A model generated the notes under the pieces. The model was not told the DNA's origin and ran no database searches. It saw only the letters and a program-made list of their open reading frames with translations. From the NCBI RefSeq assembly GCF_036784765.1, contig NZ_CP136651.1, positions 744,001 through 808,000 on the forward strand: 64,000 nucleotides of DNA. The letters are read 5' to 3'. Source of the stretch: Novosphingobium sp. ZN18A2. GTDB lineage: Bacteria; Pseudomonadota; Alphaproteobacteria; Sphingomonadales; Sphingomonadaceae. The position numbers and the translations under genes are program-made. Shown piece by piece: positions 1 through 64,000 of the stretch; the first letter of the stretch is position 1; each line of letters opens with the position of its first letter.

Positions 1-1007
1 TTGGCGATGGTCGCCGCGTCGCGCTTGTCACGCTTGTTTCCGCAACGGGTTCCTCCACCCGCGCGCCCGGCGCGCACATGGCGGTGTGCGAGGACGGCAG
101 CTTTGCAGGTTCGCTTTCGGGCGGTTGCATAGAACGCGCGGTGGTGGGCGAGGCGCTGTCCGCGATCCGCGAGGGCGCGCCGCGCATCACGCGCTTCGGG
201 CAGGGATCGAGGTATATCGATATCCGCTTGCCCTGCGGGGGCGGGGTGGACCTTCATTTCCAGCCGCTGGCGGCCGGGCAGGCACCGGGCAGCGCGCTGG
301 TGCACAATGCGATCTCCGCACTGGATGGCAGGCACCCTTTCGCGCTGGAGTTCGGCCCGGAAGCGGATGCGCCACGCTTTGTGAATCGCTGGTGCGAGAC
401 GCGCTTCGATCCGGCGACGGGTATCGCGGCGGTCGGGCACTGGCCGCAGGTTCGCCTGATGATCGCTGGCCACGGCGCGGGGGTGGACCGGCTGGCCCGT
501 CAGGGACGGACCTGGGGCGCGGAAATCGCCGTCGCCACGCCGGACCGCGAACTGGCCGCGCAGCTCGATGCCGACGGGTTCGATACGCGCGTGTTGCGCG
601 GGCCGCGCGATACTGGCGCCATTGAAAGCGATCCGTGGACCGCGCAGGTCTTCCTGTTCCACGACCATGACTGGGAACCGGCGCTGATAGCGCACGCCTT
701 GCGCCAACCGCATTTCTTCATCGGCGCGATGGGCAGCAGGGCGGCCCACGTTACGCGGTGCCGGGCGCTGCGCGCGCTGGGCGCAAGCGAAGCGGCGCTG
801 GCCGGGATTTCCGCGCCGGTCGGCCTGTTCCATTCGGTGCGCGATCCCGAAACGCTGGCGCTTTCGATCCTTGCCGAAGTGGCAGAGCGCCACCGTTCCA
901 CCGATTTCGCCACCATGCCCGGCACCGGTCAGGCGGCACCAACGTTCCAGAAAGCAGGACAGGACAATGATCCAGACCACGATCAACGGCCAGCCAAGGC
1001 AAATTGA
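1..1007 (+). CDS. XdhC/CoxI family molybdenum-enzyme maturation protein (5' partial)
   Basis: XdhC-family proteins bind the molybdenum cofactor and help sulfurate and insert it into xanthine-dehydrogenase-type enzymes. The reading frame is open from base 3 and already carries the family's N-terminal core ([19 protein letters not shown], then SGGCIE), so the true start lies upstream of the window and the ATG at 78 is internal. A second Rossmann-like domain (LMIAGHGAG) and a C-terminal FIGAMGSR motif follow. The gene overlaps the next one by 41 bp, which supports translational coupling with the hydroxylase subunits it presumably serves. The family call is firm; the exact client is inferred from the neighbourhood. 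Confidence 0.9.
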
Positions 1008-1473
1008 CGTCGATCCGGCGACGCCGATCCTGTGGGTCGTGCGCGAACAGCTTGGGCTGACGGGCACGAAGTTCGGGTGCGGCATCGCCCAGTGCGGCGC
1101 CTGCACCGTGCACCTTGACGGGCAGCCGGTCCGTTCGTGCTCCACGCCGGTTTCCGAAGCGGACGGCAAGGCGATCACCACGATAGAAGGGCTGGCCGGG
1201 CCGGATGGCGCGCCGCACCCGCTGCAACAGGCATGGATCGAAGCGCAGGTGCCGCAGTGCGGCTATTGCCAGTCGGGCCAGTTGATGAGCGCGGCCGCGC
1301 TGCTGCGCGATACGCCGCGGCCCAGCGACGACCAGATCGTTTCGGCGATGAAGGGCAATATCTGCCGGTGCGGCACGTATGGCCGCATCCGCAAGGCGAT
1401 AAGGCTGGCGGCGGGGATCGAGGCGGCACCGTCCGCAAGGCCCGCTGCCGAAACCGCCGGCGCGGAGGGCTGA
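967..1473 (+). CDS. (2Fe-2S)-binding subunit of a molybdenum hydroxylase (IorA type)
   Basis: This is the small iron-sulfur subunit of a xanthine-oxidase-family enzyme and passes electrons from the molybdenum site to an external acceptor. It is 168 residues with two cluster motifs: a plant-ferredoxin type ([15 protein letters not shown]...SC) and a helical C-terminal one (CGYCQSGQ...GNICRCGTY). The ATG at 967 lies inside the end of the XdhC gene, and the protein begins directly with the ferredoxin fold (MIQTTINGQ). The catalytic subunit starts three bases after its stop. No FAD subunit is adjacent, as in isoquinoline 1-oxidoreductase, which uses cytochrome c instead. Confidence 0.93.
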
Positions 1474-1476
1474 GCC

Positions 1477-3690
1477 ATGAACAAGTGGACAAGGCGCGGC
1501 TTTATCGGCGCGGGCGTGGTCGCGGGCGGGGCGTTGGTGGTCGGCGTTGCGGTGCGGCCGGGCAATCCGGTGGGCAAGCTGCGCGGCGACGTGGCGAACG
1601 GGCCGGGCGAACAGTTGATCAACGCCTGGGTAAAGGTCAACGCGGACAACACGGTTACCGCGATCGTCCCCCATTGCGAGATGGGGCAGGGCGCGCACAC
1701 CACGCTGGCGCAGATGCTGGCGGACGAAATGGATGCCGACTGGGCGAAAGTGGGCGTGATGCAGGCGCCGGCGGACGGGTTCTATGTCGCGCCGGACATG
1801 GTGCGCGCATTCATGTTTCCCGGCACGATCGACGCGCCGGACTGGCTTGAGCCGACATACAACGGCGCGTTCACGCAAATTTCGCGGCTGGCCGATGCGC
1901 TGATCACCGGCGGCAGTTCGTCTGTTCGCGCGACGGGTCAGCACACCATGCGCATTGCCGGTGCGGCGGCGCGGCACATGCTGATCGGCGCGGCGGCGGA
2001 CGAATGGGGCGTGCCGGCAGGCGAGATCGTGGCCGAAAACGCGATGCTGACTCACAAGGCTTCGGGCAAGTCCGCCACTTATGGCGAATTCGCCGAAGCG
2101 GCATCGCGCCAGCACATGCCGCAAACGCCGAAATTGAAGGACGTATCGCAATACAAGCTGATGGGTCGCGGGCTGAAACGGCTGGATATTCCCGCCAAGG
2201 TCAACGGCAGCGCGGTATTCGGCATCGACGCGGCGATTGACGGGCAGCCGCTGAAATACGCGGCGGTAAGGGCGGCGCCGGTTCCGGGCGCCAAGGTAGA
2301 GGCGATCAATGCAGAAACCGCCAGGACGATGCCCGGCGTGCTGCAGATCCTGAACATGGGCGATTTCGTGGCTGTCGTAGCCGACGGTTACTGGCAGGCG
2401 CAGCAGGCGCTGAACACGATAGACGCCAGCTATTCGAAGACCGATGGCGACGTGCTCGACAGCGCGCTGCTCTATGCCCGCTATGGCAAGGCGCTGGACG
2501 AGGCGGGCGACAGCGGCGGAAAGTCGCTTGCCAGCACCGGCGATGCCCCGCGCGCCTTCGCGTCCGCGCCGAAAAAGGTGCAGGCCGAATACCAGGTGCC
2601 CTTCGTCGCCCACGCCGCGATGGAGCCGATGAACTGCACGGCATGGGTGCACGGCGGCAAGTGCGAGGTGTGGACGAGCACGCAGGTTCCGCTGATGGCG
2701 CGCAGCGCGATTGCAAAGGCGCTGGGCATTCCGGATGACGACGTGACGGTGAACCAGCTCTATCTGGGCGGGGCGTTCGGGCGGAGGCTGGAAAGCGACT
2801 ATCCGGTGCAGGCCGCGCGAATCGCCAAGGCCACCGGCTATCCGGTGAAGATGATCTGGTCGCGCGAGGAAGATACCCGGCAGGACTTTTACCGTCCGGC
2901 CGATACCAGCCGTTTTTCGGCCGGGCTCGACGCGTCTGGCAAGGCGCTCAGCTGGAACAACGTATTCACGCAAAAGCACGATCCGGCGGGCGCGTGGGAC
3001 ATCCCGCATTACGATATCGCCAACAAGTCCATCCGCCATGCCGAGGCCGATGCGCACTTGCGCTTCGGCAGCCTGCGTTCGGTCGATCACAGCCAGCAGG
3101 GCTTCTTCATCGAAAGTTTCGTTGACGAAATGGCCCATGCGGCCGGGCAGGACCCGTTCGAATATCGCCGCGCCATGCTGGGCAAGTCTCCGCGCCACAA
3201 GGCGGTGCTGGAAAAGGTGGCGCGGATGGCGGGCTGGGGATCGAAGCTTCCCGACGGGACCGCGCGCGGCATTGCGCTGGTCAAGTCGTTCGGCACGATC
3301 GTGGCCGAAGTCGCCGAAGTGCAGATGAAGGACGGGCGCCCGCGCGTGACGAAAGTGTGGTGCTGCGCCGATCCCGGCTATGCGATGAACCCCGACGGTT
3401 TCGTTGCGCAGATGGAAGGCGGCATCGTCTTCGGCCTGACCACGGCGCTCTACAGCGGCATCACGCTGAAACACGGCGCGGTGGAGCAGGGCAATTTCAA
3501 CGATTACCTGATGGTGCGCATGGACGAAGCACCGGATATCGCGGTTGAGATCATCAACGGCGATACCAAGACTTTGGGCGGTGCGGGCGAACCGGGCCTG
3601 CCGCCGCTGGCGCCCGCCGTTACCAACGCGATCTTCGCCGCGACCGGGCAACGCATCCGCAAGCTGCCGGTCATGGATCACTTCGCGTGA
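1477..3690 (+). CDS. Molybdopterin-binding catalytic subunit, isoquinoline 1-oxidoreductase (IorB) type, Tat-exported
   Basis: This large subunit of a molybdenum hydroxylase oxidises an aldehyde or N-heterocycle using water. It has 737 residues, the usual IorB length. The N-terminus has a twin-arginine signal (TRRGFIGAG then a hydrophobic run), so the folded complex is probably sent to the periplasm. Molybdopterin motifs are visible ([22 protein letters not shown], and the C-terminal [14 protein letters not shown] segment with the family's active-site Glu). It sits between its Fe-S partner and a cytochrome c that could take the electrons. The substrate cannot be read from the sequence. Confidence 0.92.
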
Positions 3691-3701
3691 AGGAGGGGAC
3701 G

Positions 3702-4160
3702 ATGCGCAAGACCGTGGCCGTGGTTCTGATCGCCCTGTCGCTGGCGGCCTGTTCGAAGAAGGCGCCCGATCCGGTGGAACAGATCATCGTGCGCAAGCCC
3801 GGCGATCCGCCCGTGGCCGCGCCATCGCAAGCGGCGGCGGGCGATCCCGTTTCGGCGGGCAAGCAGGCTTTCGCGGCGTCCTGCGCGGCGTGCCATGCGG
3901 CCGGCGCGGACGCGCCCAAAGGTGTGGGGCCAACGCTTTACGGCGTGATCGGGCGCAAGGCCGGATCGGTGCCGGGATTCGCCTATTCCGATGCAATGAA
4001 GGCCAGCGGCATCACGTGGAGCGAAGCGAGTGTCGAACGCTTCCTGGCCGATCCGCAAGGCATGGTGAAGGGCACGACGATGGGCGCGGGCGCGGTCGGT
4101 TCGCCCGACACGCGCAAGGCGATCGCGGCCTGGCTGGCAACGCTCGGCCAGCAGGATTGA
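3702..4160 (+). CDS. Class I cytochrome c, probable lipoprotein electron acceptor
   Basis: This is a small c-type cytochrome of 152 residues. The N-terminus is a lipoprotein signal (ALSLAACSKK), so it is likely membrane-anchored on the periplasmic side. One CAACH haem-binding motif is present, and a downstream Met (MVKGTTM region) is the probable sixth ligand. The start at 3702 is chosen over an in-frame one at 3687 because a strong AGGAGGGG ribosome site at 3691-3698 precedes it and the signal peptide then begins at residue 1. It follows the catalytic subunit by 11 bp, so it is probably the dedicated electron acceptor of this FAD-less hydroxylase. Confidence 0.9.
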   Translation: MRKTVAVVLIALSLAACSKKAPDPVEQIIVRKPGDPPVAAPSQAAAGDPVSAGKQAFAASCAACHAAGADAPKGVGPTLYGVIGRKAGSVPGFAYSDAMKASGITWSEASVERFLADPQGMVKGTTMGAGAVGSPDTRKAIAAWLATLGQQD

Positions 4161-4174
4161 CGGAAGGGGGCGGC

Positions 4175-4747
4175 GTGAACGGGCCGGCGCTCGCGCTGCT
4201 GGCGGCGGGCCAGTCAGCCCGTTTCGGCGCGGATGACAAGCTGGCCGCGCCCTTTCGCGGTGCGATGCTGGGGCTTCATGCCGCCAATGCCCTGTCCGGA
4301 CTTGCCGCCGCGCCGCGCTGGGCGATCGTGCGCGGCCTTGGCCATCCCTGCATTCCCGGCTGGCGGGATGCCGGTTTCGATCCGGTGGTGAACGCGCAGG
4401 CGGACGAGGGCATGGCCGCATCGTTGCGGCTGGCCGCGCGCCTTGCCGCAGCGGCGCGCGCACCGGCGCTGATGATCTGCCTTGCCGATATGCCGCTTGT
4501 CCCGGCGGCGCATTACGCGGCGCTGGTGGACAGGTGGCGCGCGCAGGGCGGAACCGTCGGCTCTTGCGCGGGCGCGCTGGTTTCCCCGCCCGCGATCTTC
4601 CCCACGGACCGGTTTGCGGCACTTGGCGCGCTTTCGGGAGACAGGGGGGCAAAGGCGTTGCTGGCGGGGGCGGCGCTGGTCGAATCGCCGCCCGGCACGC
4701 TCGCCGATATCGACAATCCCGAAACGCTTGCCCGTCTCGCCACCTGA
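4175..4747 (+). CDS. MobA-like NTP transferase, probable molybdenum cofactor cytidylyltransferase (MocA-like)
   Basis: A nucleotidyltransferase of 190 residues. The N-terminal LLAAGQSARFG...KL motif binds NTP, and CLADMPLV is the metal-binding Asp segment. Homologues attach CMP to molybdopterin to give the cytosine dinucleotide cofactor used by xanthine-oxidase-family enzymes. The GTG start at 4175 has GGAAGGGGG just upstream. It closes the five-gene run xdhC-iorA-iorB-cytochrome-mocA, so this locus carries both the hydroxylase and its cofactor tailoring. CMP rather than GMP specificity is inferred from context. Confidence 0.85.
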   Translation: MNGPALALLAAGQSARFGADDKLAAPFRGAMLGLHAANALSGLAAAPRWAIVRGLGHPCIPGWRDAGFDPVVNAQADEGMAASLRLAARLAAAARAPALMICLADMPLVPAAHYAALVDRWRAQGGTVGSCAGALVSPPAIFPTDRFAALGALSGDRGAKALLAGAALVESPPGTLADIDNPETLARLAT

Positions 4748-4856
4748 TTGCCGTTACGGAATCCGGACAGTCGGCGGTTTGCTTTGACATCGCGGCCATA
4801 TCGGTGCTGTTTTGCAACCCAACGAGACAAGCCGATATGCCATTCGGGAGACGATC

Positions 4857-6050
4857 ATGGACATCGAATTCAGCGCGGAGGATCTTGCCTTCCAGCAGGA
4901 AGTGCGGACCTTCATCGAGGAAAACTATCCTGAGCAACTGCGCGGCAAGCAGGACGAGGGTGACGAACTGGGCAAGGACGATTTCCTCGCCTGGCACAAG
5001 GTTCTCTACAAGAAGGGCTGGGTCGCCCCGGCGTGGCCGGTGGAATACGGCGGCACCGGCTGGACCGCCACGCAGCGTTTCATCTGGTCGGAAGAAACCG
5101 CGCGGGCCGATTGCGTCCGCCTGATGCCGTTCGGCCTGTCGATGGTCGGCCCGGTGATCTACACCTTCGGCACACCCGAACAGAAAGCGAAATACCTGCC
5201 GCGCATCCTTTCGGGCGAAGACTGGTGGTGCCAGGGCTATTCCGAACCCGGCTCCGGCTCTGACCTTGCATCGCTGCGCACCCGCGCGGTGCGCGATGGC
5301 GATCACTATGTGGTCAACGGGCAGAAAACCTGGACGACGATGGCCCAGCACGCCGACTGGGGCTTTTTCCTTGTCCGCACCGATCCCGACGCGAAGATGC
5401 AGGAAGGCATCAGCTTCCTGCTGATCGACATGAAGACGCCGGGCATCACCGTGCGCCCGATCATCACGCTGGGCGGCGAGCACGAAGTGAACGAGGTGTG
5501 GCTGGAAGACGTGCGCGTGCCGGTCGAAAACCGCGTCTATGAAGAAAACAAGGGCTGGACCTGCGCCAAGTTCCTTCTCGCGCACGAACGCACCGGCATT
5601 GCCGGGGTCGCCTCGTCCAAGCGCGGCGTGGAAAAGATCAAGGAAATCGCGATGGGCGAGATGGACGGCGACAAGCCGCTGCTTGCCAATCCGTTCTTCC
5701 GCCGCAAGGTGGCAGAGCTTGAGATGGACCTGACCGCGCTGGAATATACAGAGCTGCGCACGCTGGCCGGCGCCGCCGCGGGCAAGCCGCCGGGACCGGA
5801 ATCGAGCCTGCTCAAGATCAAGGGATCGGAAATCCAGCAGCGGCTGACCGAACTCGCGCTCGAAGCGGCGGGCCACTATGGTGCGCCCTATTTCCGCAGC
5901 TTCGGGGAAGGGGACAACGAACATCCCATCGGCCCCGACTGGGCACACCGCACCGCGCCGACCTATTTCAACACGCGCAAGACCACGATCTATGGCGGGT
6001 CGAACGAGATCCAGCGCAACATCATCGCCAAGATGGTGCTGGGTCTTTGA
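4857..6050 (+). CDS. Acyl-CoA dehydrogenase, large (PimC-like) partner
   Basis: FAD-dependent acyl-CoA dehydrogenase of 397 residues, performing alpha-beta desaturation of a CoA thioester. FAD/substrate-site motifs are visible (CQGYSEPGSGSDLASL, VNGQKTWTT), and the C-terminus has the YGGSNEIQRNIIAK segment. The ATG at 4857 is preferred over one at 4812: a GGGAG site precedes it and the protein then begins MDIEFSAEDLAF like its homologues. It is followed 26 bp later by a second, smaller acyl-CoA dehydrogenase, the arrangement of heteromeric pairs such as PimC/PimD. The acyl substrate is unknown. Confidence 0.92.
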   Translation: MDIEFSAEDLAFQQEVRTFIEENYPEQLRGKQDEGDELGKDDFLAWHKVLYKKGWVAPAWPVEYGGTGWTATQRFIWSEETARADCVRLMPFGLSMVGPVIYTFGTPEQKAKYLPRILSGEDWWCQGYSEPGSGSDLASLRTRAVRDGDHYVVNGQKTWTTMAQHADWGFFLVRTDPDAKMQEGISFLLIDMKTPGITVRPIITLGGEHEVNEVWLEDVRVPVENRVYEENKGWTCAKFLLAHERTGIAGVASSKRGVEKIKEIAMGEMDGDKPLLANPFFRRKVAELEMDLTALEYTELRTLAGAAAGKPPGPESSLLKIKGSEIQQRLTELALEAAGHYGAPYFRSFGEGDNEHPIGPDWAHRTAPTYFNTRKTTIYGGSNEIQRNIIAKMVLGL

Positions 6051-6076
6051 ACTGACGCGACCGGAGAGAACCTGAA

Positions 6077-7207
6077 ATGGACCTGAGCTATACAGAAACG
6101 CAGGAAATGCTGCGCGATACCCTCGCGCGCTTCCTGGCCGACACATACGACTTCGAAACGCGCCGCAAGATGATCGCCAGTCCCGAAGGGCGCGATCCGG
6201 GCGTCTGGCGCGCGCTGGCGACCGAGCTGGGAATGCTTTCCGCGCCGTTTTCGGAAGAGCACGGCGGCCTTGGTGGCGGCGCGGTGGAAAATGCGATCGT
6301 CATGGAGGAAATGGGCAAGGTCATCGCGATCGAACCCTACCTGCAAACCGCGGTGATCGGCGGCGGCGCGCTGAAGGCGGCGGGCGGCCCGCTGGCAGAG
6401 GCGGTGATCCCGCAGATCATCGGCGGCGATGCGATTATCGCCTTCGCCTATGCCGAGCCGAAGGGCCGGTATGACCTTGCCGCGATCGCGACCACCGCGA
6501 AAAAGGACGGCGCGGGCTATGTGCTGAGCGGACACAAGGCGGTCGTCTATGCAGCGCCGTGGGCGTCGCACCTGCTCGTCACCGCGCGCACCGGCGGTTC
6601 GGGCCGCGAACGTGCGGGTGTGGACCTGTTCCTGATCGATGCGAACCTGCCGGGCATCACCCGCCGCGATTACCGGACGGTGGACGGCTTCAGCGCGTCC
6701 GAAGTCTATTTCGAAAACGTGTCCATCCCCGGCGAGGCGCTGCTTTCGGGCGGGATCGACCTGATCGAACGGATCGTTGACGAAGCCACCGTGGGCGTCT
6801 GCGCCGAGGCGACCGGCGTTACGCGCAAGTTGCACGAAGGCACGCTGGAATATTCGAAGCAGCGCAAACAGTTCGGCCAGCCGATCGGCAAGTTCCAGGT
6901 GCTGCAGCACCGCATGGCGGACATGATGATCGAGGTGGAACAGATCGCTTCGATGACGCTGATGGCGACGCTGAAGCTGGATGAACCGGCAGCGGCACGA
7001 AAGGCGGCGGTTTCCATGGCCAAGGCCAAGGTTGCGCGCAGCGCCCGTTTCGTGGGCCAGAACGCGATCCAGACGCACGGCGGCATCGGCATTACCGACG
7101 AGCTTGCCATCGGCCATTACTTCAAGCGCGCGACGATGATCGAAAGCCAGTTCGGCAATGCCGACTGGCACATGGCCCGCTTCGAGGAATTGACGCTGCC
7201 GGCCTGA
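6077..7207 (+). CDS. Acyl-CoA dehydrogenase, small (PimD-like) partner
   Basis: Acyl-CoA dehydrogenase-fold protein of 376 residues (MDLSYTETQEMLRD...). It has the helical N-terminal domain, a middle beta domain (FAYAEPKGRYDL) and a C-terminal helical bundle with YSKQRKQFGQPIGKFQ and QTHGGIGITDE. Sequence and position match the second subunit of heteromeric dehydrogenases acting on dicarboxyl, steroid-derived or branched acyl-CoAs. An AGAGAAC ribosome site lies just upstream, and the gene is probably co-transcribed with the preceding one. Which subunit holds the catalytic base was not determined here. Confidence 0.9.
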   Translation: MDLSYTETQEMLRDTLARFLADTYDFETRRKMIASPEGRDPGVWRALATELGMLSAPFSEEHGGLGGGAVENAIVMEEMGKVIAIEPYLQTAVIGGGALKAAGGPLAEAVIPQIIGGDAIIAFAYAEPKGRYDLAAIATTAKKDGAGYVLSGHKAVVYAAPWASHLLVTARTGGSGRERAGVDLFLIDANLPGITRRDYRTVDGFSASEVYFENVSIPGEALLSGGIDLIERIVDEATVGVCAEATGVTRKLHEGTLEYSKQRKQFGQPIGKFQVLQHRMADMMIEVEQIASMTLMATLKLDEPAAARKAAVSMAKAKVARSARFVGQNAIQTHGGIGITDELAIGHYFKRATMIESQFGNADWHMARFEELTLPA

Positions 7208-7228
7208 ACAGGGCGGTGACCGGCCCGG

Positions 7229-7873
7229 TCAGGCGACCGGGTCGGCATCTGGCTGGCGGGCGGGATGCGCGTCGGCAAAGGCCGGAAGATCGCGGCACCG
7301 CGCGGTGATCTCGCGCAGGCGCGGGTAGGGCGCCATGTTCACGTCGAACCGTTCGGCGCCGAATACCTGCGGCACAAGGCAGCAATCCGCCAGCGTCGGT
7401 GCATCGCCGAAGCAGAAACCGTCGCCACGGCGCGCAACCTGTTGTTCCAGCGCGGCAAAGCCTTCGCCGATCCAGCGTGCGATCCATTCGTTCACCGCGC
7501 GGTCGCCCGCGTGAAGGTCACGCCGCAGCGATTGCAGCACGCGCAAGTTGTTGAGCGGATGGATATCGCAGGCCACCAGCGCCACCATCGCGCGCACTTG
7601 CGCCCGGCCCGGCGGATCGGCGGGAAGCAGCGGCGGATCGGGGAACACCTCGTCCAGCCATTCCATGATCGCTGTCGATTGCGTGAAGATGCCGCCGTCC
7701 GTCTCCAGCGCGGGGACAAGCCCTTGCGGGGCGATCTCGCGATAGTCGTCCGCTGCCTGCTCGCCCGTTCGCAGGTCATGCGTGACCTGATCGTAATCCA
7801 CGCCTTTCAGGTTCAGCGCGATGCGCACCCGGTACGATGCGGTGGAACGCCAGTATCCGTGCAGCCGTATCAC
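7229..7873 (-). CDS. maiA: Maleylacetoacetate isomerase, zeta-class glutathione transferase
   Basis: This enzyme converts maleylacetoacetate to fumarylacetoacetate in tyrosine/phenylalanine breakdown. It is 214 residues with the zeta-class signature near the N-terminus (STASYRVRIALNLKG), the glutathione-binding stretch (QGLVPALE ... QSTAIMEWLDE) and a C-terminal helical GST domain (LRVLQSL, LADCCLVPQ). The GTG start at 7873 overlaps the stop of the upstream VOC gene (GTGA), so it is the third cistron of a coupled hppD-VOC-maiA operon. Upstream ATG-type extensions would lie inside the VOC gene and are unlikely. Confidence 0.92.
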   Translation of the reverse strand: MIRLHGYWRSTASYRVRIALNLKGVDYDQVTHDLRTGEQAADDYREIAPQGLVPALETDGGIFTQSTAIMEWLDEVFPDPPLLPADPPGRAQVRAMVALVACDIHPLNNLRVLQSLRRDLHAGDRAVNEWIARWIGEGFAALEQQVARRGDGFCFGDAPTLADCCLVPQVFGAERFDVNMAPYPRLREITARCRDLPAFADAHPARQPDADPVA

Positions 7874-8424
7874 CGTTCCTCCACGGGTTCCTGGTGCAGC
7901 CAGTCGGCATGGCGCGGTGCCTTCTTGGTGCGGCTCCATTCGTCGAGCATCAGCGGCGCGACGCGGGCCAGTTCCCGGTATTGCTCGTCGGTGCCGATGT
8001 CGCAGGCCAGTTCCAGCCGGTGGCCGTTGGGATCGAAGAAATAGATAGAGCGGAACACGCCGTGGAAGGTTGGTCCCAGCACGTCGATGCCTTGCGCCTC
8101 AATATGCGCCTTCGCGGCCTTCAGCGCCTCGAAATCGGCCACCTTGAACGCGATGTGCTGCACCCATGCGGGCGTGTTCTCGTCCCGCCCCATGTCCTTC
8201 TGGCCGGGCAGTTCGAAGAAGGCGAGCACGTTGCCGCCCCCGGCATCGAGGAAAATGTGCATATATGGATCGTATGCGCCGGTCGACGGCACATAGTCCT
8301 CCGCGAAAGCGGTCGTGTATTTCATGCCGAGCACGCGCTCGTAGAACTCGACCGTCTCTTTCGCGTCCTTGCAGCGATAGGCCACGTGGTGGACGCCGCC
8401 GAGCGTGGGGGCCGTGGTGGTCAT
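7870..8424 (-). CDS. VOC (vicinal oxygen chelate) family protein in the tyrosine-catabolic operon
   Basis: A single-module glyoxalase/dioxygenase-fold protein of 184 residues. Potential metal ligands sit at the expected places for the fold: the HH pair at 12-13 (GVHHVAYRC), His90 (WVQHIAFKV) and Glu138 (GHRLELACD). Its function is not recognised. It lies between hppD and maiA with 4-bp overlaps on both sides, so it is translated with them and probably acts on an intermediate of homogentisate metabolism. A neighbouring hmgA or fahA gene was not seen in this window. Confidence 0.85.
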
Positions 8425-9533
8425 GCTCCCGTCTCCTCTGCCTCCTTCGCGCCTAATGCGCCGCGGCGCATCTGGTCACGTTCCATGGACTCGAACAGCG
8501 CGGTGAAGTTCCCTTCGCCGAAGCCCTCATCCTTCTTGCGCTGGATGAATTCGAAGAAAACCGGGCCGATCATCGTTTCGGAAAAGATCTGGAGCAAAAG
8601 GCGCGGATCGCCCTTTTCGGTCGACCCGTCGAGCAGGATGCCGCGCGTCTGCAATTCCTCCACCGGCTCGCCGTGGCCGGGCAGACGCTCCTCCAGCATC
8701 TCGTAATAGGTCGCGGGCGGCGGCGTCATGAACGGGGTGCCGCAGGCTTTCAGCTTGTCCCACGTGGCAATCAGATCGTCACAGCAGAACGCGATGTGCT
8801 GGATACCCTCGCCGTTGTAGGCGCGCAGGAACTCTTCGATCTGGCCGCCGCCGGCCTTGCCTTCCTCGTTCAGCGGAATGCGGATCTTGCCGTCGGGCGC
8901 GGTCATCGCCTTGCTGGTGAGGCCGGTATATTCGCCCTTGATGTCGAAATAGCGGATTTCGCGGAAGCCTGCGATCCGCTCATAAAAGCTGGCCCAGTGG
9001 GCCATGCGCCCGCCATAGACATTGTGGGTAAGGTGGTCGATCAGCTTCAGTCCCGCGCCTTCGGGGTGGCGGTCCGCGCCGGGCTCGTAAACGAAATCGA
9101 TGTCGTAGATGGAAAGGTCATCGCCGCGCGCCGCGCCTTCGTAGCGGTCGATCAGATAGACGATGGACCCACCGATGCCGCGAAAGGCGGGCAGGTGCAG
9201 TTCCATCGGGCCGGTCTTCACCTCGACCGGTTCGGCCCCGCGCTCTATCGCCTGGTCATAGGCCTTTGCCGCATCGCGCACGCGCCAGCCCATGCCGCAC
9301 GCCGAAGGGCCGTGTTCGGCCGCGAAATAGGCGGCGGGGCTGCGCGGTTCGTAATTGGCGATCAGGTTGATCTCGCCCTGTCGCCACAGATCCACGTCCT
9401 TTGACCGGTGGCGCGCGACGCGGGTGAAGCCCATCGCCTCGAACACGGGTTCCAGAACGCCCTTTTCCGGGGCGGAGAACTCTATGAATTCGAAACCGTC
9501 CAGGCCCAGCGGGTTTTCGAACAGATCGGCCAT
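8421..9533 (-). CDS. hppD: 4-hydroxyphenylpyruvate dioxygenase
   Basis: Non-haem Fe(II) enzyme that converts 4-hydroxyphenylpyruvate to homogentisate, the second step of tyrosine degradation. It is 370 residues, the usual bacterial size, with two VOC modules. The 2-His-1-Glu iron triad can be placed: His167 ([10 protein letters not shown]), His246 (GIQHIAFCC) and Glu338 (VFFEFIQRK). The ATG at 9533 is chosen because AGAAGGA precedes it and the mature start [10 protein letters not shown] matches the family; a longer open frame to 9695 is non-homologous. It is the first gene of a leftward operon with the VOC protein and maiA. Confidence 0.95.
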
Positions 9534-9803
9534 GGGTGCATCCTTCTCGGGCAGGTGGTGTTTGTGCAAACGGGCGCGCGGAATCGCCGCAGGCGTCGCG
9601 CTGTCACCGGGAGTATCGCAGGTTGTGAAAATGGTGTCAAATGAAACTAGTTTGCCGCCAGCGGTCAGGCGCGTGCCATGCACGACCCAAAGCAAAAGCG
9701 CGGCGGCGACGGGGCGATCCGGCGCAAATGCGAAAAGCGATTGCGCTTGTCCGCCCGCGCCTGTAAACGCCCCCCCTGCCCACGGGGGAACCCGATAAAG
9801 CGC

Positions 9804-9879
9804 GCCGCTTTAGCTCAGTTGGTAGAGCATCGCATTCGTAATGCGAGGGTCACTGGTTCGAGTCCAGTAAGCGGCACCA
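9804..9879 (+). tRNA. tRNA-Thr (anticodon CGU), CCA encoded
   Basis: A complete cloverleaf can be drawn: acceptor GCCGCTT (9804-9810) pairs with AAGCGGC (9869-9875), the anticodon stem is TCGCA/TGCGA with loop TTCGTAA, and the T-loop is TTCGAGT. The anticodon is CGT, decoding ACG (Thr). Discriminator A9876 is followed by an encoded CCA. The 270 bp between hppD and this gene show nothing clear. The 256 bp between it and the next gene hold no recognisable ORF. A fusion gene with an AT-rich patch begins just downstream, so this tRNA could be an integration site, though no direct repeat of its 3' end was found by eye. Confidence 0.97.
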
Positions 9880-10135
9880 CCTTCATTTGCGCACTTTGCC
9901 TCGGCTCCAATCGAGCCGGCGCCCATTGAGCCGCCTCTGGCCGGTTCGCACGCGCTGTGCCGGCGGGGCGCGACGTACCCATACATGGTGACGCTGTATC
10001 CCGGTGCCTGCCCGAAAGGGGTATCGCCTTCTTATCGCTTGCCCCGCTTTGACAAGACGCAACAATGTAACCGTCCCATTCTTCGACGGAAATAAGCAAA
10101 AAGCGATATATGGAATCGCGACCGAGACTTGATTG

Positions 10136-12808
10136 ATGTTATTTTTCGACAAGGCCAGCCAATTGGCGGACAGGGCTCCGCCGATCCCGGCAGGAGATGA
10201 GCCGGGGGCAAGCGGCGGCCAGCATCGGTTCTGGCACGATCTGGAACGGTTCGGAGACAACGTTGCGCTCAAGGGCGAAGCGGGGGAGAGCGTCAGCTAT
10301 GTCGATCTTGCCCGGATGGCCGACAACGCGGGCTTCGCTTGCGGTGCGCGCCGGCTTGTCGTCATGGAAATCGACAACAGCATACCGGCCGTCGCAGCCT
10401 ACCTGGGGGCGTTGAGGGCCGGGCACGCGATCATTCTGACCGCGCCGGGCAATATCCGCGACCTGGACCTGCTCGTCGAAACGTATCGGCCCGACCTGAT
10501 GGTGTCGCACAGCGATGGGCTGATAGAGGCGGATGCCGGTCCGAATACCGGGCTTCATCCCGATCTTGCCGTGATGCTGTCAACCTCGGGGTCGACCGGC
10601 AGCCCCAAGCTGGTCCGGCTTTCAGATGCCAATCTTGACGCCAACGCCCGCTCGATTGCCGCGTATCTGGGGATTTGCCCGCGGGACTGCGCTATTACCA
10701 CGCTGCCGCCCTATTACTCCTACGGCTTGTCGGTGCTGCATTCCCGCCTTGCGTCGGGCGCCAGCATAGCGCTCACCAACCGTTCGGTCACCGATCCGGA
10801 ATTCCTCCGCATCGCCGGCCGGTGCGAAGCGACCACGCTGGCAGGCGTGCCCTATACCTATGAACTGCTTCTTGCGTCGGGTCTTCTGGACGATCTGCCG
10901 CCGTCGATGCGCCTGTTGACGCAAGCCGGCGGACGGCTTGCCCCGGAACTGGTCGAACGGGTCCGCGTTGCCGCCGAAGCGCGGAACCTGCGGTTTTTCG
11001 TCATGTACGGACAGACCGAGGCGACCGCGCGCATGGCCTACGTCCCGCCGGAGCAGCTCGCCCGGTATCCCGATTGCATAGGCCAGCCGATCCCGGGCGG
11101 CTCTTTCGAACTGGTCGATCCGCAAACCGGGGCGCCCGCGGACAAGGCGGGCGAACTGGTTTATCGCGGGCCGAATGTGATGATGGGCTATGCCTCGGAC
11201 CGGGGCGATCTGGCCCGGGGCAGGGACATCGACCGGCTCGTGACCGGCGACCTTGCCGAGATGGTCCGACCGGGAATGTTCCGCATCACCGGGCGCAAAA
11301 GGCGGTTCATCAAGCTCTTCGGAAGGCGCATCGCGCTCGACCAGGCGGAAGCGGAGGCCGCCCGGATCGGCTGGAGCACGGTTGCCACAGGCGATGACGA
11401 AAGGCTGGTCCTTGCCGTGGAAGGCGACCGCGATCCCGCGCCGCTCGCCGCCTATTTCGCGGACCATTACAAGCTCCCGCCAAAGTGTGTCGTCGCGCTT
11501 CGCCTGCCGGTCATTCCCCGCCTCGCGAGCGGGAAGCCGGACTATCGGTCCATCCTGGCCGGCGTATCCGGCGATGGCCCGGCTTCGCCTGACGGCGATC
11601 CGATGGCGACCTATGCCGCCGTCCTGGCACAAGCGGCCCGGACCGACGCGGTTGGCGACGATGCGACGTTCCGCGAGTTTGGCGGGGACTCGCTGATGTA
11701 TGTCGAGGCGATCATGGCGCTCGACGAGGCGTTCGGAACCGCGCCGGTGGGCTGGGAATCCATGCCGCTGGGCACGTTACGGAAAATGTCCGCGGCCACC
11801 GTGCCCGATCCTGCCGCAGCCCAGCCGCGTATCCAGGACTTCGGCTTCATCCCCGCGATGCGGACAGTGGCCATTCTGCTTGTTCTTGCACCCCATGCAA
11901 AGTCTGCATTGACGAGCGACGACGGAATATTGAATTACCTGCATTTCCGTCACGTAAATGCGATTTTCGTATTTATCGCCGGGTTCTTGTTCCAGAAATT
12001 GATATCGAGTTTTTCATATAAGAATTACATAAATAACAAGATAAAATATATCGCGCTGCCTTATGTATTGATATCGATTCCGGCGATCCTTGTTTATCTT
12101 TTCGAACTAAAGGATCGCGCCAAGCTGGATGCGCCTGGTTTCATACACGGCGATTTCATGCTGACCGTTTACATGATCCTTACAGGAACCCATCTTGGGC
12201 CGCTTTGGTTCATGCCCATGATATTCCTGATTTATTTGTCGTCTCCGATACTCAAGGCGATCGACGACAGGCCGCAGGCATATTGGGCTGTTTTCCTGTT
12301 GTTCCTGCTGGCCATGTACGTCGGGCGTCCGCCATTGGACAACAACCCGTTCCAGGCATTCGTCTTTTACCTGCCCGCCTATGTACTCGGGATGGCGGTG
12401 TCGCATTATCATCGACGCTGGCTGCCCGTACTGGCAGGCAGTTGGCCCCTGTTTCTGGTACCGGCCGTCGTCCTGTCTGTCCTGCCGCCCGATCTGCAGC
12501 CGGTCGATCCGCTGATGATGGTGGCAAAGGTCTGCCTTGGCCTGGGTATTCTTGGCCTTCTGGCGCGCTATTCGGCCAGGATACCCGGAAATTTCCGGTT
12601 TATCGGCGACCTGAGCTTCGGCATTTATCTCGTCCACGGATATTTCGCGTCCGCGATTTCGTTAACGGCGGCCCGGTTCGGCTGGGATCTGGAAGGCTTG
12701 CCGGCGTTCCTTTTCGTCTATGCCATCATCCTGTCGCTTTCGGTCGCGACGGTCCTGCTGGTCAAGCGCATCTTCGCAACGCAAAGCCGGCTGATCATCG
12801 GGGCATAG
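10136..12808 (+). CDS. Adenylation domain - acyl carrier domain - acyltransferase 3 (OafA-like) membrane fusion protein
   Basis: An 890-residue three-part protein. Residues ~20-475 form an ANL adenylation domain: P-loop STSGSTGSPK at 149-158, YGQTEA at 291-296, GD at 371-372 and the catalytic Lys467 in LASGKPDY. Residues ~485-560 form a carrier domain with FGGDSLMY, where Ser519 would take phosphopantetheine. From ~570 to the end lies a multi-pass acyltransferase-3 domain starting PAMRTVAILLVLAPHA, with the family's Arg576 and His587. The logic is activate an acid, load it on the carrier, then transfer it to a membrane-facing or exported acceptor. The substrate is unknown. The ATG at 10136 is used (a TTG sits just before it). 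Bases ~11,990-12,080 are clearly AT-rich compared with the surroundings. Confidence 0.88.
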   Translation: MLFFDKASQLADRAPPIPAGDEPGASGGQHRFWHDLERFGDNVALKGEAGESVSYVDLARMADNAGFACGARRLVVMEIDNSIPAVAAYLGALRAGHAIILTAPGNIRDLDLLVETYRPDLMVSHSDGLIEADAGPNTGLHPDLAVMLSTSGSTGSPKLVRLSDANLDANARSIAAYLGICPRDCAITTLPPYYSYGLSVLHSRLASGASIALTNRSVTDPEFLRIAGRCEATTLAGVPYTYELLLASGLLDDLPPSMRLLTQAGGRLAPELVERVRVAAEARNLRFFVMYGQTEATARMAYVPPEQLARYPDCIGQPIPGGSFELVDPQTGAPADKAGELVYRGPNVMMGYASDRGDLARGRDIDRLVTGDLAEMVRPGMFRITGRKRRFIKLFGRRIALDQAEAEAARIGWSTVATGDDERLVLAVEGDRDPAPLAAYFADHYKLPPKCVVALRLPVIPRLASGKPDYRSILAGVSGDGPASPDGDPMATYAAVLAQAARTDAVGDDATFREFGGDSLMYVEAIMALDEAFGTAPVGWESMPLGTLRKMSAATVPDPAAAQPRIQDFGFIPAMRTVAILLVLAPHAKSALTSDDGILNYLHFRHVNAIFVFIAGFLFQKLISSFSYKNYINNKIKYIALPYVLISIPAILVYLFELKDRAKLDAPGFIHGDFMLTVYMILTGTHLGPLWFMPMIFLIYLSSPILKAIDDRPQAYWAVFLLFLLAMYVGRPPLDNNPFQAFVFYLPAYVLGMAVSHYHRRWLPVLAGSWPLFLVPAVVLSVLPPDLQPVDPLMMVAKVCLGLGILGLLARYSARIPGNFRFIGDLSFGIYLVHGYFASAISLTAARFGWDLEGLPAFLFVYAIILSLSVATVLLVKRIFATQSRLIIGA

Positions 12809-12915
12809 CGGAGCCGTCCACGCCGCCTTGCGGGCTGACACCGCAGCCGCCCAGCGCGCTCGCAGGCATTCACGGTGCGAGCGTTACCGGTTCGCGCCCG
12901 CCGTGCGGGTTGGTA

Positions 12916-13896
12916 TTACTCTGCGGCCAACAGTCCGTCGGTCTGCTGCAGCACGGCCTGCTGGCGCGCCGGGGGCAGCCATGCGAATTCTCCGGGCAGG
13001 CCAAGGCGCTCTGCCGCCTGCCACGCGGGAGAGGCGCGGTCCTTGTGCCGGTCCGCCGCCTTGCCCGCCGCCTTCAGCGCCATGCGGTCGAGCAACGTCA
13101 GGTTCCATTCCGGCCCCAGTTCCAGACGTTCGCGCACCACGGGAGGCAGGATGGAGACCGCGCCGCGTGCAAGCGCGCGATGCAGGAAGCGCGGCACGCT
13201 GGGCGCTGCCTTGCCCGATGCGATGATGTTCAGGAATTCCAGGTTGATGGGGTGCGGTTCGAACCGGGGAAGAAGGTCTTCCATCATCTCCATGAATTCG
13301 GCCTCCGAAGAGGCGGAGCGCGTAACCCCGTAAAGCTCGCCCACCACGCGGCCTTCGGCGAAGAACCGGCTCTGGTCAGCGGACGAAAGCGGGCGCACGA
13401 AAGTGTGATAGGCCTTTACGAAGCCATACCCGGCCGTCGCATGGACCCAGTCGAGCAGTTCGGGTTCAAGCGCGCGGTAGGGTGTGCCGTCGGGCGTTTC
13501 ACCCGATACTTTCGCGTGCATGCGTGTGACGCCCGCGATCACCTTGCGCGCCATCGATGCCGGGCCATAGACGCCGACCATCGCCGCGATGCCGGTGCGG
13601 CGCGATCGACCGATCGGATCGACCGGATAGACCGAATGATCCCACACCCCGCTGCGGATGCGGGCATCGGCGAATTCCAGCAGGACCGCCGCCACACCGC
13701 CCACGCCCATCGCGATCTGGTTGCGGAACACGCGCCATTGCACCGAATCGGGTGCAAGCAGCGCCGGTTCGCCGGGCGGGTTGCGATAATCGACGGTCCA
13801 TTCGCGCGCGGCCGCCTTCTTCGCGGCGGCGGCCAGGGTTGCATTCTCGTCCTGTGCCTGTCCGGCGGTGCGGGGTTCGGGATCGTGCAGGGCCAT
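12916..13896 (-). CDS. Oxygenase MpaB family protein (DUF2236)
   Basis: A 326-residue protein of the DUF2236/MpaB family, which includes haem-dependent latex-clearing proteins and fungal MpaB oxygenases. Recognisable segments are the N-terminal SVQWRVFRNQ, the GVYGP motif, the central HATAGYGFVKAYHTFVRPLS with candidate haem-ligand histidines, and GRVVGELYGV. No signal peptide is evident. It is transcribed away from the acyl-CoA dehydrogenase at 14030 and shares a ~130-bp control region with three palindromes. Co-regulation suggests a joint role in oxidising a lipid-like or terpenoid substrate, which is inference. Confidence 0.85.
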   Translation of the reverse strand: MALHDPEPRTAGQAQDENATLAAAAKKAAAREWTVDYRNPPGEPALLAPDSVQWRVFRNQIAMGVGGVAAVLLEFADARIRSGVWDHSVYPVDPIGRSRRTGIAAMVGVYGPASMARKVIAGVTRMHAKVSGETPDGTPYRALEPELLDWVHATAGYGFVKAYHTFVRPLSSADQSRFFAEGRVVGELYGVTRSASSEAEFMEMMEDLLPRFEPHPINLEFLNIIASGKAAPSVPRFLHRALARGAVSILPPVVRERLELGPEWNLTLLDRMALKAAGKAADRHKDRASPAWQAAERLGLPGEFAWLPPARQQAVLQQTDGLLAAE

Positions 13897-13904
13897 TACA
13901 CCTT

Positions 13905-13920
13905 CCTATCGCTTGATAGG
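13905..13920. promoter_or_regulatory. Palindromic operator candidate 1 (CCTATC-GCTT-GATAGG)
   Basis: Perfect 6-bp inverted repeat with a 4-bp spacer, only 8 bp upstream of the MpaB-like gene start. It shares the TATC...GATA core with two further palindromes in the same divergent promoter. TetR-type repressors typically bind such sites, but no regulator gene is adjacent. Confidence 0.55.
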
Positions 13921-13927
13921 CTATGCT

Positions 13928-13941
13928 TATCATGGCTGATA
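13928..13941. promoter_or_regulatory. Palindromic operator candidate 2 (TATCA-TGGC-TGATA)
   Basis: Perfect 5-bp inverted repeat with a 4-bp spacer. Its centre is 22 bp (about two helical turns) from that of candidate 1, so two dimers could bind the same DNA face. It lies on the MpaB side of the divergent promoter. Confidence 0.55.
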
Positions 13942-13993
13942 GCCAGCGGCAAGAAGGGGTTGTCAACACACTTGCCGCTGCGCGACGAGCTTG

Positions 13994-14009
13994 TTATCAG
14001 AAATGATAA
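13994..14009. promoter_or_regulatory. Palindromic operator candidate 3 (TTATCA-GAAA-TGATAA)
   Basis: Perfect 6-bp inverted repeat with a 4-bp spacer, ending 20 bp before the acyl-CoA dehydrogenase ATG at 14030. Same TATC...GATA core as the other two. Its position would let a bound repressor block that gene directly. Confidence 0.6.
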
Positions 14010-14029
14010 TAATTGGCCGGGAGCATGGA

Positions 14030-15256
14030 ATGGATCTGAACTGGAGCGCCGAAGACCTCGCCTTCGCGGAAGAGGCGCGCACCTTCTTCGAGGCCGAACT
14101 TACGCCGGAACTGCGCGCGGCGGGCGCGCTGATGACCAGCGTCTATGCCGATCACGATCTGGGCATGGAATGGCAGGCAAAGCTCCACGCAAGGGGATGG
14201 GCCGCGCCCGGCTGGCGCAAGGAGCACGGCGGCACCGACTGGACGCCCGCGCAGCACTACCTGTTCGAGCGCGAGCGTATTCGCGCGGGCGCGCCGCCGG
14301 TTTCGCCGATGGGCATCCACATGGTCGCCCACGTGCTTCAGGCTTTCGGCACCGACGAACAGAAGGATTTCTTCCTGCCGCGCATCCTGACCGGCGAAGT
14401 GTTCTTCTGCCAGGGCTATTCCGAGCCGCAGGCAGGTTCGGACCTTGCCAGCCTGCAGATGGGCGCGGTGGCCGACGGAGACGACTTCGTGCTCAACGGG
14501 TCGAAGATCTGGACCACGCACGCGCAGGAAGCCAACTGGATGTTCAGCCTTGTCCGCACCAGCAAGGGCGGGCGTCCGCAGCAGGGCATCACGTTCCTGC
14601 TTGTCGACATGACGACGCCGGGCGTGCTGGTTCGTCCGCTGGTCATGACATCGGGCGAAACGGTGCAGAACCAGGTGTTCTTCACCGATGTGCGCGTGCC
14701 GAAGACGAACGTGATCGGCGCGGTCGACGATGGCTGGACCGTGGCCAAGTACCTTCTCGAGTTCGAGCGCGGGCACAGTTATGCCCCCGGCCTTAAGGTG
14801 CGCGCGGAAACGCTGCGCGAAGAGGCGGCGAAGGCGCAGACGCCCGAGGGGGCCTTGCTGGACGATCCCTTGTTCGCCAGCCGGCTGGCCCGCGCGATGA
14901 TCCGTATAGACGTGCTGGAAGTGCTTGAATTCAAGCTGGTGTCGGGCGCGCGCGACGATGGCTCTGTCGGCGCGCTTTCGTCGATGATGAAGATCATGGG
15001 CACCGAACTGGCGCAGGAATTGACCGAGCTTGCCTTTCGCGCGGCGGGCACGACCGGCACCGTTTACCAGCCGCACGCCACGCGGCCCGGCGCCGAAGTG
15101 CAGAACTATACGCCGCCGACCGACGGCGGCCAGATCGGAGAGGCGTGGGAAGCCGTCGCTCCGCTGCGCTATTTCAACGAGCGGGCCGGATCGATCTATG
15201 CCGGATCGAACGAAATCCAGCGCAACATCCTGGCCAAGCGCGTTCTGGGGCTTTGA
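14030..15256 (+). CDS. Acyl-CoA dehydrogenase
   Basis: FAD-dependent acyl-CoA dehydrogenase of 408 residues (MDLNWSAEDLAFAEEART...). Family motifs are CQGYSEPQAGSDLASL, LNGSKIWTTHAQ and the C-terminal YAGSNEIQRNILAK. It is similar in layout to the large subunit encoded at 4857, but no small-subunit partner follows it. The ATG at 14030 gives the conserved N-terminus; in-frame ATGs at 13991 and 14003 lie in or beside operator candidate 3 and are less likely. It is divergent from the MpaB-like oxygenase gene and probably regulated together with it. Confidence 0.92.
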   Translation: MDLNWSAEDLAFAEEARTFFEAELTPELRAAGALMTSVYADHDLGMEWQAKLHARGWAAPGWRKEHGGTDWTPAQHYLFERERIRAGAPPVSPMGIHMVAHVLQAFGTDEQKDFFLPRILTGEVFFCQGYSEPQAGSDLASLQMGAVADGDDFVLNGSKIWTTHAQEANWMFSLVRTSKGGRPQQGITFLLVDMTTPGVLVRPLVMTSGETVQNQVFFTDVRVPKTNVIGAVDDGWTVAKYLLEFERGHSYAPGLKVRAETLREEAAKAQTPEGALLDDPLFASRLARAMIRIDVLEVLEFKLVSGARDDGSVGALSSMMKIMGTELAQELTELAFRAAGTTGTVYQPHATRPGAEVQNYTPPTDGGQIGEAWEAVAPLRYFNERAGSIYAGSNEIQRNILAKRVLGL

Positions 15257-15363
15257 CCGGGTAATGCCGGACGCCCCTGGAAACGGGCAACTGCGCTAGC
15301 CAACGTCCGCGTCGCGGCGTATCGCGATGCCATGATGACCGGCACACTGATTGTCGAGCGGCC

Positions 15364-16449
15364 ATGCGGGGCAGGCTGAAATCGGGCCTGTCATGGCCCG
15401 GTGCACCGATGGCGCTCGTCTCGGCGGCGCTGTTCGGGGCCAGCACGCCGCTTGCCAAGCTGCTGCTTGGCCAAGGCGTCGATGCATGGCTGCTTGCCGG
15501 GCTGCTCTATCTCGGGTCCGGCGTTGGACTGGGCGCGGCGTTGCTGTTCCGAAGCGCCCTGGGCGTTCCCGCCAGCGAGGCGCCCTTGCGCCGTTCGGAC
15601 CTGCCGTGGCTTGCGCTTGTGGTGTTGAGCGGCGGCGTTGTCGGGCCGCTTCTGCTGATGGTCGGCCTGCTCACCACGCCAGCCTCGTCCGCGGCCCTGC
15701 TGCTCAATGTCGAGGGGCTGGCGACGATGGGCATCGCGTGGATCGTGTTCCATGAGAACGTGGACCGGCGCTTGCTGGCCGGCGCTGCCGCGATCCTTGC
15801 CGGGGCGATGCTGCTTTCATGGCGCGGCGGCGGAGCGGGGGTGGGACCGGGCGCACTGGCCATCGTCGGCGCGTGTATCGCATGGGGCATAGACAACAAC
15901 CTGACCCGCAAGCTTTCGTCCGCGGACCCCACCCAGATCGCGGCGATCAAGGGACTGGTCGCGGGCGCGGTCAACCTCGCCCTGGCGCTCGCCAACGGAG
16001 CGTCCTTGCCCGCTGCCGGGGCATTGGGCGGAGCGGGACTTGTGGGCTTCATGGGCTATGGGGTCAGCCTTGTGCTGTTCGTCCTCGCGCTGCGCCATCT
16101 GGGAACGGCGCGGACGGGCGCCTATTTCTCGACCGCGCCGTTCATCGGCACCGCGCTTGCGTTGCTGCTGTTCCATGAGCCGGTGACAGCGCGGCTGGCG
16201 ATCGCCGCGATCCTGATGGGTGTGGGCCTCTACCTGCATCTGGCCGAAAGCCATGACCACGAACACGCCCACGATGCGCTGGAACACGAACACCGCCACG
16301 TCCACGACAGCCACCACCAGCACGATCACGGGCCGGACGATCCCGCGGGTGAGCCGCACACGCACTGGCACCGCCACGCCCCGATGGTGCATCGCCATCC
16401 GCACTATCCCGACCTGCATCATCGGCACGGTCACGCAGCGGAGCGATGA
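15364..16449 (+). CDS. EamA/DMT-family transporter with a histidine-rich C-terminal tail
   Basis: A drug/metabolite-superfamily permease of 361 residues. About ten hydrophobic segments fill residues 10-290 as two EamA repeats (LVSAALFGASTPLAKLLLG; IVGACIAWGIDNNLTRKLS). The last ~70 residues are extraordinarily His-rich (HDHEHAH, HEHRHVHDSHHQHDHG, HWHRH, HRHPHYPDLHHRHGH), a likely cytosolic binding site for divalent metals such as Zn, Ni or Co. This suggests metal export or metal-sensitive transport rather than amino-acid efflux, but no substrate is demonstrated. The gene runs convergently toward motB. Confidence 0.87.
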   Translation: MRGRLKSGLSWPGAPMALVSAALFGASTPLAKLLLGQGVDAWLLAGLLYLGSGVGLGAALLFRSALGVPASEAPLRRSDLPWLALVVLSGGVVGPLLLMVGLLTTPASSAALLLNVEGLATMGIAWIVFHENVDRRLLAGAAAILAGAMLLSWRGGGAGVGPGALAIVGACIAWGIDNNLTRKLSSADPTQIAAIKGLVAGAVNLALALANGASLPAAGALGGAGLVGFMGYGVSLVLFVLALRHLGTARTGAYFSTAPFIGTALALLLFHEPVTARLAIAAILMGVGLYLHLAESHDHEHAHDALEHEHRHVHDSHHQHDHGPDDPAGEPHTHWHRHAPMVHRHPHYPDLHHRHGHAAER

Positions 16450-16484
16450 TCTTCGGCATCGCCGCGAAGGGTCGCCAGCGGCGC

Positions 16485-17330
16485 CTAGTCCAGCAGCGTG
16501 ATCGAAATCCGGCGGTTGCGCGGGTCTGCGGGGTTGTCCTTTACCAGCAATTCGCGATCGGCCACGCCTTCTATGCGGCGGAAGCGGGCAGCGGGAATGC
16601 CGTCGCGCATCAGCGCCTGCCGGGTCGCTTCGGCGCGGCCCGCGGAAAGCGACCAGTTGTTTGCCCCCGCGCCCTGCTTCCACGGCACGGAATCGGTGTG
16701 GCCGCGGATCGTCAGCCCGGCGCTGTCGTCCGAAACGGACTGGGCAATCGCCATCAGCAGTTCGGTCGCGTCCGGGGTCAGCAGCGTGGTGCCAAGGCGG
16801 AACATGGAAAAATCGGCGTTATCGACAAGGTCGATCCGCAAGCCCTGGGTGGTATCGACCAGGCGGACCTGGCGCGTAAGCCGCCGCAGCGTGGCACTGG
16901 CCTTCAGCTTTTCGCTCAGCTTCGCCTCAAGGCTTTGCCGCCGCTTCATCGCCGATCCGCCTTCTTTCGGCCCGCCGGTCGCGTCGCGCGGGAAGGTGAG
17001 CGATTTTGTGCCGGTCTGGCCCGCTCGATTAGGATAATTATCCACATCGGTGATGGATGATCCGCCCAGCAGCCCGTTCGATCCCGCGCTTTCCTGTTTC
17101 AGCTTCACCAGCGTGGGCGTGAAGTAATCGGCCAGCCCCTTGCGCTGTTTCTCGTTTGTCGCGCCCAGCAGCCACAGCAGCAGGAAGAACGCCATCATCG
17201 CGGTCACGAAGTCGGCATAGGCAACCTTCCACGCGCCGCCGTGATGCCCGCCTTCCACCACCGTCACTTTCCTGACGATGATCGGTGCGGGCGGTTCCGT
17301 GCGGTCCTGCTCTTTCTTCCTCGCGGCCAT
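16485..17330 (-). CDS. motB: Flagellar stator protein MotB
   Basis: Stator subunit that anchors the torque-generating channel to peptidoglycan. It is 281 residues with a short cytoplasmic N-terminus, one membrane helix with the proton-carrying Asp (VAYADFVTAMMAFFLLLWLLG), a plug/linker, and an OmpA-type peptidoglycan-binding domain at about 160-281 (IRGHTDSVPW ... LSAGRAEATRQAL ... NRRISITLL). It is the last gene of the leftward flagellar run, 15 bp after motA. The start is the conserved MAARKKEQ with a GGGAGCGC ribosome site just upstream. Confidence 0.96.
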   Translation of the reverse strand: MAARKKEQDRTEPPAPIIVRKVTVVEGGHHGGAWKVAYADFVTAMMAFFLLLWLLGATNEKQRKGLADYFTPTLVKLKQESAGSNGLLGGSSITDVDNYPNRAGQTGTKSLTFPRDATGGPKEGGSAMKRRQSLEAKLSEKLKASATLRRLTRQVRLVDTTQGLRIDLVDNADFSMFRLGTTLLTPDATELLMAIAQSVSDDSAGLTIRGHTDSVPWKQGAGANNWSLSAGRAEATRQALMRDGIPAARFRRIEGVADRELLVKDNPADPRNRRISITLLD

Positions 17331-17345
17331 TGCATCGCGCTCCCG

Positions 17346-18209
17346 TTACTTGCCGCGAAGCGCGTCGAGCAGTTCGTTGAGGCCGGGGCGGAACGCATGA
17401 CCAAGCCCGGACCGCGCGCTTTCCACCACCAGCGGTTGCGGCCAGCCGTGCAGGCTGGCGATCACCACCTGCTTGACTGCATGAAAGATCATCTCGTCCT
17501 GTTCCACCACCTGCTTCAGCCGCCCGGCCATCGGGGCGACGATGCCATAGGCCAGCAGCACGCCCATGAAGGTGCCGACCAGCGCCGAACCGATCATGCC
17601 GCCCAGGATGCTGGGCGGCTTGTCGATCGATCCCATCGTCTTCACCACGCCCAGCACGGCGGCGACGATGCCCAGCGCGGGCAGCGCGTCGGCCAGGTTC
17701 TGCAGCGCGTGCTGGGGTTCGTGCATTTCGTGGAAGGTGGTTTTCATCGCGTTGTCCATCACCTCTTCCACCGCGTGAACCTCAAGCGTGCCCGATGAAA
17801 CCACGATCAGCGTCAGCGTGTCGCAGACCAGCGCGGTCAGCGGCTTGTTGGCCAGAAGGCGGGGATATTCGGCGAAGACGGGGGAACCGGCAGGATCGGT
17901 GACATGGCTTTCCAGCGCCACCGGCCCGTCCGCCTTCAGGATCTTCATCAGCTTCGTGGTCAGCGCGATCGCGTCGACATGGTCCTGCTTCGAATGCTTC
18001 GGCCCCTTGAACACCTTGCCGAAGCCGCCGCCGATGGCCTTCAGTTCGTGCAGCGAATTGCCGGTGACAAGCGCCCCCACCGCCGCGCCGCCGATGATCA
18101 GCATCTCGTGCGGAATGGCCTCCATCACCGGGCCGAGCGCGCCGCCGGTAAAGGCGAAGCCGCCGAACACCATGACGATAAGGATGACGATGCCGATCGC
18201 GGCGTACAT
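17346..18209 (-). CDS. motA: Flagellar stator protein MotA
   Basis: Membrane stator subunit of 287 residues that forms the ion channel with MotB. Four hydrophobic segments are visible (MYAAIGIVILIVMVFGGFAF; MLIIGGAAVGALVTGNS; ALGIVAAVLGVVKTMG; ALVGTFMGVLLAYGIVAPMAG), with a large cytoplasmic loop between the second and third pairs carrying the rotor-contact region (EYPRLLANKPLTALVCDTL). It is separated by 43 bp from flgL, a gap that contains a GCGCGC hairpin, and is probably read through from the flg operon. Confidence 0.96.
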   Translation of the reverse strand: MYAAIGIVILIVMVFGGFAFTGGALGPVMEAIPHEMLIIGGAAVGALVTGNSLHELKAIGGGFGKVFKGPKHSKQDHVDAIALTTKLMKILKADGPVALESHVTDPAGSPVFAEYPRLLANKPLTALVCDTLTLIVVSSGTLEVHAVEEVMDNAMKTTFHEMHEPQHALQNLADALPALGIVAAVLGVVKTMGSIDKPPSILGGMIGSALVGTFMGVLLAYGIVAPMAGRLKQVVEQDEMIFHAVKQVVIASLHGWPQPLVVESARSGLGHAFRPGLNELLDALRGK

Positions 18210-18252
18210 TATTCTGGTCCCCCGGTTGGTGTGCGCGCTTTGGCGCGCGCGG

Positions 18253-19161
18253 TCAGCCGATCGCGTTGAACAGCGAAAGGCCGGAAAGCCTCGTGAAGCT
18301 GGCCTGGCTGGCTTCGAGCACCAGCATCGTCTGCTGCAACCGCGCCACGGTGCCGGTGATGTCCGTATCGCCGATTTCGCTGCGTTCGCCGGCGCGCAGG
18401 TCGTCCACGGCGGCGCGGTGCTGGTTCGCCATGTCGATGAAGTTCAGGCGCGCGCCCACCACGGTCTGCGCGGTGGCCACGCTGTCCAGTGCGCGGCCCA
18501 GCGGGGAAAGCACTGCCCTGGCCGCCGCCTGCGGATCGGCCGCGCCGCCCTGCAAGGCATCGGCCAGCCCCTTTACCGTCGCCAGAAGGCCCGTCGCATC
18601 CGGGCCGAGCGCTTCCGGCCCGGTCAATCCGCGCGTCACCGCCTGCCCGCCGCCCAGCGTCAGTTCGCCACTGGTCGCGGTGCCGGCGTAAGCGGCGTTG
18701 CCATTGCCGTCGATCGTATAGGCATCGCCCGCCGCCTGTCCGCCGAACAGCGCGTTGCCCGTGCTGTCGCGGCTGTTGGCAAGCTGGACAAGCTGGTCGT
18801 GAAGCTGGTCTATCTGCGTTCCGATCGCGGCGCGCTGCGCATCGCCAAGCGTATCGTTGGCGGCCTGCGTCGCCAGTTCCTGCACGCGCGTGATCGTGTC
18901 GGCGAAGCCTTGCAGCGCGTCATCGGTCAGCGACAGGTCGGTTTGCGCCCTGTCGGCGGCGGCGCTGTCTATCGTGCCCAGCTTTTCCGCCCGCGAAAGC
19001 GCGCGCAGGCGCGATGCGGCTACCGGATCGTCTGACGAGCGGGCCAGCCTTTGCCCGCTTGAAAGCTGGCGCTGCATGTCATCCGCGTTTTTGCGCAGCG
19101 CGGCCATGTCTGTCACCGACCGGTCGTAAAACGCCCCGGTCGCGGTGTTGAAGCCGATCAT
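18253..19161 (-). CDS. flgL: Flagellar hook-filament junction protein FlgL (HAP3)
   Basis: Flagellin-like junction protein of 302 residues that joins the hook to the filament. The N-terminal coiled region reads MIGFNTATGAFYDRSV...LRKNADDMQRQLSSGQRL with conserved SDDPVAASRLRAL. The C-terminal helix carries TDITGTVARLQQTMLVLEASQASF, the usual FlgL/flagellin D0 signature. It is 25 bp downstream of flgK, in the standard flgKL order. Confidence 0.95.
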   Translation of the reverse strand: MIGFNTATGAFYDRSVTDMAALRKNADDMQRQLSSGQRLARSSDDPVAASRLRALSRAEKLGTIDSAAADRAQTDLSLTDDALQGFADTITRVQELATQAANDTLGDAQRAAIGTQIDQLHDQLVQLANSRDSTGNALFGGQAAGDAYTIDGNGNAAYAGTATSGELTLGGGQAVTRGLTGPEALGPDATGLLATVKGLADALQGGAADPQAAARAVLSPLGRALDSVATAQTVVGARLNFIDMANQHRAAVDDLRAGERSEIGDTDITGTVARLQQTMLVLEASQASFTRLSGLSLFNAIG

Positions 19162-19186
19162 GCCGGAAATCCTGTCATGGGGTGCC

Positions 19187-20527
19187 TCACTTGATGGACA
19201 GCATCGTGTCGAACAGCGTGGATGCCACCTGCATCACGCGGCCGTTGGCCTGGAAAGCCTGCTGGAAACGCACCAGGTTCGCCGCCTCGGCATCGAGATC
19301 GACGCCCGCCTGCGCGGAGAGCGCGGCCGTGGCGGTGCCCGCTATGGCCGAAAGCGCATCGCGCGTGGTGGTGCGCGCCGCGACGGTGGAGGATACGCCG
19401 AACAGGATCGCATCCATCCCGCCCGCCGGATCGGCGGCGGAAAGCGCGCTGCGCATCGCGGCAAGGTTGCCTGTGTCACGGCTTCCGGCGGGCGATCCCG
19501 CGGGCGCGGTGGCAATCGCGCCGCCATCGCCGGTGGCAAGCGCGATTGTTGCGGCGGTGGTGCCGGAAAGAAGCGGCTGCCCGGCGCTGCCGTCAAGCGC
19601 CGCGCCGTTCGCCTGAGCGGCGTTGACCGTGGTCGTGACCGATGCGGCCAGCCCGTCGAGATCGGTGCGAACCTGCGCGATCCTTGCCAGCGCCAGCCCT
19701 TGCCCGGCCAGCGACCCCGAAGACAGCGCGACCGCCGATCCACCCACGTCGAACGAAAGCGTGCCGTCCGCCGCCGTGGTGGAGGACAGCGTGGCCGCGT
19801 TGCCGCCGTTCACCAGAACCGGCCCGCCGGCATCGCCCAGCTGGACCTGCACCGTGCCGTCGGTGGGGGAAAAGGTGGTGGCGATCCCGGCAATGTCGCT
19901 CATCTGCTTGAGCAGCTGGTCCCGCTGGTCGAGCAGCGTGGCCCGGTCGCTGCCGGCATCGGCCGCGCGCGAAAGGCGCAGGTTCGTGCGCGCCAGTTCG
20001 GCGGCCAGCGTGTTGACGTTGGCCACCCCGTCCGCCGCTTCGAACTGCAAGCCGCTGCCCGCCGCGTCCAGTCCCTGCGAGGCGAGGTTGAAGGTGTCGG
20101 CCATGCTGCGCGTCGCCTCGATGGCGGCGGCGCGCAGCGACCCGTCCGTCGGGTCTTGCGCCAGCTGCGAAAGCGAGGCTTCGAATCCGGTGATGCTGTC
20201 GTAAAGGTTCGATTGCTCCAGCGCGGACTGCACGTCTTCAAGGCCGGAAAGCTCTGCATCGGCGCGCGAAAGGTCGCTGCCGGTGCGGCGCACTTCGGCC
20301 TGGCGGAAGGCATCGGCATTGCGGGTGATGCCCGCCACGCGCACGCCCGAAAGCGAGATGTCGCCGATTCGCCCGATGCTGCCCGAACCGGCCACTTCCT
20401 CAAGGCTGGCGGACCGCCGGACATAGCCTTCGGTCGATGCGTTGGCGATGTTCTGCGAAGTAACGTCAAGCGCGGCGCGTGCCGCCTTCGCGCCCGACGC
20501 GGCGATGGAAAGAAGGTCCGATGCCAC
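19187..20527 (-). CDS. flgK: Flagellar hook-associated protein FlgK (HAP1)
   Basis: Hook-filament junction protein of 446 residues, shorter than the ~550 of enterobacterial FlgK. The N-terminus has the rod/hook-family motif (DVTSQNIANASTEGYVRR) and the C-terminus the D0 helix (EAANLVRFQQAFQANGRVMQVASTLFDTMLSI). The middle is Ala/Gly/Thr-rich and low in complexity, as is common in sphingomonads. It starts 3 bp after the stop of the upstream rod-binding gene. Confidence 0.95.
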   Translation of the reverse strand: MASDLLSIAASGAKAARAALDVTSQNIANASTEGYVRRSASLEEVAGSGSIGRIGDISLSGVRVAGITRNADAFRQAEVRRTGSDLSRADAELSGLEDVQSALEQSNLYDSITGFEASLSQLAQDPTDGSLRAAAIEATRSMADTFNLASQGLDAAGSGLQFEAADGVANVNTLAAELARTNLRLSRAADAGSDRATLLDQRDQLLKQMSDIAGIATTFSPTDGTVQVQLGDAGGPVLVNGGNAATLSSTTAADGTLSFDVGGSAVALSSGSLAGQGLALARIAQVRTDLDGLAASVTTTVNAAQANGAALDGSAGQPLLSGTTAATIALATGDGGAIATAPAGSPAGSRDTGNLAAMRSALSAADPAGGMDAILFGVSSTVAARTTTRDALSAIAGTATAALSAQAGVDLDAEAANLVRFQQAFQANGRVMQVASTLFDTMLSIK

Positions 20528-20530
20528 GGG

Positions 20531-20836
20531 TCAGGCTCCCTTGTCCGGCGGCGCGCCGATATGTGCGCCAAGCTGGGCCTCTATCTGCGCGGCAAGGCCC
20601 AGCGCGCCGCGCTGCGCGGCGATGTCTGCAAAGCGTTCGTCCTGCATCTGGCGAAAGGTGTCCTGCGCCTGGCTGCCGAACAGGTCGTCTCCGAAACCGG
20701 CCTTGTTCGCGGCGGCCAGCATCTGGCGCACGAAGATCGCTTCGAAGGCGGTTGCCGCCTGCTTCAGCTTCGCGCGGTCGCCCAGCGCCGGATCGATGGC
20801 CGGGCCGCTGGCGGAAAGCGGTGCGAAGCCGGTCAT
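20531..20836 (-). CDS. flgJ: Rod-binding protein FlgJ, N-terminal domain only
   Basis: A 101-residue protein matching only the rod-cap domain of FlgJ (ATAFEAIFVRQMLAAANKAG...LFGSQAQDTFRQMQDERFADIAAQRG). The muramidase domain found in enterobacterial FlgJ is absent, as is normal in alphaproteobacteria, where a separate transglycosylase opens the wall. A candidate for that role is encoded at 28859. Its start overlaps the flgI stop (ATGA), indicating coupled translation. Confidence 0.88.
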   Translation of the reverse strand: MTGFAPLSASGPAIDPALGDRAKLKQAATAFEAIFVRQMLAAANKAGFGDDLFGSQAQDTFRQMQDERFADIAAQRGALGLAAQIEAQLGAHIGAPPDKGA

Positions 20837-21981
20837 ATCACCACCATCTCGGCGCGCAGCGCGCCCGCCTCTTTCAGCGCTTCCAGTATCGCCACGAGGT
20901 CCGAGGGGGACACGCCCAGCTTGTTCAGCGCGTCGACCAGCGAGGCAAGGCTTGCGCCGGGCCTGAACAGCGCGACGTGATCGCCCCGTTCCTCTACCGA
21001 AAGCTGGCTGTCGGGCACCACAGTGGTCTGGCCCCGGCTGAACGGCGCGGGCTGCGAGACTTGCGGATTCTCGTCAATTTTCACCACCAGCTTGCCGTGG
21101 CTGATCGCGGCGGGCGAAAGCCGCACAGCGCTGTTGATGACAACGGTGCCGGTGCGGCTGTTGACGATGACTTTCGCGGCACTTTCGGCCGGAGAGACGT
21201 CGATCATCTCGATCGCGGCCATGCGCGTCGCGCGGGCATCGGCGGCGGGCGGCAGCACCAGCGAAAGAGTAACGCCGTCCACCACCGTCGCGGTGCCGGG
21301 AAAGGCGCGGTTGATCGCGTCGCGCACCCGCGCGGCGGTAAGGAAATCGGCGGTATAGAGGTTCCATTTGAGCGACGGCGCGGTGTCGAACCCGGTGGCG
21401 ACCGCGCGTTCCACGCTGGCGCCGCCGTCGATCCGGCCCACGGTGGGGACGTTGACCGTCATCTGTGATCCGTCCTTGGCCGAAACGCCCAGCCCGCCGA
21501 CCGCAAGATTGCCCTGCGCCATCGCATAGATCCGGCCGTCCGCGCCATAAAGCGGCGCCAGCACCAGCGCCCCGCCGCGCAGCGACTTGGCCTTGCCGAT
21601 GGCGGAAACGGTCACGTCTATATGCTGGCCGGGCTTGGCGAAGGCGGGCAGGTCCGCGGTAATCATCACCGCCGCCGCGTTCTTCAGCCCCGGCGACACG
21701 CCCGGCGGCAATTGCACACCCAGCCGCCCGGAAACCCCGCGCATGGCCTGCGTCAGGTATTCCAGGTTGTCGTCGCCCGTGCCCGAAAGACCCACGACGA
21801 TGCCGTATCCGGTCAACTGGTTGGTGCGCACGCCCTGATAGGTGCCAAGGTCGCGCACGCGTTCGGCACGGGCGGCGGGCGCGCAGACCAGCGCGGCAAT
21901 CGCGAACAGGACAAGGCCCATCGCGATTTCCCGCCATGCATTGCGGCGGCGCTGGCGGATGCGGGGGAAGGTGCTATGCAT
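20833..21981 (-). CDS. flgI: Flagellar P-ring protein FlgI
   Basis: Periplasmic P-ring subunit of 382 residues, with a signal peptide (MGLVLFAIAALVCAPAARA) cleaved before ERVRDLGTYQGVRTNQL, the conserved mature start. The signature GYGIVVGLSGTGDD and the C-terminal LVDALNKLGVSPSDLVAILEAL segment are typical. It follows flgH by 12 bp and overlaps flgJ by 4 bp. Its assembly needs FlgA, encoded at 27479. Confidence 0.97.
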   Translation of the reverse strand: MHSTFPRIRQRRRNAWREIAMGLVLFAIAALVCAPAARAERVRDLGTYQGVRTNQLTGYGIVVGLSGTGDDNLEYLTQAMRGVSGRLGVQLPPGVSPGLKNAAAVMITADLPAFAKPGQHIDVTVSAIGKAKSLRGGALVLAPLYGADGRIYAMAQGNLAVGGLGVSAKDGSQMTVNVPTVGRIDGGASVERAVATGFDTAPSLKWNLYTADFLTAARVRDAINRAFPGTATVVDGVTLSLVLPPAADARATRMAAIEMIDVSPAESAAKVIVNSRTGTVVINSAVRLSPAAISHGKLVVKIDENPQVSQPAPFSRGQTTVVPDSQLSVEERGDHVALFRPGASLASLVDALNKLGVSPSDLVAILEALKEAGALRAEMVVI

Positions 21982-21993
21982 CGCGCGGCTCCC

Positions 21994-22683
21994 TCAGAAC
22001 GGGTTGATTATGGAAAAGAAGCGCGAAAGCCATCCGCGCCGGCTGGCGCGCTGGATCGATCCGTTGCCCGAATATTCGATGTGCGCGTCCGCCACCTGGG
22101 TGGAACGCATGCGGTTATCGGCATCGATATCGGCAAGCCGCACGATCCCCGAAAACTGCACCCATTCCTGGCCCTGGCTGAGCAACAAGCGTTTTTCCCC
22201 TTTGACGAGCGCGGTTCCGTTCGCGCGGACTGCGGCAATCGTCACCGCCAGCGCGCCGGCAAGCGTGCTGGTCTGCGTGGCGTTGCCCGATCCGTTGAAC
22301 GACGATGTGCCCGAAGCTTTAAGGGCGTCGGGGTTCAGGAACGAAAGCAGCCCGGCGGTTGGCGGGGCGATCGAAAAGCCGCCGCTCTTGCCGGTCTTGC
22401 TGCCCGCGGACTTGCTGGTGGTGGTCTGTTCGACCAGCACGATGGTCAGCGGATCGCCCACGCGGCGCGCGCGGGTGCCTTCCACCAGCGCGGCATAGCC
22501 TGCGTCCGCGCGGAAGATCGATCCGTTGGCGGCGGGCGGCGGCGCGGGCGCGGGCAGGGTGGGGGCAAAGCCTTCGGGCGGATGCTTTTTCGCCAGCGCG
22601 GGCACGGCGCTGGCCAGCGCGCAAACCGCGCCGATCCACAAGCAGCCCTTCTGCATTGCGCGCGCCGCAGGTCGGATATCCAT
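21994..22683 (-). CDS. flgH: Flagellar L-ring protein FlgH
   Basis: Outer-membrane L-ring subunit, 229 residues from the ATG at 22683 (an alternative ATG lies at 22656). Diagnostic stretches are GSIFRADAGYAAL, ARRVGDPLTIVLVEQTTTSKSAGSK and the C-terminal FFSIINPF. FlgH is normally a lipoprotein, but no canonical lipobox is visible: the two early cysteines (KGCLW, GAVCAL) lack the L-A-G context, and the signal looks cleavable by signal peptidase I after VPALA. GAGAGA precedes the start, just past the flgG stop. Confidence 0.94.
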   Translation of the reverse strand: MDIRPAARAMQKGCLWIGAVCALASAVPALAKKHPPEGFAPTLPAPAPPPAANGSIFRADAGYAALVEGTRARRVGDPLTIVLVEQTTTSKSAGSKTGKSGGFSIAPPTAGLLSFLNPDALKASGTSSFNGSGNATQTSTLAGALAVTIAAVRANGTALVKGEKRLLLSQGQEWVQFSGIVRLADIDADNRMRSTQVADAHIEYSGNGSIQRASRRGWLSRFFSIINPF

Positions 22684-22691
22684 CGTCTCTC

Positions 22692-23480
22692 TCACAGCGT
22701 CTGGTTGGCGTTGCGCAGCATCTCGTCGACAGAGCTGATCATCTTGGAATTGATCTCGTAGGCGCGCTGGCATTCGATCATGTCGACCAGTTCCTCGACC
22801 ACGTTGACGTTCGATCCTTCAAGGAAGCCCTGCTTGATCGATCCGCGCCCGTCCTGCCCGGCGATGCCGACTTGCGCGGCGCCGCTGGCCGCGGTTTCCT
22901 TCAGGAAGTTGTCGCCCGCCGCCTGCAATCCGCCGGGGTTGGCAAAGCGCGCCACGGTGATCTGCCCCAGCTGCGCCGGTTCCGACTGGCCGGGCACCGT
23001 GGCCGAAACCGTGCCGTCGGGCGCGATGGCGATCGCGCTGGCGTTTTCCGGGATGGTGATCGCGGGTTCCACGGGATAGCCCTGCGCGGTGACGAGCCGG
23101 CCTTCCGCAGAGCGCGTGAAATTGCCCGCGCGGGTATAGGCCAGTTCTCCGCCGGGCAGCGTGACCTGGAAATAGCCGTCTCCGTCCAGCGCAAGGTCAA
23201 GCGAATTGCCCGTGGTCTGCAACGATCCCTGCGTATCGATGCGCTGGGTGCCTTGCACCGCCACGCCCGTGCCCAGGTTCAGGCCGATGGCATAGGCGGT
23301 TTCGCCGCTCGATTGCTGGCCCGCCACGCGCGCGTCCTGATAGGCCAGCGTCTGGAACGATGCGCGGTCTTTCTTGAAACCGGTCGTCCCCACGTTGGCA
23401 AGGTTGTTGGCGATAACGCGCATCCGCGTGTCCTGGGCTTCAAGCCCGGTGCGGGCGACGTGAAGGGCGGAAGTGGGCAT
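22692..23480 (-). CDS. flgG: Flagellar distal rod protein FlgG
   Basis: Distal rod subunit of 262 residues, the canonical length. N-terminal rod motif VIANNLANVGTTGFKKDRASF, central GDGYFQVTLPGG, and C-terminal SNVNVVEELVDMIECQRAYEINSKMISSVDEML. The ATG at 23480 is chosen because GAGGGAG precedes it and MPTSALHVARTGLEAQDTRM is the expected N-terminus; a longer in-frame start at 23555 lies inside flgF. Confidence 0.97.
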   Translation of the reverse strand: MPTSALHVARTGLEAQDTRMRVIANNLANVGTTGFKKDRASFQTLAYQDARVAGQQSSGETAYAIGLNLGTGVAVQGTQRIDTQGSLQTTGNSLDLALDGDGYFQVTLPGGELAYTRAGNFTRSAEGRLVTAQGYPVEPAITIPENASAIAIAPDGTVSATVPGQSEPAQLGQITVARFANPGGLQAAGDNFLKETAASGAAQVGIAGQDGRGSIKQGFLEGSNVNVVEELVDMIECQRAYEINSKMISSVDEMLRNANQTL

Positions 23481-23494
23481 TTTCGGTTGCTCCC

Positions 23495-24235
23495 TCAGGC
23501 AAGTTTCATCAGGTCGGTGCCCGCCTCGTCCACGTCGCGGGCGGTGGCGATGCACTTGGTTCGCATTTCGAAAAGCCGCTGCGCCGCGATCATCCGGACA
23601 AGCACGTCGGTAGGCTTGACGTTCGATTGCTCAAGCGTGCCGGTCTCGATCCGCGCGGTCGGGTCGGCGGGAAGGACGCCGCCGCCCCGGACGCGGAACA
23701 GGCCGTCCAGCCCCTTGGCGATGCGACTGCCGGTGGTGCTGGCCAGCCTTATGCGCGCGACCGGCCGGGGTTGCGCGCCGGGTGTGTCCGGATCGGCGGC
23801 CAGCACCTGCCCGTCCGGTCCGATGCTTGTCGTCGATCCCACCGGCACGGTGATCGGCCCGGCGTCGCCGATGACCGGCAGCCCTTCGCCGTTGACCAGC
23901 AGCCCCGATGCGGTGACCGAAAGATCGCCGCGCCGGGTATAGGCTTCCGATCCGTCGGCGGCCTGGACCGCCATCATCGTGTCGCCTGTCATCGCGATGT
24001 CCAGCGGGTTGCCGGTCTGCACCAGCGAGCCTTGCGCCAGCGAAGCGCCATGCACGTCGCTTTCGGTCATCGCGCGGCTTTCCAGGCCGGGGCCTTTCAG
24101 CGTCATCGGCGTGGTCGCCAGCGTCTCCGCGCGGAAGCCGGTGGTCCGCGCGTTCGCCATGTTGCTGGCGATCACCCGCTGCTGCGTCATCGAACTGCGC
24201 ATTCCCGACCAGGCGGTGTAGATCAGGCGATCCAT
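23495..24235 (-). CDS. flgF: Flagellar proximal rod protein FlgF
   Basis: Proximal rod subunit of 246 residues. It begins MDRLIYTAWSGMRSSMTQQRVIASNMANARTTGFRAE, typical of FlgF, and ends with the rod-family helix (SNVKPTDVLVRMIAAQRLFEMRTK). It stands between flgE and flgG in the conserved order, with 15-bp gaps on both sides. Confidence 0.96.
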   Translation of the reverse strand: MDRLIYTAWSGMRSSMTQQRVIASNMANARTTGFRAETLATTPMTLKGPGLESRAMTESDVHGASLAQGSLVQTGNPLDIAMTGDTMMAVQAADGSEAYTRRGDLSVTASGLLVNGEGLPVIGDAGPITVPVGSTTSIGPDGQVLAADPDTPGAQPRPVARIRLASTTGSRIAKGLDGLFRVRGGGVLPADPTARIETGTLEQSNVKPTDVLVRMIAAQRLFEMRTKCIATARDVDEAGTDLMKLA

Positions 24236-24250
24236 CGTTCAGCCTCCGCG

Positions 24251-25066
24251 TCAGGTGCGCAGGTTGATGATCGTCTGGCCGATCTGCGTGGCGGTATCGA
24301 TCGCCTTCGCGTTGGCCTGGAAATTGCGCTGCGCGGTGATCAGCCCCACCAGTTCCTCGGTGGTGTCGACGTTCGACCGCTCAAGCGCGCCCGACAGAAG
24401 CCCGCCGTACTGGTCGGCACCGGGCTGGCCATAGCTCGCCGTGCCCGAAAGGCCGGTCGCCTCCCAGTTGGAAGAGCCGACCTGCTTCAGGCCCGTGGGC
24501 GAAACGAAGTCCGCCAGCGAGACGACGCCGATCACGGTGTTGGTGCCATCGGCATATGTCGCGGTGACTTCGCCCTGCGTATCCACCGTCGCGCCCGCGA
24601 AGGCGGCACCGGCCGCGTTGGTCGCGGGAATGTGCGCGTCGGCCAGCGTGGCGGTGGACGTGACGGCGCCCGTCGCATCGACCGGAAAGACCTGCAGGCG
24701 GTTGCCCGACCCGTCGCTGATGAATCCGCCGCCATCGACGTTGAAAGATCCGTTCCGGGTGTAAAGCGTGTTGCCGGTCTGCTCAGACCGGGTGGTGAAG
24801 AACCCGTTGCCGGTAATCGCCATGTCCAGCGCGGAGCCGGTCTGCTCGATCGGGCCGAGCGTAAAGTTCTGCCGGATCGCTTCCACGGTCACGCCGATGC
24901 CCGTCGTCATCCTGGGATTGTCATACGAACTGCCGGTGATGACATCGGCGAACTGGGTGCCGCTTTTCTTGAAGCCGGTGGTCTCCGCATTCGCCAGGTT
25001 GTGCGATATGACGTCGAGCGAGGTCTGCGATGCCTTGAGGCCGGTGATCGAGGTGTAGAAGGACAT
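24251..25066 (-). CDS. flgE: Flagellar hook protein FlgE, unusually short
   Basis: Hook subunit identified by position between flgD and flgF and by motifs: N-terminal SLDVISHNLANAETTGFKKSGTQFADV, central GNGFFTTRSEQTGNTLYTRNGSF, C-terminal SNVDTTEELVGLITAQRNFQANAKAI. At 271 residues it is about the size of a rod protein, against roughly 400 in Salmonella and nearly 600 in Caulobacter. The D0/D1 core is therefore present, but most of the exposed outer domain is missing. No frameshift or stop interrupts it, so this looks like a naturally compact hook. Confidence 0.9.
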   Translation of the reverse strand: MSFYTSITGLKASQTSLDVISHNLANAETTGFKKSGTQFADVITGSSYDNPRMTTGIGVTVEAIRQNFTLGPIEQTGSALDMAITGNGFFTTRSEQTGNTLYTRNGSFNVDGGGFISDGSGNRLQVFPVDATGAVTSTATLADAHIPATNAAGAAFAGATVDTQGEVTATYADGTNTVIGVVSLADFVSPTGLKQVGSSNWEATGLSGTASYGQPGADQYGGLLSGALERSNVDTTEELVGLITAQRNFQANAKAIDTATQIGQTIINLRT

Positions 25067-25087
25067 CTGTGTCTCCTTGTGTGCGGT

Positions 25088-25405
25088 TCAGGCCGCGCTC
25101 TGTGCCGTTTGGCCGGTGGATTGATCGGGGGTCTGGTTCTGCGCGATCAGCACGTCGAGCTTGGCCGCGATCCGGTCCAGCGTGGCGCCGTTGTCTGTGG
25201 TGGCCGAAAGTGAGGAAAACTGCGCCATCTGGGCCAGCATCTCCTTGTTGTCGACGGGGTTGAACGGGTCCTGCATCTTCATCTGGGCGGTCATCAGCTT
25301 CAGGAAATCCGCGCTGCCCAGCGTGGAAAATCCGCTGGTCTGCTGGCTGGCGGAAGGCGCAGTCGCGGCGGTTTGCGCCGCGCTGCCGGTGGGGCTTACG
25401 GTCAT
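25088..25405 (-). CDS. flgD: Flagellar hook-capping protein FlgD, N-terminal domain only
   Basis: A 105-residue protein with the FlgD N-terminal signature ([36 protein letters not shown]) and then a short Gln/Thr/Ala tail. Full-length FlgD is about 220 residues and has an Ig-like/Tudor cap domain, which is absent here. The ATG at 25405 shares one base with the flgC stop (TGATG); a GTG at 25408 also exists. The reduction parallels that of the hook protein it caps. Confidence 0.88.
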
Positions 25406-25812
25406 CACTTCATCCTCATCGTTTCGAGCATCAGTTGCTTGGCGGTGGACAGCGCCTCGACCATGTTGCGGTACTGGCGGCTGGCATCCATCATCTCGAT
25501 CATCTCGGCGTTTTCATCGACCGGGGCGGCCCACACGTCGCCGTTCGCATCGGCGACCGGATTGGCGGGATCGTGCTGGCGAACTGGCGCGTTATCGGTG
25601 CGGTAAACGCCCGTCACCCTGACCGAGGCGAGCCCGCTGGCGGTGTCCAGGTCTTCGGCGAAAACCGGGCGGATCGGGCGGTATGCCTGTGCCTCGCTGC
25701 CCGAAACCGTGCCGGCGTTGGCAAGGTTGGAAGACGCCGCATTCATGCGCACCAGCTGGGCCGACATGGCGCGTCCCGCGAGGCCGAAAAGGTCCATCCC
25801 CGCCATCGTCAT
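25405..25812 (-). CDS. flgC: Flagellar proximal rod protein FlgC
   Basis: Rod subunit of 135 residues, the usual length. N-terminal [33 protein letters not shown]-terminal [33 protein letters not shown]. It overlaps the flgB stop through ATGA and the flgD start by one base, so flgB, flgC and flgD are translationally coupled. Confidence 0.95.
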
Positions 25813-26156
25813 TCGCCCTTCAGCGCGCGGGTGATCGTATCCACGCGCCCACGGATGAACGAAAGCGTGGCGGAATAGCCGACGGCGTTTTCGGCGAAGG
25901 CGGTCTGCTCGGTCGCCATTTCCACGGTGTTGCCGTCAAGGCCGGGCATCACCGGCACGCGATAGAGCGTGGCCGCCTGCGCCGCCCGGTCCACGTCCGC
26001 GCCGCCGGAGGCGGATTTCAGCGCGGCGGCAAAGTCCATGTCGCGCGCCTTGTATCCGGGTGTCGCGGCATTGGCGATGTTCGATGCCAGCAGTCCCATG
26101 CGCTGCGAGCGCAGTTCGAGCGCGGCGCCGTGAATGCCGAAAAGGCTGTCGCTCAT
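25809..26156 (-). CDS. flgB: Flagellar proximal rod protein FlgB
   Basis: Rod subunit of 115 residues, first gene of the leftward flagellar operon. Motifs are MGLLASNIANAATPGYKARDMDFAAAL and the C-terminal ENAVGYSATLSFIRGRVDTITRALKG. The ATG at 26156 has GGGAAGGGAG upstream. A well-formed sigma-54 promoter lies about 60 bp before it, so transcription of flgBCDEFGHIJKL, possibly on into motAB, likely depends on RpoN and a flagellar enhancer-binding protein. Confidence 0.94.
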   Translation of the reverse strand: MSDSLFGIHGAALELRSQRMGLLASNIANAATPGYKARDMDFAAALKSASGGADVDRAAQAATLYRVPVMPGLDGNTVEMATEQTAFAENAVGYSATLSFIRGRVDTITRALKGE

Positions 26157-26219
26157 CGTCTGGCTCCCTTCCCGTCCAGAGTGTCCGCTCCACGTCTTGC
26201 GAGCGTTCGTCCCGGTTTC

Positions 26220-26235
26220 AGCAAGCGCCGTGCCA
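26220..26235 (-). promoter_or_regulatory. Sigma-54 promoter of the flgB operon
   Basis: On the minus strand the sequence is TGGCAC-GGCGC-TTGCT, an exact match to the RpoN -24/-12 consensus (TGGCAC-N5-TTGCW). The -12 element lies 64 bp upstream of the flgB ATG. RpoN control of rod and hook genes is well known in proteobacteria. Confidence 0.88.
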
Positions 26236-26277
26236 GATCGCGGATTCGGGCGCTTCCGGCAGCATTGCGCCCCTGCT

Positions 26278-26297
26278 TCCGGCAAGCGCCTGCCGGA
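26278..26297. promoter_or_regulatory. Inverted repeat TCCGGCA-N6-TGCCGGA between divergent flagellar genes
   Basis: Perfect 7-bp inverted repeat with a 6-bp spacer, 43 bp upstream of the sigma-54 promoter of flgB and 80 bp before the rightward TolQ-like gene. A TTCCGGCAG half-site (26254-26262) adds a further copy. The word TCCGGCAAG recurs upstream of flgM and of the transglycosylase. It resembles the ftr enhancers bound by FlbD-type flagellar activators, a recalled similarity that was not tested. Confidence 0.5.
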
Positions 26298-26376
26298 TTG
26301 CGGCAAATGTCCGCCGCCCGCTGAAAAGGTCCGCGCGCCGCCGTTCTTCCCGATTGAAGGAGAAGAGGATTCCCCC

Positions 26377-27054
26377 ATGACCGACGCGCTATTGTTCGAT
26401 CCCGCGTCCGCCGCGATCGTCGTCGGCGGATCGGCGTTGGCCACGGTCCTGCGCGCGGGTTTCACCGATCTGGCGGCTACGGGACGAGCGCTCGCCTGCC
26501 TGCGGCACCGCCGGTTCAGCGCCACGCGCGCAAGGGCGGACCTTGCCGCGCAAGTGCGGGAAATCCGGCAGGACGGATTGCTGCGCGCGGACCCCGCGCA
26601 TTCGGGGGACAGCGAACTGGACGAAGCGACCGATGCGCTGCTTGAACGCCGCTCCATCGCGGCGCTGCTGGACCGGCACGAAGCGCACAAGGCGCGCCGC
26701 CAGGCCTGCGCGCGCGCTGCCGTGGCGACCCTTGCGCAATCGGCGGAACTGGCGCCGGTGTTCGGCCTTGCCGGGACGCTGGTTTCGCTCAGCCGCTTGC
26801 CCGCCGGAGGGCTGGAACAGGGGGCATTCGCGGGCGCGATCTCCATGGCGGTGCTGACGACGCTTTATGGCCTGCTGCTTGCCAACCTGGTGCTTGCGCC
26901 GCTTGCGCGGATCGTGGACCGGCATGCCCAGGCCGAAGAAGCCGAACGCCAGACGGTGATAGACTGGCTGGCCTACCAGGTCGGCCCGATGTGCCGCGAA
27001 GGCGGCAAGGGCGATCCGCAGCGGCGGGACGACAGCCGGGACATTGCGGCATGA
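26377..27054 (+). CDS. MotA/TolQ/ExbB-like proton-channel family protein
   Basis: A 225-residue membrane protein with an N-terminal hydrophobic helix (AAIVVGGSALATVLRAGF), a charged cytoplasmic stretch with LLERRSIAALLDRHEAHKAR, then two helices (SAELAPVFGLAGTLVSLS and AGAISMAVLTTLYGLLLANLVLAPLARIVDRH). This is the layout of TolQ/ExbB/MotA proteins. It is distinct from motA at 17346. It is followed with a 4-bp overlap by a TolR-like partner and then flgA, divergent from flgB. Its role in the flagellum is not recognised; energising an envelope step is possible. An AAGGAG ribosome site precedes the ATG. Confidence 0.75.
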   Translation: MTDALLFDPASAAIVVGGSALATVLRAGFTDLAATGRALACLRHRRFSATRARADLAAQVREIRQDGLLRADPAHSGDSELDEATDALLERRSIAALLDRHEAHKARRQACARAAVATLAQSAELAPVFGLAGTLVSLSRLPAGGLEQGAFAGAISMAVLTTLYGLLLANLVLAPLARIVDRHAQAEEAERQTVIDWLAYQVGPMCREGGKGDPQRRDDSRDIAA

Positions 27055-27482
27055 TCGCCCGCGCCGGAAGCGGGTGGCAGACGGTGCTGGCCGATCTGGC
27101 GCTGATCCTGTTCATGGTCACGGGGTCTGCACTGGCGCGGGCACGACCCGGAGGGGACGGCGCCACCCTGCGCGGCGAGGCCGTTGCCGTGTGGCGCGAA
27201 GGGAAAGGCAGCCCGCCGTTCGGCCGATGGCTGGCGGACGCCGATCCGCGCACGCGGGCGACGCTGACGGTCCGCTATGGCGCGGACGGGCCGCGCGCCG
27301 CGCTGGAACGCGCCCGCGCGCTTGCGCAGGCAGCCGGTTCGCGCGCTTCGACCATGCGGATACTGGTGGAACCGGGCGACGGGCCGGGTGCGGAAGCGGT
27401 GCTGGCTTACGATGCGCAGCCGCTGGCACGCGGCTTGCAGCGCAGCGGCCAGATCCAATCCAACCGGGAGCAGAAACGATGA
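27051..27482 (+). CDS. Small TolR/ExbD-like single-span membrane protein
   Basis: A 143-residue protein with one N-terminal membrane helix, VLADLALILFMVTGSAL. Its Asp15 sits where ExbD, TolR and MotB carry the proton-binding Asp. The remainder is a soluble domain with a short VRYGADGPRAALERARALAQ segment resembling the ExbD/TolR periplasmic fold. It starts within the stop of the TolQ-like gene (ATGA) and ends within the start of flgA. Assignment as the channel's second subunit rests on the helix and the gene pairing; overall similarity is weak. Confidence 0.6.
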   Translation: MIARAGSGWQTVLADLALILFMVTGSALARARPGGDGATLRGEAVAVWREGKGSPPFGRWLADADPRTRATLTVRYGADGPRAALERARALAQAAGSRASTMRILVEPGDGPGAEAVLAYDAQPLARGLQRSGQIQSNREQKR

Positions 27483-27970
27483 ACCCGCATGTCCTGCCGC
27501 TTGCCGCGGCCGCGCTGCTGGCCGCCGGTCCGGCGCACGCCGCACCGGGCGGTTATGCCGATCTTTCCGCCATAGACGCGCAGGTCGCCACGTTTGCCGG
27601 TGGCGGGACGGTGCCGGTGGATCGCCGTTTGCGGCTGATGCCGTGCAAACGTCCGCTGGCGCTTTCGTGGCGGGGAACCCGGCGCGAAACGGTGGTTGTC
27701 CAATGCCCCGATCCCGGCGGCTGGCGTCTTTTCGTGCCCGTTGCGGAAGGAAATGCCGCCGGACGCAGGACACCGGCCGCCCCGGCGATACAACGCGGCG
27801 ATGCGGTTACGGTGCGCGTCAGCGGCGCGGGTTTCACCGTCTCGCAGCCGGGCGAAGCGCTGGAATCGGGGGCGGTCGGCGCGTGGATTCGCGTGCGACC
27901 CGGCGTCCGCAAGCAACCGGTCCGCGCCCGCGTCGCGCGTCCGGGGCTGGTGGAGATCCCCGCGGACTGA
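27479..27970 (+). CDS. flgA: Flagellar P-ring assembly chaperone FlgA
   Basis: Periplasmic chaperone needed for P-ring (FlgI) assembly. It is 163 residues with a signal peptide (LPLAAAALLAAGPAHA) and a C-terminal SAF-type domain: AIQRGDAVTVRVSGAGFTVSQPGEALESGAVGAWIRV. The ATG overlaps the stop of the TolR-like gene. Placement beside flgMN is usual, but sitting third in an operon behind a TolQ/TolR-like pair is not. Confidence 0.88.
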   Translation: MNPHVLPLAAAALLAAGPAHAAPGGYADLSAIDAQVATFAGGGTVPVDRRLRLMPCKRPLALSWRGTRRETVVVQCPDPGGWRLFVPVAEGNAAGRRTPAAPAIQRGDAVTVRVSGAGFTVSQPGEALESGAVGAWIRVRPGVRKQPVRARVARPGLVEIPAD

Positions 27971-28010
27971 TCCGGCAATCCTTCGCCGCGCTGCCCTTAA
28001 ATCCGGCAAG
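27971..28010. promoter_or_regulatory. Two TCCGGCAA words before flgM
   Basis: TCCGGCAA begins directly after the flgA stop (27971) and again as TCCGGCAAG at 28002-28010, 31 bp apart. The second lies 44 bp before the flgM start. They match the half-site of the palindrome upstream of flgB and the word upstream of the transglycosylase promoter. No good sigma-54 or sigma-28 promoter was seen between them and flgM. Confidence 0.4.
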
Positions 28011-28053
28011 GGTCCGCCGTCCTTTGGCCTGTAACAGCTCAAGGAGCGGACCA

Positions 28054-28347
28054 ATGCCTCCAATCGAAATCGGCCCCTTGCGCCCGGTCGGCGCGGTCCC
28101 GTCGCGCAACGGCCAGGAAGCCGCGCCCTTGCGCGCATCGGCCGCCAAGGCCGCGCCCGGATCGCCCGCGCGCGCACCGTCCACCGCGATGGAGGCGGGC
28201 GACGCGCTCGACCCCGGCCGCGCCCCGGTCGACAGCGACCGCGTGGCCGAAATCCGCAACGCGGTAGAGCAGGGCCGCTATCCCGTTATTCCCGCCCGCA
28301 TCGCCGATGCGATGATCGCCGCGGGCATACTGTTGAGGACCAGATGA
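28054..28347 (+). CDS. flgM: Anti-sigma-28 factor FlgM
   Basis: A 97-residue protein with a disordered, Pro/Ala-rich N-terminal half and the FlgM C-terminal helices (DSDRVAEIRNAVEQGRYPVIPARIADAMIAAGILL). FlgM binds and silences FliA until it is exported through the finished hook. AAGGAG precedes the ATG at 28054. Its stop overlaps the start of flgN, and its target sigma factor is encoded 3.5 kb downstream in the same direction. Confidence 0.9.
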   Translation: MPPIEIGPLRPVGAVPSRNGQEAAPLRASAAKAAPGSPARAPSTAMEAGDALDPGRAPVDSDRVAEIRNAVEQGRYPVIPARIADAMIAAGILLRTR

Positions 28348-28697
28348 TGAACCGTGCCGATACCCCGCAGGAGTCCGCTCCCCTGACCGATATGCTGCGG
28401 CAGATGCTTGCCGTCTTGCAGGCGGAACGGCAGGCGCTTGCCGGCCTGGACCTTGAAGCGATCGCCTGCGCGACGAATCAAAAACGCGCGCTTTGCACTT
28501 CGCTGGAAGGCGCTGCGCTGGTAGCGGTCGACGAGGAATGCCGCGGCATGGTCGACGCCGCGCGCCGCCTGAACGAGGCCAACCGCCAGGTGCGCAACCT
28601 GATTGCCGCGAATGTCGCCGCGCGGCTGGACGCGCTGACCGGCAATGCGCCGCTTTATCGCGCGCACCGCGCGCCGGGCGTGGCGCAATTGCGCTGA
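28344..28697 (+). CDS. flgN: FlgN-like flagellar chaperone
   Basis: A 117-residue helical protein (LTDMLRQMLAVLQAERQALAGLDLEAIACATNQKRALC ... DAARRLNEANRQVRNLIAANVAARLDAL). FlgN chaperones the junction proteins FlgK and FlgL to the export gate. Family similarity is modest, but position directly after flgM with an ATGA overlap is the standard arrangement. An ATG at 28347 is a possible alternative start. Confidence 0.82.
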   Translation: MMNRADTPQESAPLTDMLRQMLAVLQAERQALAGLDLEAIACATNQKRALCTSLEGAALVAVDEECRGMVDAARRLNEANRQVRNLIAANVAARLDALTGNAPLYRAHRAPGVAQLR

Positions 28698-28761
28698 CGC
28701 CGTCGTCGGTGACGCACGCCGGTTGACGCGCCGGACGAAAAGCCCCGCGTCTGTTCCAGCA

Positions 28762-28770
28762 TCCGGCAAG
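28762..28770 (+). promoter_or_regulatory. TCCGGCAAG word upstream of a sigma-54 promoter
   Basis: Same 9-mer as upstream of flgM and in the flgB-side palindrome. Here it ends 10 bp before the -24 element of the sigma-54 promoter at 28781. If it is an activator half-site it lies unusually close to the promoter. Confidence 0.35.
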
Positions 28771-28780
28771 AAGACCGAAC

Positions 28781-28796
28781 TGGCACGCCCCTTGCT
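28781..28796 (+). promoter_or_regulatory. Sigma-54 promoter of the transglycosylase-flhA-fliA operon
   Basis: TGGCAC-GCCCC-TTGCT exactly matches the RpoN -24/-12 consensus. The expected transcription start at about 28808 lies ~50 bp before the proposed TTG start of the transglycosylase. It would drive that gene, flhA and fliA, which are separated by no more than 6 bp or overlap. Confidence 0.88.
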
Positions 28797-28858
28797 GAAC
28801 TTCCCTGTGCGGCCATCCGGCCGTGGACCGATCCGGTTCCGAACAAGGGGAGTTCGCT

Positions 28859-29719
28859 TTGCCTACCGTTCCGCCAGGACAGATCGCCAGCCCGCCGGTC
28901 GCTGCCGGTTCGCCGCAGGTCCGCGCCTCTATCGCGCGGGCTTCGGCACGGACCGGCAACGATTTCGATTACATGCTGGCGCAGGCGCGCCTTGAATCGC
29001 ACCTCGATCCATCGGCGCGCGCGCGCACTTCCAGCGCGACGGGCCTTTACCAGTTCACATCCGCCACATGGCTGAAAATGATAGACGCGCACGGCGCCCA
29101 GCACGGGCTGGGCTGGGCCGACGCGGCGATAGAAAACGGCGCGATCCGCGATCCGGCAACGCGCGCGCAGGTGATGGCGCTGCGGCTCGATCCCGATGCA
29201 TCGGCGATGATGGCGGGCGAATTCGCCAACGACAACCGGGCCGGGCTGACCGCTGCGCTGGGCCGCGCACCCGATCATGCAGAGCTTTATCTGGCGCATT
29301 TCCTGGGGCTGGACGGCGCGAAGTCGTTCCTTTCCGCGATGGACGCCGATCCCGCGCAAAGTGCGGCGGCGCTGTTGCCCAGGGCCGCCGCAGCCAATCG
29401 CGCTGTGTTCTACGATCGCGCCGGTGCGCCGCGCTCGCTGGCCGGGGTGATGGATCTGTTGCGCGGCAAGCTGGCGGCGGCGGGCGGGGTTGCGGATGCT
29501 GCCCCGCCGGGCCGGGTCGCGGCTGACACTGCGCCGCCGGTCGCGGATGGCGGCCCGGTTTCGCGTGAATTCGATGCGCTGGCCGCCCGGATGCCGGAAG
29601 CACCGGCGCGACCGTCGATGGCCGAAACGGTGCGATCCGCGTTCGGCGGCGATGGCGGTGGCGCGCTGCCGGCCCACGTTTCCGCAGCCTATGCGCGGCT
29701 TGCGGCGCTGGGGCTCTGA
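28859..29719 (+). CDS. Lytic transglycosylase of the flagellar locus (SltF-like role)
   Basis: A soluble-lytic-transglycosylase-type muramidase of 286 residues. The catalytic region is near the N-terminus: LAQARLESHLDPSARA with Glu46 as probable catalytic acid, then SSATGLYQFTSATWL. No clear signal peptide is visible. A TTG start at 28859 is preferred because AAGGGGAG lies 6 nt upstream; an in-frame GTG at 28823 lacks a ribosome site. With FlgJ lacking its enzyme domain, this protein is the likely wall-opening enzyme for rod passage. Its C-terminal ~120 residues are Ala/Pro-rich and unassigned. Confidence 0.85.
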   Translation: MPTVPPGQIASPPVAAGSPQVRASIARASARTGNDFDYMLAQARLESHLDPSARARTSSATGLYQFTSATWLKMIDAHGAQHGLGWADAAIENGAIRDPATRAQVMALRLDPDASAMMAGEFANDNRAGLTAALGRAPDHAELYLAHFLGLDGAKSFLSAMDADPAQSAAALLPRAAAANRAVFYDRAGAPRSLAGVMDLLRGKLAAAGGVADAAPPGRVAADTAPPVADGGPVSREFDALAARMPEAPARPSMAETVRSAFGGDGGGALPAHVSAAYARLAALGL

Positions 29720-29725
29720 CGCGCG

Positions 29726-31819
29726 ATGCTGGCTCGTTTCCCGGGTGCGGGCGCGATGGCGCTGCCCGCCGGCATCCTCACGCTGATCCTGCTGATGGTG
29801 GTGCCGCTGCCCGCTGTGATGCTGGACGTGTTCTTCGTGCTCAACATTGCGCTTTCGGTCGCGATCCTGATGGCGGCGATGAATGCGGAAAAGCCGCATG
29901 ATTTCTCGTCCTTCCCCAGCGTGCTGCTGTTCGCGACCCTGCTGCGGCTTGCGCTCAACGTCGCCTCGACGCGCGTGGTGCTGGTCAACGGCCACAAAGG
30001 CGGCGCGGCCGCCGGGCACGTGATCGAAAGCTTCGGCGAATTCCTGATCGGCGGCAACTTCGCGGTCGGGCTGTTCGTCTTCGCGATCCTGATGATCATC
30101 AACCTTGTCGTGGTGACCAAGGGCGCGGGCCGCGTGTCCGAAGTTTCGGCACGCTTCACGCTCGATGCCCTTCCCGGCAAGCAGATGGCGATAGATGCCG
30201 ATCTTGCCGCCGGACTGCTGAGCGCGGACGAAGCGAAGGCCCGCCGCCGCGAAGTGGCGACAGAGGCGGATTTCTATGGCTCAATGGATGGTGCCAGCAA
30301 GTTCGTGAAGGGCGATGCGGTTGCGGCGCTGCTGATCCTGGGCGTGAACATCGTTGCCGGGTTCGTACTGGGCATGGTCAGCCACGGCCTTTCCGCCGGG
30401 GACGCCGCGCAGAAATACATAACGCTTGCCGTGGGCGATGCACTGGTTGCGCAAGTGCCCTCGCTGCTGCTGTCCATCGCGGCGGCGGTGATCGTCACGC
30501 GCGTTGCCGACAGCCGCGACCTGGCCGGACAGATCGGCGGCCAGTTCGCCAATCCGGCCACGTGGCTGCCGGTGGCGGTGATCCTGGCCGCGATCGGAGT
30601 GATTCCCGCGATGCCGCAAACCGTGTTCCTGCCCGCCGCGGCAATGGCCGGAACGCTGTGGTGGCAACTGCGCAAGCGCGCGCGCCGGCCCGCGCCGGTG
30701 GAGCAGGCGGAACCGCCCGCCGATCCGGCAGCGATCCATCTTGAAGACGTTTCGGATCGCACGCTCGTGACTGTCGAGCTGGGCTATGGCCTTGTCCACC
30801 TTGTGGACGAAAAGCGCGGTTCGCCGCTGGTTGCGCGGATCACGGGCGTGCGCAAGCAGTTGAGCCAGGCCTTTGGCTTCGTGGTGCCGCAGTTCCGTGT
30901 GCGCGATGCGCTGGAACTGCCGCCCAACGACTATCGCATCGTCGTGGGCGGCGTTCCGGTGGGCGGGGCATCGGTGCGCGCGGACAAGATGCTGGCGATC
31001 GACGCCGGAGAGGCGCGAGAGAACCACGGCCTTCAGGGCGAAGAGACGGTCGATCCCAGCTTCGGCTGCCCCGCGCTGTGGATCGAACCGGCGGAGCGCG
31101 ACCGCGCCATCGCCGAAGGGTTCCTGACCGTCGATGCCGGAACCGTCATCGCCACGCACCTGAACCACCTGCTGTCCGAACGTCCGCAAGACCTGATCGG
31201 GCCGGACGAAGTGCGCGCGATCCTGGATACCGTGAAAGAGCGCGCGCCCGGACTGGTCGAAACAATCCACCCGCAGCCGCTTTCGCTGGGCGCGCTGACC
31301 CGCTTGCTGCGCGCCTTGCTGGAAGACGCGATCCCGCTTTCGCATCCGATCCCGATCCTGTCCGCGCTGGCCGATGCGGTGCAGGTCACCACCGAGCACG
31401 ACCGGCTGATCGACCTGGTTCGTGCAGACCTTGGCGGGCTGATCGTCGGGCGCATCTGCGGGCCGGACGATCGCTTGCCGGTGCTGACGCTGGATGCCGC
31501 GCTGGAAGGCGCGATCGTGCAGGGATTGCAGGATCCCACCAGCGGCGATCCGGTGATCGAACCCGGCCTTGCCCGCTCCATCGGCGAACGGGTGACGGCG
31601 ATCGTTGCGGAGCGCGGTGCGGCCGCGCCGCCGGTTGCCCTGATCGTCCAGCCGCGCGCGCGACGGCCGCTGACTTCGCTTCTCCGCCTGCGCGCGCCGC
31701 AGTGCCTTGTCCTTTCCATTGCCGAACTGCCCGCCGCGCAGCCGGTGGAAGTGATCGAGGTCATCGGCGCGCAGCAGGCGGAACCCACCACCCAGGCTCA
31801 GGAGAGCATTGCCGCATGA
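29726..31819 (+). CDS. flhA: Flagellar export gate protein FlhA
   Basis: Core membrane component of the flagellar type III export gate, 697 residues as expected. The first ~310 residues hold eight membrane segments with the conserved FLATLLRLALNVASTR-like stretch and GRVSEVSARFTLDALPGKQMAIDADL. From ~345 on is the soluble domain (VELGYGLVHLVDEKRGSPLVARI, PDEVRAILDTVKE). It starts 6 bp after the transglycosylase stop, and its stop overlaps the fliA start. Confidence 0.97.
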   Translation: MLARFPGAGAMALPAGILTLILLMVVPLPAVMLDVFFVLNIALSVAILMAAMNAEKPHDFSSFPSVLLFATLLRLALNVASTRVVLVNGHKGGAAAGHVIESFGEFLIGGNFAVGLFVFAILMIINLVVVTKGAGRVSEVSARFTLDALPGKQMAIDADLAAGLLSADEAKARRREVATEADFYGSMDGASKFVKGDAVAALLILGVNIVAGFVLGMVSHGLSAGDAAQKYITLAVGDALVAQVPSLLLSIAAAVIVTRVADSRDLAGQIGGQFANPATWLPVAVILAAIGVIPAMPQTVFLPAAAMAGTLWWQLRKRARRPAPVEQAEPPADPAAIHLEDVSDRTLVTVELGYGLVHLVDEKRGSPLVARITGVRKQLSQAFGFVVPQFRVRDALELPPNDYRIVVGGVPVGGASVRADKMLAIDAGEARENHGLQGEETVDPSFGCPALWIEPAERDRAIAEGFLTVDAGTVIATHLNHLLSERPQDLIGPDEVRAILDTVKERAPGLVETIHPQPLSLGALTRLLRALLEDAIPLSHPIPILSALADAVQVTTEHDRLIDLVRADLGGLIVGRICGPDDRLPVLTLDAALEGAIVQGLQDPTSGDPVIEPGLARSIGERVTAIVAERGAAAPPVALIVQPRARRPLTSLLRLRAPQCLVLSIAELPAAQPVEVIEVIGAQQAEPTTQAQESIAA

Positions 31820-32577
31820 AACACGATCATCGCAGCTTCACCCGTCCCGCTTCCCCGCTTGGCCCGCGCGGCATCGCGGGTGCCTATCGCGGCGATGTGG
31901 CAGACCGGGTCCGGCGCTTCCTGCCGATGGTCCGCCGCCTTGCCTGGCACGTCCACGGCTCGGGCCGCGCGGGCATCGAGCTTGAGGATCTGGTGCAGGC
32001 GGGGCTTGTGGCGCTTACCGAGGCCGCGCAGAAGCACGACGCGCCGACGGAAGACGGTTTTGCCGCCTATGCCAAGTTGCGCGTTCGCGGCGCGATGGTC
32101 GATATGTTGCGCCGCGCCAGCCCGCTTTCGCGCCCCGCTGCCGAACGCCGCCGGACGCTGCGCGAGGCGGAAAGCGCGCTGTCGGCAAAACTCGGCCGCG
32201 CGCCCGAGCCGCACGAACTGGCCGCCGCGATGGGGCTTTCCGAAGCGGACCTTGCGGCGATGCGCGCGGCGAGCGAGCCGGTGCGCCTCGAAACGATGGA
32301 CCAGGCCTATACCGATCACGACATGGCCTATGCCGATGACCGGCCGGACAGCTTTGCCCTGCTTTCGGACAGCGAGACGCGCGGCGCGGTGGCGGGCGCC
32401 GTCGCCGGGCTTCCGGAACGGCTGCGACTGGTGATCTCGCTCTATTTCGTGGAGGAACTGAACCTTGCGGAAATCGCGCAGGTGCTGGACGTGTCGGTGC
32501 CGCGCGTCCACCAGTTGAAGGCGCAGGCGCTGGACAGGCTGCGTGCCGCGCTGGGCGACGGATACGATATCCTGTGA
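31816..32577 (+). CDS. fliA: Flagellar sigma factor FliA (sigma-28)
   Basis: A 253-residue sigma factor. Region 2 reads GIELEDLVQAGLVALTEAAQKHD...FAAYAKLRVRGAMVDMLRR, region 3 has RTLREAESALSAKLGRAPEPHELAAAMGLSE, and region 4 has LPERLRLVISLYFVEELNLAEIAQVLDVSVPRVHQLKAQALDRLR. It directs late flagellar genes (filament and chemotaxis), none of which are in this window. The ATG at 31816 overlaps the flhA stop. FlgM at 28054 is its likely anti-sigma factor. Confidence 0.95.
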   Translation: MKHDHRSFTRPASPLGPRGIAGAYRGDVADRVRRFLPMVRRLAWHVHGSGRAGIELEDLVQAGLVALTEAAQKHDAPTEDGFAAYAKLRVRGAMVDMLRRASPLSRPAAERRRTLREAESALSAKLGRAPEPHELAAAMGLSEADLAAMRAASEPVRLETMDQAYTDHDMAYADDRPDSFALLSDSETRGAVAGAVAGLPERLRLVISLYFVEELNLAEIAQVLDVSVPRVHQLKAQALDRLRAALGDGYDIL

Positions 32578-32604
32578 AGCGGCTTGCCTCTCTGGTTCGC
32601 GCGG

Positions 32605-32622
32605 TTTAATCGTTCGGTTAAA
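32605..32622. promoter_or_regulatory. Palindromic operator candidate upstream of the SDR gene
   Basis: TTTAATCG-TT-CGGTTAAA is an 18-bp inverted repeat with one mismatched pair, centred 24 bp before the ATG at 32638. It is AT-rich in a GC-rich region and has the look of a TetR-family site. No regulator gene is next to it. Confidence 0.45.
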
Positions 32623-32637
32623 TCAAGGGAGAGAGCA

Positions 32638-33435
32638 ATGACCCAGTCCCCGTTCCGCGACGATCTTTTCGAAGGCAAGACCGCTTTCATCGCCGGCGGC
32701 ACCAGCGGCATCAACCTTGGCATCGCCAGACGCTATGCCGAACTGGGCGCGAAAGTCGCGGTGCTGGGGCGCAATCCGGAAAAGGCGCAGGCCGCGGCGG
32801 AATCGATCGGCGATGCGGCCATCGCGCTGACCGCCGATGTGCGCGACTATGCGGCGATCCGTGCGGCAATGGAAGAAGCGCGCGACCGGCTGGGCGGGTT
32901 CGACATCGTGGTTTCTGGCGCGGCCGGCAATTTCCTTGCGCCCGTCCTGGGAATGAGCGCCAATGCCTTCAAGGCAGTGGTGGACATCGATCTGCTGGGC
33001 ACGTTCAACGTGTTCCGTGGCTGCCATGATCTGCTGAACCTTCCCGGCGCATCGCTGATCGCGATTACCGCGGGGCAGGCGGAACAGGCGATGGCGATGC
33101 AGGCCCATGCCTGCGCGGCCAAGGCAGGGATCAACCAGCTGGTGCGCACGCTGGCGCTGGAATGGGGGCCGGACGTGCGGGTGAACGGCATTTCGCCCGG
33201 CCCCATCGGCGATACCGAAGGCATGGCCCGGCTGGCACCCGATCCAAAGACGCGCGACGCGCACTATGCCCGCATCGCGATGAAGCGCTGGGGCACGGTG
33301 TTCGAGATCGCGGAAGCGGCGGTCTATCTGTCCAGCGCAGCGGGCAACTATGTCACCGGCGCGATCCTGGACGTGGACGGCGGCAGTTCGATAGGCGACG
33401 CGTCGCGTCTGGATACGGGCAAGGGACTGGCGTAA
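32638..33435 (+). CDS. Short-chain dehydrogenase/reductase, 2,4-dienoyl-CoA reductase-like
   Basis: Rossmann-fold oxidoreductase of 265 residues. The cofactor loop is AFIAGGTSGINLGIARRYAELGAKVAVLGRNPEKAQ; the Arg after the second strand suggests NADPH. GAAGNFLAPVLGMSANAFKAVVDIDLLGTFNVFR and the later VNGISPGPIGDTEGM resemble peroxisomal 2,4-dienoyl-CoA reductases. These lack the usual Tyr of YxxxK SDRs: here the equivalent stretch is QAHACAAKAGI, with Lys but no Tyr. GGGAGAGAGC precedes the ATG. The stop codon lies inside the end of a long inverted repeat. Confidence 0.88.
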   Translation: MTQSPFRDDLFEGKTAFIAGGTSGINLGIARRYAELGAKVAVLGRNPEKAQAAAESIGDAAIALTADVRDYAAIRAAMEEARDRLGGFDIVVSGAAGNFLAPVLGMSANAFKAVVDIDLLGTFNVFRGCHDLLNLPGASLIAITAGQAEQAMAMQAHACAAKAGINQLVRTLALEWGPDVRVNGISPGPIGDTEGMARLAPDPKTRDAHYARIAMKRWGTVFEIAEAAVYLSSAAGNYVTGAILDVDGGSSIGDASRLDTGKGLA

Positions 33436-33691
33436 TTTTCCGCCGGCTGGGCAGGCCTGACGGCGCAATTTTGCCGCCAGTCATGCAGGCCTGATACCCG
33501 GACCAACCGCCGGTCTGGCGGAACCGCACCGGCCCACTCCCCCACCCGGCCACCCGATCAGGATAATGCCGTGGGTGGCCGGGTGGGGGAGTGGGCCGGT
33601 GCCGCAAGGCTTGGCCGGACGGCCATGCCGCCCGCCGGTCAAACGGCCCGAATCGGGCGTCAGGCCTGCCCAGCCGGCGGAAAACTACGCC
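33429..33691. repeat. 263-bp inverted repeat spanning both flanking stop codons
   Basis: Outer arms 33429-33462 and 33658-33691 are inverted copies matching at 33 of 34 positions (GGCGTARTTTTCCGCCGGC...CCTGACG). Inner arms 33527-33555 and 33573-33601 are a perfect 29-bp inverted pair around a 17-base loop (33556-33572). Between them lie smaller palindromes (CCGCC-GGTCT-GGCGG; CCCGATTCGGG). The outer arms include the final Ala codon and stop of both neighbouring genes (GCG TAA and GCG TAG). It would fold into a very long hairpin and could end transcription from both sides. It resembles a MITE or REP-type element, but its copy number is unknown. Confidence 0.85.
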
Positions 33692-34413
33692 CCTGTTTCG
33701 TCCTGCTGGACCAGGATCGGGTCGCCCACGCCGATGCGCTTGCCGTCGGTTACGATCACCTTGGTGCCGATCTTCGCTTCCTTGAACAGCCGTTTTGCAA
33801 AGGGGTTGGGCACGCCGATGCAGCCGTTGGTGGCATAGCCGGCTTCCACCTTGCTGCCGTGGATCGTGATGCCATCGTTGGTAAGGCGCAGCATCCACGG
33901 CATCGGCACGTCATAGATGTTCGATATGTGATCGGCGTCCTTCTGGGTGATCGGGAACACGCCGGTGGGGGTCGGCTTGTCGCCATAGCCTTTCAGGATC
34001 GCGGTCGCGCCGATCTCGTGCCCGTCGCGGAATACGGACATGGTGCGCGCCTGCAGGTCCACGGTGACGACCAGCGGGCCGGGCGTCGCGTCGCTTTCGT
34101 TCCAGTACCATTCGCCGAACTTGATCGGCCCCTTGATGTCCAGGATCGACTTTACGACGAAGGGATCGTCCTGTTTAGACGCGGGCTGCGTCTGTGGTGC
34201 GGTCGCCGCGGCGGCCAGCTTCGCGGGCGCACTGCCCGGTTTGGCGGGCGCCTTTACACCCGTCGCTGCTTCGGCCTTGCTGCCGAACAGGCCCTGCGCC
34301 GCGTCATGGCCGACATGGAATGCCAGCAGCGAGGCCGCGCTCATCGCCACGAAGCCCAGCGGCACGCGAACGAAGCGTTTGTTGAGGATTCCAAACGGGT
34401 TTCCGGCGGCCAT
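33685..34413 (-). CDS. L,D-transpeptidase (YkuD family)
   Basis: Envelope enzyme of 242 residues that forms 3-3 cross-links or anchors proteins to peptidoglycan. It has an N-terminal membrane anchor/signal (VRVPLGFVAMSAASLLAF), an Ala/Pro-rich linker, and a YkuD domain from ~95. The active site is DGITIHGSKVEAGYATNGCIGVPN, with catalytic Cys in NGCIGV and the preceding His. DLQARTMSVFRDG is the usual first strand. The C-terminal codons lie within the inverted repeat. Confidence 0.92.
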   Translation of the reverse strand: MAAGNPFGILNKRFVRVPLGFVAMSAASLLAFHVGHDAAQGLFGSKAEAATGVKAPAKPGSAPAKLAAAATAPQTQPASKQDDPFVVKSILDIKGPIKFGEWYWNESDATPGPLVVTVDLQARTMSVFRDGHEIGATAILKGYGDKPTPTGVFPITQKDADHISNIYDVPMPWMLRLTNDGITIHGSKVEAGYATNGCIGVPNPFAKRLFKEAKIGTKVIVTDGKRIGVGDPILVQQDETGA

Positions 34414-34523
34414 GCGACTAACTCCTTCGCCGCCCAGAATAACGCATAAATCAGGGAAATCGAGGGGTTGGCCGCCTGCGTCCCGCGCCGGGACGGCGCT
34501 GTTAGCAAAAGTTAACGCATCGG

Positions 34524-35318
34524 TTAGCCGCGGCGCACCGTAATGTCCTTTCCGGTCATCGCCGCATAGCCATAGCTTGTCATGAACCCGGCATCGGCCG
34601 CGTCGCGCCCGACCGCGATCTTGGCGAATTCATGCGGATCGACCATGCCGGTGGGGTCCACGATCTGCCACGTGCCCCCGATACCCGAAGGATCGGCCAG
34701 GAATACTTCCGCCACCGCGTGGAAATCCTGCGGCGAAACGTCGGGGCCGTATCCGCTGACATAGCGGGCCGGAATGGCGGATGCGCGGGCGAATGCCACC
34801 AGCACGTGCGCATAGTCGCGGCACACCCCGCGCCGCGCCATGAAGCTGTCCGTGGCGGTGGTGTGCATGTCGCTGCTGCCCGGCACATAGTGGAAATGCT
34901 CCACGATCCAGTCGCGCATCGCCGCGATCCGCCCGCCACCGGAAAGATGCCCGAACTGCTCCTCCACGAAGGGCTGGAAGCCGGTGCCGTCGCAATAGCG
35001 CGAATCGAGCATGAAATCGACCGCTTCGCCCGGCAGCTTGTGCGGCTCCACCGCGCCGAGCGAGGCGATATCCTCAACCTTGCGGCCGATCGTCAGCTTC
35101 GCGGCATAATCGACGCGGAACTCTCCATCGTGGCGCAGCCAGATGCGGTCGCCGATATGTTCCTGCGCGGGCACGCGCGCGAAATGTTCGCCCGGCGTGC
35201 ACTCGATCCGGGCGGAGATCAGCCGCTGTTCGGGAAGGATCGCGGCTTCGATCTGCAGCATGAAATCGGTCGGCTGGTCGAAATGATAGACAAGGCTTGT
35301 CTCGATCGAGAGCGTCAT
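34524..35318 (-). CDS. Transglutaminase-like cysteine peptidase family protein
   Basis: A 264-residue protein with an N-terminal bacterial transglutaminase beta region (SLVYHFDQPTDFMLQIEAAILPEQ) and a papain-like core. The triad can be placed as Cys in RRGVCRDYAHVLVAFARA, His in DFHAVAEVF and Asp in QIVDPTGM. Such proteins act as proteases or amide-bond enzymes on peptides; the substrate is unknown. There is no signal peptide. The ATG at 35318 fits the conserved beginning better than the longer frame to 35381. Confidence 0.9.
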   Translation of the reverse strand: MTLSIETSLVYHFDQPTDFMLQIEAAILPEQRLISARIECTPGEHFARVPAQEHIGDRIWLRHDGEFRVDYAAKLTIGRKVEDIASLGAVEPHKLPGEAVDFMLDSRYCDGTGFQPFVEEQFGHLSGGGRIAAMRDWIVEHFHYVPGSSDMHTTATDSFMARRGVCRDYAHVLVAFARASAIPARYVSGYGPDVSPQDFHAVAEVFLADPSGIGGTWQIVDPTGMVDPHEFAKIAVGRDAADAGFMTSYGYAAMTGKDITVRRG

Positions 35319-35448
35319 GACGGTCGACGTGTCCTGCGGTTTTGCGTGTGAAGGGATAGGGCGCGGCCCTTTCCGCCCCAACCGGTGAACGCATGGCGCG
35401 TTCCCGCTCAGCGAGGCGAAAGATTCGCGCTGTTACATCGTCTCTTCG

Positions 35449-36117
35449 ATGGATCGAGTCCACGCCATTCTTGCCGGGGCCGCGCGGCTTGCCGCACAGG
35501 TGCCACCGCTGTTCCTGGTGGCTGTCGCGGCCGTGCTGGTTGCTCTGCTGGGCTCGGCCCTGTCGCGCCGCCTGCCGTGGTCCGGCGGGTTCCTGCGGCT
35601 TGTCGGCAACCTTGCGCTCGTGGCCGTGCTGGCGGTGACCGCGCTGCGTTTCATCCACCTCGACCCCGCATTCGACGGGGTGCTGCCCTCGCTCGGCTTC
35701 AAGTCGCAAGAGGTGGTGGGAGACGAAACGCGCGTGCCGCTGTCGCCGGACGGGCATTACTGGCTGGAAGGATCGGTAAACGGCACCGCGCAGCGTTTCA
35801 TGGTCGATACCGGTGCAACCTTGACGGTGCTTTCCGAACAGGCGGCGGCGGACGCCGGGGTGGGGCCGGACCCGTTGCGTCTGCCGGTGACGGTGCGCAC
35901 CGCCGGCGGATCGGTAAGGGCGCGGCTGGCGCGGATAGAGGAACTGCATGCCGGATCGGTAGAGGCGCACGGGCTGGATGCGATCGTCACCGGCGGAACG
36001 GGCGGGCTGAACGTGCTGGGAATGAACTTCCTGGGCCGGCTGAAATCGTGGCGGGTGGAAGACGGGGTGCTGGTGCTGACGCCCATCCCCGTTGCCGCGG
36101 CCAGCGGAACGCCCTGA
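35449..36117 (+). CDS. Retropepsin-like (clan AA) aspartic protease, membrane-anchored
   Basis: A 222-residue protein with two N-terminal hydrophobic segments (FLVAVAAVLVALLGSAL; LVGNLALVAVLAVTAL), then a single retropepsin domain of about 120 residues. The catalytic motif is FMVDTGATLTVLS with Asp120, and the closing NVLGMNFLGRLKSWRV is typical of the TIGR02281 family. Homologues work as dimers. The site faces the periplasm if the N-terminus follows the positive-inside rule. Targets unknown. Confidence 0.87.
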   Translation: MDRVHAILAGAARLAAQVPPLFLVAVAAVLVALLGSALSRRLPWSGGFLRLVGNLALVAVLAVTALRFIHLDPAFDGVLPSLGFKSQEVVGDETRVPLSPDGHYWLEGSVNGTAQRFMVDTGATLTVLSEQAAADAGVGPDPLRLPVTVRTAGGSVRARLARIEELHAGSVEAHGLDAIVTGGTGGLNVLGMNFLGRLKSWRVEDGVLVLTPIPVAAASGTP

Positions 36118-36155
36118 GCGATCGTGTCTCGACGCGCGCGCGCCCGAAATGCGCT

Positions 36156-36503
36156 CTAGTCGCGAACGAGCGGGCTTTCGCCCATCGCATAGAACAGGGC
36201 GCCGTCGAAATGGACCAGAAGGACCGCGTCGCCTTCCTCCAGGTTTTCTTCGTCGACGTGCGGTTCCACCATTACGTCGTGCATGTGGCCGAACCGGTCC
36301 GTCACCGCCGCGCCGGCGGGGGCGCCGCGCCGCGCGGTGCCGGATGTTATCGCGGCGCGCCTGCCCACCAGCGCTTCTGCCGGCTCCGGCCCGTGCCGCC
36401 CGCGCGACCGGACCCTGCGCGCGATAAATGCAACCGCGAGCGCGGCGATCACCGCCAGTGCGATTGCAAGAGGCGCCCGGTAGTGGATGATAACGTCATT
36501 CAT
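36156..36503 (-). CDS. Small membrane protein with OB-fold-like (NfeD/YqiJ-type) C-terminus
   Basis: A 115-residue protein with one membrane helix (PLAIALAVIAALAVAFIARRV) and a small beta-rich domain (ALVGRRAAITSGTARRGAPAGAAVTDRFG ... EEGDAVLLVHFDGALFYAM). This pattern resembles the OB-fold tail of NfeD and YqiJ proteins, which work with flotillin-like partners, but no flotillin gene is beside it. Function is unassigned. It is convergent with the protease gene at 35449. Confidence 0.6.
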   Translation of the reverse strand: MNDVIIHYRAPLAIALAVIAALAVAFIARRVRSRGRHGPEPAEALVGRRAAITSGTARRGAPAGAAVTDRFGHMHDVMVEPHVDEENLEEGDAVLLVHFDGALFYAMGESPLVRD

Positions 36504-36591
36504 GGCTTGCGATCGCAGTTTTGCCGGTCCGGCCGGGACGTGTCGAGCAAAACCGCCGTTCGGTGCGCGGCGATTGCTGCCGGTATCCCCG

Positions 36592-37845
36592 TCATCGCGC
36601 GGCGCCCCACCATGTCAGTCGCCGCCACAGGCCTTCCAGCGGCCCCTGGCCGAAGCGGGCGAGCCACCATTGCGGCCAGGCGAGCATCGCCGCCCAGCCC
36701 AGCAGGACGAAAGCGGGAAGCCACACGCGCGGCAGGCTTTCGCCAAGGCCCAGCCCCCAGCCGGAAAATATCGCGCCCATCAGTGCGCTTGTGCCGATGT
36801 AATTGCTGAAGGCGCACCGCCCCGCCGCACCGAGTGCCCTCCCGGCCGCGCGCGCCGCCAGCCAGGGCCACGAAAGCAGGAACGCGCTGGCATAACCCAG
36901 CGCCATCGCCAGGTGCGGAAGGGTCAGCCAGTCGTCTATTGCCGCGAACATGCCGCGCGGCGGGAATCCGTTGGCGGAAAGCCACCACCAGCATAGCAGC
37001 GTGGCCCCGCCGCCCGCGCCGATCCCGGTTGCCGCCGCCATCCGCAGCGCGCGCGCGCTCCACCCACCGGTGAAAAAGCCCGAGCGGTAAAGCGCCATGC
37101 CCAGCAGCATCAGCGGCAGCGTTTCGGTAAGCGTGAACAGCGCGGTGCGCACCGGCAGCCAGGGATCGGTTTCGATCCGCAGCGTCACCGCCTGCGCGAA
37201 GCCGGCCTTCAGTATCCGCCGGTCGGACGCGGCGCTTTCATCGAAGCGGGCCTGCATCTCTGCCTCGGCCTTCAGCGCCTCGCCGGTGCCGTGGCCGTGC
37301 ATGACCGCGATCTCGTCCGCAAGGCCGGGCGCCTGCATCGCGCTGTCCAGCGCGGACGATCCGGCCATGATCAGCAGCGCCGCCGCCACAAGGCCGCTGA
37401 CCGGCAGGCGCCGCGCCAGAAGTGCCAGCGCGCCGCACACCGCATAGGGGAACAGGATGTCTCCCCACCACAGCAACAGAAAGTGCAGGTATCCGAAGAC
37501 GGCCAGCCACAGCAGGCGGCGCGCCTGCATGATATCGCCGTCCGCGCCGCGCCGTTCGGCCGCTTGCATGAACAGCACCATGCTGGCCCCGAACAACAGC
37601 GAAAACAGCGCGCGCATTTTCCCTTCGAACACCACGAAGGCGATGGCGAACCACGGCAGCGCCTGCGGATCGGGTGCGGGAAGGTGCGGCGAATAGGCGG
37701 CGATGGCCGGTCCCCAGAACCCGGTGACGTTGATCGCAAGGATGCCGAGGACGGCCAGCCCCCTGAGGCCGTCTATCGCGGCAATGCGCCCGGAACGGCC
37801 TTCGGGCGCGGACACGCGCTGGCCCGGATCAGCGCTTGATCGCAA
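36592..37845 (-). CDS. DUF418 family multi-pass membrane protein
   Basis: A 417-residue membrane protein beginning RIAAIDGLRGLAVLGILAINV, the DUF418 N-terminal motif shared with acyltransferase-like membrane families. It continues with FEGKMRALFSLLFGASMVLFMQ and the C-terminal DUF418 domain (GRCAFSNYIGTSALMGAIFSGWGLGLGE...PLEGLWRRLTW). Roughly ten hydrophobic segments are present. Function is unknown; a transport or envelope-modification role has been proposed for relatives. Its start overlaps the end of the SPOR gene by 17 bp. Confidence 0.88.
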   Translation of the reverse strand: MRSSADPGQRVSAPEGRSGRIAAIDGLRGLAVLGILAINVTGFWGPAIAAYSPHLPAPDPQALPWFAIAFVVFEGKMRALFSLLFGASMVLFMQAAERRGADGDIMQARRLLWLAVFGYLHFLLLWWGDILFPYAVCGALALLARRLPVSGLVAAALLIMAGSSALDSAMQAPGLADEIAVMHGHGTGEALKAEAEMQARFDESAASDRRILKAGFAQAVTLRIETDPWLPVRTALFTLTETLPLMLLGMALYRSGFFTGGWSARALRMAAATGIGAGGGATLLCWWWLSANGFPPRGMFAAIDDWLTLPHLAMALGYASAFLLSWPWLAARAAGRALGAAGRCAFSNYIGTSALMGAIFSGWGLGLGESLPRVWLPAFVLLGWAAMLAWPQWWLARFGQGPLEGLWRRLTWWGAAR

Positions 37846-39010
37846 GGCAGGCGAGACCCGCCGCCTTCAACCTGCCGCAGGCGCGCGCCGCTTCCGCCTC
37901 GCTGGCGAAGCCGCCCGCCTGAAGGCGCGTGATCCTGCCTGCCGGAACGTCGAACCGTGAAAGGCCCGCCATTTCCGCACGGCCGCTTACCTCGCGCCAA
38001 AGCGCGTCGGCATTGCCCGCGTTGCCGAATGCGCCAAGCTGGATGCGCCACGGACCGTCCCTGTCGGGGCGGCTCGCGGGTCGGGCTGGCTGGGCCGACT
38101 GGGCCGGCTGGGCCTTCGGCTCTGTCATGTGCGCGGGTGCCGCGTGCGGCGGGGCGGCGCCCTTGTGCACGCGAATCGCGTCCGCGGTGCGAAATTCGCG
38201 CGAAGGCAGTGTAACCGGATCGGCATAGTCGGCACCCGCCGTCAGCGCGGTGCGAGCCGTTTCGCCGTTCGCCGTTCCGGCAGCCGACGGCGGAACCGCG
38301 ACTTTCGCGATGCGGCTTGGCGGCGGCGTGGCGCGAAGGGGCGCGGCATCGGAAGCGGATGCGTCCTCCACCGGCGCGGGGCGCGCGGTGCCCAGGTCGG
38401 CGGCGGCGAGCTGCGTCTCGCGCGCTTCGCGGGCCTGCTGGTCAAGCCTGGCCGCCAGCGCGATGCCCTGCTGGCGCTGTTCGATTGGGATGATCGTGTC
38501 CATCCGGTGCAGGCTGTTCACTGCTTGCGGCAGGCCGGACCCGGCCGCGCGCGTCATCAGCGCATAGGCGCGCACCCAGTCCTTGCTTGCAAGGTCGCCG
38601 TTGAAGTGCGCGATGCCCATCACGTATTGCGCGCGCGGTTCGCCCCGGCTGGCGGCGGCCTTTATCCAGGGCATCGCCTGTTCGCGCCGACCCCGTTCGA
38701 ACAGCAGCAGGCCATAGGAATCGGCCGCGCGCATATGCCCCTGCTGCGCGGCCTTGCGATAAAGCGCTTCGGCCCGGTCCATGTCCTGCGGAACGCCGCG
38801 CCCCAGTTTATAAGCCTGGGCAAGGTTGAACTGGGCATCGGCATCGCCCGTGGCCGCCGGGCCTTGCCATTGCGCGACGGCACCCTTGTAGTCGCCGCGC
38901 GTCCAGTCATCGACTCCGTCCTTGATCGAAGCGGAAGCCGGCACCGCGACGGCGGCCGCAAGCGCAAGCGCCGTCAATCGCAAGCCGATGGATCGCGCGG
39001 TTGCCGTCAT
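37829..39010 (-). CDS. Sel1-repeat and SPOR-domain envelope protein
   Basis: A 393-residue exported protein. It has a signal peptide (LTALALAAAVAVPASAS), then Sel1/TPR-like repeats at about 30-170 (DADAQFNLAQAYKLGRGVPQDMDRAEALYRKAAQQGH; EPRAQYVMGIAHFNGD), a Pro/Ala linker, and a C-terminal SPOR domain (PWRIQLGAFGNAGNADALWREVSGR...ITRLQAGGFASEAEAARACGRLKAAGLACLAI). SPOR domains bind denuded glycan at division septa. The ATG at 39010 gives a clean signal peptide. It is divergent from the ParA-like gene. Confidence 0.88.
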   Translation of the reverse strand: MTATARSIGLRLTALALAAAVAVPASASIKDGVDDWTRGDYKGAVAQWQGPAATGDADAQFNLAQAYKLGRGVPQDMDRAEALYRKAAQQGHMRAADSYGLLLFERGRREQAMPWIKAAASRGEPRAQYVMGIAHFNGDLASKDWVRAYALMTRAAGSGLPQAVNSLHRMDTIIPIEQRQQGIALAARLDQQAREARETQLAAADLGTARPAPVEDASASDAAPLRATPPPSRIAKVAVPPSAAGTANGETARTALTAGADYADPVTLPSREFRTADAIRVHKGAAPPHAAPAHMTEPKAQPAQSAQPARPASRPDRDGPWRIQLGAFGNAGNADALWREVSGRAEMAGLSRFDVPAGRITRLQAGGFASEAEAARACGRLKAAGLACLAIKR

Positions 39011-39205
39011 TGTGTCTGTCCCTTCGCTTCGCAAGCGGTTCTTGCCGGTCCTGGTTAACCTGCCGCCGCGACGATCCCGTCTCCGCGTGCGGGAAACCGG
39101 AAGCTGCCATAGTCAACATGGCGTTAGCAAAGGCTTTATGGGCGCGCGAATAGTCACGCGAAACCATCCGGAACGGCCGCGAATGTCCGGAAGCCGTCAC
39201 GCGCG

Positions 39206-39220
39206 TTAACCGAAAATTTA
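39206..39220. promoter_or_regulatory. CtrA-box-like sequence upstream of the ParA-like gene
   Basis: TTAA-N7-TTTA matches the CtrA consensus TTAA-N7-TTAA at seven of eight fixed positions, 52 bp before the ParA-like start. The rest of the 261-bp gap between the divergent genes (39011-39271) shows nothing else clear. CtrA is expected in this lineage, and chpT is in the window, but a chance match is quite possible. Confidence 0.35.
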
Positions 39221-39271
39221 GTCTGTTCTGCGATCCCCGCTTCGAATGGCACAGCCACAAGGGGGAATACT

Positions 39272-39991
39272 TTGCGCGTTCTGGCATTGGCATCGCAGAA
39301 AGGCGGATCCGGCAAGACGACCTTGTCCGGACACCTCGCCGTCCAGGCGCAGCGCGCCGGGGCGGGGCCGGTCGTTCTGATCGACATCGACCCGCAGGGC
39401 TCGCTCGCCGACTGGTGGAACGAGCGCGAGGCGGAATATCCCGCGTTTGCGCAGACCACGGTCGCGCGGCTTGCGTCGGACCTGCAGGTTCTGCGCCAGC
39501 AAGGCTTCAAGCTGGCGGTCATCGATACGCCGCCGGCGATCACGATGGCGATCCAGTCGGTCGTCGCCGTGGCGGAACTGATCGTGGTTCCCACGCGGCC
39601 CAGCCCGCACGACCTGCGCGCCGTCGGCGCGACGGTCGACTTGTGCGAGCGCGCGGGCAAGCCGCTTATCTTCGTGGTCAACGCCGCCACCCCCAAGGCG
39701 CGGATCACGTCGGAAGCGGCTGTGGCCCTGTCGCAGCACGGCACCGTGGCGCCGATCACGCTTCACCACCGCACCGATTTCGCCGCGTCGATGATCGACG
39801 GCCGCACGGTGATGGAAATCGATCCGGAAGGCCGGTCTTCGCAGGAAGTGACCGCGCTTTGGAACTATATTTCCGAACGGCTTGAAAAGAACTTCCGCCG
39901 CACGGTGTTCTCCGCGCCCAACGCCATGGTCGCGAACCAGGGCGCTGCCCGCCAGGCAAGCGGCTTCGGCCGCCGGGTTGCGGGGTCCTGA
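39272..39991 (+). CDS. ParA-family ATPase
   Basis: A 239-residue Walker-type ATPase with the deviant P-loop QKGGSGKTTLSGHLA (residues ~9-18), switch I DIDPQGSLADWW and switch II LAVIDTPPA. This family positions plasmids, chromosomes or protein clusters by ATP-driven dimerisation on DNA. The start is TTG at 39272 with an AAGGGGGAA ribosome site. The next gene encodes a ribbon-helix-helix protein three bases on, a typical ParA partner. No parB gene or parS-like site was seen, so this is an orphan positioning system rather than the main chromosome partition locus. Confidence 0.9.
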   Translation: MRVLALASQKGGSGKTTLSGHLAVQAQRAGAGPVVLIDIDPQGSLADWWNEREAEYPAFAQTTVARLASDLQVLRQQGFKLAVIDTPPAITMAIQSVVAVAELIVVPTRPSPHDLRAVGATVDLCERAGKPLIFVVNAATPKARITSEAAVALSQHGTVAPITLHHRTDFAASMIDGRTVMEIDPEGRSSQEVTALWNYISERLEKNFRRTVFSAPNAMVANQGAARQASGFGRRVAGS

Positions 39992-39994
39992 TCC

Positions 39995-40606
39995 ATGCCC
40001 ATCGTGGAAGAAATCAAGTCTGTCGCTTCGCTGTCCTCCGGGCTTCTGGCCCGCAAGGGCACGGCACGGCCGGCCATGCGCCGGCAGGTGACCGGCGCGC
40101 AGGGCGAAGGCCCGGTATTCGTCGCCGTCGATTCGTCGGCTGAAGGCGCGGCGAACGCCAACCAGCACGACGATACCGACGATCTTGCCGCCGCGCAGTC
40201 CGAACTGGGCTGGGACGATCACGGCTTCGACGAAGACGAGGATCTGGCGGTCGACGGTTCGGCCGGGGTTCCCGAAGTGCTGCGCCAGCGAGACGATCTT
40301 GCCGAAAGCCTGGGGGCGGAAGGTTTCGATCCCACCAGCGGCGGCGATCCGGACCACGAACAGTCTTCATGCATCGCGCTGACGCCGATGGAAGCGCCGG
40401 TCAAGCGCCGGCCCAACGCCGATTTTTCGGGTGGCCGCCGCGCCGCCTTCACCTTGCGGGTCGATCATGAGCGCCACTTGCGCCTTCGGCTTGCCTGCGC
40501 GCTCCAGAACCGCAGCGCGCAACAGGTCGTCACCGAAGCGCTCGACCGGCTTCTGGACGAGATGCCCGAGCTTGACGAGCTTGCCCGCCGCGCGCGGCGG
40601 CACTGA
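39995..40606 (+). CDS. Ribbon-helix-helix protein partnering the ParA-like ATPase
   Basis: A 203-residue protein whose N-terminal ~140 residues are acidic and probably disordered. Its C-terminus has a ribbon-helix-helix pattern (RRAAFTLRVDHERHLRLRLACALQNRSAQQVVTEALDRLLDEM). It follows the ParA-like gene by 3 bp and is likely its DNA-binding or activating partner, comparable to ParG/omega-type RHH proteins. The family call rests on the C-terminal pattern only; the acidic region is unassigned. Confidence 0.65.
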   Translation: MPIVEEIKSVASLSSGLLARKGTARPAMRRQVTGAQGEGPVFVAVDSSAEGAANANQHDDTDDLAAAQSELGWDDHGFDEDEDLAVDGSAGVPEVLRQRDDLAESLGAEGFDPTSGGDPDHEQSSCIALTPMEAPVKRRPNADFSGGRRAAFTLRVDHERHLRLRLACALQNRSAQQVVTEALDRLLDEMPELDELARRARRH

Positions 40607-40632
40607 ACGGATTACTGGAGGGACACGGGATC

Positions 40633-42000
40633 ATGGCTAGCACCGCGAAGCACAGCATGGAGGCAAGGCTGGTAAGGGCGGGCGTCACCACCGCGCTGGC
40701 CGCCGGCCTCCTGACCGGTTGCACCGTCGCCAATGGCGGGCATCCTTCGAAATATGCCGATCGCGCGCAGTCCGCGCTGCAAAAGGGCGACGCCGACAAG
40801 GCGGTGAACCTTGCAGAGCAGGCGGTGCAGGCCGATCCGCGCAATGCCGCCTATCGCACCACGCTGGGCGACGCCTATCTGCGCGCCGGCCGCTTCGCGT
40901 CGGCACGCCAGGCCTATGACGAGGCGATGCAGCTGGGCGACGACAAGGGCCGCACCGCGCTCAGCCTTGCGCTGGCCGACATCGCGCAGGGCAATGGCCG
41001 CCATGCGATGGACACGCTTGCCGCCTATCGCGATTCGATTCCCGCCAGCGACTATGGACTGGCCGTGGCGCTTGCCGGCCAGCCGAAGCAGGGCGTGGCG
41101 GTTCTGGCCAACCTGCTGCGCAGCGGTGAGAACACCACCAAGGTGCGCCAGAACCTTGCCTATGCCTATGCGCTGGACGGCCAGTGGGCGCAGGCCCGCA
41201 TCATGGCCGCGCAAGACGTGCCCGCGAACGAGATCGACGGACGCATCACCGAATGGGCGCTGAACGGCAAGCCGGAAGACGTGAACAAGCGCGTCGCCAT
41301 GCTGCTGAAAGTGCCCGTGGTGGCAGACAGCGGCGAACCGCAGGCGCTTGCGCTCGCCAATTTCCCGTCGACCCAGCAACTGGCCGACGAGGCCGCAGGC
41401 CGACAGGCCGCGCCCGCGCTTGCCGCGGCGGCGAAGAAGGAACTGCCGGCCGTCGCATTCGGCCAGAATACTGCGCCGCAGCCGGCCGTTGCCGTTGCGG
41501 ATTCGTCGACACCGGATGCCGGTGCCGGCGCGGAGCCGACCGCTCCCGCCGCGCTGGCGCAGATCGACATGCCGCAGTCCGAAACCGCGAGCGCCGGCGA
41601 ATCGGCGCCCGAACGGTTCGTTTCAAGGCCGGTCGTGCAGCACGTTTCCGCGCATCGCGCCGCCGCTTCGGCCACCCCGGCCACGCATCTGGCGATGGCC
41701 GACGGCACGCACCTGGTGCAGCTTGGCGCGTTTTCCTCTGCCGAAGGCGCGGACCGCGCGTGGACGCACTTCACCCGCCGCAATCCGGCGCTGAAGCGTT
41801 ATCAGCGCGTGACGACGCACGTCGTCGTCAACGGTCACGATTTCTGGCGCGTGATGGTGGCCGGGCTGAATGGTTATGGTTCGGCCAGCTCGCTGTGCAG
41901 CACCGTCAAGTCGCACGGCGGCGCCTGTTTCGTGCGGCTCGATACCGACAAGGTGAACCCGGGCCGCGCCCACGCCGAAACGCGGATGGCGCGCAACTGA
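40633..42000 (+). CDS. TPR and SPOR-domain lipoprotein
   Basis: A 455-residue lipoprotein: the signal ends in the lipobox LLTGC (Cys30), TPR-type repeats follow (YADRAQSALQKGDADKAVNLAEQAVQADPRNAAYRTTLGDAYLRAG), then an Ala/Pro-rich linker and a C-terminal SPOR domain (THLVQLGAFSSAEGADRAWTHFTRRNPALKRY...DFWRVMVAGLNGYGSASSLCSTVK). SPOR binding would bring it to the septum. It lies 26 bp downstream of the RHH gene with a CTGGAGG ribosome site, so ParA, RHH and this protein form one operon. Confidence 0.88.
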   Translation: MASTAKHSMEARLVRAGVTTALAAGLLTGCTVANGGHPSKYADRAQSALQKGDADKAVNLAEQAVQADPRNAAYRTTLGDAYLRAGRFASARQAYDEAMQLGDDKGRTALSLALADIAQGNGRHAMDTLAAYRDSIPASDYGLAVALAGQPKQGVAVLANLLRSGENTTKVRQNLAYAYALDGQWAQARIMAAQDVPANEIDGRITEWALNGKPEDVNKRVAMLLKVPVVADSGEPQALALANFPSTQQLADEAAGRQAAPALAAAAKKELPAVAFGQNTAPQPAVAVADSSTPDAGAGAEPTAPAALAQIDMPQSETASAGESAPERFVSRPVVQHVSAHRAAASATPATHLAMADGTHLVQLGAFSSAEGADRAWTHFTRRNPALKRYQRVTTHVVVNGHDFWRVMVAGLNGYGSASSLCSTVKSHGGACFVRLDTDKVNPGRAHAETRMARN

Positions 42001-42028
42001 AGGTTGCCGGTGGTCCGCGTCTCGCGAA

Positions 42029-42568
42029 TCAGTTGACGATTGCTTCCAGCCGATAGACGGCGCGGTCTTCGCGCTGCGCCGCGTCGTGCATCAGGTAAAC
42101 GCGGATGCGATAGTCGCCGCTCTGCCCGGCTACGCCTTCGAACTGGTTGCCGTCATCGGCGCCGTCGAATGTCGCCGTTTGCGATTCGCCGGGTTCCATC
42201 AGCCTGAAGCGGACACCCGGATTTCCCGACGCGATGGAGACGTTCATCGCCTGTCCGGCCTTTACGGCAAGCAGGTAGTCCACGGATTCGCGGCCCTTTA
42301 TCGACCCCTCGATTGTCGCGCTCTGCTTGCCCGTCGCGAATGCCAGGCGTTTTTCCGGGATTTTGGCGGGCGTTTCCGCCCCGTCCGTATCGCCCGCCGT
42401 GCCGCTTGCCTTCGGGGCCGCGATTGCCGGGATCAGCGCCCTTGTCGGGGCTGCCGCAGGGGTGCCGCTGGCAGGGGTGTCCCCGTCGGTATCGGCCGAT
42501 TGCCGTGGCCCGCAGGCCGCCAGCGCCGCTGCCAGCGCAAGGCTTGCGGCGATTGGATAGATGCGCAT
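42029..42568 (-). CDS. Hypothetical lipoprotein with PPC-like beta domain
   Basis: A 179-residue exported protein with lipobox ALAAC near residue 18, a Thr/Ala/Pro linker, and a C-terminal beta-rich segment (ATIEGSIKGRESVDYLLAVKAGQAMNVSIASGNPGVRFRLMEPG...GQSGDYRIRVYLM). This resembles bacterial pre-peptidase C-terminal or lysozyme-inhibitor-like domains. Specific function unknown. The ATG at 42568 is used; a GTG at 42580 adds four residues. Confidence 0.7.
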   Translation of the reverse strand: MRIYPIAASLALAAALAACGPRQSADTDGDTPASGTPAAAPTRALIPAIAAPKASGTAGDTDGAETPAKIPEKRLAFATGKQSATIEGSIKGRESVDYLLAVKAGQAMNVSIASGNPGVRFRLMEPGESQTATFDGADDGNQFEGVAGQSGDYRIRVYLMHDAAQREDRAVYRLEAIVN

Positions 42569-42634
42569 GGCGTGTGTCACTCCCTCGATTGCTCCATCCC
42601 GCCTAGCACAAAGCCGAGCAGCGGCGGGCGCGAA

Positions 42635-43870
42635 TCAGGCGATCTGCTTGCCGCCCTTGAACAGCGCGGCGATGTGCCCCTGCACCGGGCGCCGGTCGAA
42701 CGGGGTGTTGCCCGCGCTGGCTTCCATCTTGCGCGAATCGACCACCCATGGCCGGTCGGGTTCGACGATGGCGATATCCGCTTCGGCACCGGTGGCCAGC
42801 CGCCCCGCGTTCACGCCCAGCAACCGTGCGGGATTGGCCGCCAGCAGGCGGAAGGCGTGATCCATGCCGATCACCCCGTCGCGCACAAGGTTCATCGTCA
42901 GCGGCAGCAGCGTTTCCGCGCCCGCCATTCCCGCTTCGGCATCCGCAAAGGGCAGGCGCTTGTCTTCCGGCCCGCGCGGATCGTGCCCGCTGGCGATCAC
43001 GTCAATCGTGCCGTCCGCGATGGCGGCGATCACCGCCTTGCGATCCGCATCGCAGCGCAGCGGCGGCGAAAGTCGGGCGAAGGTGCGGAAATCGGCCAGC
43101 TCGAGGTCCGAAAGCATGAAGTGTGCGGGCGTGACCCCGGCGGTGACGGGCAGCCCCTTGTCCTTCGCCGCGCGCACAAGGTCGAGCGCGCGCGCCGTCG
43201 TCACTTGCCGGATATGGAGCCGCGCGCCCGACAGTTCGGCCAGCGCGATGTCGCGCGCGACGGCCAGCGCCTCGGCCTCGGCAGGCGCGCTGGGCAGGCC
43301 CAGCCGCGTTGCCATGTCCCCCGCGGTGGCGACCGCGCTGCCGGTTATTCCCGCGTCTTCCGCGTGGCTGACCACGACGAGGCCCAGCATCGCGCAATAG
43401 CTCATCAGCCGCAGCATCACGCCCGAATCGCCGATCCAGTGCCGCCCGGTGGCGACGGCGCGCGCGCCCGCTTCGCGCATCAGCGCGATTTCCGCCAGTT
43501 CCGCGCCTTCCAGCCCGCGCGTGGCGGCGGCAAGCGGGTGAACCCACATGTCCGGCTTGCCCCACTGCGTGGCAAAGCGAACGCGCGCCGGATGGTCCAG
43601 CGGGGGTGACTGGTCGGGCATCAGCGCGGCGCGCGTGATGCCGCCGAAATGGAACGCGGGCCTGTCCACTTCGAAAACGCCCAGGTCGACAAGACCCGGC
43701 GCCACCAGCGCGCCTTTCGCGTCGATCACGGTATCGCCGGCCTGCGGCGCAATGTCGCGGCCCAGCGCGACGATGACGCCGCCTTCGCAGCGCAGCGCGC
43801 CCGCCTGCGGCTCTCCGCTTTCCAGCACCAGCTTGCCGCCGGTCACGCACAGGGGGGCGGCGATGCTCAT
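42635..43870 (-). CDS. pyrC': Dihydroorotase homologue, apparently non-catalytic (PyrC'-like)
   Basis: A 411-residue amidohydrolase-fold protein aligned with bacterial dihydroorotases, but key metal and catalytic residues are replaced. The DxHxH motif reads VDLGVF (both His lost, residues 64 and 66). The LHIxHVS motif reads LHIRQVTT (His to Gln222). The catalytic TDHAPH reads SGHDPR (Asp to Gly295). His169 (VVSHAED) is kept. It overlaps the pyrB stop by ATGA. In Pseudomonas a dead PyrC' is needed to assemble aspartate transcarbamoylase, and the same role is likely here. A functional dihydroorotase should be elsewhere. Confidence 0.88.
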
Positions 43871-44895
43871 GCCCAGTGTCCTTCCGGCTCCGCCCATCCC
43901 GGCACCTGGCGCGATCGGCGGGTCAACACGTCGAGGCAGGCCATGCGGATCGCCACGCCGCGCTCCACCTGCTGCGTGATCAGGCTGCGTTCGGGCAGGT
44001 CGGCCACCTGGCTGTCAATCTCCACGCCGCGGTTCATCGGCCCGGGATGCATTATCAGCGCATCGCCTTCGGCCTTCGCCAGCCGGTCCAGCGTCAGTCC
44101 GTAGAGATAGCGGTATTCGCGCGGGGAGGGGATGAACTGCCCGCTCATCCGTTCCATCTGGAGGCGCAGCATCATCACCACGTTCGCGCCATCCAGCGCG
44201 GCGTCGAAATCGTGGAACACCTCTACGCCCATCGCTTCCACTTCGGCGGGCATCAGCGCGGGCGGCGCGCACAGGCGCACCTCTGCGCCCAGCGCGGTAA
44301 GGCACAGGATGTTCGACCGGGCGACGCGGCTGTGCAGGATATCGCCGCAGATGGTGACTTTCAGCCCGTTGAGGTCGCTGCCCGGTTCCAGCCCCAGCGC
44401 GTGGCGGATGGTCAGCGAATCGAGCAGCGCCTGCGTCGGGTGCTCGTGGCTTCCGTCGCCCGCGTTGAGCACGGGGCAATCGACCTTGTCGGCAATCAGC
44501 CGCACAGCGCCCGAACTGGCATGGCGGATCACGATCCCGTCCGCGCGCATGGCGTTCAGCGTCATCGCCGTGTCGATCAGCGTTTCGCCCTTCTTCACGC
44601 TCGATTGCGCGGCGTGCATGTTGACGACATCGGCGCCCAGCCGCTTGCCCGCGATCTCGAACGAAAGCAGCGTGCGGGTGGAGTTTTCGAAGAACGCGTT
44701 GATGATCGTCATCCCCGAAAGGATATCGACGCGCTTCTGCGAATGGCGGTTCAGTTCCACCCACTGTTCCGCTTCGTCCAGCAGGAACAGGATCTCGTGC
44801 CGGGCAAGCTGGGCAATGCCCGTCAGGTCGCGGTGCGGGAACGCAAGGCCGCCTTTGGGATAGCGGTCGGCGGCGGGGGTGGTCGATGGCGGCAT
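43867..44895 (-). CDS. pyrB: Aspartate carbamoyltransferase catalytic subunit
   Basis: Second enzyme of pyrimidine synthesis, joining carbamoyl phosphate and aspartate; 342 residues. The carbamoyl-phosphate loop [13 protein letters not shown], the SSVKKGET loop, [18 protein letters not shown] and [12 protein letters not shown] are all intact, so it is predicted active. The ATG at 44895 ([12 protein letters not shown]) is preferred over the longer frame to 44961. It is translationally coupled to the following dihydroorotase-like gene, the standard pyrBC' layout. Confidence 0.96.
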
Positions 44896-44981
44896 CGAAG
44901 AAAAGTCCCTAGTCCGCGCTTGCACCGTTCTCAAGCCGTTTCGGCTGGAACTTGTGGACATGCGCCACTAAGTCTGGCGCC

Positions 44982-46874
44982 ATGAAATTCGCCCGCTTCG
45001 TCTGGAAGACGCTCGTCGCCATAAAGGACGGGCTCGTCCTTCTGTTCATGTTGCTGTTCTTCTGGGGGCTTTACGCGGTCCTCACCATGCGGCCCAGCGC
45101 CGGGACGGTGCGCGACGGCGCGCTTTACCTGCCGATCGACGGGCCGGTGGTGGAAGAAAAGGCGGAAATCGATCCGCTCTCGCTGATTACCAGCCGGGGA
45201 CAGGTGCCGCACGAATTCGCGACGCGCGACCTTGTGCGTGCGATTTCCGATGCCGCCACCGACAGCCGGATCAAGGCGGTGGTGATCGATCTCGACAAGT
45301 TCGGCGGCGCGCGGCAGGTGGCGATAGAGGATATCGGCGCCGCGCTGGACAAGGTTCGTGCCGCGAAAAAGCCGGTGCTGGTCTATGCCACGCTCTATGG
45401 CGACGGTTCGGCCCTGCTGGCCGCCCACGCCAGCGAAGCCTGGGTCGATCCCATGGGCGGGGTTTCGCTGTCCGGGCCGGGCGGCACTCAGCTTTATTAC
45501 AAGGGGCTGATCGACAAGCTGAAGGTCAACGCGCACGTGTTTCGCGTGGGCACGTACAAGAGCGCGGTCGAACCCTATATGCGCAACGATGCCTCGCCCG
45601 CCGCGAAGGAAGAGCTGAACGCGGTCTATGGCGCGCTGTGGCAGAACTGGCAGGACGATTATCGCAAGGCGCGGCCCAAGGCGGATCTCGAAACGCCGGT
45701 GAAGCAGCCGGTGCAGTGGGTGGAAGCCTCTGGCGGCAACGCGGCGCAGGCGGCGCTCAAATCCGGCCTTGTCGACCGCATCGGCGACCGCGTGGCCTTT
45801 GGCGAGCGCGTGGCGAAAATCGCCGGGCATGAGCCGGGAAGCGGCCTTGGCGAATTCCGCTCGACCTCGCTCGATACCTATCTCGCCAACAACCCGCCGT
45901 CCAGGGCGGGCAAGGCCATCGCGGTTGTCACCGTGGCGGGCGAGATCGTGGATGGCGATGCCGGGCCGGGAACCGCCGGAGGGGACCGCATCGCGCAACT
46001 GATCGACGATGCGAACGCCAGCGGCGATTATTCCGCGCTGGTGGTGCGGGTCGATTCGCCGGGCGGATCGGTGATGGCGTCCGAAAAGATTCGCGCGGCC
46101 ATCGCGCGGATGCGCAACAAGGGCGTGCCGGTGGTCGTTTCGATGGGCAGCCTTGCGGCCAGCGGCGGATATTGGGTGACGACGGCGGCGAAGACGGTGT
46201 TTGCCGAACCTTCCACGATCACCGGGTCGATCGGCGTGTTCGGGGTTGTCCCCACGTTCGAGAACGCCTTGCCGCAGATCGGCGTCCATGCCGACGGCGT
46301 TCGCACGACACCGCTTTCGGGCCAGCCCGATATCTTCGGCGGACTGAACCCGCAGACCGAAGCGATCATCCAGGGCCAGATAGACGAGATCTATTCCCGC
46401 TTCATCGGCCTTGTGGCCAAGGCGCGGCACAAGACGGCCGGCGAGGTCGACAAGATCGGCCAGGGGCGCGTGTGGGACGGCGGAACCGCGCGCCAGATCG
46501 GCCTGGTGGATCGCTTCGGCAACATGCACGACGCGCTGGCCTTCGCGGCGCAGGCAGCCGGGGTTCGCGACGGGAAGTGGCACGCGGTCTATCTCGGCAG
46601 CGGCGAAAATACCGTGCAGTCGCTGCTCGAACAGATGATGGGCAGCACCGGAAGCGACGAGACCGCGGCAAGCGATCTCGTCTCGCTATCGGCAAGGCGG
46701 CAGGTCCAGCTGGGCGCGCGCTTGCGCCATGACCTGGGCTTCCTGATGTCGGGCGCGGGGGCGCAGGCCTATTGCCTGGAATGCGCGGCGATCGGCCCGG
46801 CACCCCGCGGCGGGGGTGACGATGCCGGCGATCGCGGCTGGCTGGCAATGCTGCTGGCGAAGCTGGCGAGTTAG
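44982..46874 (+). CDS. sppA: Signal peptide peptidase SppA, 67K type
   Basis: Membrane-bound serine peptidase of 630 residues that degrades cleaved signal peptides. It has one N-terminal membrane anchor (GLVLLFMLLFFWGLYAVLTM) and two Clp-protease-like halves. The Ser-Lys dyad can be placed: Lys193 in GTYKSAVEPY of the first half and Ser394 in AASGGYW of the second. The substrate groove segment VRVDSPGGSVMASE is present. The ATG at 44982 puts the anchor close to the N-terminus. It is divergent from pyrB with an 86-bp gap. Confidence 0.95.
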   Translation: MKFARFVWKTLVAIKDGLVLLFMLLFFWGLYAVLTMRPSAGTVRDGALYLPIDGPVVEEKAEIDPLSLITSRGQVPHEFATRDLVRAISDAATDSRIKAVVIDLDKFGGARQVAIEDIGAALDKVRAAKKPVLVYATLYGDGSALLAAHASEAWVDPMGGVSLSGPGGTQLYYKGLIDKLKVNAHVFRVGTYKSAVEPYMRNDASPAAKEELNAVYGALWQNWQDDYRKARPKADLETPVKQPVQWVEASGGNAAQAALKSGLVDRIGDRVAFGERVAKIAGHEPGSGLGEFRSTSLDTYLANNPPSRAGKAIAVVTVAGEIVDGDAGPGTAGGDRIAQLIDDANASGDYSALVVRVDSPGGSVMASEKIRAAIARMRNKGVPVVVSMGSLAASGGYWVTTAAKTVFAEPSTITGSIGVFGVVPTFENALPQIGVHADGVRTTPLSGQPDIFGGLNPQTEAIIQGQIDEIYSRFIGLVAKARHKTAGEVDKIGQGRVWDGGTARQIGLVDRFGNMHDALAFAAQAAGVRDGKWHAVYLGSGENTVQSLLEQMMGSTGSDETAASDLVSLSARRQVQLGARLRHDLGFLMSGAGAQAYCLECAAIGPAPRGGGDDAGDRGWLAMLLAKLAS

Positions 46875-46903
46875 AGAATCGGTCTCGCCAGGGCCGCCGC
46901 GCG

Positions 46904-47080
46904 TTATTCGCCGGGGATTTCCGCAGGCCCGGTATCCGGCTCGTCGATATCGGGCGAGGGCGGGGTGATCTCGTCGGGTAGGCCGCCAGGGGTTTCGGCG
47001 GGCGTCGGGCTGGGCGGCGCTTCGGGCGGTGACTGCGGGTTTATGCGGTCGGGCCGCGGTGCGCCGGGTGTGGTGGCCAT
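46904..47080 (-). CDS. Small proline-rich hypothetical protein
   Basis: A 58-residue acidic, Pro-rich peptide (MATTPGAPRPDRINPQSPPE...DIDEPDTGPAEIPGE) with no recognisable domain. The ATG at 47080 is taken as start; the frame extends to 47161 without similarity. It is probably disordered. Codon third positions look normal for the genome, which supports it being real, but there is no strong proof of translation. Confidence 0.5.
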   Translation of the reverse strand: MATTPGAPRPDRINPQSPPEAPPSPTPAETPGGLPDEITPPSPDIDEPDTGPAEIPGE

Positions 47081-47218
47081 TGTTGGCAACTCCGTGAAAA
47101 GGTCGCAATTGAATGTCCCGGCGCGGGACCGGGTCCGGCACGGTAAAGGTATCATAGCCAAGTTGCTTGCCCTTTTCGAGGCGCTGCGATAGGGGCACCG
47201 CCTGCTTTTCGCCGGATC

Positions 47219-47303
47219 GCGGGCGTGGCGGAACTGGTAGACGCGCTGGATTTAGGTTCCAGTATCGCAAGATGTGGGGGTTCGAGTCCCTTCGCCCGCA
47301 CCA
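47219..47303 (+). tRNA. tRNA-Leu (anticodon UAG), CCA encoded
   Basis: Class II tRNA with acceptor GCGGGCG (47219-47225) pairing with CGCCCGC (47293-47299), anticodon stem CTGGA/TCCAG around loop TTTAGGT (anticodon TAG, decoding CUA), a variable arm, and T-loop TTCGAGT. A discriminator A and encoded CCA end at 47303. It lies 59 bp upstream of the trigger factor gene. Confidence 0.97.
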
Positions 47304-47362
47304 GCCGCCGCCTCGGCCCAGCCCCCAGGATGTAAAGAATCGTACGAGAAAGTTGATACCAG

Positions 47363-49006
47363 ATGCAGATCGTCGAGACCACCAACGAGGGCCTGAAGCG
47401 CGCCTATACCGTCACCATTCCCGCCAAGGAGATTGCGGGCCGCATCGAAAGCGAGGTGAAGAAGATCGCCCCGCAGGTGCGCATGCCCGGTTTCCGTCCC
47501 GGCAAGGTGCCCGCCAACCTCGTGAAGAAGATGCACGGCGCGGCGCTCCACCAGGACGCGCTGAACGCCACGATCCGTGAAGCGATGGACAAGCTCGTCG
47601 CCGATAACCAGCTGCGCCCGGCCACCCAGCCGGACATCTCGCTGGGCGAAGGCTATGAGGAAGGCAAGGACGCCGAACTCGCCGTGGCGCTTGAAGTGCT
47701 GCCCGAAGTCGAGGCGCCCACGCTTGACGGCCTGAAGCTCGAAAAGCTGACCGTGCCCGTCAGCGACGACGAGGTGATGGAAGCCGTGGGGCGCATCGCC
47801 GAAGGCCAGAAGAAGTTCACCGACGCCAAGAAAGGCGCCAAGGCGAAGGACGGCGATCAGCTGATCATCGATTTCGTCGGCAAGCTTGGCGACGAGACGT
47901 TCGAAGGCGGCTCTGCGGAAGACCAGCCGCTGGAGATCGGATCGGGCCGCTTCATCCCCGGCTTCGAGGAACAGCTTGTCGGCGCCAAGGAAGGCGACGA
48001 GAAGACCATTACCGTGACCTTCCCCGAAGATTACCCGGCGCCCAACCTTGCCGGCAAGGAAGCCACCTTCGACGTTACCGTGAAGGCGGTGAAGAACCCC
48101 GGCGAAATGGTCATCGACGATGATTTCGCGAAGGGGCTGGGCCTGGAAGGGCTCGACCAGCTGAAAGACCTGATGCGCGGCCAGCTTGAACAGGAGACGG
48201 CCGGGCTCACCCGCACGCAGATGAAGCGCGCGCTGCTCGACCAGCTTGCCGCCGGCCACGATTTCGCGGTTCCGCCGTCGATGGTGGAAGCCGAATTCCA
48301 GCAGATCTGGCAGCAGCTGGAACAGGAAGCGCAGCAGGAGGAAGATACCGAGGCCGCGCTGAAGGAAATGGAAGGCGACAAGGAAGAGTATCGCCAGATT
48401 GCCGAGCGCCGCGTGCGCCTGGGCCTGCTGCTCTCCGAAATCGGCCAGGCCAACGGTGTCGAGGTTTCCGCGCAGGAAATGGAAATGCTGATCCGCCAGG
48501 CGGCGCAGCAATACCGCGAGGAAGATCGCCAGCGCTTTGTCGAATACGTCCAGTCCGAGCCGCTTGCCGCTGCCCAGCTGCGCGCGCCACTTTACGAGGA
48601 CAAGGTTGTCGACTTCCTGTTCGACAAGGCCGAAGTGACCGAGCGCGAAGTGACGCGCGAAGAGCTTCAGGCCGCGATCGAGGCCGAAGAGACCGAGGAA
48701 AAGCCTGCCGAGAAGAAGCCGGCCGCCAAGAAGACCCCGGCCAAGAAGGCGGCCGACAAGACCGAAGACGCGCCGGCGGAAGAGGCCAAGCCCGCCGCCA
48801 AGAAGGCGCCCGCGAAGAAGGCTCCCGCCAAGACGGCGGCTGCGGCTTCCAAGCCGGCTGCGGCGAAGGCGCCCGCCAGGAAGGCTGCCGCGACCAAGGC
48901 CGCCGCCGCCAAGGACGGCGATGCGGAAGCCAAGCCCGCCGCGAAAAAGGCACCTGCCCGCAAGCCAGCCGCCAAGAAGGCGCCGGCGAAGAAGGCTGCC
49001 GAGTAA
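47363..49006 (+). CDS. tig: Trigger factor with a Lys/Ala/Pro-rich C-terminal extension
   Basis: Ribosome-associated chaperone. The first ~430 residues are a normal trigger factor: ribosome-binding domain with VRMPGFRPGKVPANLV (the GFRxGKxP signature), an FKBP-type prolyl isomerase domain (GDQLIIDFVGKLGDETFEGGSAEDQPLEIGSGRFIPGFEEQ), and the helical substrate cradle. A further ~110 residues form a histone H1-like tail of KPAAKK / APAKK / KAAATK repeats, for a total of 547. The tail would be positively charged and disordered. clpP-clpX lie nearby, as in many bacteria, though here separated by several genes. Confidence 0.95.
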   Translation: MQIVETTNEGLKRAYTVTIPAKEIAGRIESEVKKIAPQVRMPGFRPGKVPANLVKKMHGAALHQDALNATIREAMDKLVADNQLRPATQPDISLGEGYEEGKDAELAVALEVLPEVEAPTLDGLKLEKLTVPVSDDEVMEAVGRIAEGQKKFTDAKKGAKAKDGDQLIIDFVGKLGDETFEGGSAEDQPLEIGSGRFIPGFEEQLVGAKEGDEKTITVTFPEDYPAPNLAGKEATFDVTVKAVKNPGEMVIDDDFAKGLGLEGLDQLKDLMRGQLEQETAGLTRTQMKRALLDQLAAGHDFAVPPSMVEAEFQQIWQQLEQEAQQEEDTEAALKEMEGDKEEYRQIAERRVRLGLLLSEIGQANGVEVSAQEMEMLIRQAAQQYREEDRQRFVEYVQSEPLAAAQLRAPLYEDKVVDFLFDKAEVTEREVTREELQAAIEAEETEEKPAEKKPAAKKTPAKKAADKTEDAPAEEAKPAAKKAPAKKAPAKTAAAASKPAAAKAPARKAAATKAAAAKDGDAEAKPAAKKAPARKPAAKKAPAKKAAE

Positions 49007-49025
49007 GCGGGGCTTCAGGCCTGCG

Positions 49026-49043
49026 TGCCCCTGAAAGGGGGCA
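49026..49043 (+). terminator. GC-rich hairpin after trigger factor
   Basis: TGCCCC-TGAAAG-GGGGCA forms a perfect 6-bp stem 20 bp after the tig stop but lacks a U-run, so it is at best a weak or Rho-assisted terminator. The rest of the 245-bp gap to 49251 shows nothing I can name. Confidence 0.35.
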
Positions 49044-49251
49044 TGGCCGCGAATCGATGTGGGGCGCGCACCGCAGGCCGGGCGCGCCCCAATTCGTTTC
49101 ACCGTAAATGGTTCCCGCCTTGTCCGCCGCCGTCGACGAAGCGTGTGCGGGGCGGGACGGGGTACTGCCGCTTGCTGTTTTGTCCTTCGGGGAGTCCGGC
49201 TAGGAGACCTGCCATCGGGTCAACCTTCTTCGGACGAGAGGGACGAATTCA

Positions 49252-49878
49252 ATGGGGTCGCATACGCGCAGCGGCATAAGCCGCACGCTTTCCTGCAAAC
49301 TGCGTTCCGTCATCGCGCTGCTTTCGCTTTTCACCATTGTCGGGTTCCCGGCCGCCGCGGAAGCGGGCGTGCTGCAATGCGTGCCCTATGCCCGCCGCGT
49401 TTCGGGTATCGAAATTCATGGCAACGCGCGCACGTGGTGGGGCCAGGCCGCCGGAACCTATGCGCGCGGCAACGAACCGGAAGTGGGCGCGGTGCTGGCG
49501 TTCAAGGGCACCCGCGCGATGCCTTACGGCCACGTGGCGACCGTCGCCCGCGTGATCGACGAACGGCACATCCTGCTCAACCACGCCAACTGGTCGCGCC
49601 CCGGCATGATCGAGCACGATGCGCTTGCGGTCGACGTTTCGGACGCGGGCGACTGGAGCCGGGTGCGCGTGTGGTTCGCGCCGATCGGCGATCTCGGCAG
49701 CCGTGAGAACCCGACCTTCGGCTTCATTTACGATGCCGCGCCGGGCGAAGGCCCGAAGCCGCTTGACGACGATATCCAGCTTGCCGCCGCCGAAGAAAGC
49801 GTTCCCGCGCCGGTGCTGCCGCAAACGGCCGCGATTGCCGCGGCGCCCCGCATGGTCCTTGCCTCGTCGGGCAGCTGA
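49252..49878 (+). CDS. Secreted CHAP-domain peptidoglycan hydrolase
   Basis: A 208-residue exported protein with a signal peptide (ALLSLFTIVGFPAAAEA) and a CHAP domain at about 40-150. The catalytic Cys is in LQCVPYARRVSG and the His in MPYGHVATVARV. NHANWS is the third conserved stretch. CHAP enzymes are amidases or endopeptidases of peptidoglycan. The C-terminal ~50 residues are Ala/Pro-rich. Its substrate bond is not predictable. Confidence 0.88.
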   Translation: MGSHTRSGISRTLSCKLRSVIALLSLFTIVGFPAAAEAGVLQCVPYARRVSGIEIHGNARTWWGQAAGTYARGNEPEVGAVLAFKGTRAMPYGHVATVARVIDERHILLNHANWSRPGMIEHDALAVDVSDAGDWSRVRVWFAPIGDLGSRENPTFGFIYDAAPGEGPKPLDDDIQLAAAEESVPAPVLPQTAAIAAAPRMVLASSGS

Positions 49879-49975
49879 CGTCCGGTGTTCCGCGCGCAAT
49901 CGGGTCATTCGTTCCGCGCCCATTCAGGTTCGCTGTGCATTATCTGAACGTAATGCGATGCAGCGGAGACAGACG

Positions 49976-50563
49976 ATGAAACGAGCCATCACCCTTGTTG
50001 CGCTTGCGGGCGCAAGTCTGGCCCTGTCCGGGTGCATGGGCACCGGGTATGGCGTGGGGCTTGGCTACAGCAGCGGCTACGGCGGCGGGTACTACCCGTC
50101 GGGCTATGGCTATGGCGCCTATCCCTACGACGGCTGGTATGACGGGTATTACGGTCCGATCTATGACGGCTACTGGGGCAACGACGGTTATTTCTACTAC
50201 CGCTCCAGCCGCGACCAGCGCGATTACCGGCGCGGAGACAACCACCACTTCCGCCGCCAGCACGAAGGGCGGGAGCGCGGATACCACGAGATGCGCGGCA
50301 CCCTGCGCTATGACAGGGACGCGCGGATGCCCAGCTTCCCCGACCGCACCCGAAGCCGCGACGACCGGACCCAATACCGGCAGGATCTTGGGGACCGGAA
50401 CCAGTATCGGCAGGACCGGTCAAACCGCGAGCACTACAGGAACGACCGGTCCACGCGCGAGCAATACCGGCGCGATTCCAACGGCCGGGCGCGTGACGGG
50501 GATCGCCATGACAACCGCCGCGATCCCGACCGGAACAACCGCCGACACCGCGATCGCGACTGA
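49976..50563 (+). CDS. Gly/Tyr-rich lipoprotein with Arg/Asp repeat tail
   Basis: A 195-residue putative lipoprotein (lipobox ALSGC). Residues ~22-75 are very rich in Gly and Tyr (GLGYSSGYGGGYYPSGYGYG), and the C-terminal ~110 residues are charged with a recurring RxxYRxD-type repeat (TQYRQD, NQYRQD, EHYRND, EQYRRD). No catalytic motif. Similar low-complexity envelope proteins occur in sphingomonads. A GCGGAG site precedes the ATG at 49976; an upstream in-frame ATG at 49958 is less likely. Confidence 0.72.
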   Translation: MKRAITLVALAGASLALSGCMGTGYGVGLGYSSGYGGGYYPSGYGYGAYPYDGWYDGYYGPIYDGYWGNDGYFYYRSSRDQRDYRRGDNHHFRRQHEGRERGYHEMRGTLRYDRDARMPSFPDRTRSRDDRTQYRQDLGDRNQYRQDRSNREHYRNDRSTREQYRRDSNGRARDGDRHDNRRDPDRNNRRHRDRD

Positions 50564-50610
50564 TCCTTCCTGACGCGGGATCGCTCGCCGGAAAGTGCTT
50601 TCGCTTCGGG

Positions 50611-52092
50611 TCAGGGTTCCCAGCGGCGGAACGTGGGCGCGGCGATCGTTGCAGAACGCACGCGTTCGTAAACCGCGCCCGCCTGCAGGATGTGCGCGTC
50701 GTCCCACTTCGCGCCGATGAAGCTCAACCCGATGGGCAGGCCGTGCACGTCGCCCATCGGCACGGTCAGGTGCGGATAGCCCGCCACCGCGGCCAACGTG
50801 CCAGCGCCGACGCTGGTGTAGTGTCCGCCGTTGACGAAATCGATCGGCCATGCCGGTGCCGTTGTCGGCGCGACGAGGAATGCCACCCTGTTTTCGGCCA
50901 GCAGCCGGTCGATCCCTTCCGGCCCCGCAAGCCTTTGCGCGTTTTCGCGCGCCTTTTCATAGGCGGCCTTGTCGGTCGCCTTTTCCGCCATTTCGAACAG
51001 TTCCTGCCCGAACCACGGCATTTCGGCGGCGGCGTTGGCCTTGTCGAACGCGATCAGGTCCGCAAGGCTGCGGACGGGCGGATGGCCCGGAAGGCCCGCC
51101 AGGTAGGCGTTCAGATCCTCGCGAAGTTCATAAAGCAGCACGGTGAACTCGTCGCGGTCGATCGCGTCGTTGTTCGTGTAGTCGATGTCCACCAGCACCG
51201 CGCCCGCGCGCGTCAGGTCTGCCAGCGCCTTGTCATAGACATCGTAGAGCAGCGGGTTGGCGCGGCTCTTGCGCCGGATCACGCCGATTCGCACGCCTTT
51301 CAGCGATGCGCCGTCCAGCCCGGCGGCAAAATCGGCCTTGTGCGCATCCGCGTCTTTCGTGGCCGCGTCCGCCGGATCGCTTCCGGCCATCGCGGTCAGC
51401 ATCAGGGCGGCATCGCGCACGGTCGCCGCCATCGGCCCGGCGGTGTCCTGGCTGTGGCTTATCGGCACGATGTGCGTGCGGCTGACAAGGCCGACCGTGG
51501 GCTTGAACCCCACCACGCCGTTCAGCGAAGCCGGGCAGGTGATGGACCCGTCGGTTTCCGTGCCGATCGCCGCCCACGCAAAGCCCGCGGCCACCGCCGC
51601 GCCGCTTCCGGCCGACGATCCGCAGGCGGACCTGTCCGTGGCGTGCGGGTTGCGTGTCAGCCCGCCCACGCCGCTCCACCCGCTGATCGAATGGGTGGAG
51701 CGGAAGTTGGCCCATTCGGAAAGGTTGGTCTTGCCCAGGATTACCACGCCCGCCTTGCGCAGCCGCGCGATCATTGGCGCGTCGCGGCCGGTCACGTTGT
51801 TGGCCAGCGCCAGGCTGCCGGCGGTCGTCGGCATGGGATCGGCGGTTTCGATGTTGTCCTTCACCAGGATCGCCTTGCCGGCCAGCGGCCCCGCCTTTCC
51901 TTCGGCCGCCTTCGCCTGGCGCATCGCATCGGGATTGAGCGCGATGACCGCGTTGATGCGCGGCCCGTTCGCGTCCAGCGCCTCTATCCGCTTCAGATAG
52001 GCGGCTGTATCGTCGGCGGGCGTGGCGTGAGCCGCCGGCGCAACGGTGGCGGCAAGCAGCGCGGCAATGGCGCCGATTCGCGTAAATCGCAT
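50611..52092 (-). CDS. Secreted amidase-signature family enzyme
   Basis: A 493-residue amidase with a signal peptide (AIAALLAATVAPAAHA). The Ser-cisSer-Lys triad is visible: Lys in AILVKDNIETAD, cis-Ser in SACGSSAGSGAAVAAGF and the nucleophilic Ser in GTETDGSITCPAS. Fatty-acid amide hydrolases, GatA and peptide amidases share this fold; the exported form suggests a nutrient-scavenging peptide or aryl-amide amidase. The ATG at 52092 gives the signal peptide at residue 1. Specificity unknown. Confidence 0.9.
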   Translation of the reverse strand: MRFTRIGAIAALLAATVAPAAHATPADDTAAYLKRIEALDANGPRINAVIALNPDAMRQAKAAEGKAGPLAGKAILVKDNIETADPMPTTAGSLALANNVTGRDAPMIARLRKAGVVILGKTNLSEWANFRSTHSISGWSGVGGLTRNPHATDRSACGSSAGSGAAVAAGFAWAAIGTETDGSITCPASLNGVVGFKPTVGLVSRTHIVPISHSQDTAGPMAATVRDAALMLTAMAGSDPADAATKDADAHKADFAAGLDGASLKGVRIGVIRRKSRANPLLYDVYDKALADLTRAGAVLVDIDYTNNDAIDRDEFTVLLYELREDLNAYLAGLPGHPPVRSLADLIAFDKANAAAEMPWFGQELFEMAEKATDKAAYEKARENAQRLAGPEGIDRLLAENRVAFLVAPTTAPAWPIDFVNGGHYTSVGAGTLAAVAGYPHLTVPMGDVHGLPIGLSFIGAKWDDAHILQAGAVYERVRSATIAAPTFRRWEP

Positions 52093-52264
52093 GGATGCTC
52101 CCCTGTTCTTGCCGGCAATGCTGCGTCGAAACGGGGCAGGCTGGCAAGCATTGCGTTGCACAATGCGCCGGAAGTGGCCGGGATAGTGCAGATTCCGGGT
52201 TAACGCCCTTGAACATCGCGAATGCAGGCGCGACATAGGCTGGCCAAGTTAGATGAGGAACTCC

Positions 52265-52960
52265 ATGCTCGACCTGTTCGGCGCCAGTTCGGCCCAAGGC
52301 AAATTCACCACCGACCCAGAAACCGGCGCGCTGATTCCGGTCGTGGTCGAACAGTCGAGCCGCGGCGAGCGCAGCTTCGACATTTATTCGCGCCTGCTGC
52401 GCGAACGCATCATCTTCGTGACGGGCGAGGTGGAGGACCACATGGCTTCCGTCATCGTCGCGCAGTTGCTGTTTCTGGAAAGCGAGAATCCGTCGAAGGA
52501 TATCTCGATGTACATCAACTCGCCCGGCGGCGTGGTGACGGCGGGCATGGCGATCCACGATACCATGCAATACATCCGCCCGCGCGTTTCCACCGTGTGC
52601 ATCGGGCAGGCCGCTTCGATGGGCAGCTTCCTTCTCGCCGCGGGCGAGCCGGGAATGCGCATCGCGCTGCCCAACGCGCGGATCATGGTCCACCAGCCTT
52701 CGGGCGGCGCGCGCGGCATGGCATCCGATATCGAGATCCAGGCGCGCGAGATCCTGCGCATCCGCAAGCGGATGAACGACCTTTACGTGAAATACACGGG
52801 CCGCAGCCTTGACGAGATCGAAAAGGCGATGGACCGCGATACCTTCCTCGAAGCGGAGGAAGCGATGAAGTTCGGCCTTGTCGACAAGGTGTTCGAATCG
52901 CGCCCGTCCGGTGAAACCACCGGCGGGGAGGAAGGATCGGGCGGCGCGCCCGACGCGTGA
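52265..52960 (+). CDS. clpP: ATP-dependent Clp protease proteolytic subunit
   Basis: Serine protease subunit of 231 residues forming the tetradecameric ClpP barrel. Nucleophile Ser118 is in [11 protein letters not shown] and His143 in MVHQPSGG. The ATG at 52265 is chosen over 52253 because AGGA lies 5 nt before it; both are in frame. The C-terminal Gly/Glu-rich extension ([16 protein letters not shown]) is longer than in E. coli. clpX follows 149 bp later, beyond a probable terminator. Confidence 0.96.
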
Positions 52961-52969
52961 TAATTCAAT

Positions 52970-53021
52970 GCGCGCGGGCGCTTAAGCCCTGCGACAGCAT
53001 CCGCGCGCTAAGTGTTTTTTT
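52970..53021 (+). terminator. Terminator-like hairpin between clpP and clpX
   Basis: GCGCGCGG (52970-52977) pairs perfectly with CCGCGCGC (53001-53008), enclosing an inner GGGC-GCTTAA-GCCC hairpin. Seven T residues follow from 53015. It could reduce read-through so that clpX relies partly on its own promoter. Confidence 0.55.
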
Positions 53022-53108
53022 GCTTTCATCGTGTCCGGTTGATTAATGCACTTGCAGTATTAGGATGATCGGGCCGGCCTTCGGACGAAAGGCGCCTGGG
53101 ATACAAGA

Positions 53109-54365
53109 ATGACCAAACTGACCGGTTCGGATACTAAGAGCACACTCTACTGCAGCTTCTGCGGGAAGTCGCAGCACGAGGTGCGCAAGCTGATCGCCGG
53201 GCCGACGGTTTTCATCTGCGACGAATGTGTCGAGCTGTGCAACGACATCATCCGCGAGGAAACCAAGGCCGGCATAGCGGGCAAGAAGGACGGCGGGGTG
53301 CCGACCCCGCTCGACATCTTCGAGACGCTGAACGATTACGTCATCGGGCAGGATCGCGCCAAGCGCGTGCTCTCGGTCGCGGTGCACAACCACTACAAGC
53401 GCCTGAAGCATTCCAGCAAGGGCGGCGATGTGGAACTGTCGAAGTCGAACATCCTGCTCGTCGGGCCGACGGGTTCGGGCAAGACGCTGCTGGCCCAGAC
53501 GCTGGCCAAGACGTTCGACGTGCCCTTCACCATGGCCGACGCCACGACGCTTACCGAAGCGGGCTATGTGGGCGAGGACGTGGAGAACATCATCCTCAAG
53601 CTGCTGCAGGCGAGCGACTACAACGTCGACAAGGCGCAGCACGGCATCGTCTATATCGACGAGATCGACAAGATCAGCCGCAAGGCGGAAAACCCCTCCA
53701 TCACGCGCGACGTTTCGGGCGAAGGCGTGCAGCAGGCTCTGCTCAAGCTGATGGAAGGCACCACCGCCAGCGTTCCGCCGCAGGGCGGGCGCAAGCATCC
53801 GCAGCAGGAATTCCTGCAGGTGGACACGACCAACATCCTGTTCATCTGCGGCGGCGCCTTCGCGGGGCTGGAAAAGATCATTGCCGACCGCCTGCAAAAG
53901 CGGTCCATCGGCTTCGGCGCGCACGTTGCCGACCCGGACAAGCGCAAGGTTGGCGAATTGCTTGAGAAGAGCGAGCCGGAAGACCTGCTGAAGTTCGGCC
54001 TGATCCCCGAATTCGTCGGCCGCCTGCCGGTGATCGCCACGCTGCGCGACCTTGATGTCGATGCGCTGGTCAAGATCCTGAAGGAGCCGAAGAACGCGCT
54101 GGTCAAGCAGTATGCCAAGCTGTTCGAGCTGGAAGACGTGACGCTGACCTTTACCGACGACGCGCTGGAAGCGATCGCCAACAAGGCCATCGAACGCAAG
54201 ACCGGCGCGCGCGGTCTGCGCTCCATCGTCGAAGGGCTGCTGCTCGATACGATGTTCGACCTTCCGACGATGGAAGGCGTGACCGAAATCGTGGTCGATG
54301 CCGAAGTGGTGGATGGCCGCAAGGAACCCGTCCGCGTCCACAAGGGCAAGGAAGAGGCGGCCTGA
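53109..54365 (+). CDS. clpX: ATP-dependent Clp protease ATP-binding subunit ClpX
   Basis: AAA+ unfoldase of 418 residues that feeds substrates to ClpP. The N-terminal zinc domain is [15 protein letters not shown]...CDECVELC. The Walker A motif is GPTGSGKT, Walker B is [10 protein letters not shown], and the conserved ClpP loop region and [11 protein letters not shown] sensor segment are present. In alphaproteobacteria ClpXP also degrades cell-cycle regulators such as CtrA. The start [18 protein letters not shown] is canonical. Confidence 0.98.
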
Positions 54366-54410
54366 CCGGCGCCTTTCCCGCCGGACGATTCCGGCCGTGA
54401 CCGAACAATG

Positions 54411-54447
54411 AAGCGCTGGCCCGTCTCCATCGGGCTGGCGCTTTTTT
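54411..54447 (+). terminator. Rho-independent terminator after clpX
   Basis: AAGCGC-TG-GCCCG pairs with CGGGC-TG-GCGCTT (two G-T wobble pairs) around a TCTCCAT loop and runs into six T residues. It is 46 bp after the clpX stop. The remaining gap to the racemase gene (to 54583) shows nothing else. Confidence 0.8.
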
Positions 54448-54583
54448 GTAACGGCGCTGTCGGCGCGGCCCGATAATCGCGCGGGAACCTGCCCGCCGCT
54501 GGCCGTGCCGCTTGTCCCGATCCCGGCGGTGCGGCTACTCTTGCCTGCCATGATGGCGCTGGCGCACGGAGGGTGAAGCCGCG

Positions 54584-55279
54584 ATGCTGACGATCGGACT
54601 GCTTGGCGGGATGAGCTGGGAAAGCTCCGCGCACTATTATCGCATCGTCAACCAGGCCGTGCGGGCCGCGCTGGGCGGCACGCATTCGGCGCGCAGCCTG
54701 ATGCTCTCGGTCGATTTCGCCGACGTGGAGGCGTTGCAGCACGCGGGAGAGTGGCAGGCGCTGGGAGACATGATGCTGCGTGAAACCGCGCGACTTGCGG
54801 CGGGTGGCGCCGATTTCCTGGTGCTGTGCACCAACACCATGCACCTGTTCGCGCCGCAGATAGAAGAGCACGGCGCCCTGCCGCTGCTCCACATCGCCGA
54901 TGCGGCGGGGCAAGCGATTCGGTCGCGCGGCCTGCAACGTGTCGGCCTGATCGGCACGCGTTTCACGATGGAAGAGCCGTTCTATCGCGAGCGGCTGGCC
55001 GAACGCTTCGGGATAGAGACGCTGGTGCCCGGACCCGAAGCGCGCGAGGCGATCCATCGCGTGATCTATGACGAACTGGTGCAAGGCGTGATTCGCGACG
55101 AATCGCGCGCGATCTATCGCGACGTCATCGCCGCCCTGGCCGATGCGGGCGCGCAGGGAATCGTGCTGGGCTGCACCGAAATCCCGCTTCTGGTGGGCGA
55201 AGCGGACAGCCCGGTTCCCCTGTTCGACACCACGGACCTGCACGCCCGCGCTGCCGCCGACCGGGCGCTGGCGGGGTAG
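54584..55279 (+). CDS. Aspartate/glutamate racemase family protein (YgeA-like)
   Basis: A 231-residue racemase-fold protein. It begins [20 protein letters not shown], the signature of the YgeA/aspartate racemase group, with paired cysteines in VLCTNTMH and [10 protein letters not shown] serving as the two-base catalytic pair. E. coli YgeA is a broad-specificity amino-acid racemase; the substrate here is unknown. GGAGGG precedes the ATG. Confidence 0.9.
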
Positions 55280-55290
55280 ATCCACGCCAC

Positions 55291-56232
55291 CTAGACCACG
55301 CTTTCGTCCATCAGCACGCACCCCGTATCCAGCGCTTCCACCTGCACGGTAACGTGCCCGATGCCGTGCTTTTCCAGCAGCAGTTCAGCCATGTCGTGCA
55401 GGAAGGCGTCGCCCGGATGCCCGCCGGGCATCAGCAGGTGCGCGGTCAGCGCGGTTTCGGTGGTGCTCATCGGCCAGATGTGCAGGTCGTGCACGGCTTC
55501 CACGCCGGTCTGCGAAAGCAGCAGGGCGCGCACGTCGCCCTCGTCTATCCCTTCGGGCACGCCGGCCAGACCAAGCTTCAGCGAATCCTTCAGCAGCCCC
55601 CATGTGCCCCAGGCGATGACGGCGGAAATGGCAAGGCTGGCCACCGGATCGATCCATTCCTGGCCGGTCATCATGATGGCAAGGCCAGCCAGCACCACGC
55701 CCGCCGAAACCGCCGCATCGGCCACCATGTGCAGGAAGGCGCCGCGAATGTTCAGGTCGTCCTTGCTGCCGCGCATGAACAGCAGCGCGGTTGCCACGTT
55801 CACGACGATGCCGATGGCGGCCACCACCATCATCGTGCCGCCCGCCACGGGTTCCGGCATGAACAGGCGGCGCACCGATTCGGCGGAGATCGCCCCCACC
55901 GCCAGCATCAGCAGCGATGCGTTGGCCAGCGCCGCCAGGATGGAACTGGACTTGAAACCATAGGTGAATCGCGCGGTGGGCGGGCGGCGGCTGAGCGTGT
56001 CCGCGAACCAGGCGATGCCCAGGCCCAGCACGTCCGACAGGTTGTGACCCGCGTCGGCAACCAGCGCCATCGACCCGGACAGCAGGCCGAAACCCGCTTC
56101 CACGAACACGAACAGCAGGTTCAGCGCGATGGCGACGGCAAAGGCCCGTCCGTGGCCCGGCCCGTGCGCGTGCGAATGCAGCCCGTGATGGTCATGGTGG
56201 CTATGGCCGTGATGATGATGTCCTGCGCCCAT
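55291..56232 (-). CDS. Cation diffusion facilitator (ZitB/CzcD-type) metal exporter
   Basis: A 313-residue inner-membrane zinc/cadmium/cobalt proton antiporter. It has a His-rich N-terminus ([20 protein letters not shown]), six membrane segments, and the metal-site motifs [14 protein letters not shown] in helix 2 and [12 protein letters not shown] in helix 5. The C-terminal cytosolic domain ([24 protein letters not shown]) is typical. It is the second His-rich metal-linked transporter in the window, after the EamA protein at 15364. Confidence 0.94.
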
Positions 56233-56640
56233 GCGCGCAGGCTAACGCGGCTTGGTGTTCGATGCCAGTCCGCCATGTCTGCTGCACCGCGGCAAAAAAA
56301 CCGATGCCGTTGCATGCGCGCAACAGATGGCGGGAATTGGCGGTAAACAGACCCAATAAAGACATTTAATTGCCCGACGCGGCGCCAATACCCGCAAAGT
56401 ATTGCGCGGGCGGATAAAGTGCAGCCTCGCGCGGGTAACAACGTCACGCTGCCGTCACATTTCATCGGCTTTGGAGCTTCGCGAGTGCGGGGTAAAAGCC
56501 GCGCTGCCCGTTGCCCAAGGCATCCTCTCCGGGCCGGAAACCAGGTTCCGGCGTTCATGGAGCAGCGGAGAAAAATGCACCTGTTTGGCAGATTGCCGTC
56601 CGTCACGCCGGGGTCTCCGGCATCAAATTGGGGTCTTAAG
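56233..56640 (+). other. 408-bp leader/intergenic region before the TonB receptor
   Basis: No convincing ORF. Two hairpins are near the end: GCCGGAA-N6-TTCCGGC (56533-56552, perfect) and GCCGG-GGTCT-CCGGC (56607-56621), the latter 19 bp before the ATG where it could affect ribosome access. An upstream TGCCG can pair alternatively with the second stem. I found no known riboswitch core, in particular no cobalamin box. Confidence 0.5.
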
Positions 56641-59106
56641 ATGAACCGCAACCTTCGAATCGCCTCGAGCACGATTGCTCTGGCGACGGTCGCCGTATCG
56701 GCGCCCGCTTTTGCCCAGTCGGCGGGTACCACCGACTTTGAAAACCAGGCCATCATCGTCACGGGCGTCCGCGACACGGCGATTGCCGGCGTCCAGGTTC
56801 CCGATACGCCCAAGGCGAAGGTCTCGATCGAGCAGGACCTGATCGCGCACCAGACGCCGGGCCAGACGATCAACGACACGCTGAACCTTGTTCCGGGCGT
56901 TAGCTTCACCAACAACGACCCGTTCGGTTCGCTGGGTGGCAGCTTCACGATCCGCGGCTTCTCGTCCGACCGTATCTCGCAGACGGTTGACGGTATTCCG
57001 CTGAACGATTCGGGCAACTACGCGCTCTACACCAACCAGATGCTCGATCCCGAGATCATCGATGCGGCGACCGTCAGTCTGGGTTCGACCGACGTCGACA
57101 GCCCGACCGCTTCTGCTGCGGGCGGCACGATCAACATCCGTTCGATCACGCCTTCCGATGATATGGGTGCGCTGCTCAGCGCCAGCTATGGCAACATCAT
57201 CGCGCGCGGCAACGACGTGAGCCGTCCGTACTATCGCGTGTTCGGCATGATCCAGACCGGCGTGTTCACCCCGTGGGGCACCAAGGCGTGGTTTTCGGCT
57301 TCGAAGGCGACCAACGATTCGACGTTCTCGAACTACGGCGGCGTGGACAAGCAGCAGTACAACGGCAAGATCTATCAGCCGATTGGCGACAACGGCGACT
57401 TCATCTCTGTCGGCTTCCACTACAACCAGAACCGCAACAACTTCAACGGCTCGCCGTCGCGGTATTCGGCTTCCGGCGGATGGGGCATCAACAAGCCCAG
57501 CGACCGTTTCTACAACCTCTACGACGGCACTCCGTGCACCACCGCTCCGGCAATCACCGGCAACGTTGACACGCCCAACAGCTGCGGATCGCCGTTCGAG
57601 CGTCGTTACAACCCGTCGAACACCGGCAACGTGCGCATCGAATCGCGCTTCACGCTGACCGACAAGCTGGTCCTGACCGTGGAGCCGAGCTTCCAGTACG
57701 TGAAGGCCAATGGCGGCGGCACCAGCTCTGCCTATGAATATGCCGATCCGACAAGCGGCCTGCTCGGCCAGATCGACGGTGGATATTACGTTGGTATCGA
57801 CCTGAACGGCGACGGCGACCTGCTCGACACCGTTCGCGTGCTCAGCCCGAGTCAGACGCAGACGCGCCGCTATGGCGTGATTGCCAACCTGATCTACGAG
57901 CTGAACGAACAGAACCGTGTCCGCCTGTCGTACACGTTCGACCGTGCCAAGCACCGCCAGACCGGCCAGATCGGGTATCTCTACGCGAACGGCGAGCCGT
58001 ATGACGTGTTCCCGGTGAACGACCCGATCACGACGGCTGACGGCTTTGTGCTCAACAAGCGCGATCGCAAGTCGTTCGCCACGCTGAACCAGGTCGCGGC
58101 CGAATACCGCGGCTCGTTCATGGACGATTCGCTGATCGTGAACCTGGGTGGCCGCCTGCCGTTCTTCACCCGCGACCTCGACCAGCACTGCTACTCGGCC
58201 TATGCTGGCGACGGTTACGGCTATTGCGTCGATCCGGCGAACCAGGCGACCCTGCTGGCTGCCTATCCGCAGCTGGTCACGCCGACCACGCGCAACATCA
58301 ACTACAACAAGTTCCTGCCGAGCGTTGGCTTCACCTACAAGTTCACCCCGAACGTGAGCATGTTCGCCAGCTATGCCAAGAACCTGTCGGTTCCGGGCAC
58401 CGACGATCTTTATGGCGCGATGTATTTCCCGCTGTCGAACCCGGCGTCCAAGCCGAAGCCGGAAACATCGGATTCGTTCGACCTCGGCCTGCGCTACCAG
58501 AGCAGCAAGGTCTCGGCGCAGCTTTCCGGCTGGTACAACAAGTACGACAACCGCCTGAAGTCGGCCTATGACCTCAACTGCGATTGCTCGATCACGCGCA
58601 ACCTCGGCAGCGTCGAAAAGTACGGTATCGACGGCAGCATCGCGTGGACGCCGATCAAGCAGGTGTCGTTCTATGTCTTCGGTTCCTGGCTCCATTCGGA
58701 GATCAAGCAGGACACCCTTACCGGCGTGGACTCGACGACTGGCGCGAACATCTATGCCGCGACCGGGGGCAAGGCGGAATCGGGTGCGCCCGATTACACC
58801 ATCGGTGGTCGTGTGCAGGGCACGCTGGGTGCATTCCAGCTTGGTGCGCAGGTCAAGCGGACCGGCAAGCGCTGGATGAACGACATCAACACCATCGCGC
58901 TTCCTGCCTACACCGTGGCGGACATCGATGTGCGTTACAGCCTCGCGCCCTATGGCCTCAAGAAGTCGTACTTCCAGGTCAACATCACCAACCTGTTCGA
59001 CGAGGTCTATATCGGTTCGGCTCCGACCAGCCTGACCGGCACCTCGCAGTACGTGAACATCGGCCCGCCGCGCGCGATCGTGGCGTCGATGGTGATCGGC
59101 TTCTAA
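56641..59106 (+). CDS. TonB-dependent outer-membrane receptor
   Basis: An 821-residue receptor: signal peptide ending SAPAFAQ, a TonB-box-like AIIVTGVRD, a plug domain (INDTLNLVPGVSFTNNDPFGSLGGSFTIRGF; VDGIPLNDSGNYALY; TASAAGGTINIRS) and a 22-strand-type barrel ending in the outer-membrane signature IVASMVIGF. Codons such as GGC/GTT/CGT are used like a highly expressed gene. No transporter or regulator is adjacent, so its ligand is unknown. Alternatives are siderophore, vitamin or carbohydrate uptake. Confidence 0.94.
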   Translation: MNRNLRIASSTIALATVAVSAPAFAQSAGTTDFENQAIIVTGVRDTAIAGVQVPDTPKAKVSIEQDLIAHQTPGQTINDTLNLVPGVSFTNNDPFGSLGGSFTIRGFSSDRISQTVDGIPLNDSGNYALYTNQMLDPEIIDAATVSLGSTDVDSPTASAAGGTINIRSITPSDDMGALLSASYGNIIARGNDVSRPYYRVFGMIQTGVFTPWGTKAWFSASKATNDSTFSNYGGVDKQQYNGKIYQPIGDNGDFISVGFHYNQNRNNFNGSPSRYSASGGWGINKPSDRFYNLYDGTPCTTAPAITGNVDTPNSCGSPFERRYNPSNTGNVRIESRFTLTDKLVLTVEPSFQYVKANGGGTSSAYEYADPTSGLLGQIDGGYYVGIDLNGDGDLLDTVRVLSPSQTQTRRYGVIANLIYELNEQNRVRLSYTFDRAKHRQTGQIGYLYANGEPYDVFPVNDPITTADGFVLNKRDRKSFATLNQVAAEYRGSFMDDSLIVNLGGRLPFFTRDLDQHCYSAYAGDGYGYCVDPANQATLLAAYPQLVTPTTRNINYNKFLPSVGFTYKFTPNVSMFASYAKNLSVPGTDDLYGAMYFPLSNPASKPKPETSDSFDLGLRYQSSKVSAQLSGWYNKYDNRLKSAYDLNCDCSITRNLGSVEKYGIDGSIAWTPIKQVSFYVFGSWLHSEIKQDTLTGVDSTTGANIYAATGGKAESGAPDYTIGGRVQGTLGAFQLGAQVKRTGKRWMNDINTIALPAYTVADIDVRYSLAPYGLKKSYFQVNITNLFDEVYIGSAPTSLTGTSQYVNIGPPRAIVASMVIGF

Positions 59107-59134
59107 GCCTTACCGCACAACGCGAACGAAAAGG

Positions 59135-59172
59135 GGCGGGGGAAGCGCGATGCTTCCTCCGCCTTCTTTTTT
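59135..59172 (+). terminator. Rho-independent terminator after the TonB receptor
   Basis: GGCGGGGGAAGC (59135-59146) pairs with GCTTCCTCCGCC (59152-59163), one mismatch, around GCGAT, followed by TTCTTTTTT. It lies 28 bp after the stop codon and faces the convergent mtgA gene. Confidence 0.88.
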
Positions 59173-59214
59173 GCCCCTATGATGCGGGGCGGGTGGAGAG
59201 ATTGCTCTCCCCGT

Positions 59215-59952
59215 CTATCGGTAGATGCAGGCGTCCAGTCCGTCGCGGCGGACGACGCCGATGCGCGCGGCGATGGTGTTTCCGTGACGGCGGGTGAAGC
59301 CGGTTGCGCCGTTCACCGCGCGCTCGTCCGGCAGGGGCAGGACGGCGGCGATCCGCGCGGCCTCAATCGACGAAAGTTTTGCCGCGCCTTTCCTGTAATA
59401 CCGCTGCGCGCCCGCCTCTGCGCCATAAGTGCCGATGCCCGTCTGCGCGATGTTGAGGTAAACCTCCATGATCCGCCGCTTGCCCCAGATGTTCTCTATC
59501 AGCACGGTGAACCACGCCTCGAACGCCTTGCGCACATAGCCGCCGCCCTGCCACAGGAACACGTTCTTCGCGGTCTGCTGGCTGATGGTGGAGCCGCCCC
59601 GGATATGCCCGCGCCCGCGCCTGTCGACCCGCTGGTTGTGCGCGATGGCCTTTTCGATCGCCCCGGTGTCGAAGCCGTGGTGGCTGCAGAACTTGCCGTC
59701 CTCGCCCGCGATCGCCGCGTCCACCATGTTGCGGTCGATACGCGAAAGCGGCGTCCAGTCCTTCGTGTGCCCGTTGGGGTCCATCAGCATCGTTGCCGTA
59801 ATCGGCACGGGCACCACCTTGTAAAGCAGCACCCAACCCACGCTCAGCACCACGAACCACACGCCCGCCTTGACCAGGAAGAAAAACGCGCGCGCGACGG
59901 GGCCACGCTGGCGGGAGGAACGGCGGCGGCGGGTCTTGTTGCGCTTGAACAT
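59215..59952 (-). CDS. mtgA: Monofunctional biosynthetic peptidoglycan transglycosylase
   Basis: Membrane-anchored glycosyltransferase of 245 residues that polymerises lipid II into glycan strands. After a basic N-terminus and one membrane helix (VKAGVWFVVLSVGWVLLYKVV) come the GT51 motifs: AGEDGKFCSHHGFD with the catalytic Glu, RGGSTISQQTAKNVFL, and KRRIMEVYLN. There is no transpeptidase domain. Full length for MtgA. Confidence 0.96.
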   Translation of the reverse strand: MFKRNKTRRRRSSRQRGPVARAFFFLVKAGVWFVVLSVGWVLLYKVVPVPITATMLMDPNGHTKDWTPLSRIDRNMVDAAIAGEDGKFCSHHGFDTGAIEKAIAHNQRVDRRGRGHIRGGSTISQQTAKNVFLWQGGGYVRKAFEAWFTVLIENIWGKRRIMEVYLNIAQTGIGTYGAEAGAQRYYRKGAAKLSSIEAARIAAVLPLPDERAVNGATGFTRRHGNTIAARIGVVRRDGLDACIYR

Positions 59953-59974
59953 CGCCAGGGGAATTAGCGTAACG

Positions 59975-60006
59975 AAAAACCCGCGCCAATCGGGATTGGC
60001 GCGGGC
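59975..60006 (-). terminator. Rho-independent terminator of rpoH
   Basis: On the minus strand an 11-bp perfect stem (CCCGCGCCAAT / ATTGGCGCGGG, loop of four) is followed by five T residues. It lies 28 bp after the rpoH stop and before the mtgA start. Confidence 0.9.
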
Positions 60007-60034
60007 TCTTGCGTGTTCGTGCGTTGCACCGGTG

Positions 60035-60943
60035 TCAGGTCGCGGGAATCAGCCGCTTTTCGCCGGCGATGCGCTGCATCGCCTTCTGCAGCTTCTCGAA
60101 CGCGCGCACCTCGATCTGGCGCACACGTTCACGGCTGACGTGATAGACCTGGCTCAGTTCTTCCAGCGTCTTGGGATCGTCCACCAGGCGGCGGTCGGTC
60201 AGGATATGCTTTTCGCGGTCGTTCAGGCTGTCCATCGCCTCAACCAGCATATCGTGCCGCCACTGCGCCTCTTCGGCGTCGGCCACGGTTTCGTCCTGCA
60301 GGGGGCGGTCGTCGGTCAGCCAGTCCTGCCACTGGGCAGAGCCTTCCTCGTCACCGCGCAGCGAGACGTTGAGCGATGCGTCGCCGCCCATCATCATGCG
60401 CCGGTTCATGTTGACCACTTCCTGCTCGGGCACGCCAAGCTCGGTCGCGATCTTGGCGACATCGTCGGGGTGAAGGTCGGTATCCTCGTAGGCGTCGAGG
60501 TTCTTCTTCATCCGGCGCAGGTTGAAGAACAGCTTCTTCTGCGCGGCGGTGGTGCCCATCTTCACAAGGCTCCAGCTGCGCAGGATGAATTCCTGCATCG
60601 AAGCCTTGATCCACCACATGGCATAAGTCGCCAGGCGGAAGCCGCGATCGGGATCGAACTTCTTCACGCCCTGCATCAGGCCGATATTGCCTTCGCTGAT
60701 CAGCTCGCTCACCGGCAGGCCATAGCCGCGATAGCCCATCGCGATCTTCGCGACGAGCCGCAGGTGGCTGGTGACGAGCTGGGCCGCGGCCTCGGGGTCT
60801 TCGTGCTCCTGGTATCGCTTGGCGAGCATGTATTCCTGCTCTGCCGTCAGCACCGGGAACTTGCGAATCTCCGCAAGGTAGCGGTTGAGGCTCTGTTCCC
60901 CGTTAAGCGCGGGGACGCTGATCTTTGTCCGTTGCTCACTCAC
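60035..60943 (-). CDS. rpoH: RNA polymerase heat-shock sigma factor RpoH (sigma-32)
   Basis: A 302-residue sigma factor. Region 2 contains SEGNIGLMQGVKKFDPDRGFRLATYAMWWIKASMQEF. The RpoH box (QKKLFFNLRRMKKNL) distinguishes it from RpoD. Region 4 carries LEELSQVYHVSRERVRQIEVRAFEKLQ. The GTG start at 60943 is preferred: AGGAAGGA lies 9 nt before it and the product begins MSEQRTKISVPAL. It drives chaperone and protease genes, which likely include those nearby (clpPX), though no sigma-32 promoter was verified. Confidence 0.95.
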   Translation of the reverse strand: MSEQRTKISVPALNGEQSLNRYLAEIRKFPVLTAEQEYMLAKRYQEHEDPEAAAQLVTSHLRLVAKIAMGYRGYGLPVSELISEGNIGLMQGVKKFDPDRGFRLATYAMWWIKASMQEFILRSWSLVKMGTTAAQKKLFFNLRRMKKNLDAYEDTDLHPDDVAKIATELGVPEQEVVNMNRRMMMGGDASLNVSLRGDEEGSAQWQDWLTDDRPLQDETVADAEEAQWRHDMLVEAMDSLNDREKHILTDRRLVDDPKTLEELSQVYHVSRERVRQIEVRAFEKLQKAMQRIAGEKRLIPAT

Positions 60944-61047
60944 GTGGACATTTCCTTCCTGTAAGTCGGCCCCTTCTATGCACAACCTCTAATGAGCATT
61001 GCGCGGGTGGGCCACCATTGAATCGTTTTAACACGCCAAGTAACGCT

Positions 61048-62004
61048 TCACCCCCCGCTTGAACCCCCCAGTTCGACGATAAGTTCCCTCATATCGACGG
61101 GCGTCGGGCTGGTGAACTGCATCGGTTCTCCGCGCGTGGGGTGAATGAAGCCCAGTTCCGCCGCGTGCAAGGCCTGGCGGCGAAAATCCATCGCTGCGAG
61201 AATCGGCCGAAGGCGGGCTGGCGTGCGTCCATAGACAGGATCTCCCAATAGCGCATGACCGATTGATGCAAGGTGAACGCGCACCTGGTGGGTTCTGCCT
61301 GTTTCCAGCCGACATTCCAGCAACGCGGCCGAATCGAGCCGTTCCAGCGTGCGGTAATGGGTGACGGCGTGCTTGCCCCGCCCATCCTGCACCAGCGCCA
61401 TCTTCTTGCGGTTGGTGGCGGAGCGCGCGATCGCGCCGCGCACCGTGCCGGCGGGCGGCACCGGGTGCCCGGCGCAGACCGCGCGATAGGCGCGCGCGAT
61501 GGAATGATCGGCAAACTGCGCGGCAAGCCCTTCGTGCGCGGCGTCGGTCTTGGCGACGACAAGCAGGCCCGATGTGTCCTTGTCTATGCGGTGGACGATT
61601 CCGGGACGTGCGACTCCGCCAATGCCCGAAAGCTGCCCCTTGCAGTGGTGGAGCAGCGCGTTGACCAGCGTGCCGTCCGGATTGCCCGCCGCCGGGTGGA
61701 CGACCATCCCGGCAGGTTTGTCGATCACGATAAGGTCCGCGTCCTCATAGACCACGGACAGGGGGATATCCTGCGCCACCGCCTCTGCCGGCGCGGCTTC
61801 GGGAACGTCGATCCGCCAAGCAGTGCCCGCATCGGGCTTCGCGGAGGCCTGGGCGGCTGCCTTGCCGTCAACCAGCACACGGCCTTCGCCCATCAGCGCC
61901 TTCACCCGTTCACGCGACAATCCGCTCGCTTCGGCCAGTGCCTTGTCGAGCCGTTGTCCGCCGGATTCGAAGACGCCTTGCAGAATGGCGCTGTTTCCCC
62001 CCAT
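61048..62004 (-). CDS. rluD: RluD-type 23S rRNA pseudouridine synthase
   Basis: A 318-residue enzyme with an N-terminal S4 RNA-binding domain (GGQRLDKALAEASGLSRERVKALMGEGRVLVDGK) and a pseudouridine synthase core. The catalytic Asp is in GIVHRIDKDTSGLLVVAK, and DVIDKPAGMVVHPAAGN-like and ETGRTHQVRVHLASIGHALLGDPVYG motifs are intact. RluA/RluC/RluD subgroup assignment is by overall similarity and operon independence. Its start codon overlaps that of the divergent JAMM gene. Confidence 0.92.
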   Translation of the reverse strand: MGGNSAILQGVFESGGQRLDKALAEASGLSRERVKALMGEGRVLVDGKAAAQASAKPDAGTAWRIDVPEAAPAEAVAQDIPLSVVYEDADLIVIDKPAGMVVHPAAGNPDGTLVNALLHHCKGQLSGIGGVARPGIVHRIDKDTSGLLVVAKTDAAHEGLAAQFADHSIARAYRAVCAGHPVPPAGTVRGAIARSATNRKKMALVQDGRGKHAVTHYRTLERLDSAALLECRLETGRTHQVRVHLASIGHALLGDPVYGRTPARLRPILAAMDFRRQALHAAELGFIHPTRGEPMQFTSPTPVDMRELIVELGGSSGG

Positions 62005-62419
62005 GCTTCACAATATGGGGACGCGGATCACCGTATCAAGATCGGCGCTTGAGGCGCTTCTGGCCGAAGCGGCGGGCGCGCACCCGCTGGAATGCTGCGG
62101 ATTGTTGTGGGCGGGCGCGGGGCTGGATGTCGCGCGGATAGAGCCTTGCGCCAACGTGGCGGAAAATCCGGCGGACAGTTTCGAGATAGACCCCGCCGCG
62201 CTGATCGCCGCGCACAAGGCGGAACGGGCCGGGGAAGGGCGGCTGGCGGGATATTATCACTCGCATCCGAACGGGCGTTCCGGGCCTTCGGGACGGGATC
62301 GCGTGCAGGCGACCGGGGATGGGCGCCAATGGGCGATTGTCGCGGGCGGCGCGGTTACGTGGTGGAGCGACGATCCATCGGGTTTTACGCCACTTTCCTA
62401 CCAGACCCCATCCAGCTAA
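62003..62419 (+). CDS. JAMM/MPN-domain (M67 family) metallopeptidase
   Basis: A 138-residue single-domain JAMM peptidase. The complete zinc motif is present: Glu30 (PLECCG), then YHSHPNGRSGPSGRD with His86, His88, Ser96 and Asp99. Relatives cleave the C-terminus of ubiquitin-like sulfur carriers (Mec+/RadC-like) or isopeptide bonds. No sulfur-carrier gene is nearby. Start is uncertain: ATG at 62003 overlaps the first codon of rluD on the other strand, and ATG at 62015 would avoid this; neither has a good ribosome site. Confidence 0.85.
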   Translation: MLHNMGTRITVSRSALEALLAEAAGAHPLECCGLLWAGAGLDVARIEPCANVAENPADSFEIDPAALIAAHKAERAGEGRLAGYYHSHPNGRSGPSGRDRVQATGDGRQWAIVAGGAVTWWSDDPSGFTPLSYQTPSS

Positions 62420-62578
62420 GGCTGTCGGGCAATGGGCACGACCGACCTCAAACGCGTTTCCCTGGCGCGCGGATATGCCGCAGGGGGTGAAGCGGGGCAT
62501 GACAGTCCTCGCGTCAATCGCGGAACGTATTCGTCAACACCGTCAACTTCATCAGAAAATCCGGCCGAAAGCTTAACG

Positions 62579-63220
62579 ATGACCACTTCCTCGCTCGATC
62601 TTGCCAGCCTGCTCTGCTCGCGCCTGTGCCACGATATGCTCAGCCCGGTCGGCGCGCTGTCCAACGGGCTCGAACTGCTGGCGGACGAAAAAGACCCCGA
62701 AATGCGCAAGCGGTGCTTCGAACTGCTTGAACAGAGCGCGAAGACAAGCGCGGACAAGCTGCGCTTCTTCCGGCTGGCGTTCGGCGCGGCGGGCGGCTTC
62801 GGCGATCTTGTGCCGGTGGCCGAAGCGCGCACGCTGGTCGATGCGTTGATCGGCAACAATGGCCGGATCGAAGCGAAATGGGCGCTGGGCAGCGATGCGT
62901 TGCCCAAGCCCGCGATCAAGACGCTGCTCAACCTTGCGCTGATCGGGATAGAAGCGCTGGTGCGCGGCGGTGTGCTGGAACTGGCGGCCGAAAACAAGGA
63001 CGGGGCAAGCGAGATCGTGGTGCGCGCGGCAGGCGCGAAGATCGCGTTCGACCCGGCAGTGGGCGAGGCGCTGGAAGGCAAGGTCACCGGCGCGGATCTG
63101 TCCAGCCGCACGGCCCCCGCCGCGATGCTGTACGAACTGGCCGAAAGCCTGGGCGGCGGCCTGCAATTCGCCCTGACGGCAGACGCGCTGGTCATGGGCG
63201 CGGTCCTTCCGCAGGGGTAA
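62579..63220 (+). CDS. chpT: Histidine phosphotransferase ChpT
   Basis: A 213-residue histidine-kinase-like protein without autokinase activity. The dimerisation helix reads LASLLCSRLCHDMLSPVGALSNGLELL with phospho-accepting His18, followed by a degenerate ATPase-like domain. In Caulobacter ChpT relays phosphate from CckA to CtrA and CpdR, controlling the cell cycle and flagellar genes. The ATG at 62579 matches the ChpT N-terminus. The preceding 160 bp have no clear feature. Presence of the relay implies CtrA regulation in this genome. Confidence 0.9.
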   Translation: MTTSSLDLASLLCSRLCHDMLSPVGALSNGLELLADEKDPEMRKRCFELLEQSAKTSADKLRFFRLAFGAAGGFGDLVPVAEARTLVDALIGNNGRIEAKWALGSDALPKPAIKTLLNLALIGIEALVRGGVLELAAENKDGASEIVVRAAGAKIAFDPAVGEALEGKVTGADLSSRTAPAAMLYELAESLGGGLQFALTADALVMGAVLPQG

Positions 63221-63225
63221 GCGCG

Positions 63226-63936
63226 ATGCCGATGCGCAAGTGGCTGGTTCACCGCGAGGTTCCCTCGCCGAACTGGAACGAGCGTAAGCAGCCCGTGTCG
63301 ATGGCGGTGATCCATTACACCGGGATGCGCACCGCGGAAGAGGCGCTGGAACGGATGTGCGATCCGGCGGCGGAAGTGTCCGCGCACTACATGATTACGG
63401 AAGACGGGCAGGTAACCCAGCTCGTCGACGAGGAAAAGCGCGCCTGGCACGCTGGCCGGTCCTACTGGCGCGGAGAAACCGACGTGAACTCCGCCAGCGT
63501 GGGAATCGAACTGGTCAATCCCGGCCACGAATGGGGATACCGCGACTTCCCCGATGCGCAGATGGAGGCGCTGGTCCCGCTGCTGGCCGATATCGTGAAG
63601 CGCCACGATATCCCGCGCGCCAACGTGGTAGGGCATTCGGACATAGCGCCCGCGCGCAAGGAAGATCCGGGCGAGCTGTTCGACTGGGACTTGCTGGCCC
63701 GCTATCGCCTTGCCCTGGACAAGCCGAAGCCCACGATGCGGCTGGTGTTCGATAACGACGGCGCGTTCTACCTCGCGCTGGAACGCTTCGGATATGACAT
63801 CACCGATGGCCCCGCCGCTGTGCGCGCCTTCCAGCGGCGGTGGCGGCCGCACCGGATCGACGGAGAGATCGACGGCCAGATCGGCGCGCTACTGTTCGAA
63901 CTTTTGCTGGAACGCGACATGGGACGTGCTAGATAG
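63226..63936 (+). CDS. N-acetylmuramoyl-L-alanine amidase (AmpD/AmiD-type) with peptidoglycan-binding tail
   Basis: A 236-residue zinc amidase. Ligands are visible in VIHYTGM (first His), VVGHSDIAPARKEDPG (second His and Asp), with SVGIELVNPGHE in the core. The C-terminal ~60 residues (ALERFGYDITDGPAAVRAFQRRWRPHRIDGEIDGQI) form a peptidoglycan_binding_1 domain. No signal peptide was seen, so it may be a cytosolic AmpD recycling enzyme. It follows chpT by 5 bp with AGGGG 8 nt before the ATG; an in-frame ATG at 63232 is possible. Confidence 0.92.
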   Translation: MPMRKWLVHREVPSPNWNERKQPVSMAVIHYTGMRTAEEALERMCDPAAEVSAHYMITEDGQVTQLVDEEKRAWHAGRSYWRGETDVNSASVGIELVNPGHEWGYRDFPDAQMEALVPLLADIVKRHDIPRANVVGHSDIAPARKEDPGELFDWDLLARYRLALDKPKPTMRLVFDNDGAFYLALERFGYDITDGPAAVRAFQRRWRPHRIDGEIDGQIGALLFELLLERDMGRAR

Positions 63937-63940
63937 CCGC

Positions 63941-64000
63941 TCGCGCCAGGAGGCCGGGCAGCCGCGCCCATGGGCCGCTCTTCACGGGCGGATCGATGGT
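63941..64000 (+). ncRNA. rnpB: Possible 5' end of RNase P RNA (truncated by the window)
   Basis: The last 60 bases contain GAGGCCGGGCAGCCGCGCC and, near the end, GGGCGGATCGATGGT. These resemble in order the P2/P3 opening of bacterial RNase P RNA (E. coli GACCAGACAGTCGCCGC ... GGGCGGAGGGGAGG). The diagnostic GAGGAAAGTCCGG block would begin just beyond the window. The call is tentative and rests on pattern recall. Confidence 0.5.

Follow-up and report, generated by a model that had tools for sequence, protein, structure and literature searches.

A putative self-loading acyltransferase-3 fusion with its own adenylation and carrier domains in Novosphingobium sp. ZN18A2

Acyltransferase-3 (AT3) proteins are modelled as using cytoplasmic acyl-CoA, and the consulted portions of two papers treat the way in which the acyl group gets across as still unsettled (PMC9833829, PMC9558356). 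A gene in the 64,000-nucleotide stretch of Novosphingobium sp. ZN18A2 DNA analyzed here (the window) raises the question of whether an AT3 could be fed by an activation domain and a carrier on its own polypeptide. The frame extends without interruption from an ATG at 10136 (or from a TTG at 10133, a possible alternative start) to the stop at 12808 on the plus strand, as do all features below, and encodes 890 amino acids counted from the ATG. Pfam identifies AMP-binding (residues 141-352, 2.5e-40), PP-binding (498-535, 1.1e-5), and Acyl_transf_3 (572-872, 1.5e-25) domains, each exceeding the curated cut-off of its own family. An initial annotation had claimed a single adenylation (A) - ACP - acyltransferase 3 frame with a P-loop at residues 149-158, Lys467, and Ser519 in GGDSL; these positions are correct, and the domain matches and conserved catalytic residues confirm that the three-domain fusion is real. 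The 3.3 Mb genome has one full-length copy, and six further matches are other A-type domains, which match a portion of the A domain at 25-37%.

The A domain (about residues 30-480; 10223..11575) is delimited by Pfam, an AlphaFold2 model, and matches to A domains in the PDB. It includes the P-loop STSGSTGSPK (10580..10609), recognized from the sequence and column counts, the A8 arginine, Arg387, and the adenylation lysine of A10, Lys467 (11534..11536). These latter two residues, the pocket residue Arg299 (11030..11032; aligned to R331 of VinN), and the carrier Ser519 are each conserved in 52/52 usable rows of a 54-row alignment, from which L012 and L062 were dropped as wrong-frame open reading frames (both are still contained in the identity means and C-terminal clusters). 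Arg299 is also kept in 14/14 longer and 21/21 standalone sequences. Taken with the Pfam and structural matches, Arg387 and Lys467 identify the domain as an ANL adenylation domain. In A domains for alpha- or beta-amino acids, an Asp (D235 of GrsA, D230 of VinN) binds the substrate amine (PMC11253843, in the portion consulted). Aligned to VinN, this position falls on Ser195 (10718..10720), in a column with Cys in 27 and Ser in 25 of the 52 rows and Asp in none, while an LgrA profile alignment places Gly197 there; the equivalent of D235 is thus alignment-dependent, and neither residue is Asp. An amino acid donor, which the initial annotation had suggested alongside a hydroxy acid, was rejected as the leading idea, given a pocket lacking the amine-binding Asp under either alignment in all 52 sequences.

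Because the pocket is near-invariant across the family, with the same residues in actinobacterial and other members, and does not have the Asp that binds the amine, a single non-amino (hydroxy or oxo) acid is the probable donor. The invariant Arg299 and the best single PDB match of the A domain, malonyl-CoA synthetase (a CoA ligase), mean that an acid bearing a second carboxylate also stays among the candidates. Additionally, 3-hydroxybutyrate or acetoacetate is suggested by a single circumstance, namely that one standalone sister A gene has a FabG-like reductase and an ACP as neighbors.

The carrier (PCP/ACP) domain (about residues 488-560; 11597..11815) is supported by its PP-binding match over cut-off, by helices in the AlphaFold2 model, and by the invariance of Ser519 (11690..11692), the presumed phosphopantetheine attachment site. 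The genome has one match to the phosphopantetheinyl transferase family PF01648, and the predicted loading of Ser519 would therefore hang on that enzyme, a dependence that counts against a self-loading enzyme.

The remaining part of the protein (residues 572-872; 11849..12751) has the features of the acyltransferase-3 family (PF01757, TmAT superfamily). An AlphaFold model of the AT3 alone matches HGSNAT (Z 17.3, 276 aligned, rmsd 4.5) and GWT1 (Z 14.2), followed by MurJ (Z 5.4); the GWT1 score weighs less than that of HGSNAT because, by the aligner's own caveat, mostly helical models can score Z about 14 from a common helix arrangement. Foldseek gave no match under E 0.001 for this model, and the TmAT match comes from the second aligner. 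The full-length model is weak beyond the A domain (pTM 0.61), another point against a self-loading enzyme, and its 50 fold-search rows list A-domain-type entries only. The R-X10-H motif of AT3 TMH1, as defined in the consulted part of PMC9833829, extends from R576 to H587 (11861..11896), and both residues are kept in 50/50 of the usable rows having an AT3. The multi-pass acyltransferase of the initial annotation is supported by the Pfam match and by the resemblance of the model to the transmembrane proteins HGSNAT and GWT1.

Where the fused AT3s depart from ordinary ones is at the site of CoA contact. An RxxR motif at the cytoplasmic face of TMH3 has been assigned to contact with the CoA 3'-phosphate, which the Arg of R-X10-H likewise touched in a published simulation (PMC9833829, in part). 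At the site of the RxxR(hydrophobic)xP of ordinary AT3s, the window protein has KIKYIALP (residues 635-642; 12038..12061), with Lys at the first basic position and Tyr at the second. The loose pattern [RK]xx[RK]xxP matches 22/51 fused AT3s, by eye elsewhere than at the CoA-phosphate motif; therefore, counts were taken at the two positions in an alignment of complete AT3 sequences. Both positions are basic in 29/29 control AT3s vs. 0/51 fused AT3s, and an RxxR-type text pattern occurs in 22/29 vs. 0/51. The controls (30 chosen, with L172 left out for want of a usable frame) were the top Pfam scorers from their genomes, which biases the comparison toward the motif, and the Fisher values, which count related rows as if independent, should not be read as probabilities. 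The fused AT3s thus lack the TMH3 motif of acyl-CoA-dependent AT3s, which lends support to the claim of a donor other than acyl-CoA. The motif is carried by the standalone AT3 genes directly behind fusions (n = 3), and the separate AT3 at L118 has RFAR followed by Pro. Some RxxR is present within 95 residues past TMH1 in 31/51 fused AT3s, the second aligned position is still Arg in 15/51, and the rhizobial members L036 and L067 have an Arg one residue ahead of the first motif position. The scattered RxxR and second-position Arg residues, the Lys kept in the window protein, the RFAR of L118, the choice of controls, and the retained Arg of R-X10-H speak against a self-loading enzyme.

The initial annotation regarded this gene as the best candidate in the window for an undescribed system. 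It is not singular but a member of a widespread, unnamed family found in Alphaproteobacteria, Gammaproteobacteria, and Actinobacteria, whose members on annotated plasmids are named merely "AMP-binding protein"; no published description of an A-carrier-AT3 fusion was found among the titles and abstract openings listed by a search that took in few subscription journals. This A-carrier core occurs fused to AT3s from several lineages, and a few relatives have a separate AT3 gene. Two relatives, from Photobacterium and Massilia, instead extend the core with a single TM stretch plus an SGNH/GDSL domain, and an MBOAT gene lies alongside. While 46/54 C-terminal parts form one cluster, the window AT3 matches 0/53 of the others at E 1e-3; its kin are the fusion of G022 (a genome of the same genus) and, in Moritella and Catenovulum, AT3-like genes that are separate from, but close to, an A-carrier gene; at these two loci Pfam covered the Catenovulum A-carrier gene only. 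Another A-carrier gene, L149, shares 8 bases with a separate AT3 gene. A quick tree of 76 A-carrier parts, which still includes the wrong-frame L078 (absent from the alignment), did not settle the place of the window protein. Also dropped were L018, L042, and L055 (cut by contig ends) and L071, L080, and L081 (short), and further near-identical rows were kept out of the alignment. Within the genus, a close copy occurs in only G022 of 36 other genomes, where it is split between two contigs, and G026 has a distant partial match (38% over residues 137-500); two relatives from the same family, at 53% identity, retain an 859-codon frame.

In a gene-neighborhood survey, as proposed with the initial annotation, the genes surrounding the loci were called by a simple codon-score script and no gene finder. 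For the window gene, Pfam on the neighbors recognized no operon partner or glycan gene; an HPPD gene and, downstream, an MpaB-like gene lie on the opposite strand, the latter found at 1e-60 in only 1 other genome (G003) of 20 relatives searched for an empty site. The G+C content is 0.53 in the AT3 part (0.41 in one 250-base block) and 0.662 in the window. A genomic-island reading was rejected: a tRNA-Thr lies upstream of the gene, with its end 256 bases from the ATG, but the terminal 14 to 29 bases of this tRNA gene have no second occurrence on the window plus strand, so that no attachment-site repeat is evident there. That the window copy has no recognized glycan neighbor and is rare in its genus is an observation against a self-loading enzyme. 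In two sphingomonad relatives, the fusion is near exopolysaccharide-type genes: in G022, a second AT3 lies behind the fusion, with Wzc-type and GT2 genes convergent, and in Rhizorhapis a sugar transferase lies upstream and a second AT3 and a GT2-GtrA gene downstream. Furthermore, the standalone sister A genes, which have the same pocket residues, occur in flagellin-glycosylation-type islands. The exopolysaccharide-type neighbors strengthen the earlier suggestion of a surface polymer as acceptor, which would most likely be a sugar, whether in an exopolysaccharide or in another glycan of the envelope.

Our favored reading, which we consider somewhat better than an even bet, is that this protein loads itself and acts as a transmembrane O-acyltransferase, working in a Dlt-like manner and fed by its own acyl-carrier instead of acyl-CoA. 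The cytoplasmic A domain would adenylate a small carboxylic acid other than an amino acid, with short hydroxy or oxo acids as the likeliest candidates; the acyl group would move onto the phosphopantetheine arm at Ser519; and the loaded arm would offer its thioester to the pore of the TmAT-fold AT3 domain, through which the acyl group may reach an acceptor on the extracytoplasmic side. What the analysis shows directly is the domains, the catalytic conservation, the TmAT fold match, the invariant Asp-less pocket, the core swapped among membrane machines, and the missing CoA-phosphate motif; we infer the phosphopantetheinylation, which acid is used, the hand-over from carrier to AT3, and the acceptor. 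The three-part logic of activation, carrier, and transfer that had been proposed is supported.

Other explanations account for part of the evidence. The AT3 part could be an ordinary acyl-CoA-dependent O-acetyltransferase, with the A-carrier unit serving something else and the fusion merely co-localizing the two; R-X10-H and other AT3 residues are wholly retained, the A domain best matches a CoA ligase, and some family members still have Arg/Lys close to where the motif is missing, but the 29/29 vs. 0/51 contrast, the invariant carrier Ser, and the two relatives that pair the core with an SGNH domain and MBOAT make this unlikely. A horizontally acquired fusion that is dead or decaying in this genome would fit the patchy distribution, the low G+C of the AT3 part, and the lack of a recognized operon partner, although the 890-codon frame with intact catalytic residues and the frames retained by the two 53%-identity relatives leave it highly improbable.

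The neighborhoods in Actinobacteria suggest a further alternative. Substrate-binding protein (SBP) and permease genes of an FbpABC-type importer occur within the fetched flanks of 25/42 actinobacterial loci (the weakest being L079), in several orders and orientations, and in 11 loci the importer ATPase gene and the fusion share 4 bases. Plasmid records label the neighboring transporter as an iron transporter, and 13/17 SBPs retain the residues H, E, Y, and Y, which we take to correspond to the iron ligands of FbpA (the remaining 4, from Lentzea, differ at the first two). In Actinobacteria at least, the enzyme might accordingly make or decorate an iron-binding small molecule or surface chelator imported by the adjacent system, as a one-enzyme chelator system. 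Against this, no iron-importer neighbor is present at the window or at the annotated Sinorhizobium, Rhizobium, and Leisingera loci, the 38/80 non-actinobacterial loci give just one weak match (L060), the A pocket is identical in both groups, and sister A genes lie in glycan islands; we judge this explanation quite unlikely. The 25 importer neighborhoods are left unexplained by the self-loading reading. A broader view, for which we see roughly equal chances either way, would join an AT3 family that uses a tethered carrier without acyl-CoA, an interchangeable loading head that carries a single dedicated hydroxy/oxo-acid donor and has been joined in evolution to different engines (several AT3 lineages, and SGNH plus MBOAT), and actinobacterial recruitment to iron uptake.

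If the self-loading reading is true, a fusion with its arm tethered at the pore and a corresponding loss of the CoA-phosphate motif would offer a single-chain system for trapping and seeing donor entry, and Dlt-type and AT3-type envelope modification would become linked. It would also suggest that many bacterial surfaces, those of rhizobia among them, bear an acyl group not yet assigned, and raise the question of iron for environmental Actinobacteria.

Among known systems, Dlt comprises the ligase DltA, the carrier DltC, the MBOAT protein DltB, and DltD. The fusion shares with it A-domain activation, a carrier, a membrane acyltransferase, and a surface polymer, and the analogy drawn in the initial annotation is stronger because two relatives pair an A-carrier-TM-SGNH/GDSL protein with an adjoining MBOAT gene. 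It differs in being one polypeptide, in having an AT3 and not an MBOAT in the window, in lacking the amine-binding Asp expected for a D-Ala donor, and in its A domain, which DltA matches only distantly (3e7w, E 4.3e-10); the fusion works like Dlt but is not a Dlt member. AlmEFG, which glycylates lipid A, also modifies the envelope with a ligase, a carrier, and an acyltransferase, but with separate genes, a glycine donor, and an unrelated acyltransferase. The best NCBIfam relative of the A domain is the exosortase-A-associated acyl-CoA ligase TIGR03098 (2.4e-40), a family associated with exopolysaccharide; the match is far under the family cut-off (138.5 of 592 bits) and no carrier or AT3 part is matched. 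OafA/OafB/OatA-type AT3s, modelled as acyl-CoA users, share the AT3 domain, R-X10-H, and TmAT fold, whereas the fusion has an N-terminal A-carrier and an incomplete CoA-phosphate motif; the architectures reviewed, in the portions consulted, are AT3-only, AT3-SGNH, AT3-racemase, and eukaryotic fusions (PMC9558356, PMC9833829). The flagellin glycosylation island of Aeromonas group II contains orf3 ("AMP-dependent synthetase"), an ACP, a 3-oxoacyl-ACP reductase, LuxE, and LuxC, and in the parts consulted the Enterobacteriaceae counterpart of orf3 is CaiC and its role in flagellin islands is merely proposed (PMC7874193, PMC4875605). The same gene set surrounds the standalone sister A genes (A2 profile) with invariant pocket residues, the comparison with Aeromonas being one of gene content, but there the A domain stands alone, the ACP is separate, and LuxE/LuxC partners take the place of the AT3. 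Poly-amino-acid synthetases (epsilon-poly-lysine synthetase, PosA) likewise have an A domain, a carrier, and a membrane part on one chain (PMC10522769, in part), but use an amino acid substrate, form a homopolymer, and have six TM helices and three beta-helix segments without an AT3.

The fusion gene of Novosphingobium sp. ZN18A2 is a plus-strand open frame of 890 aa, running from an ATG at 10136 (or a TTG at 10133) to a stop at 12808, in which three Pfam domains exceed their curated cut-offs: AMP-binding (residues 141–352), PP-binding (498–535), and Acyl_transf_3 (572–872). This bears out the uninterrupted frame described in the initial annotation, which had also placed the P-loop (149–158), Lys467, and Ser519 correctly. 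The 3.3 Mb, one-contig genome holds one full-length copy only, and no operon partner was recognized among the adjoining genes. Upstream lie an HPPD gene on the opposite strand and a tRNA-Thr (CGT; 9804–9879), whose 3′ end has no repeat on the plus strand of the window; downstream is an MpaB/Lcp-like oxygenase gene (12916–13896, minus strand), which at 1e-60 is present in just one of 20 other relatives searched. The acyltransferase-3 (AT3) part has a G+C content of 0.53, as against 0.656 in the adenylation (A) part and 0.662 in the whole window, a difference that a chimeric or acquired origin would fit; at 12001–12250, within the AT3 part, it falls to 0.41.

At least 597 stretches in public species genomes were matched in a scan, 563 of which encode some relative (tblastn, 1e-3), and the best 80 of these 563 were studied. 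By record titles these loci belong mainly to Rhizobiales and other Alphaproteobacteria, Gammaproteobacteria, and Actinobacteria, and a frame of 786–947 aa occurs in 72 of them, two of which (L012, L062) are wrong-frame. Of 54 aligned members, 52 have a Pfam match (1e-3) to AMP-binding, 42 to PP-binding, and 40 to AT3. K467, S519, R299, and R387 are invariant across the 52 usable alignment rows, as are R576, H587, W691, and Y831 in the 50 rows with an AT3, where H834 is kept in 49. A profile of the A-carrier core (E 1e-90) matches 22 of 398 sampled phylum genomes and 13 of 296 order genomes, counts that include the window's genome and take in standalone A genes too. At 1e-60, 98 plasmid records match, named "AMP-binding protein" in 20 of 20 among the matches listed, and no description of an A-carrier-AT3 fusion was found in the literature titles and abstract openings listed.

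The best-supported mechanism for the fusion is carrier-fed transmembrane O-acylation, with predicted loading of the carrier and a putative extracytoplasmic acceptor. Phosphopantetheine on a carrier is without the 3′-phosphate. In AT3 proteins, contact with the CoA 3′-phosphate has been assigned to an RxxR motif (PMC9833829), and in a whole-AT3 alignment both of its columns are basic in 29/29 control AT3s vs. 0/51 fused AT3s, the window having Lys and then Tyr; the controls (30 taken from the window's class, one dropped) were chosen by Pfam score, which counts against the contrast. The text pattern [RK]xx[RK](hydrophobic)xP is matched by 22 of 29 controls and by none of the 51 fused AT3s. In three sphingomonads the fusion is immediately followed by a second, ordinary, standalone AT3 gene (L006, 10592–11677; L047, 10620–11735; L154, 6968–8017), and all three of these genes have the motif; of the three separate AT3 partners, those in Moritella and Catenovulum are without it, and the third (L118) has RFAR then Pro. 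Other observations weigh the other way: 31/51 fused AT3s (26/29 controls) have some RxxR in the 95 residues past TMH1, the second column is still Arg in 15/51, and the Arg of the R-X10-H motif is retained. The AT3-only model (pLDDT 76, pTM 0.75) matches human HGSNAT (Z 17.3, 276 residues, rmsd 4.5) and GWT1 (Z 14.2), with the next-best row at Z 5.4; Foldseek alone did not show this likeness. A TmAT superfamily uniting AT3 with HGSNAT/GWT1-type enzymes has been proposed (PMC12423673).

The initial reading of activation, carriage, and transfer is right in outline, but its donor class is wrong if an amino acid was meant. The amine contact in α- and β-amino-acid A domains is described as an Asp (GrsA D235, VinN D230), replaced by Ala or Gly in the α-hydroxy-acid domains discussed in the same source (PMC11253843). 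In the fusion family this place is Ser/Cys195 (VinN alignment) or Gly197 (LgrA profile alignment) and never Asp, so that an amino acid donor appears unlikely; R299 aligns to VinN R331. Standalone sister A genes lie in flagellin-glycosylation-type islands (L119–L132, L138–L145, L146, L147, L148). By Pfam, ACP, FabG-like reductase, and LuxE genes surround the A gene of L140; LuxE and LuxC occur in L080, and Maf (L120), NeuB (L144), and transketolase (L143) at single loci, the remaining loci being alike in gene sizes and order only. A matching set of genes has been described in flagellin-glycosylation islands of Aeromonas (PMC7874193). These surroundings point to, rather than prove, a short oxo or hydroxy acid donor. 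Such islands with standalone sister A genes also occur within the window's own bacterial family.

Neighborhoods of the fusions differ among lineages. A second AT3 follows the fusion in Sphingobium and in the same-genus relative G022, where the contig holds the fusion's C-terminal part and Gfo/Idh, aldo-keto reductase, GT2, and Wzc-type genes are convergent to both; the Rhizorhapis fusion has a bacterial sugar transferase gene two genes upstream of it and is followed by a second AT3 and a GT2-GtrA gene. In 25 of the 42 loci counted as actinobacterial from their record titles, substrate-binding protein and permease genes of an FbpABC-type iron importer lie near the fusion (e.g., L010, 4436–8070; also L012, L013, L031, L049, L065, L069, L104, and L106), L079 being the weakest case. 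They are variously upstream, downstream, co-directional, or divergent, and the ATPase gene and fusion overlap by 4 bases in 11 loci. Plasmid annotations from Rhodococcus fascians and Mycolicibacterium chubuense fit this neighborhood; the annotated records examined for Sinorhizobium, Rhizobium, and Leisingera show no importer of this kind next to the gene. H, E, Y, and Y, at positions which we take to be the FbpA iron ligands, are kept in 13 of 17 binding proteins, and a link of the actinobacterial fusions to iron is putative.

From sequence comparison, the A-carrier core resembles a loading head whose membrane engine can be swapped. Mean identity between members (54 rows) is 48% in the A domain core vs. 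30% in the AT3 part, and 19% between the window's AT3 part and the others. Pocket residues G197, A264, M290, R299, and K467 are each present in 52/52 rows and are the same in 35 additional loci, of which 14 are longer (one A-LuxE) and 21 standalone. Of the other 53 C-terminal parts, 46 form one cluster, and none of the 53 is matched by the window's AT3 in BLAST (1e-3); its relatives are the G022 fusion (48%) and separate genes in Moritella (31%, 56 bases from an A-carrier gene) and Catenovulum (32%, 1.1 kb away). In L149, an A-carrier gene and a separate AT3 overlap by 8 bases. Two other arrangements were observed: a 555 aa A-carrier gene that lacks an AT3 and has a MatE-family gene behind it (L150, 7492–10923; G474), and an 877 aa protein joining the same A family to a LuxE acyl-protein synthetase (L156, 7838–10471; G327). 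The Photobacterium and Massilia proteins continue from the A-carrier into a single hydrophobic stretch and then an SGNH/GDSL domain, and the gene after them encodes an MBOAT protein; the Photobacterium carrier falls under the Pfam reporting limit, yet its Ser is kept. This compact pair of A-carrier-TM-SGNH protein and MBOAT gene (L029, 7998–12071; L045, 7860–12012) is Dlt-like.
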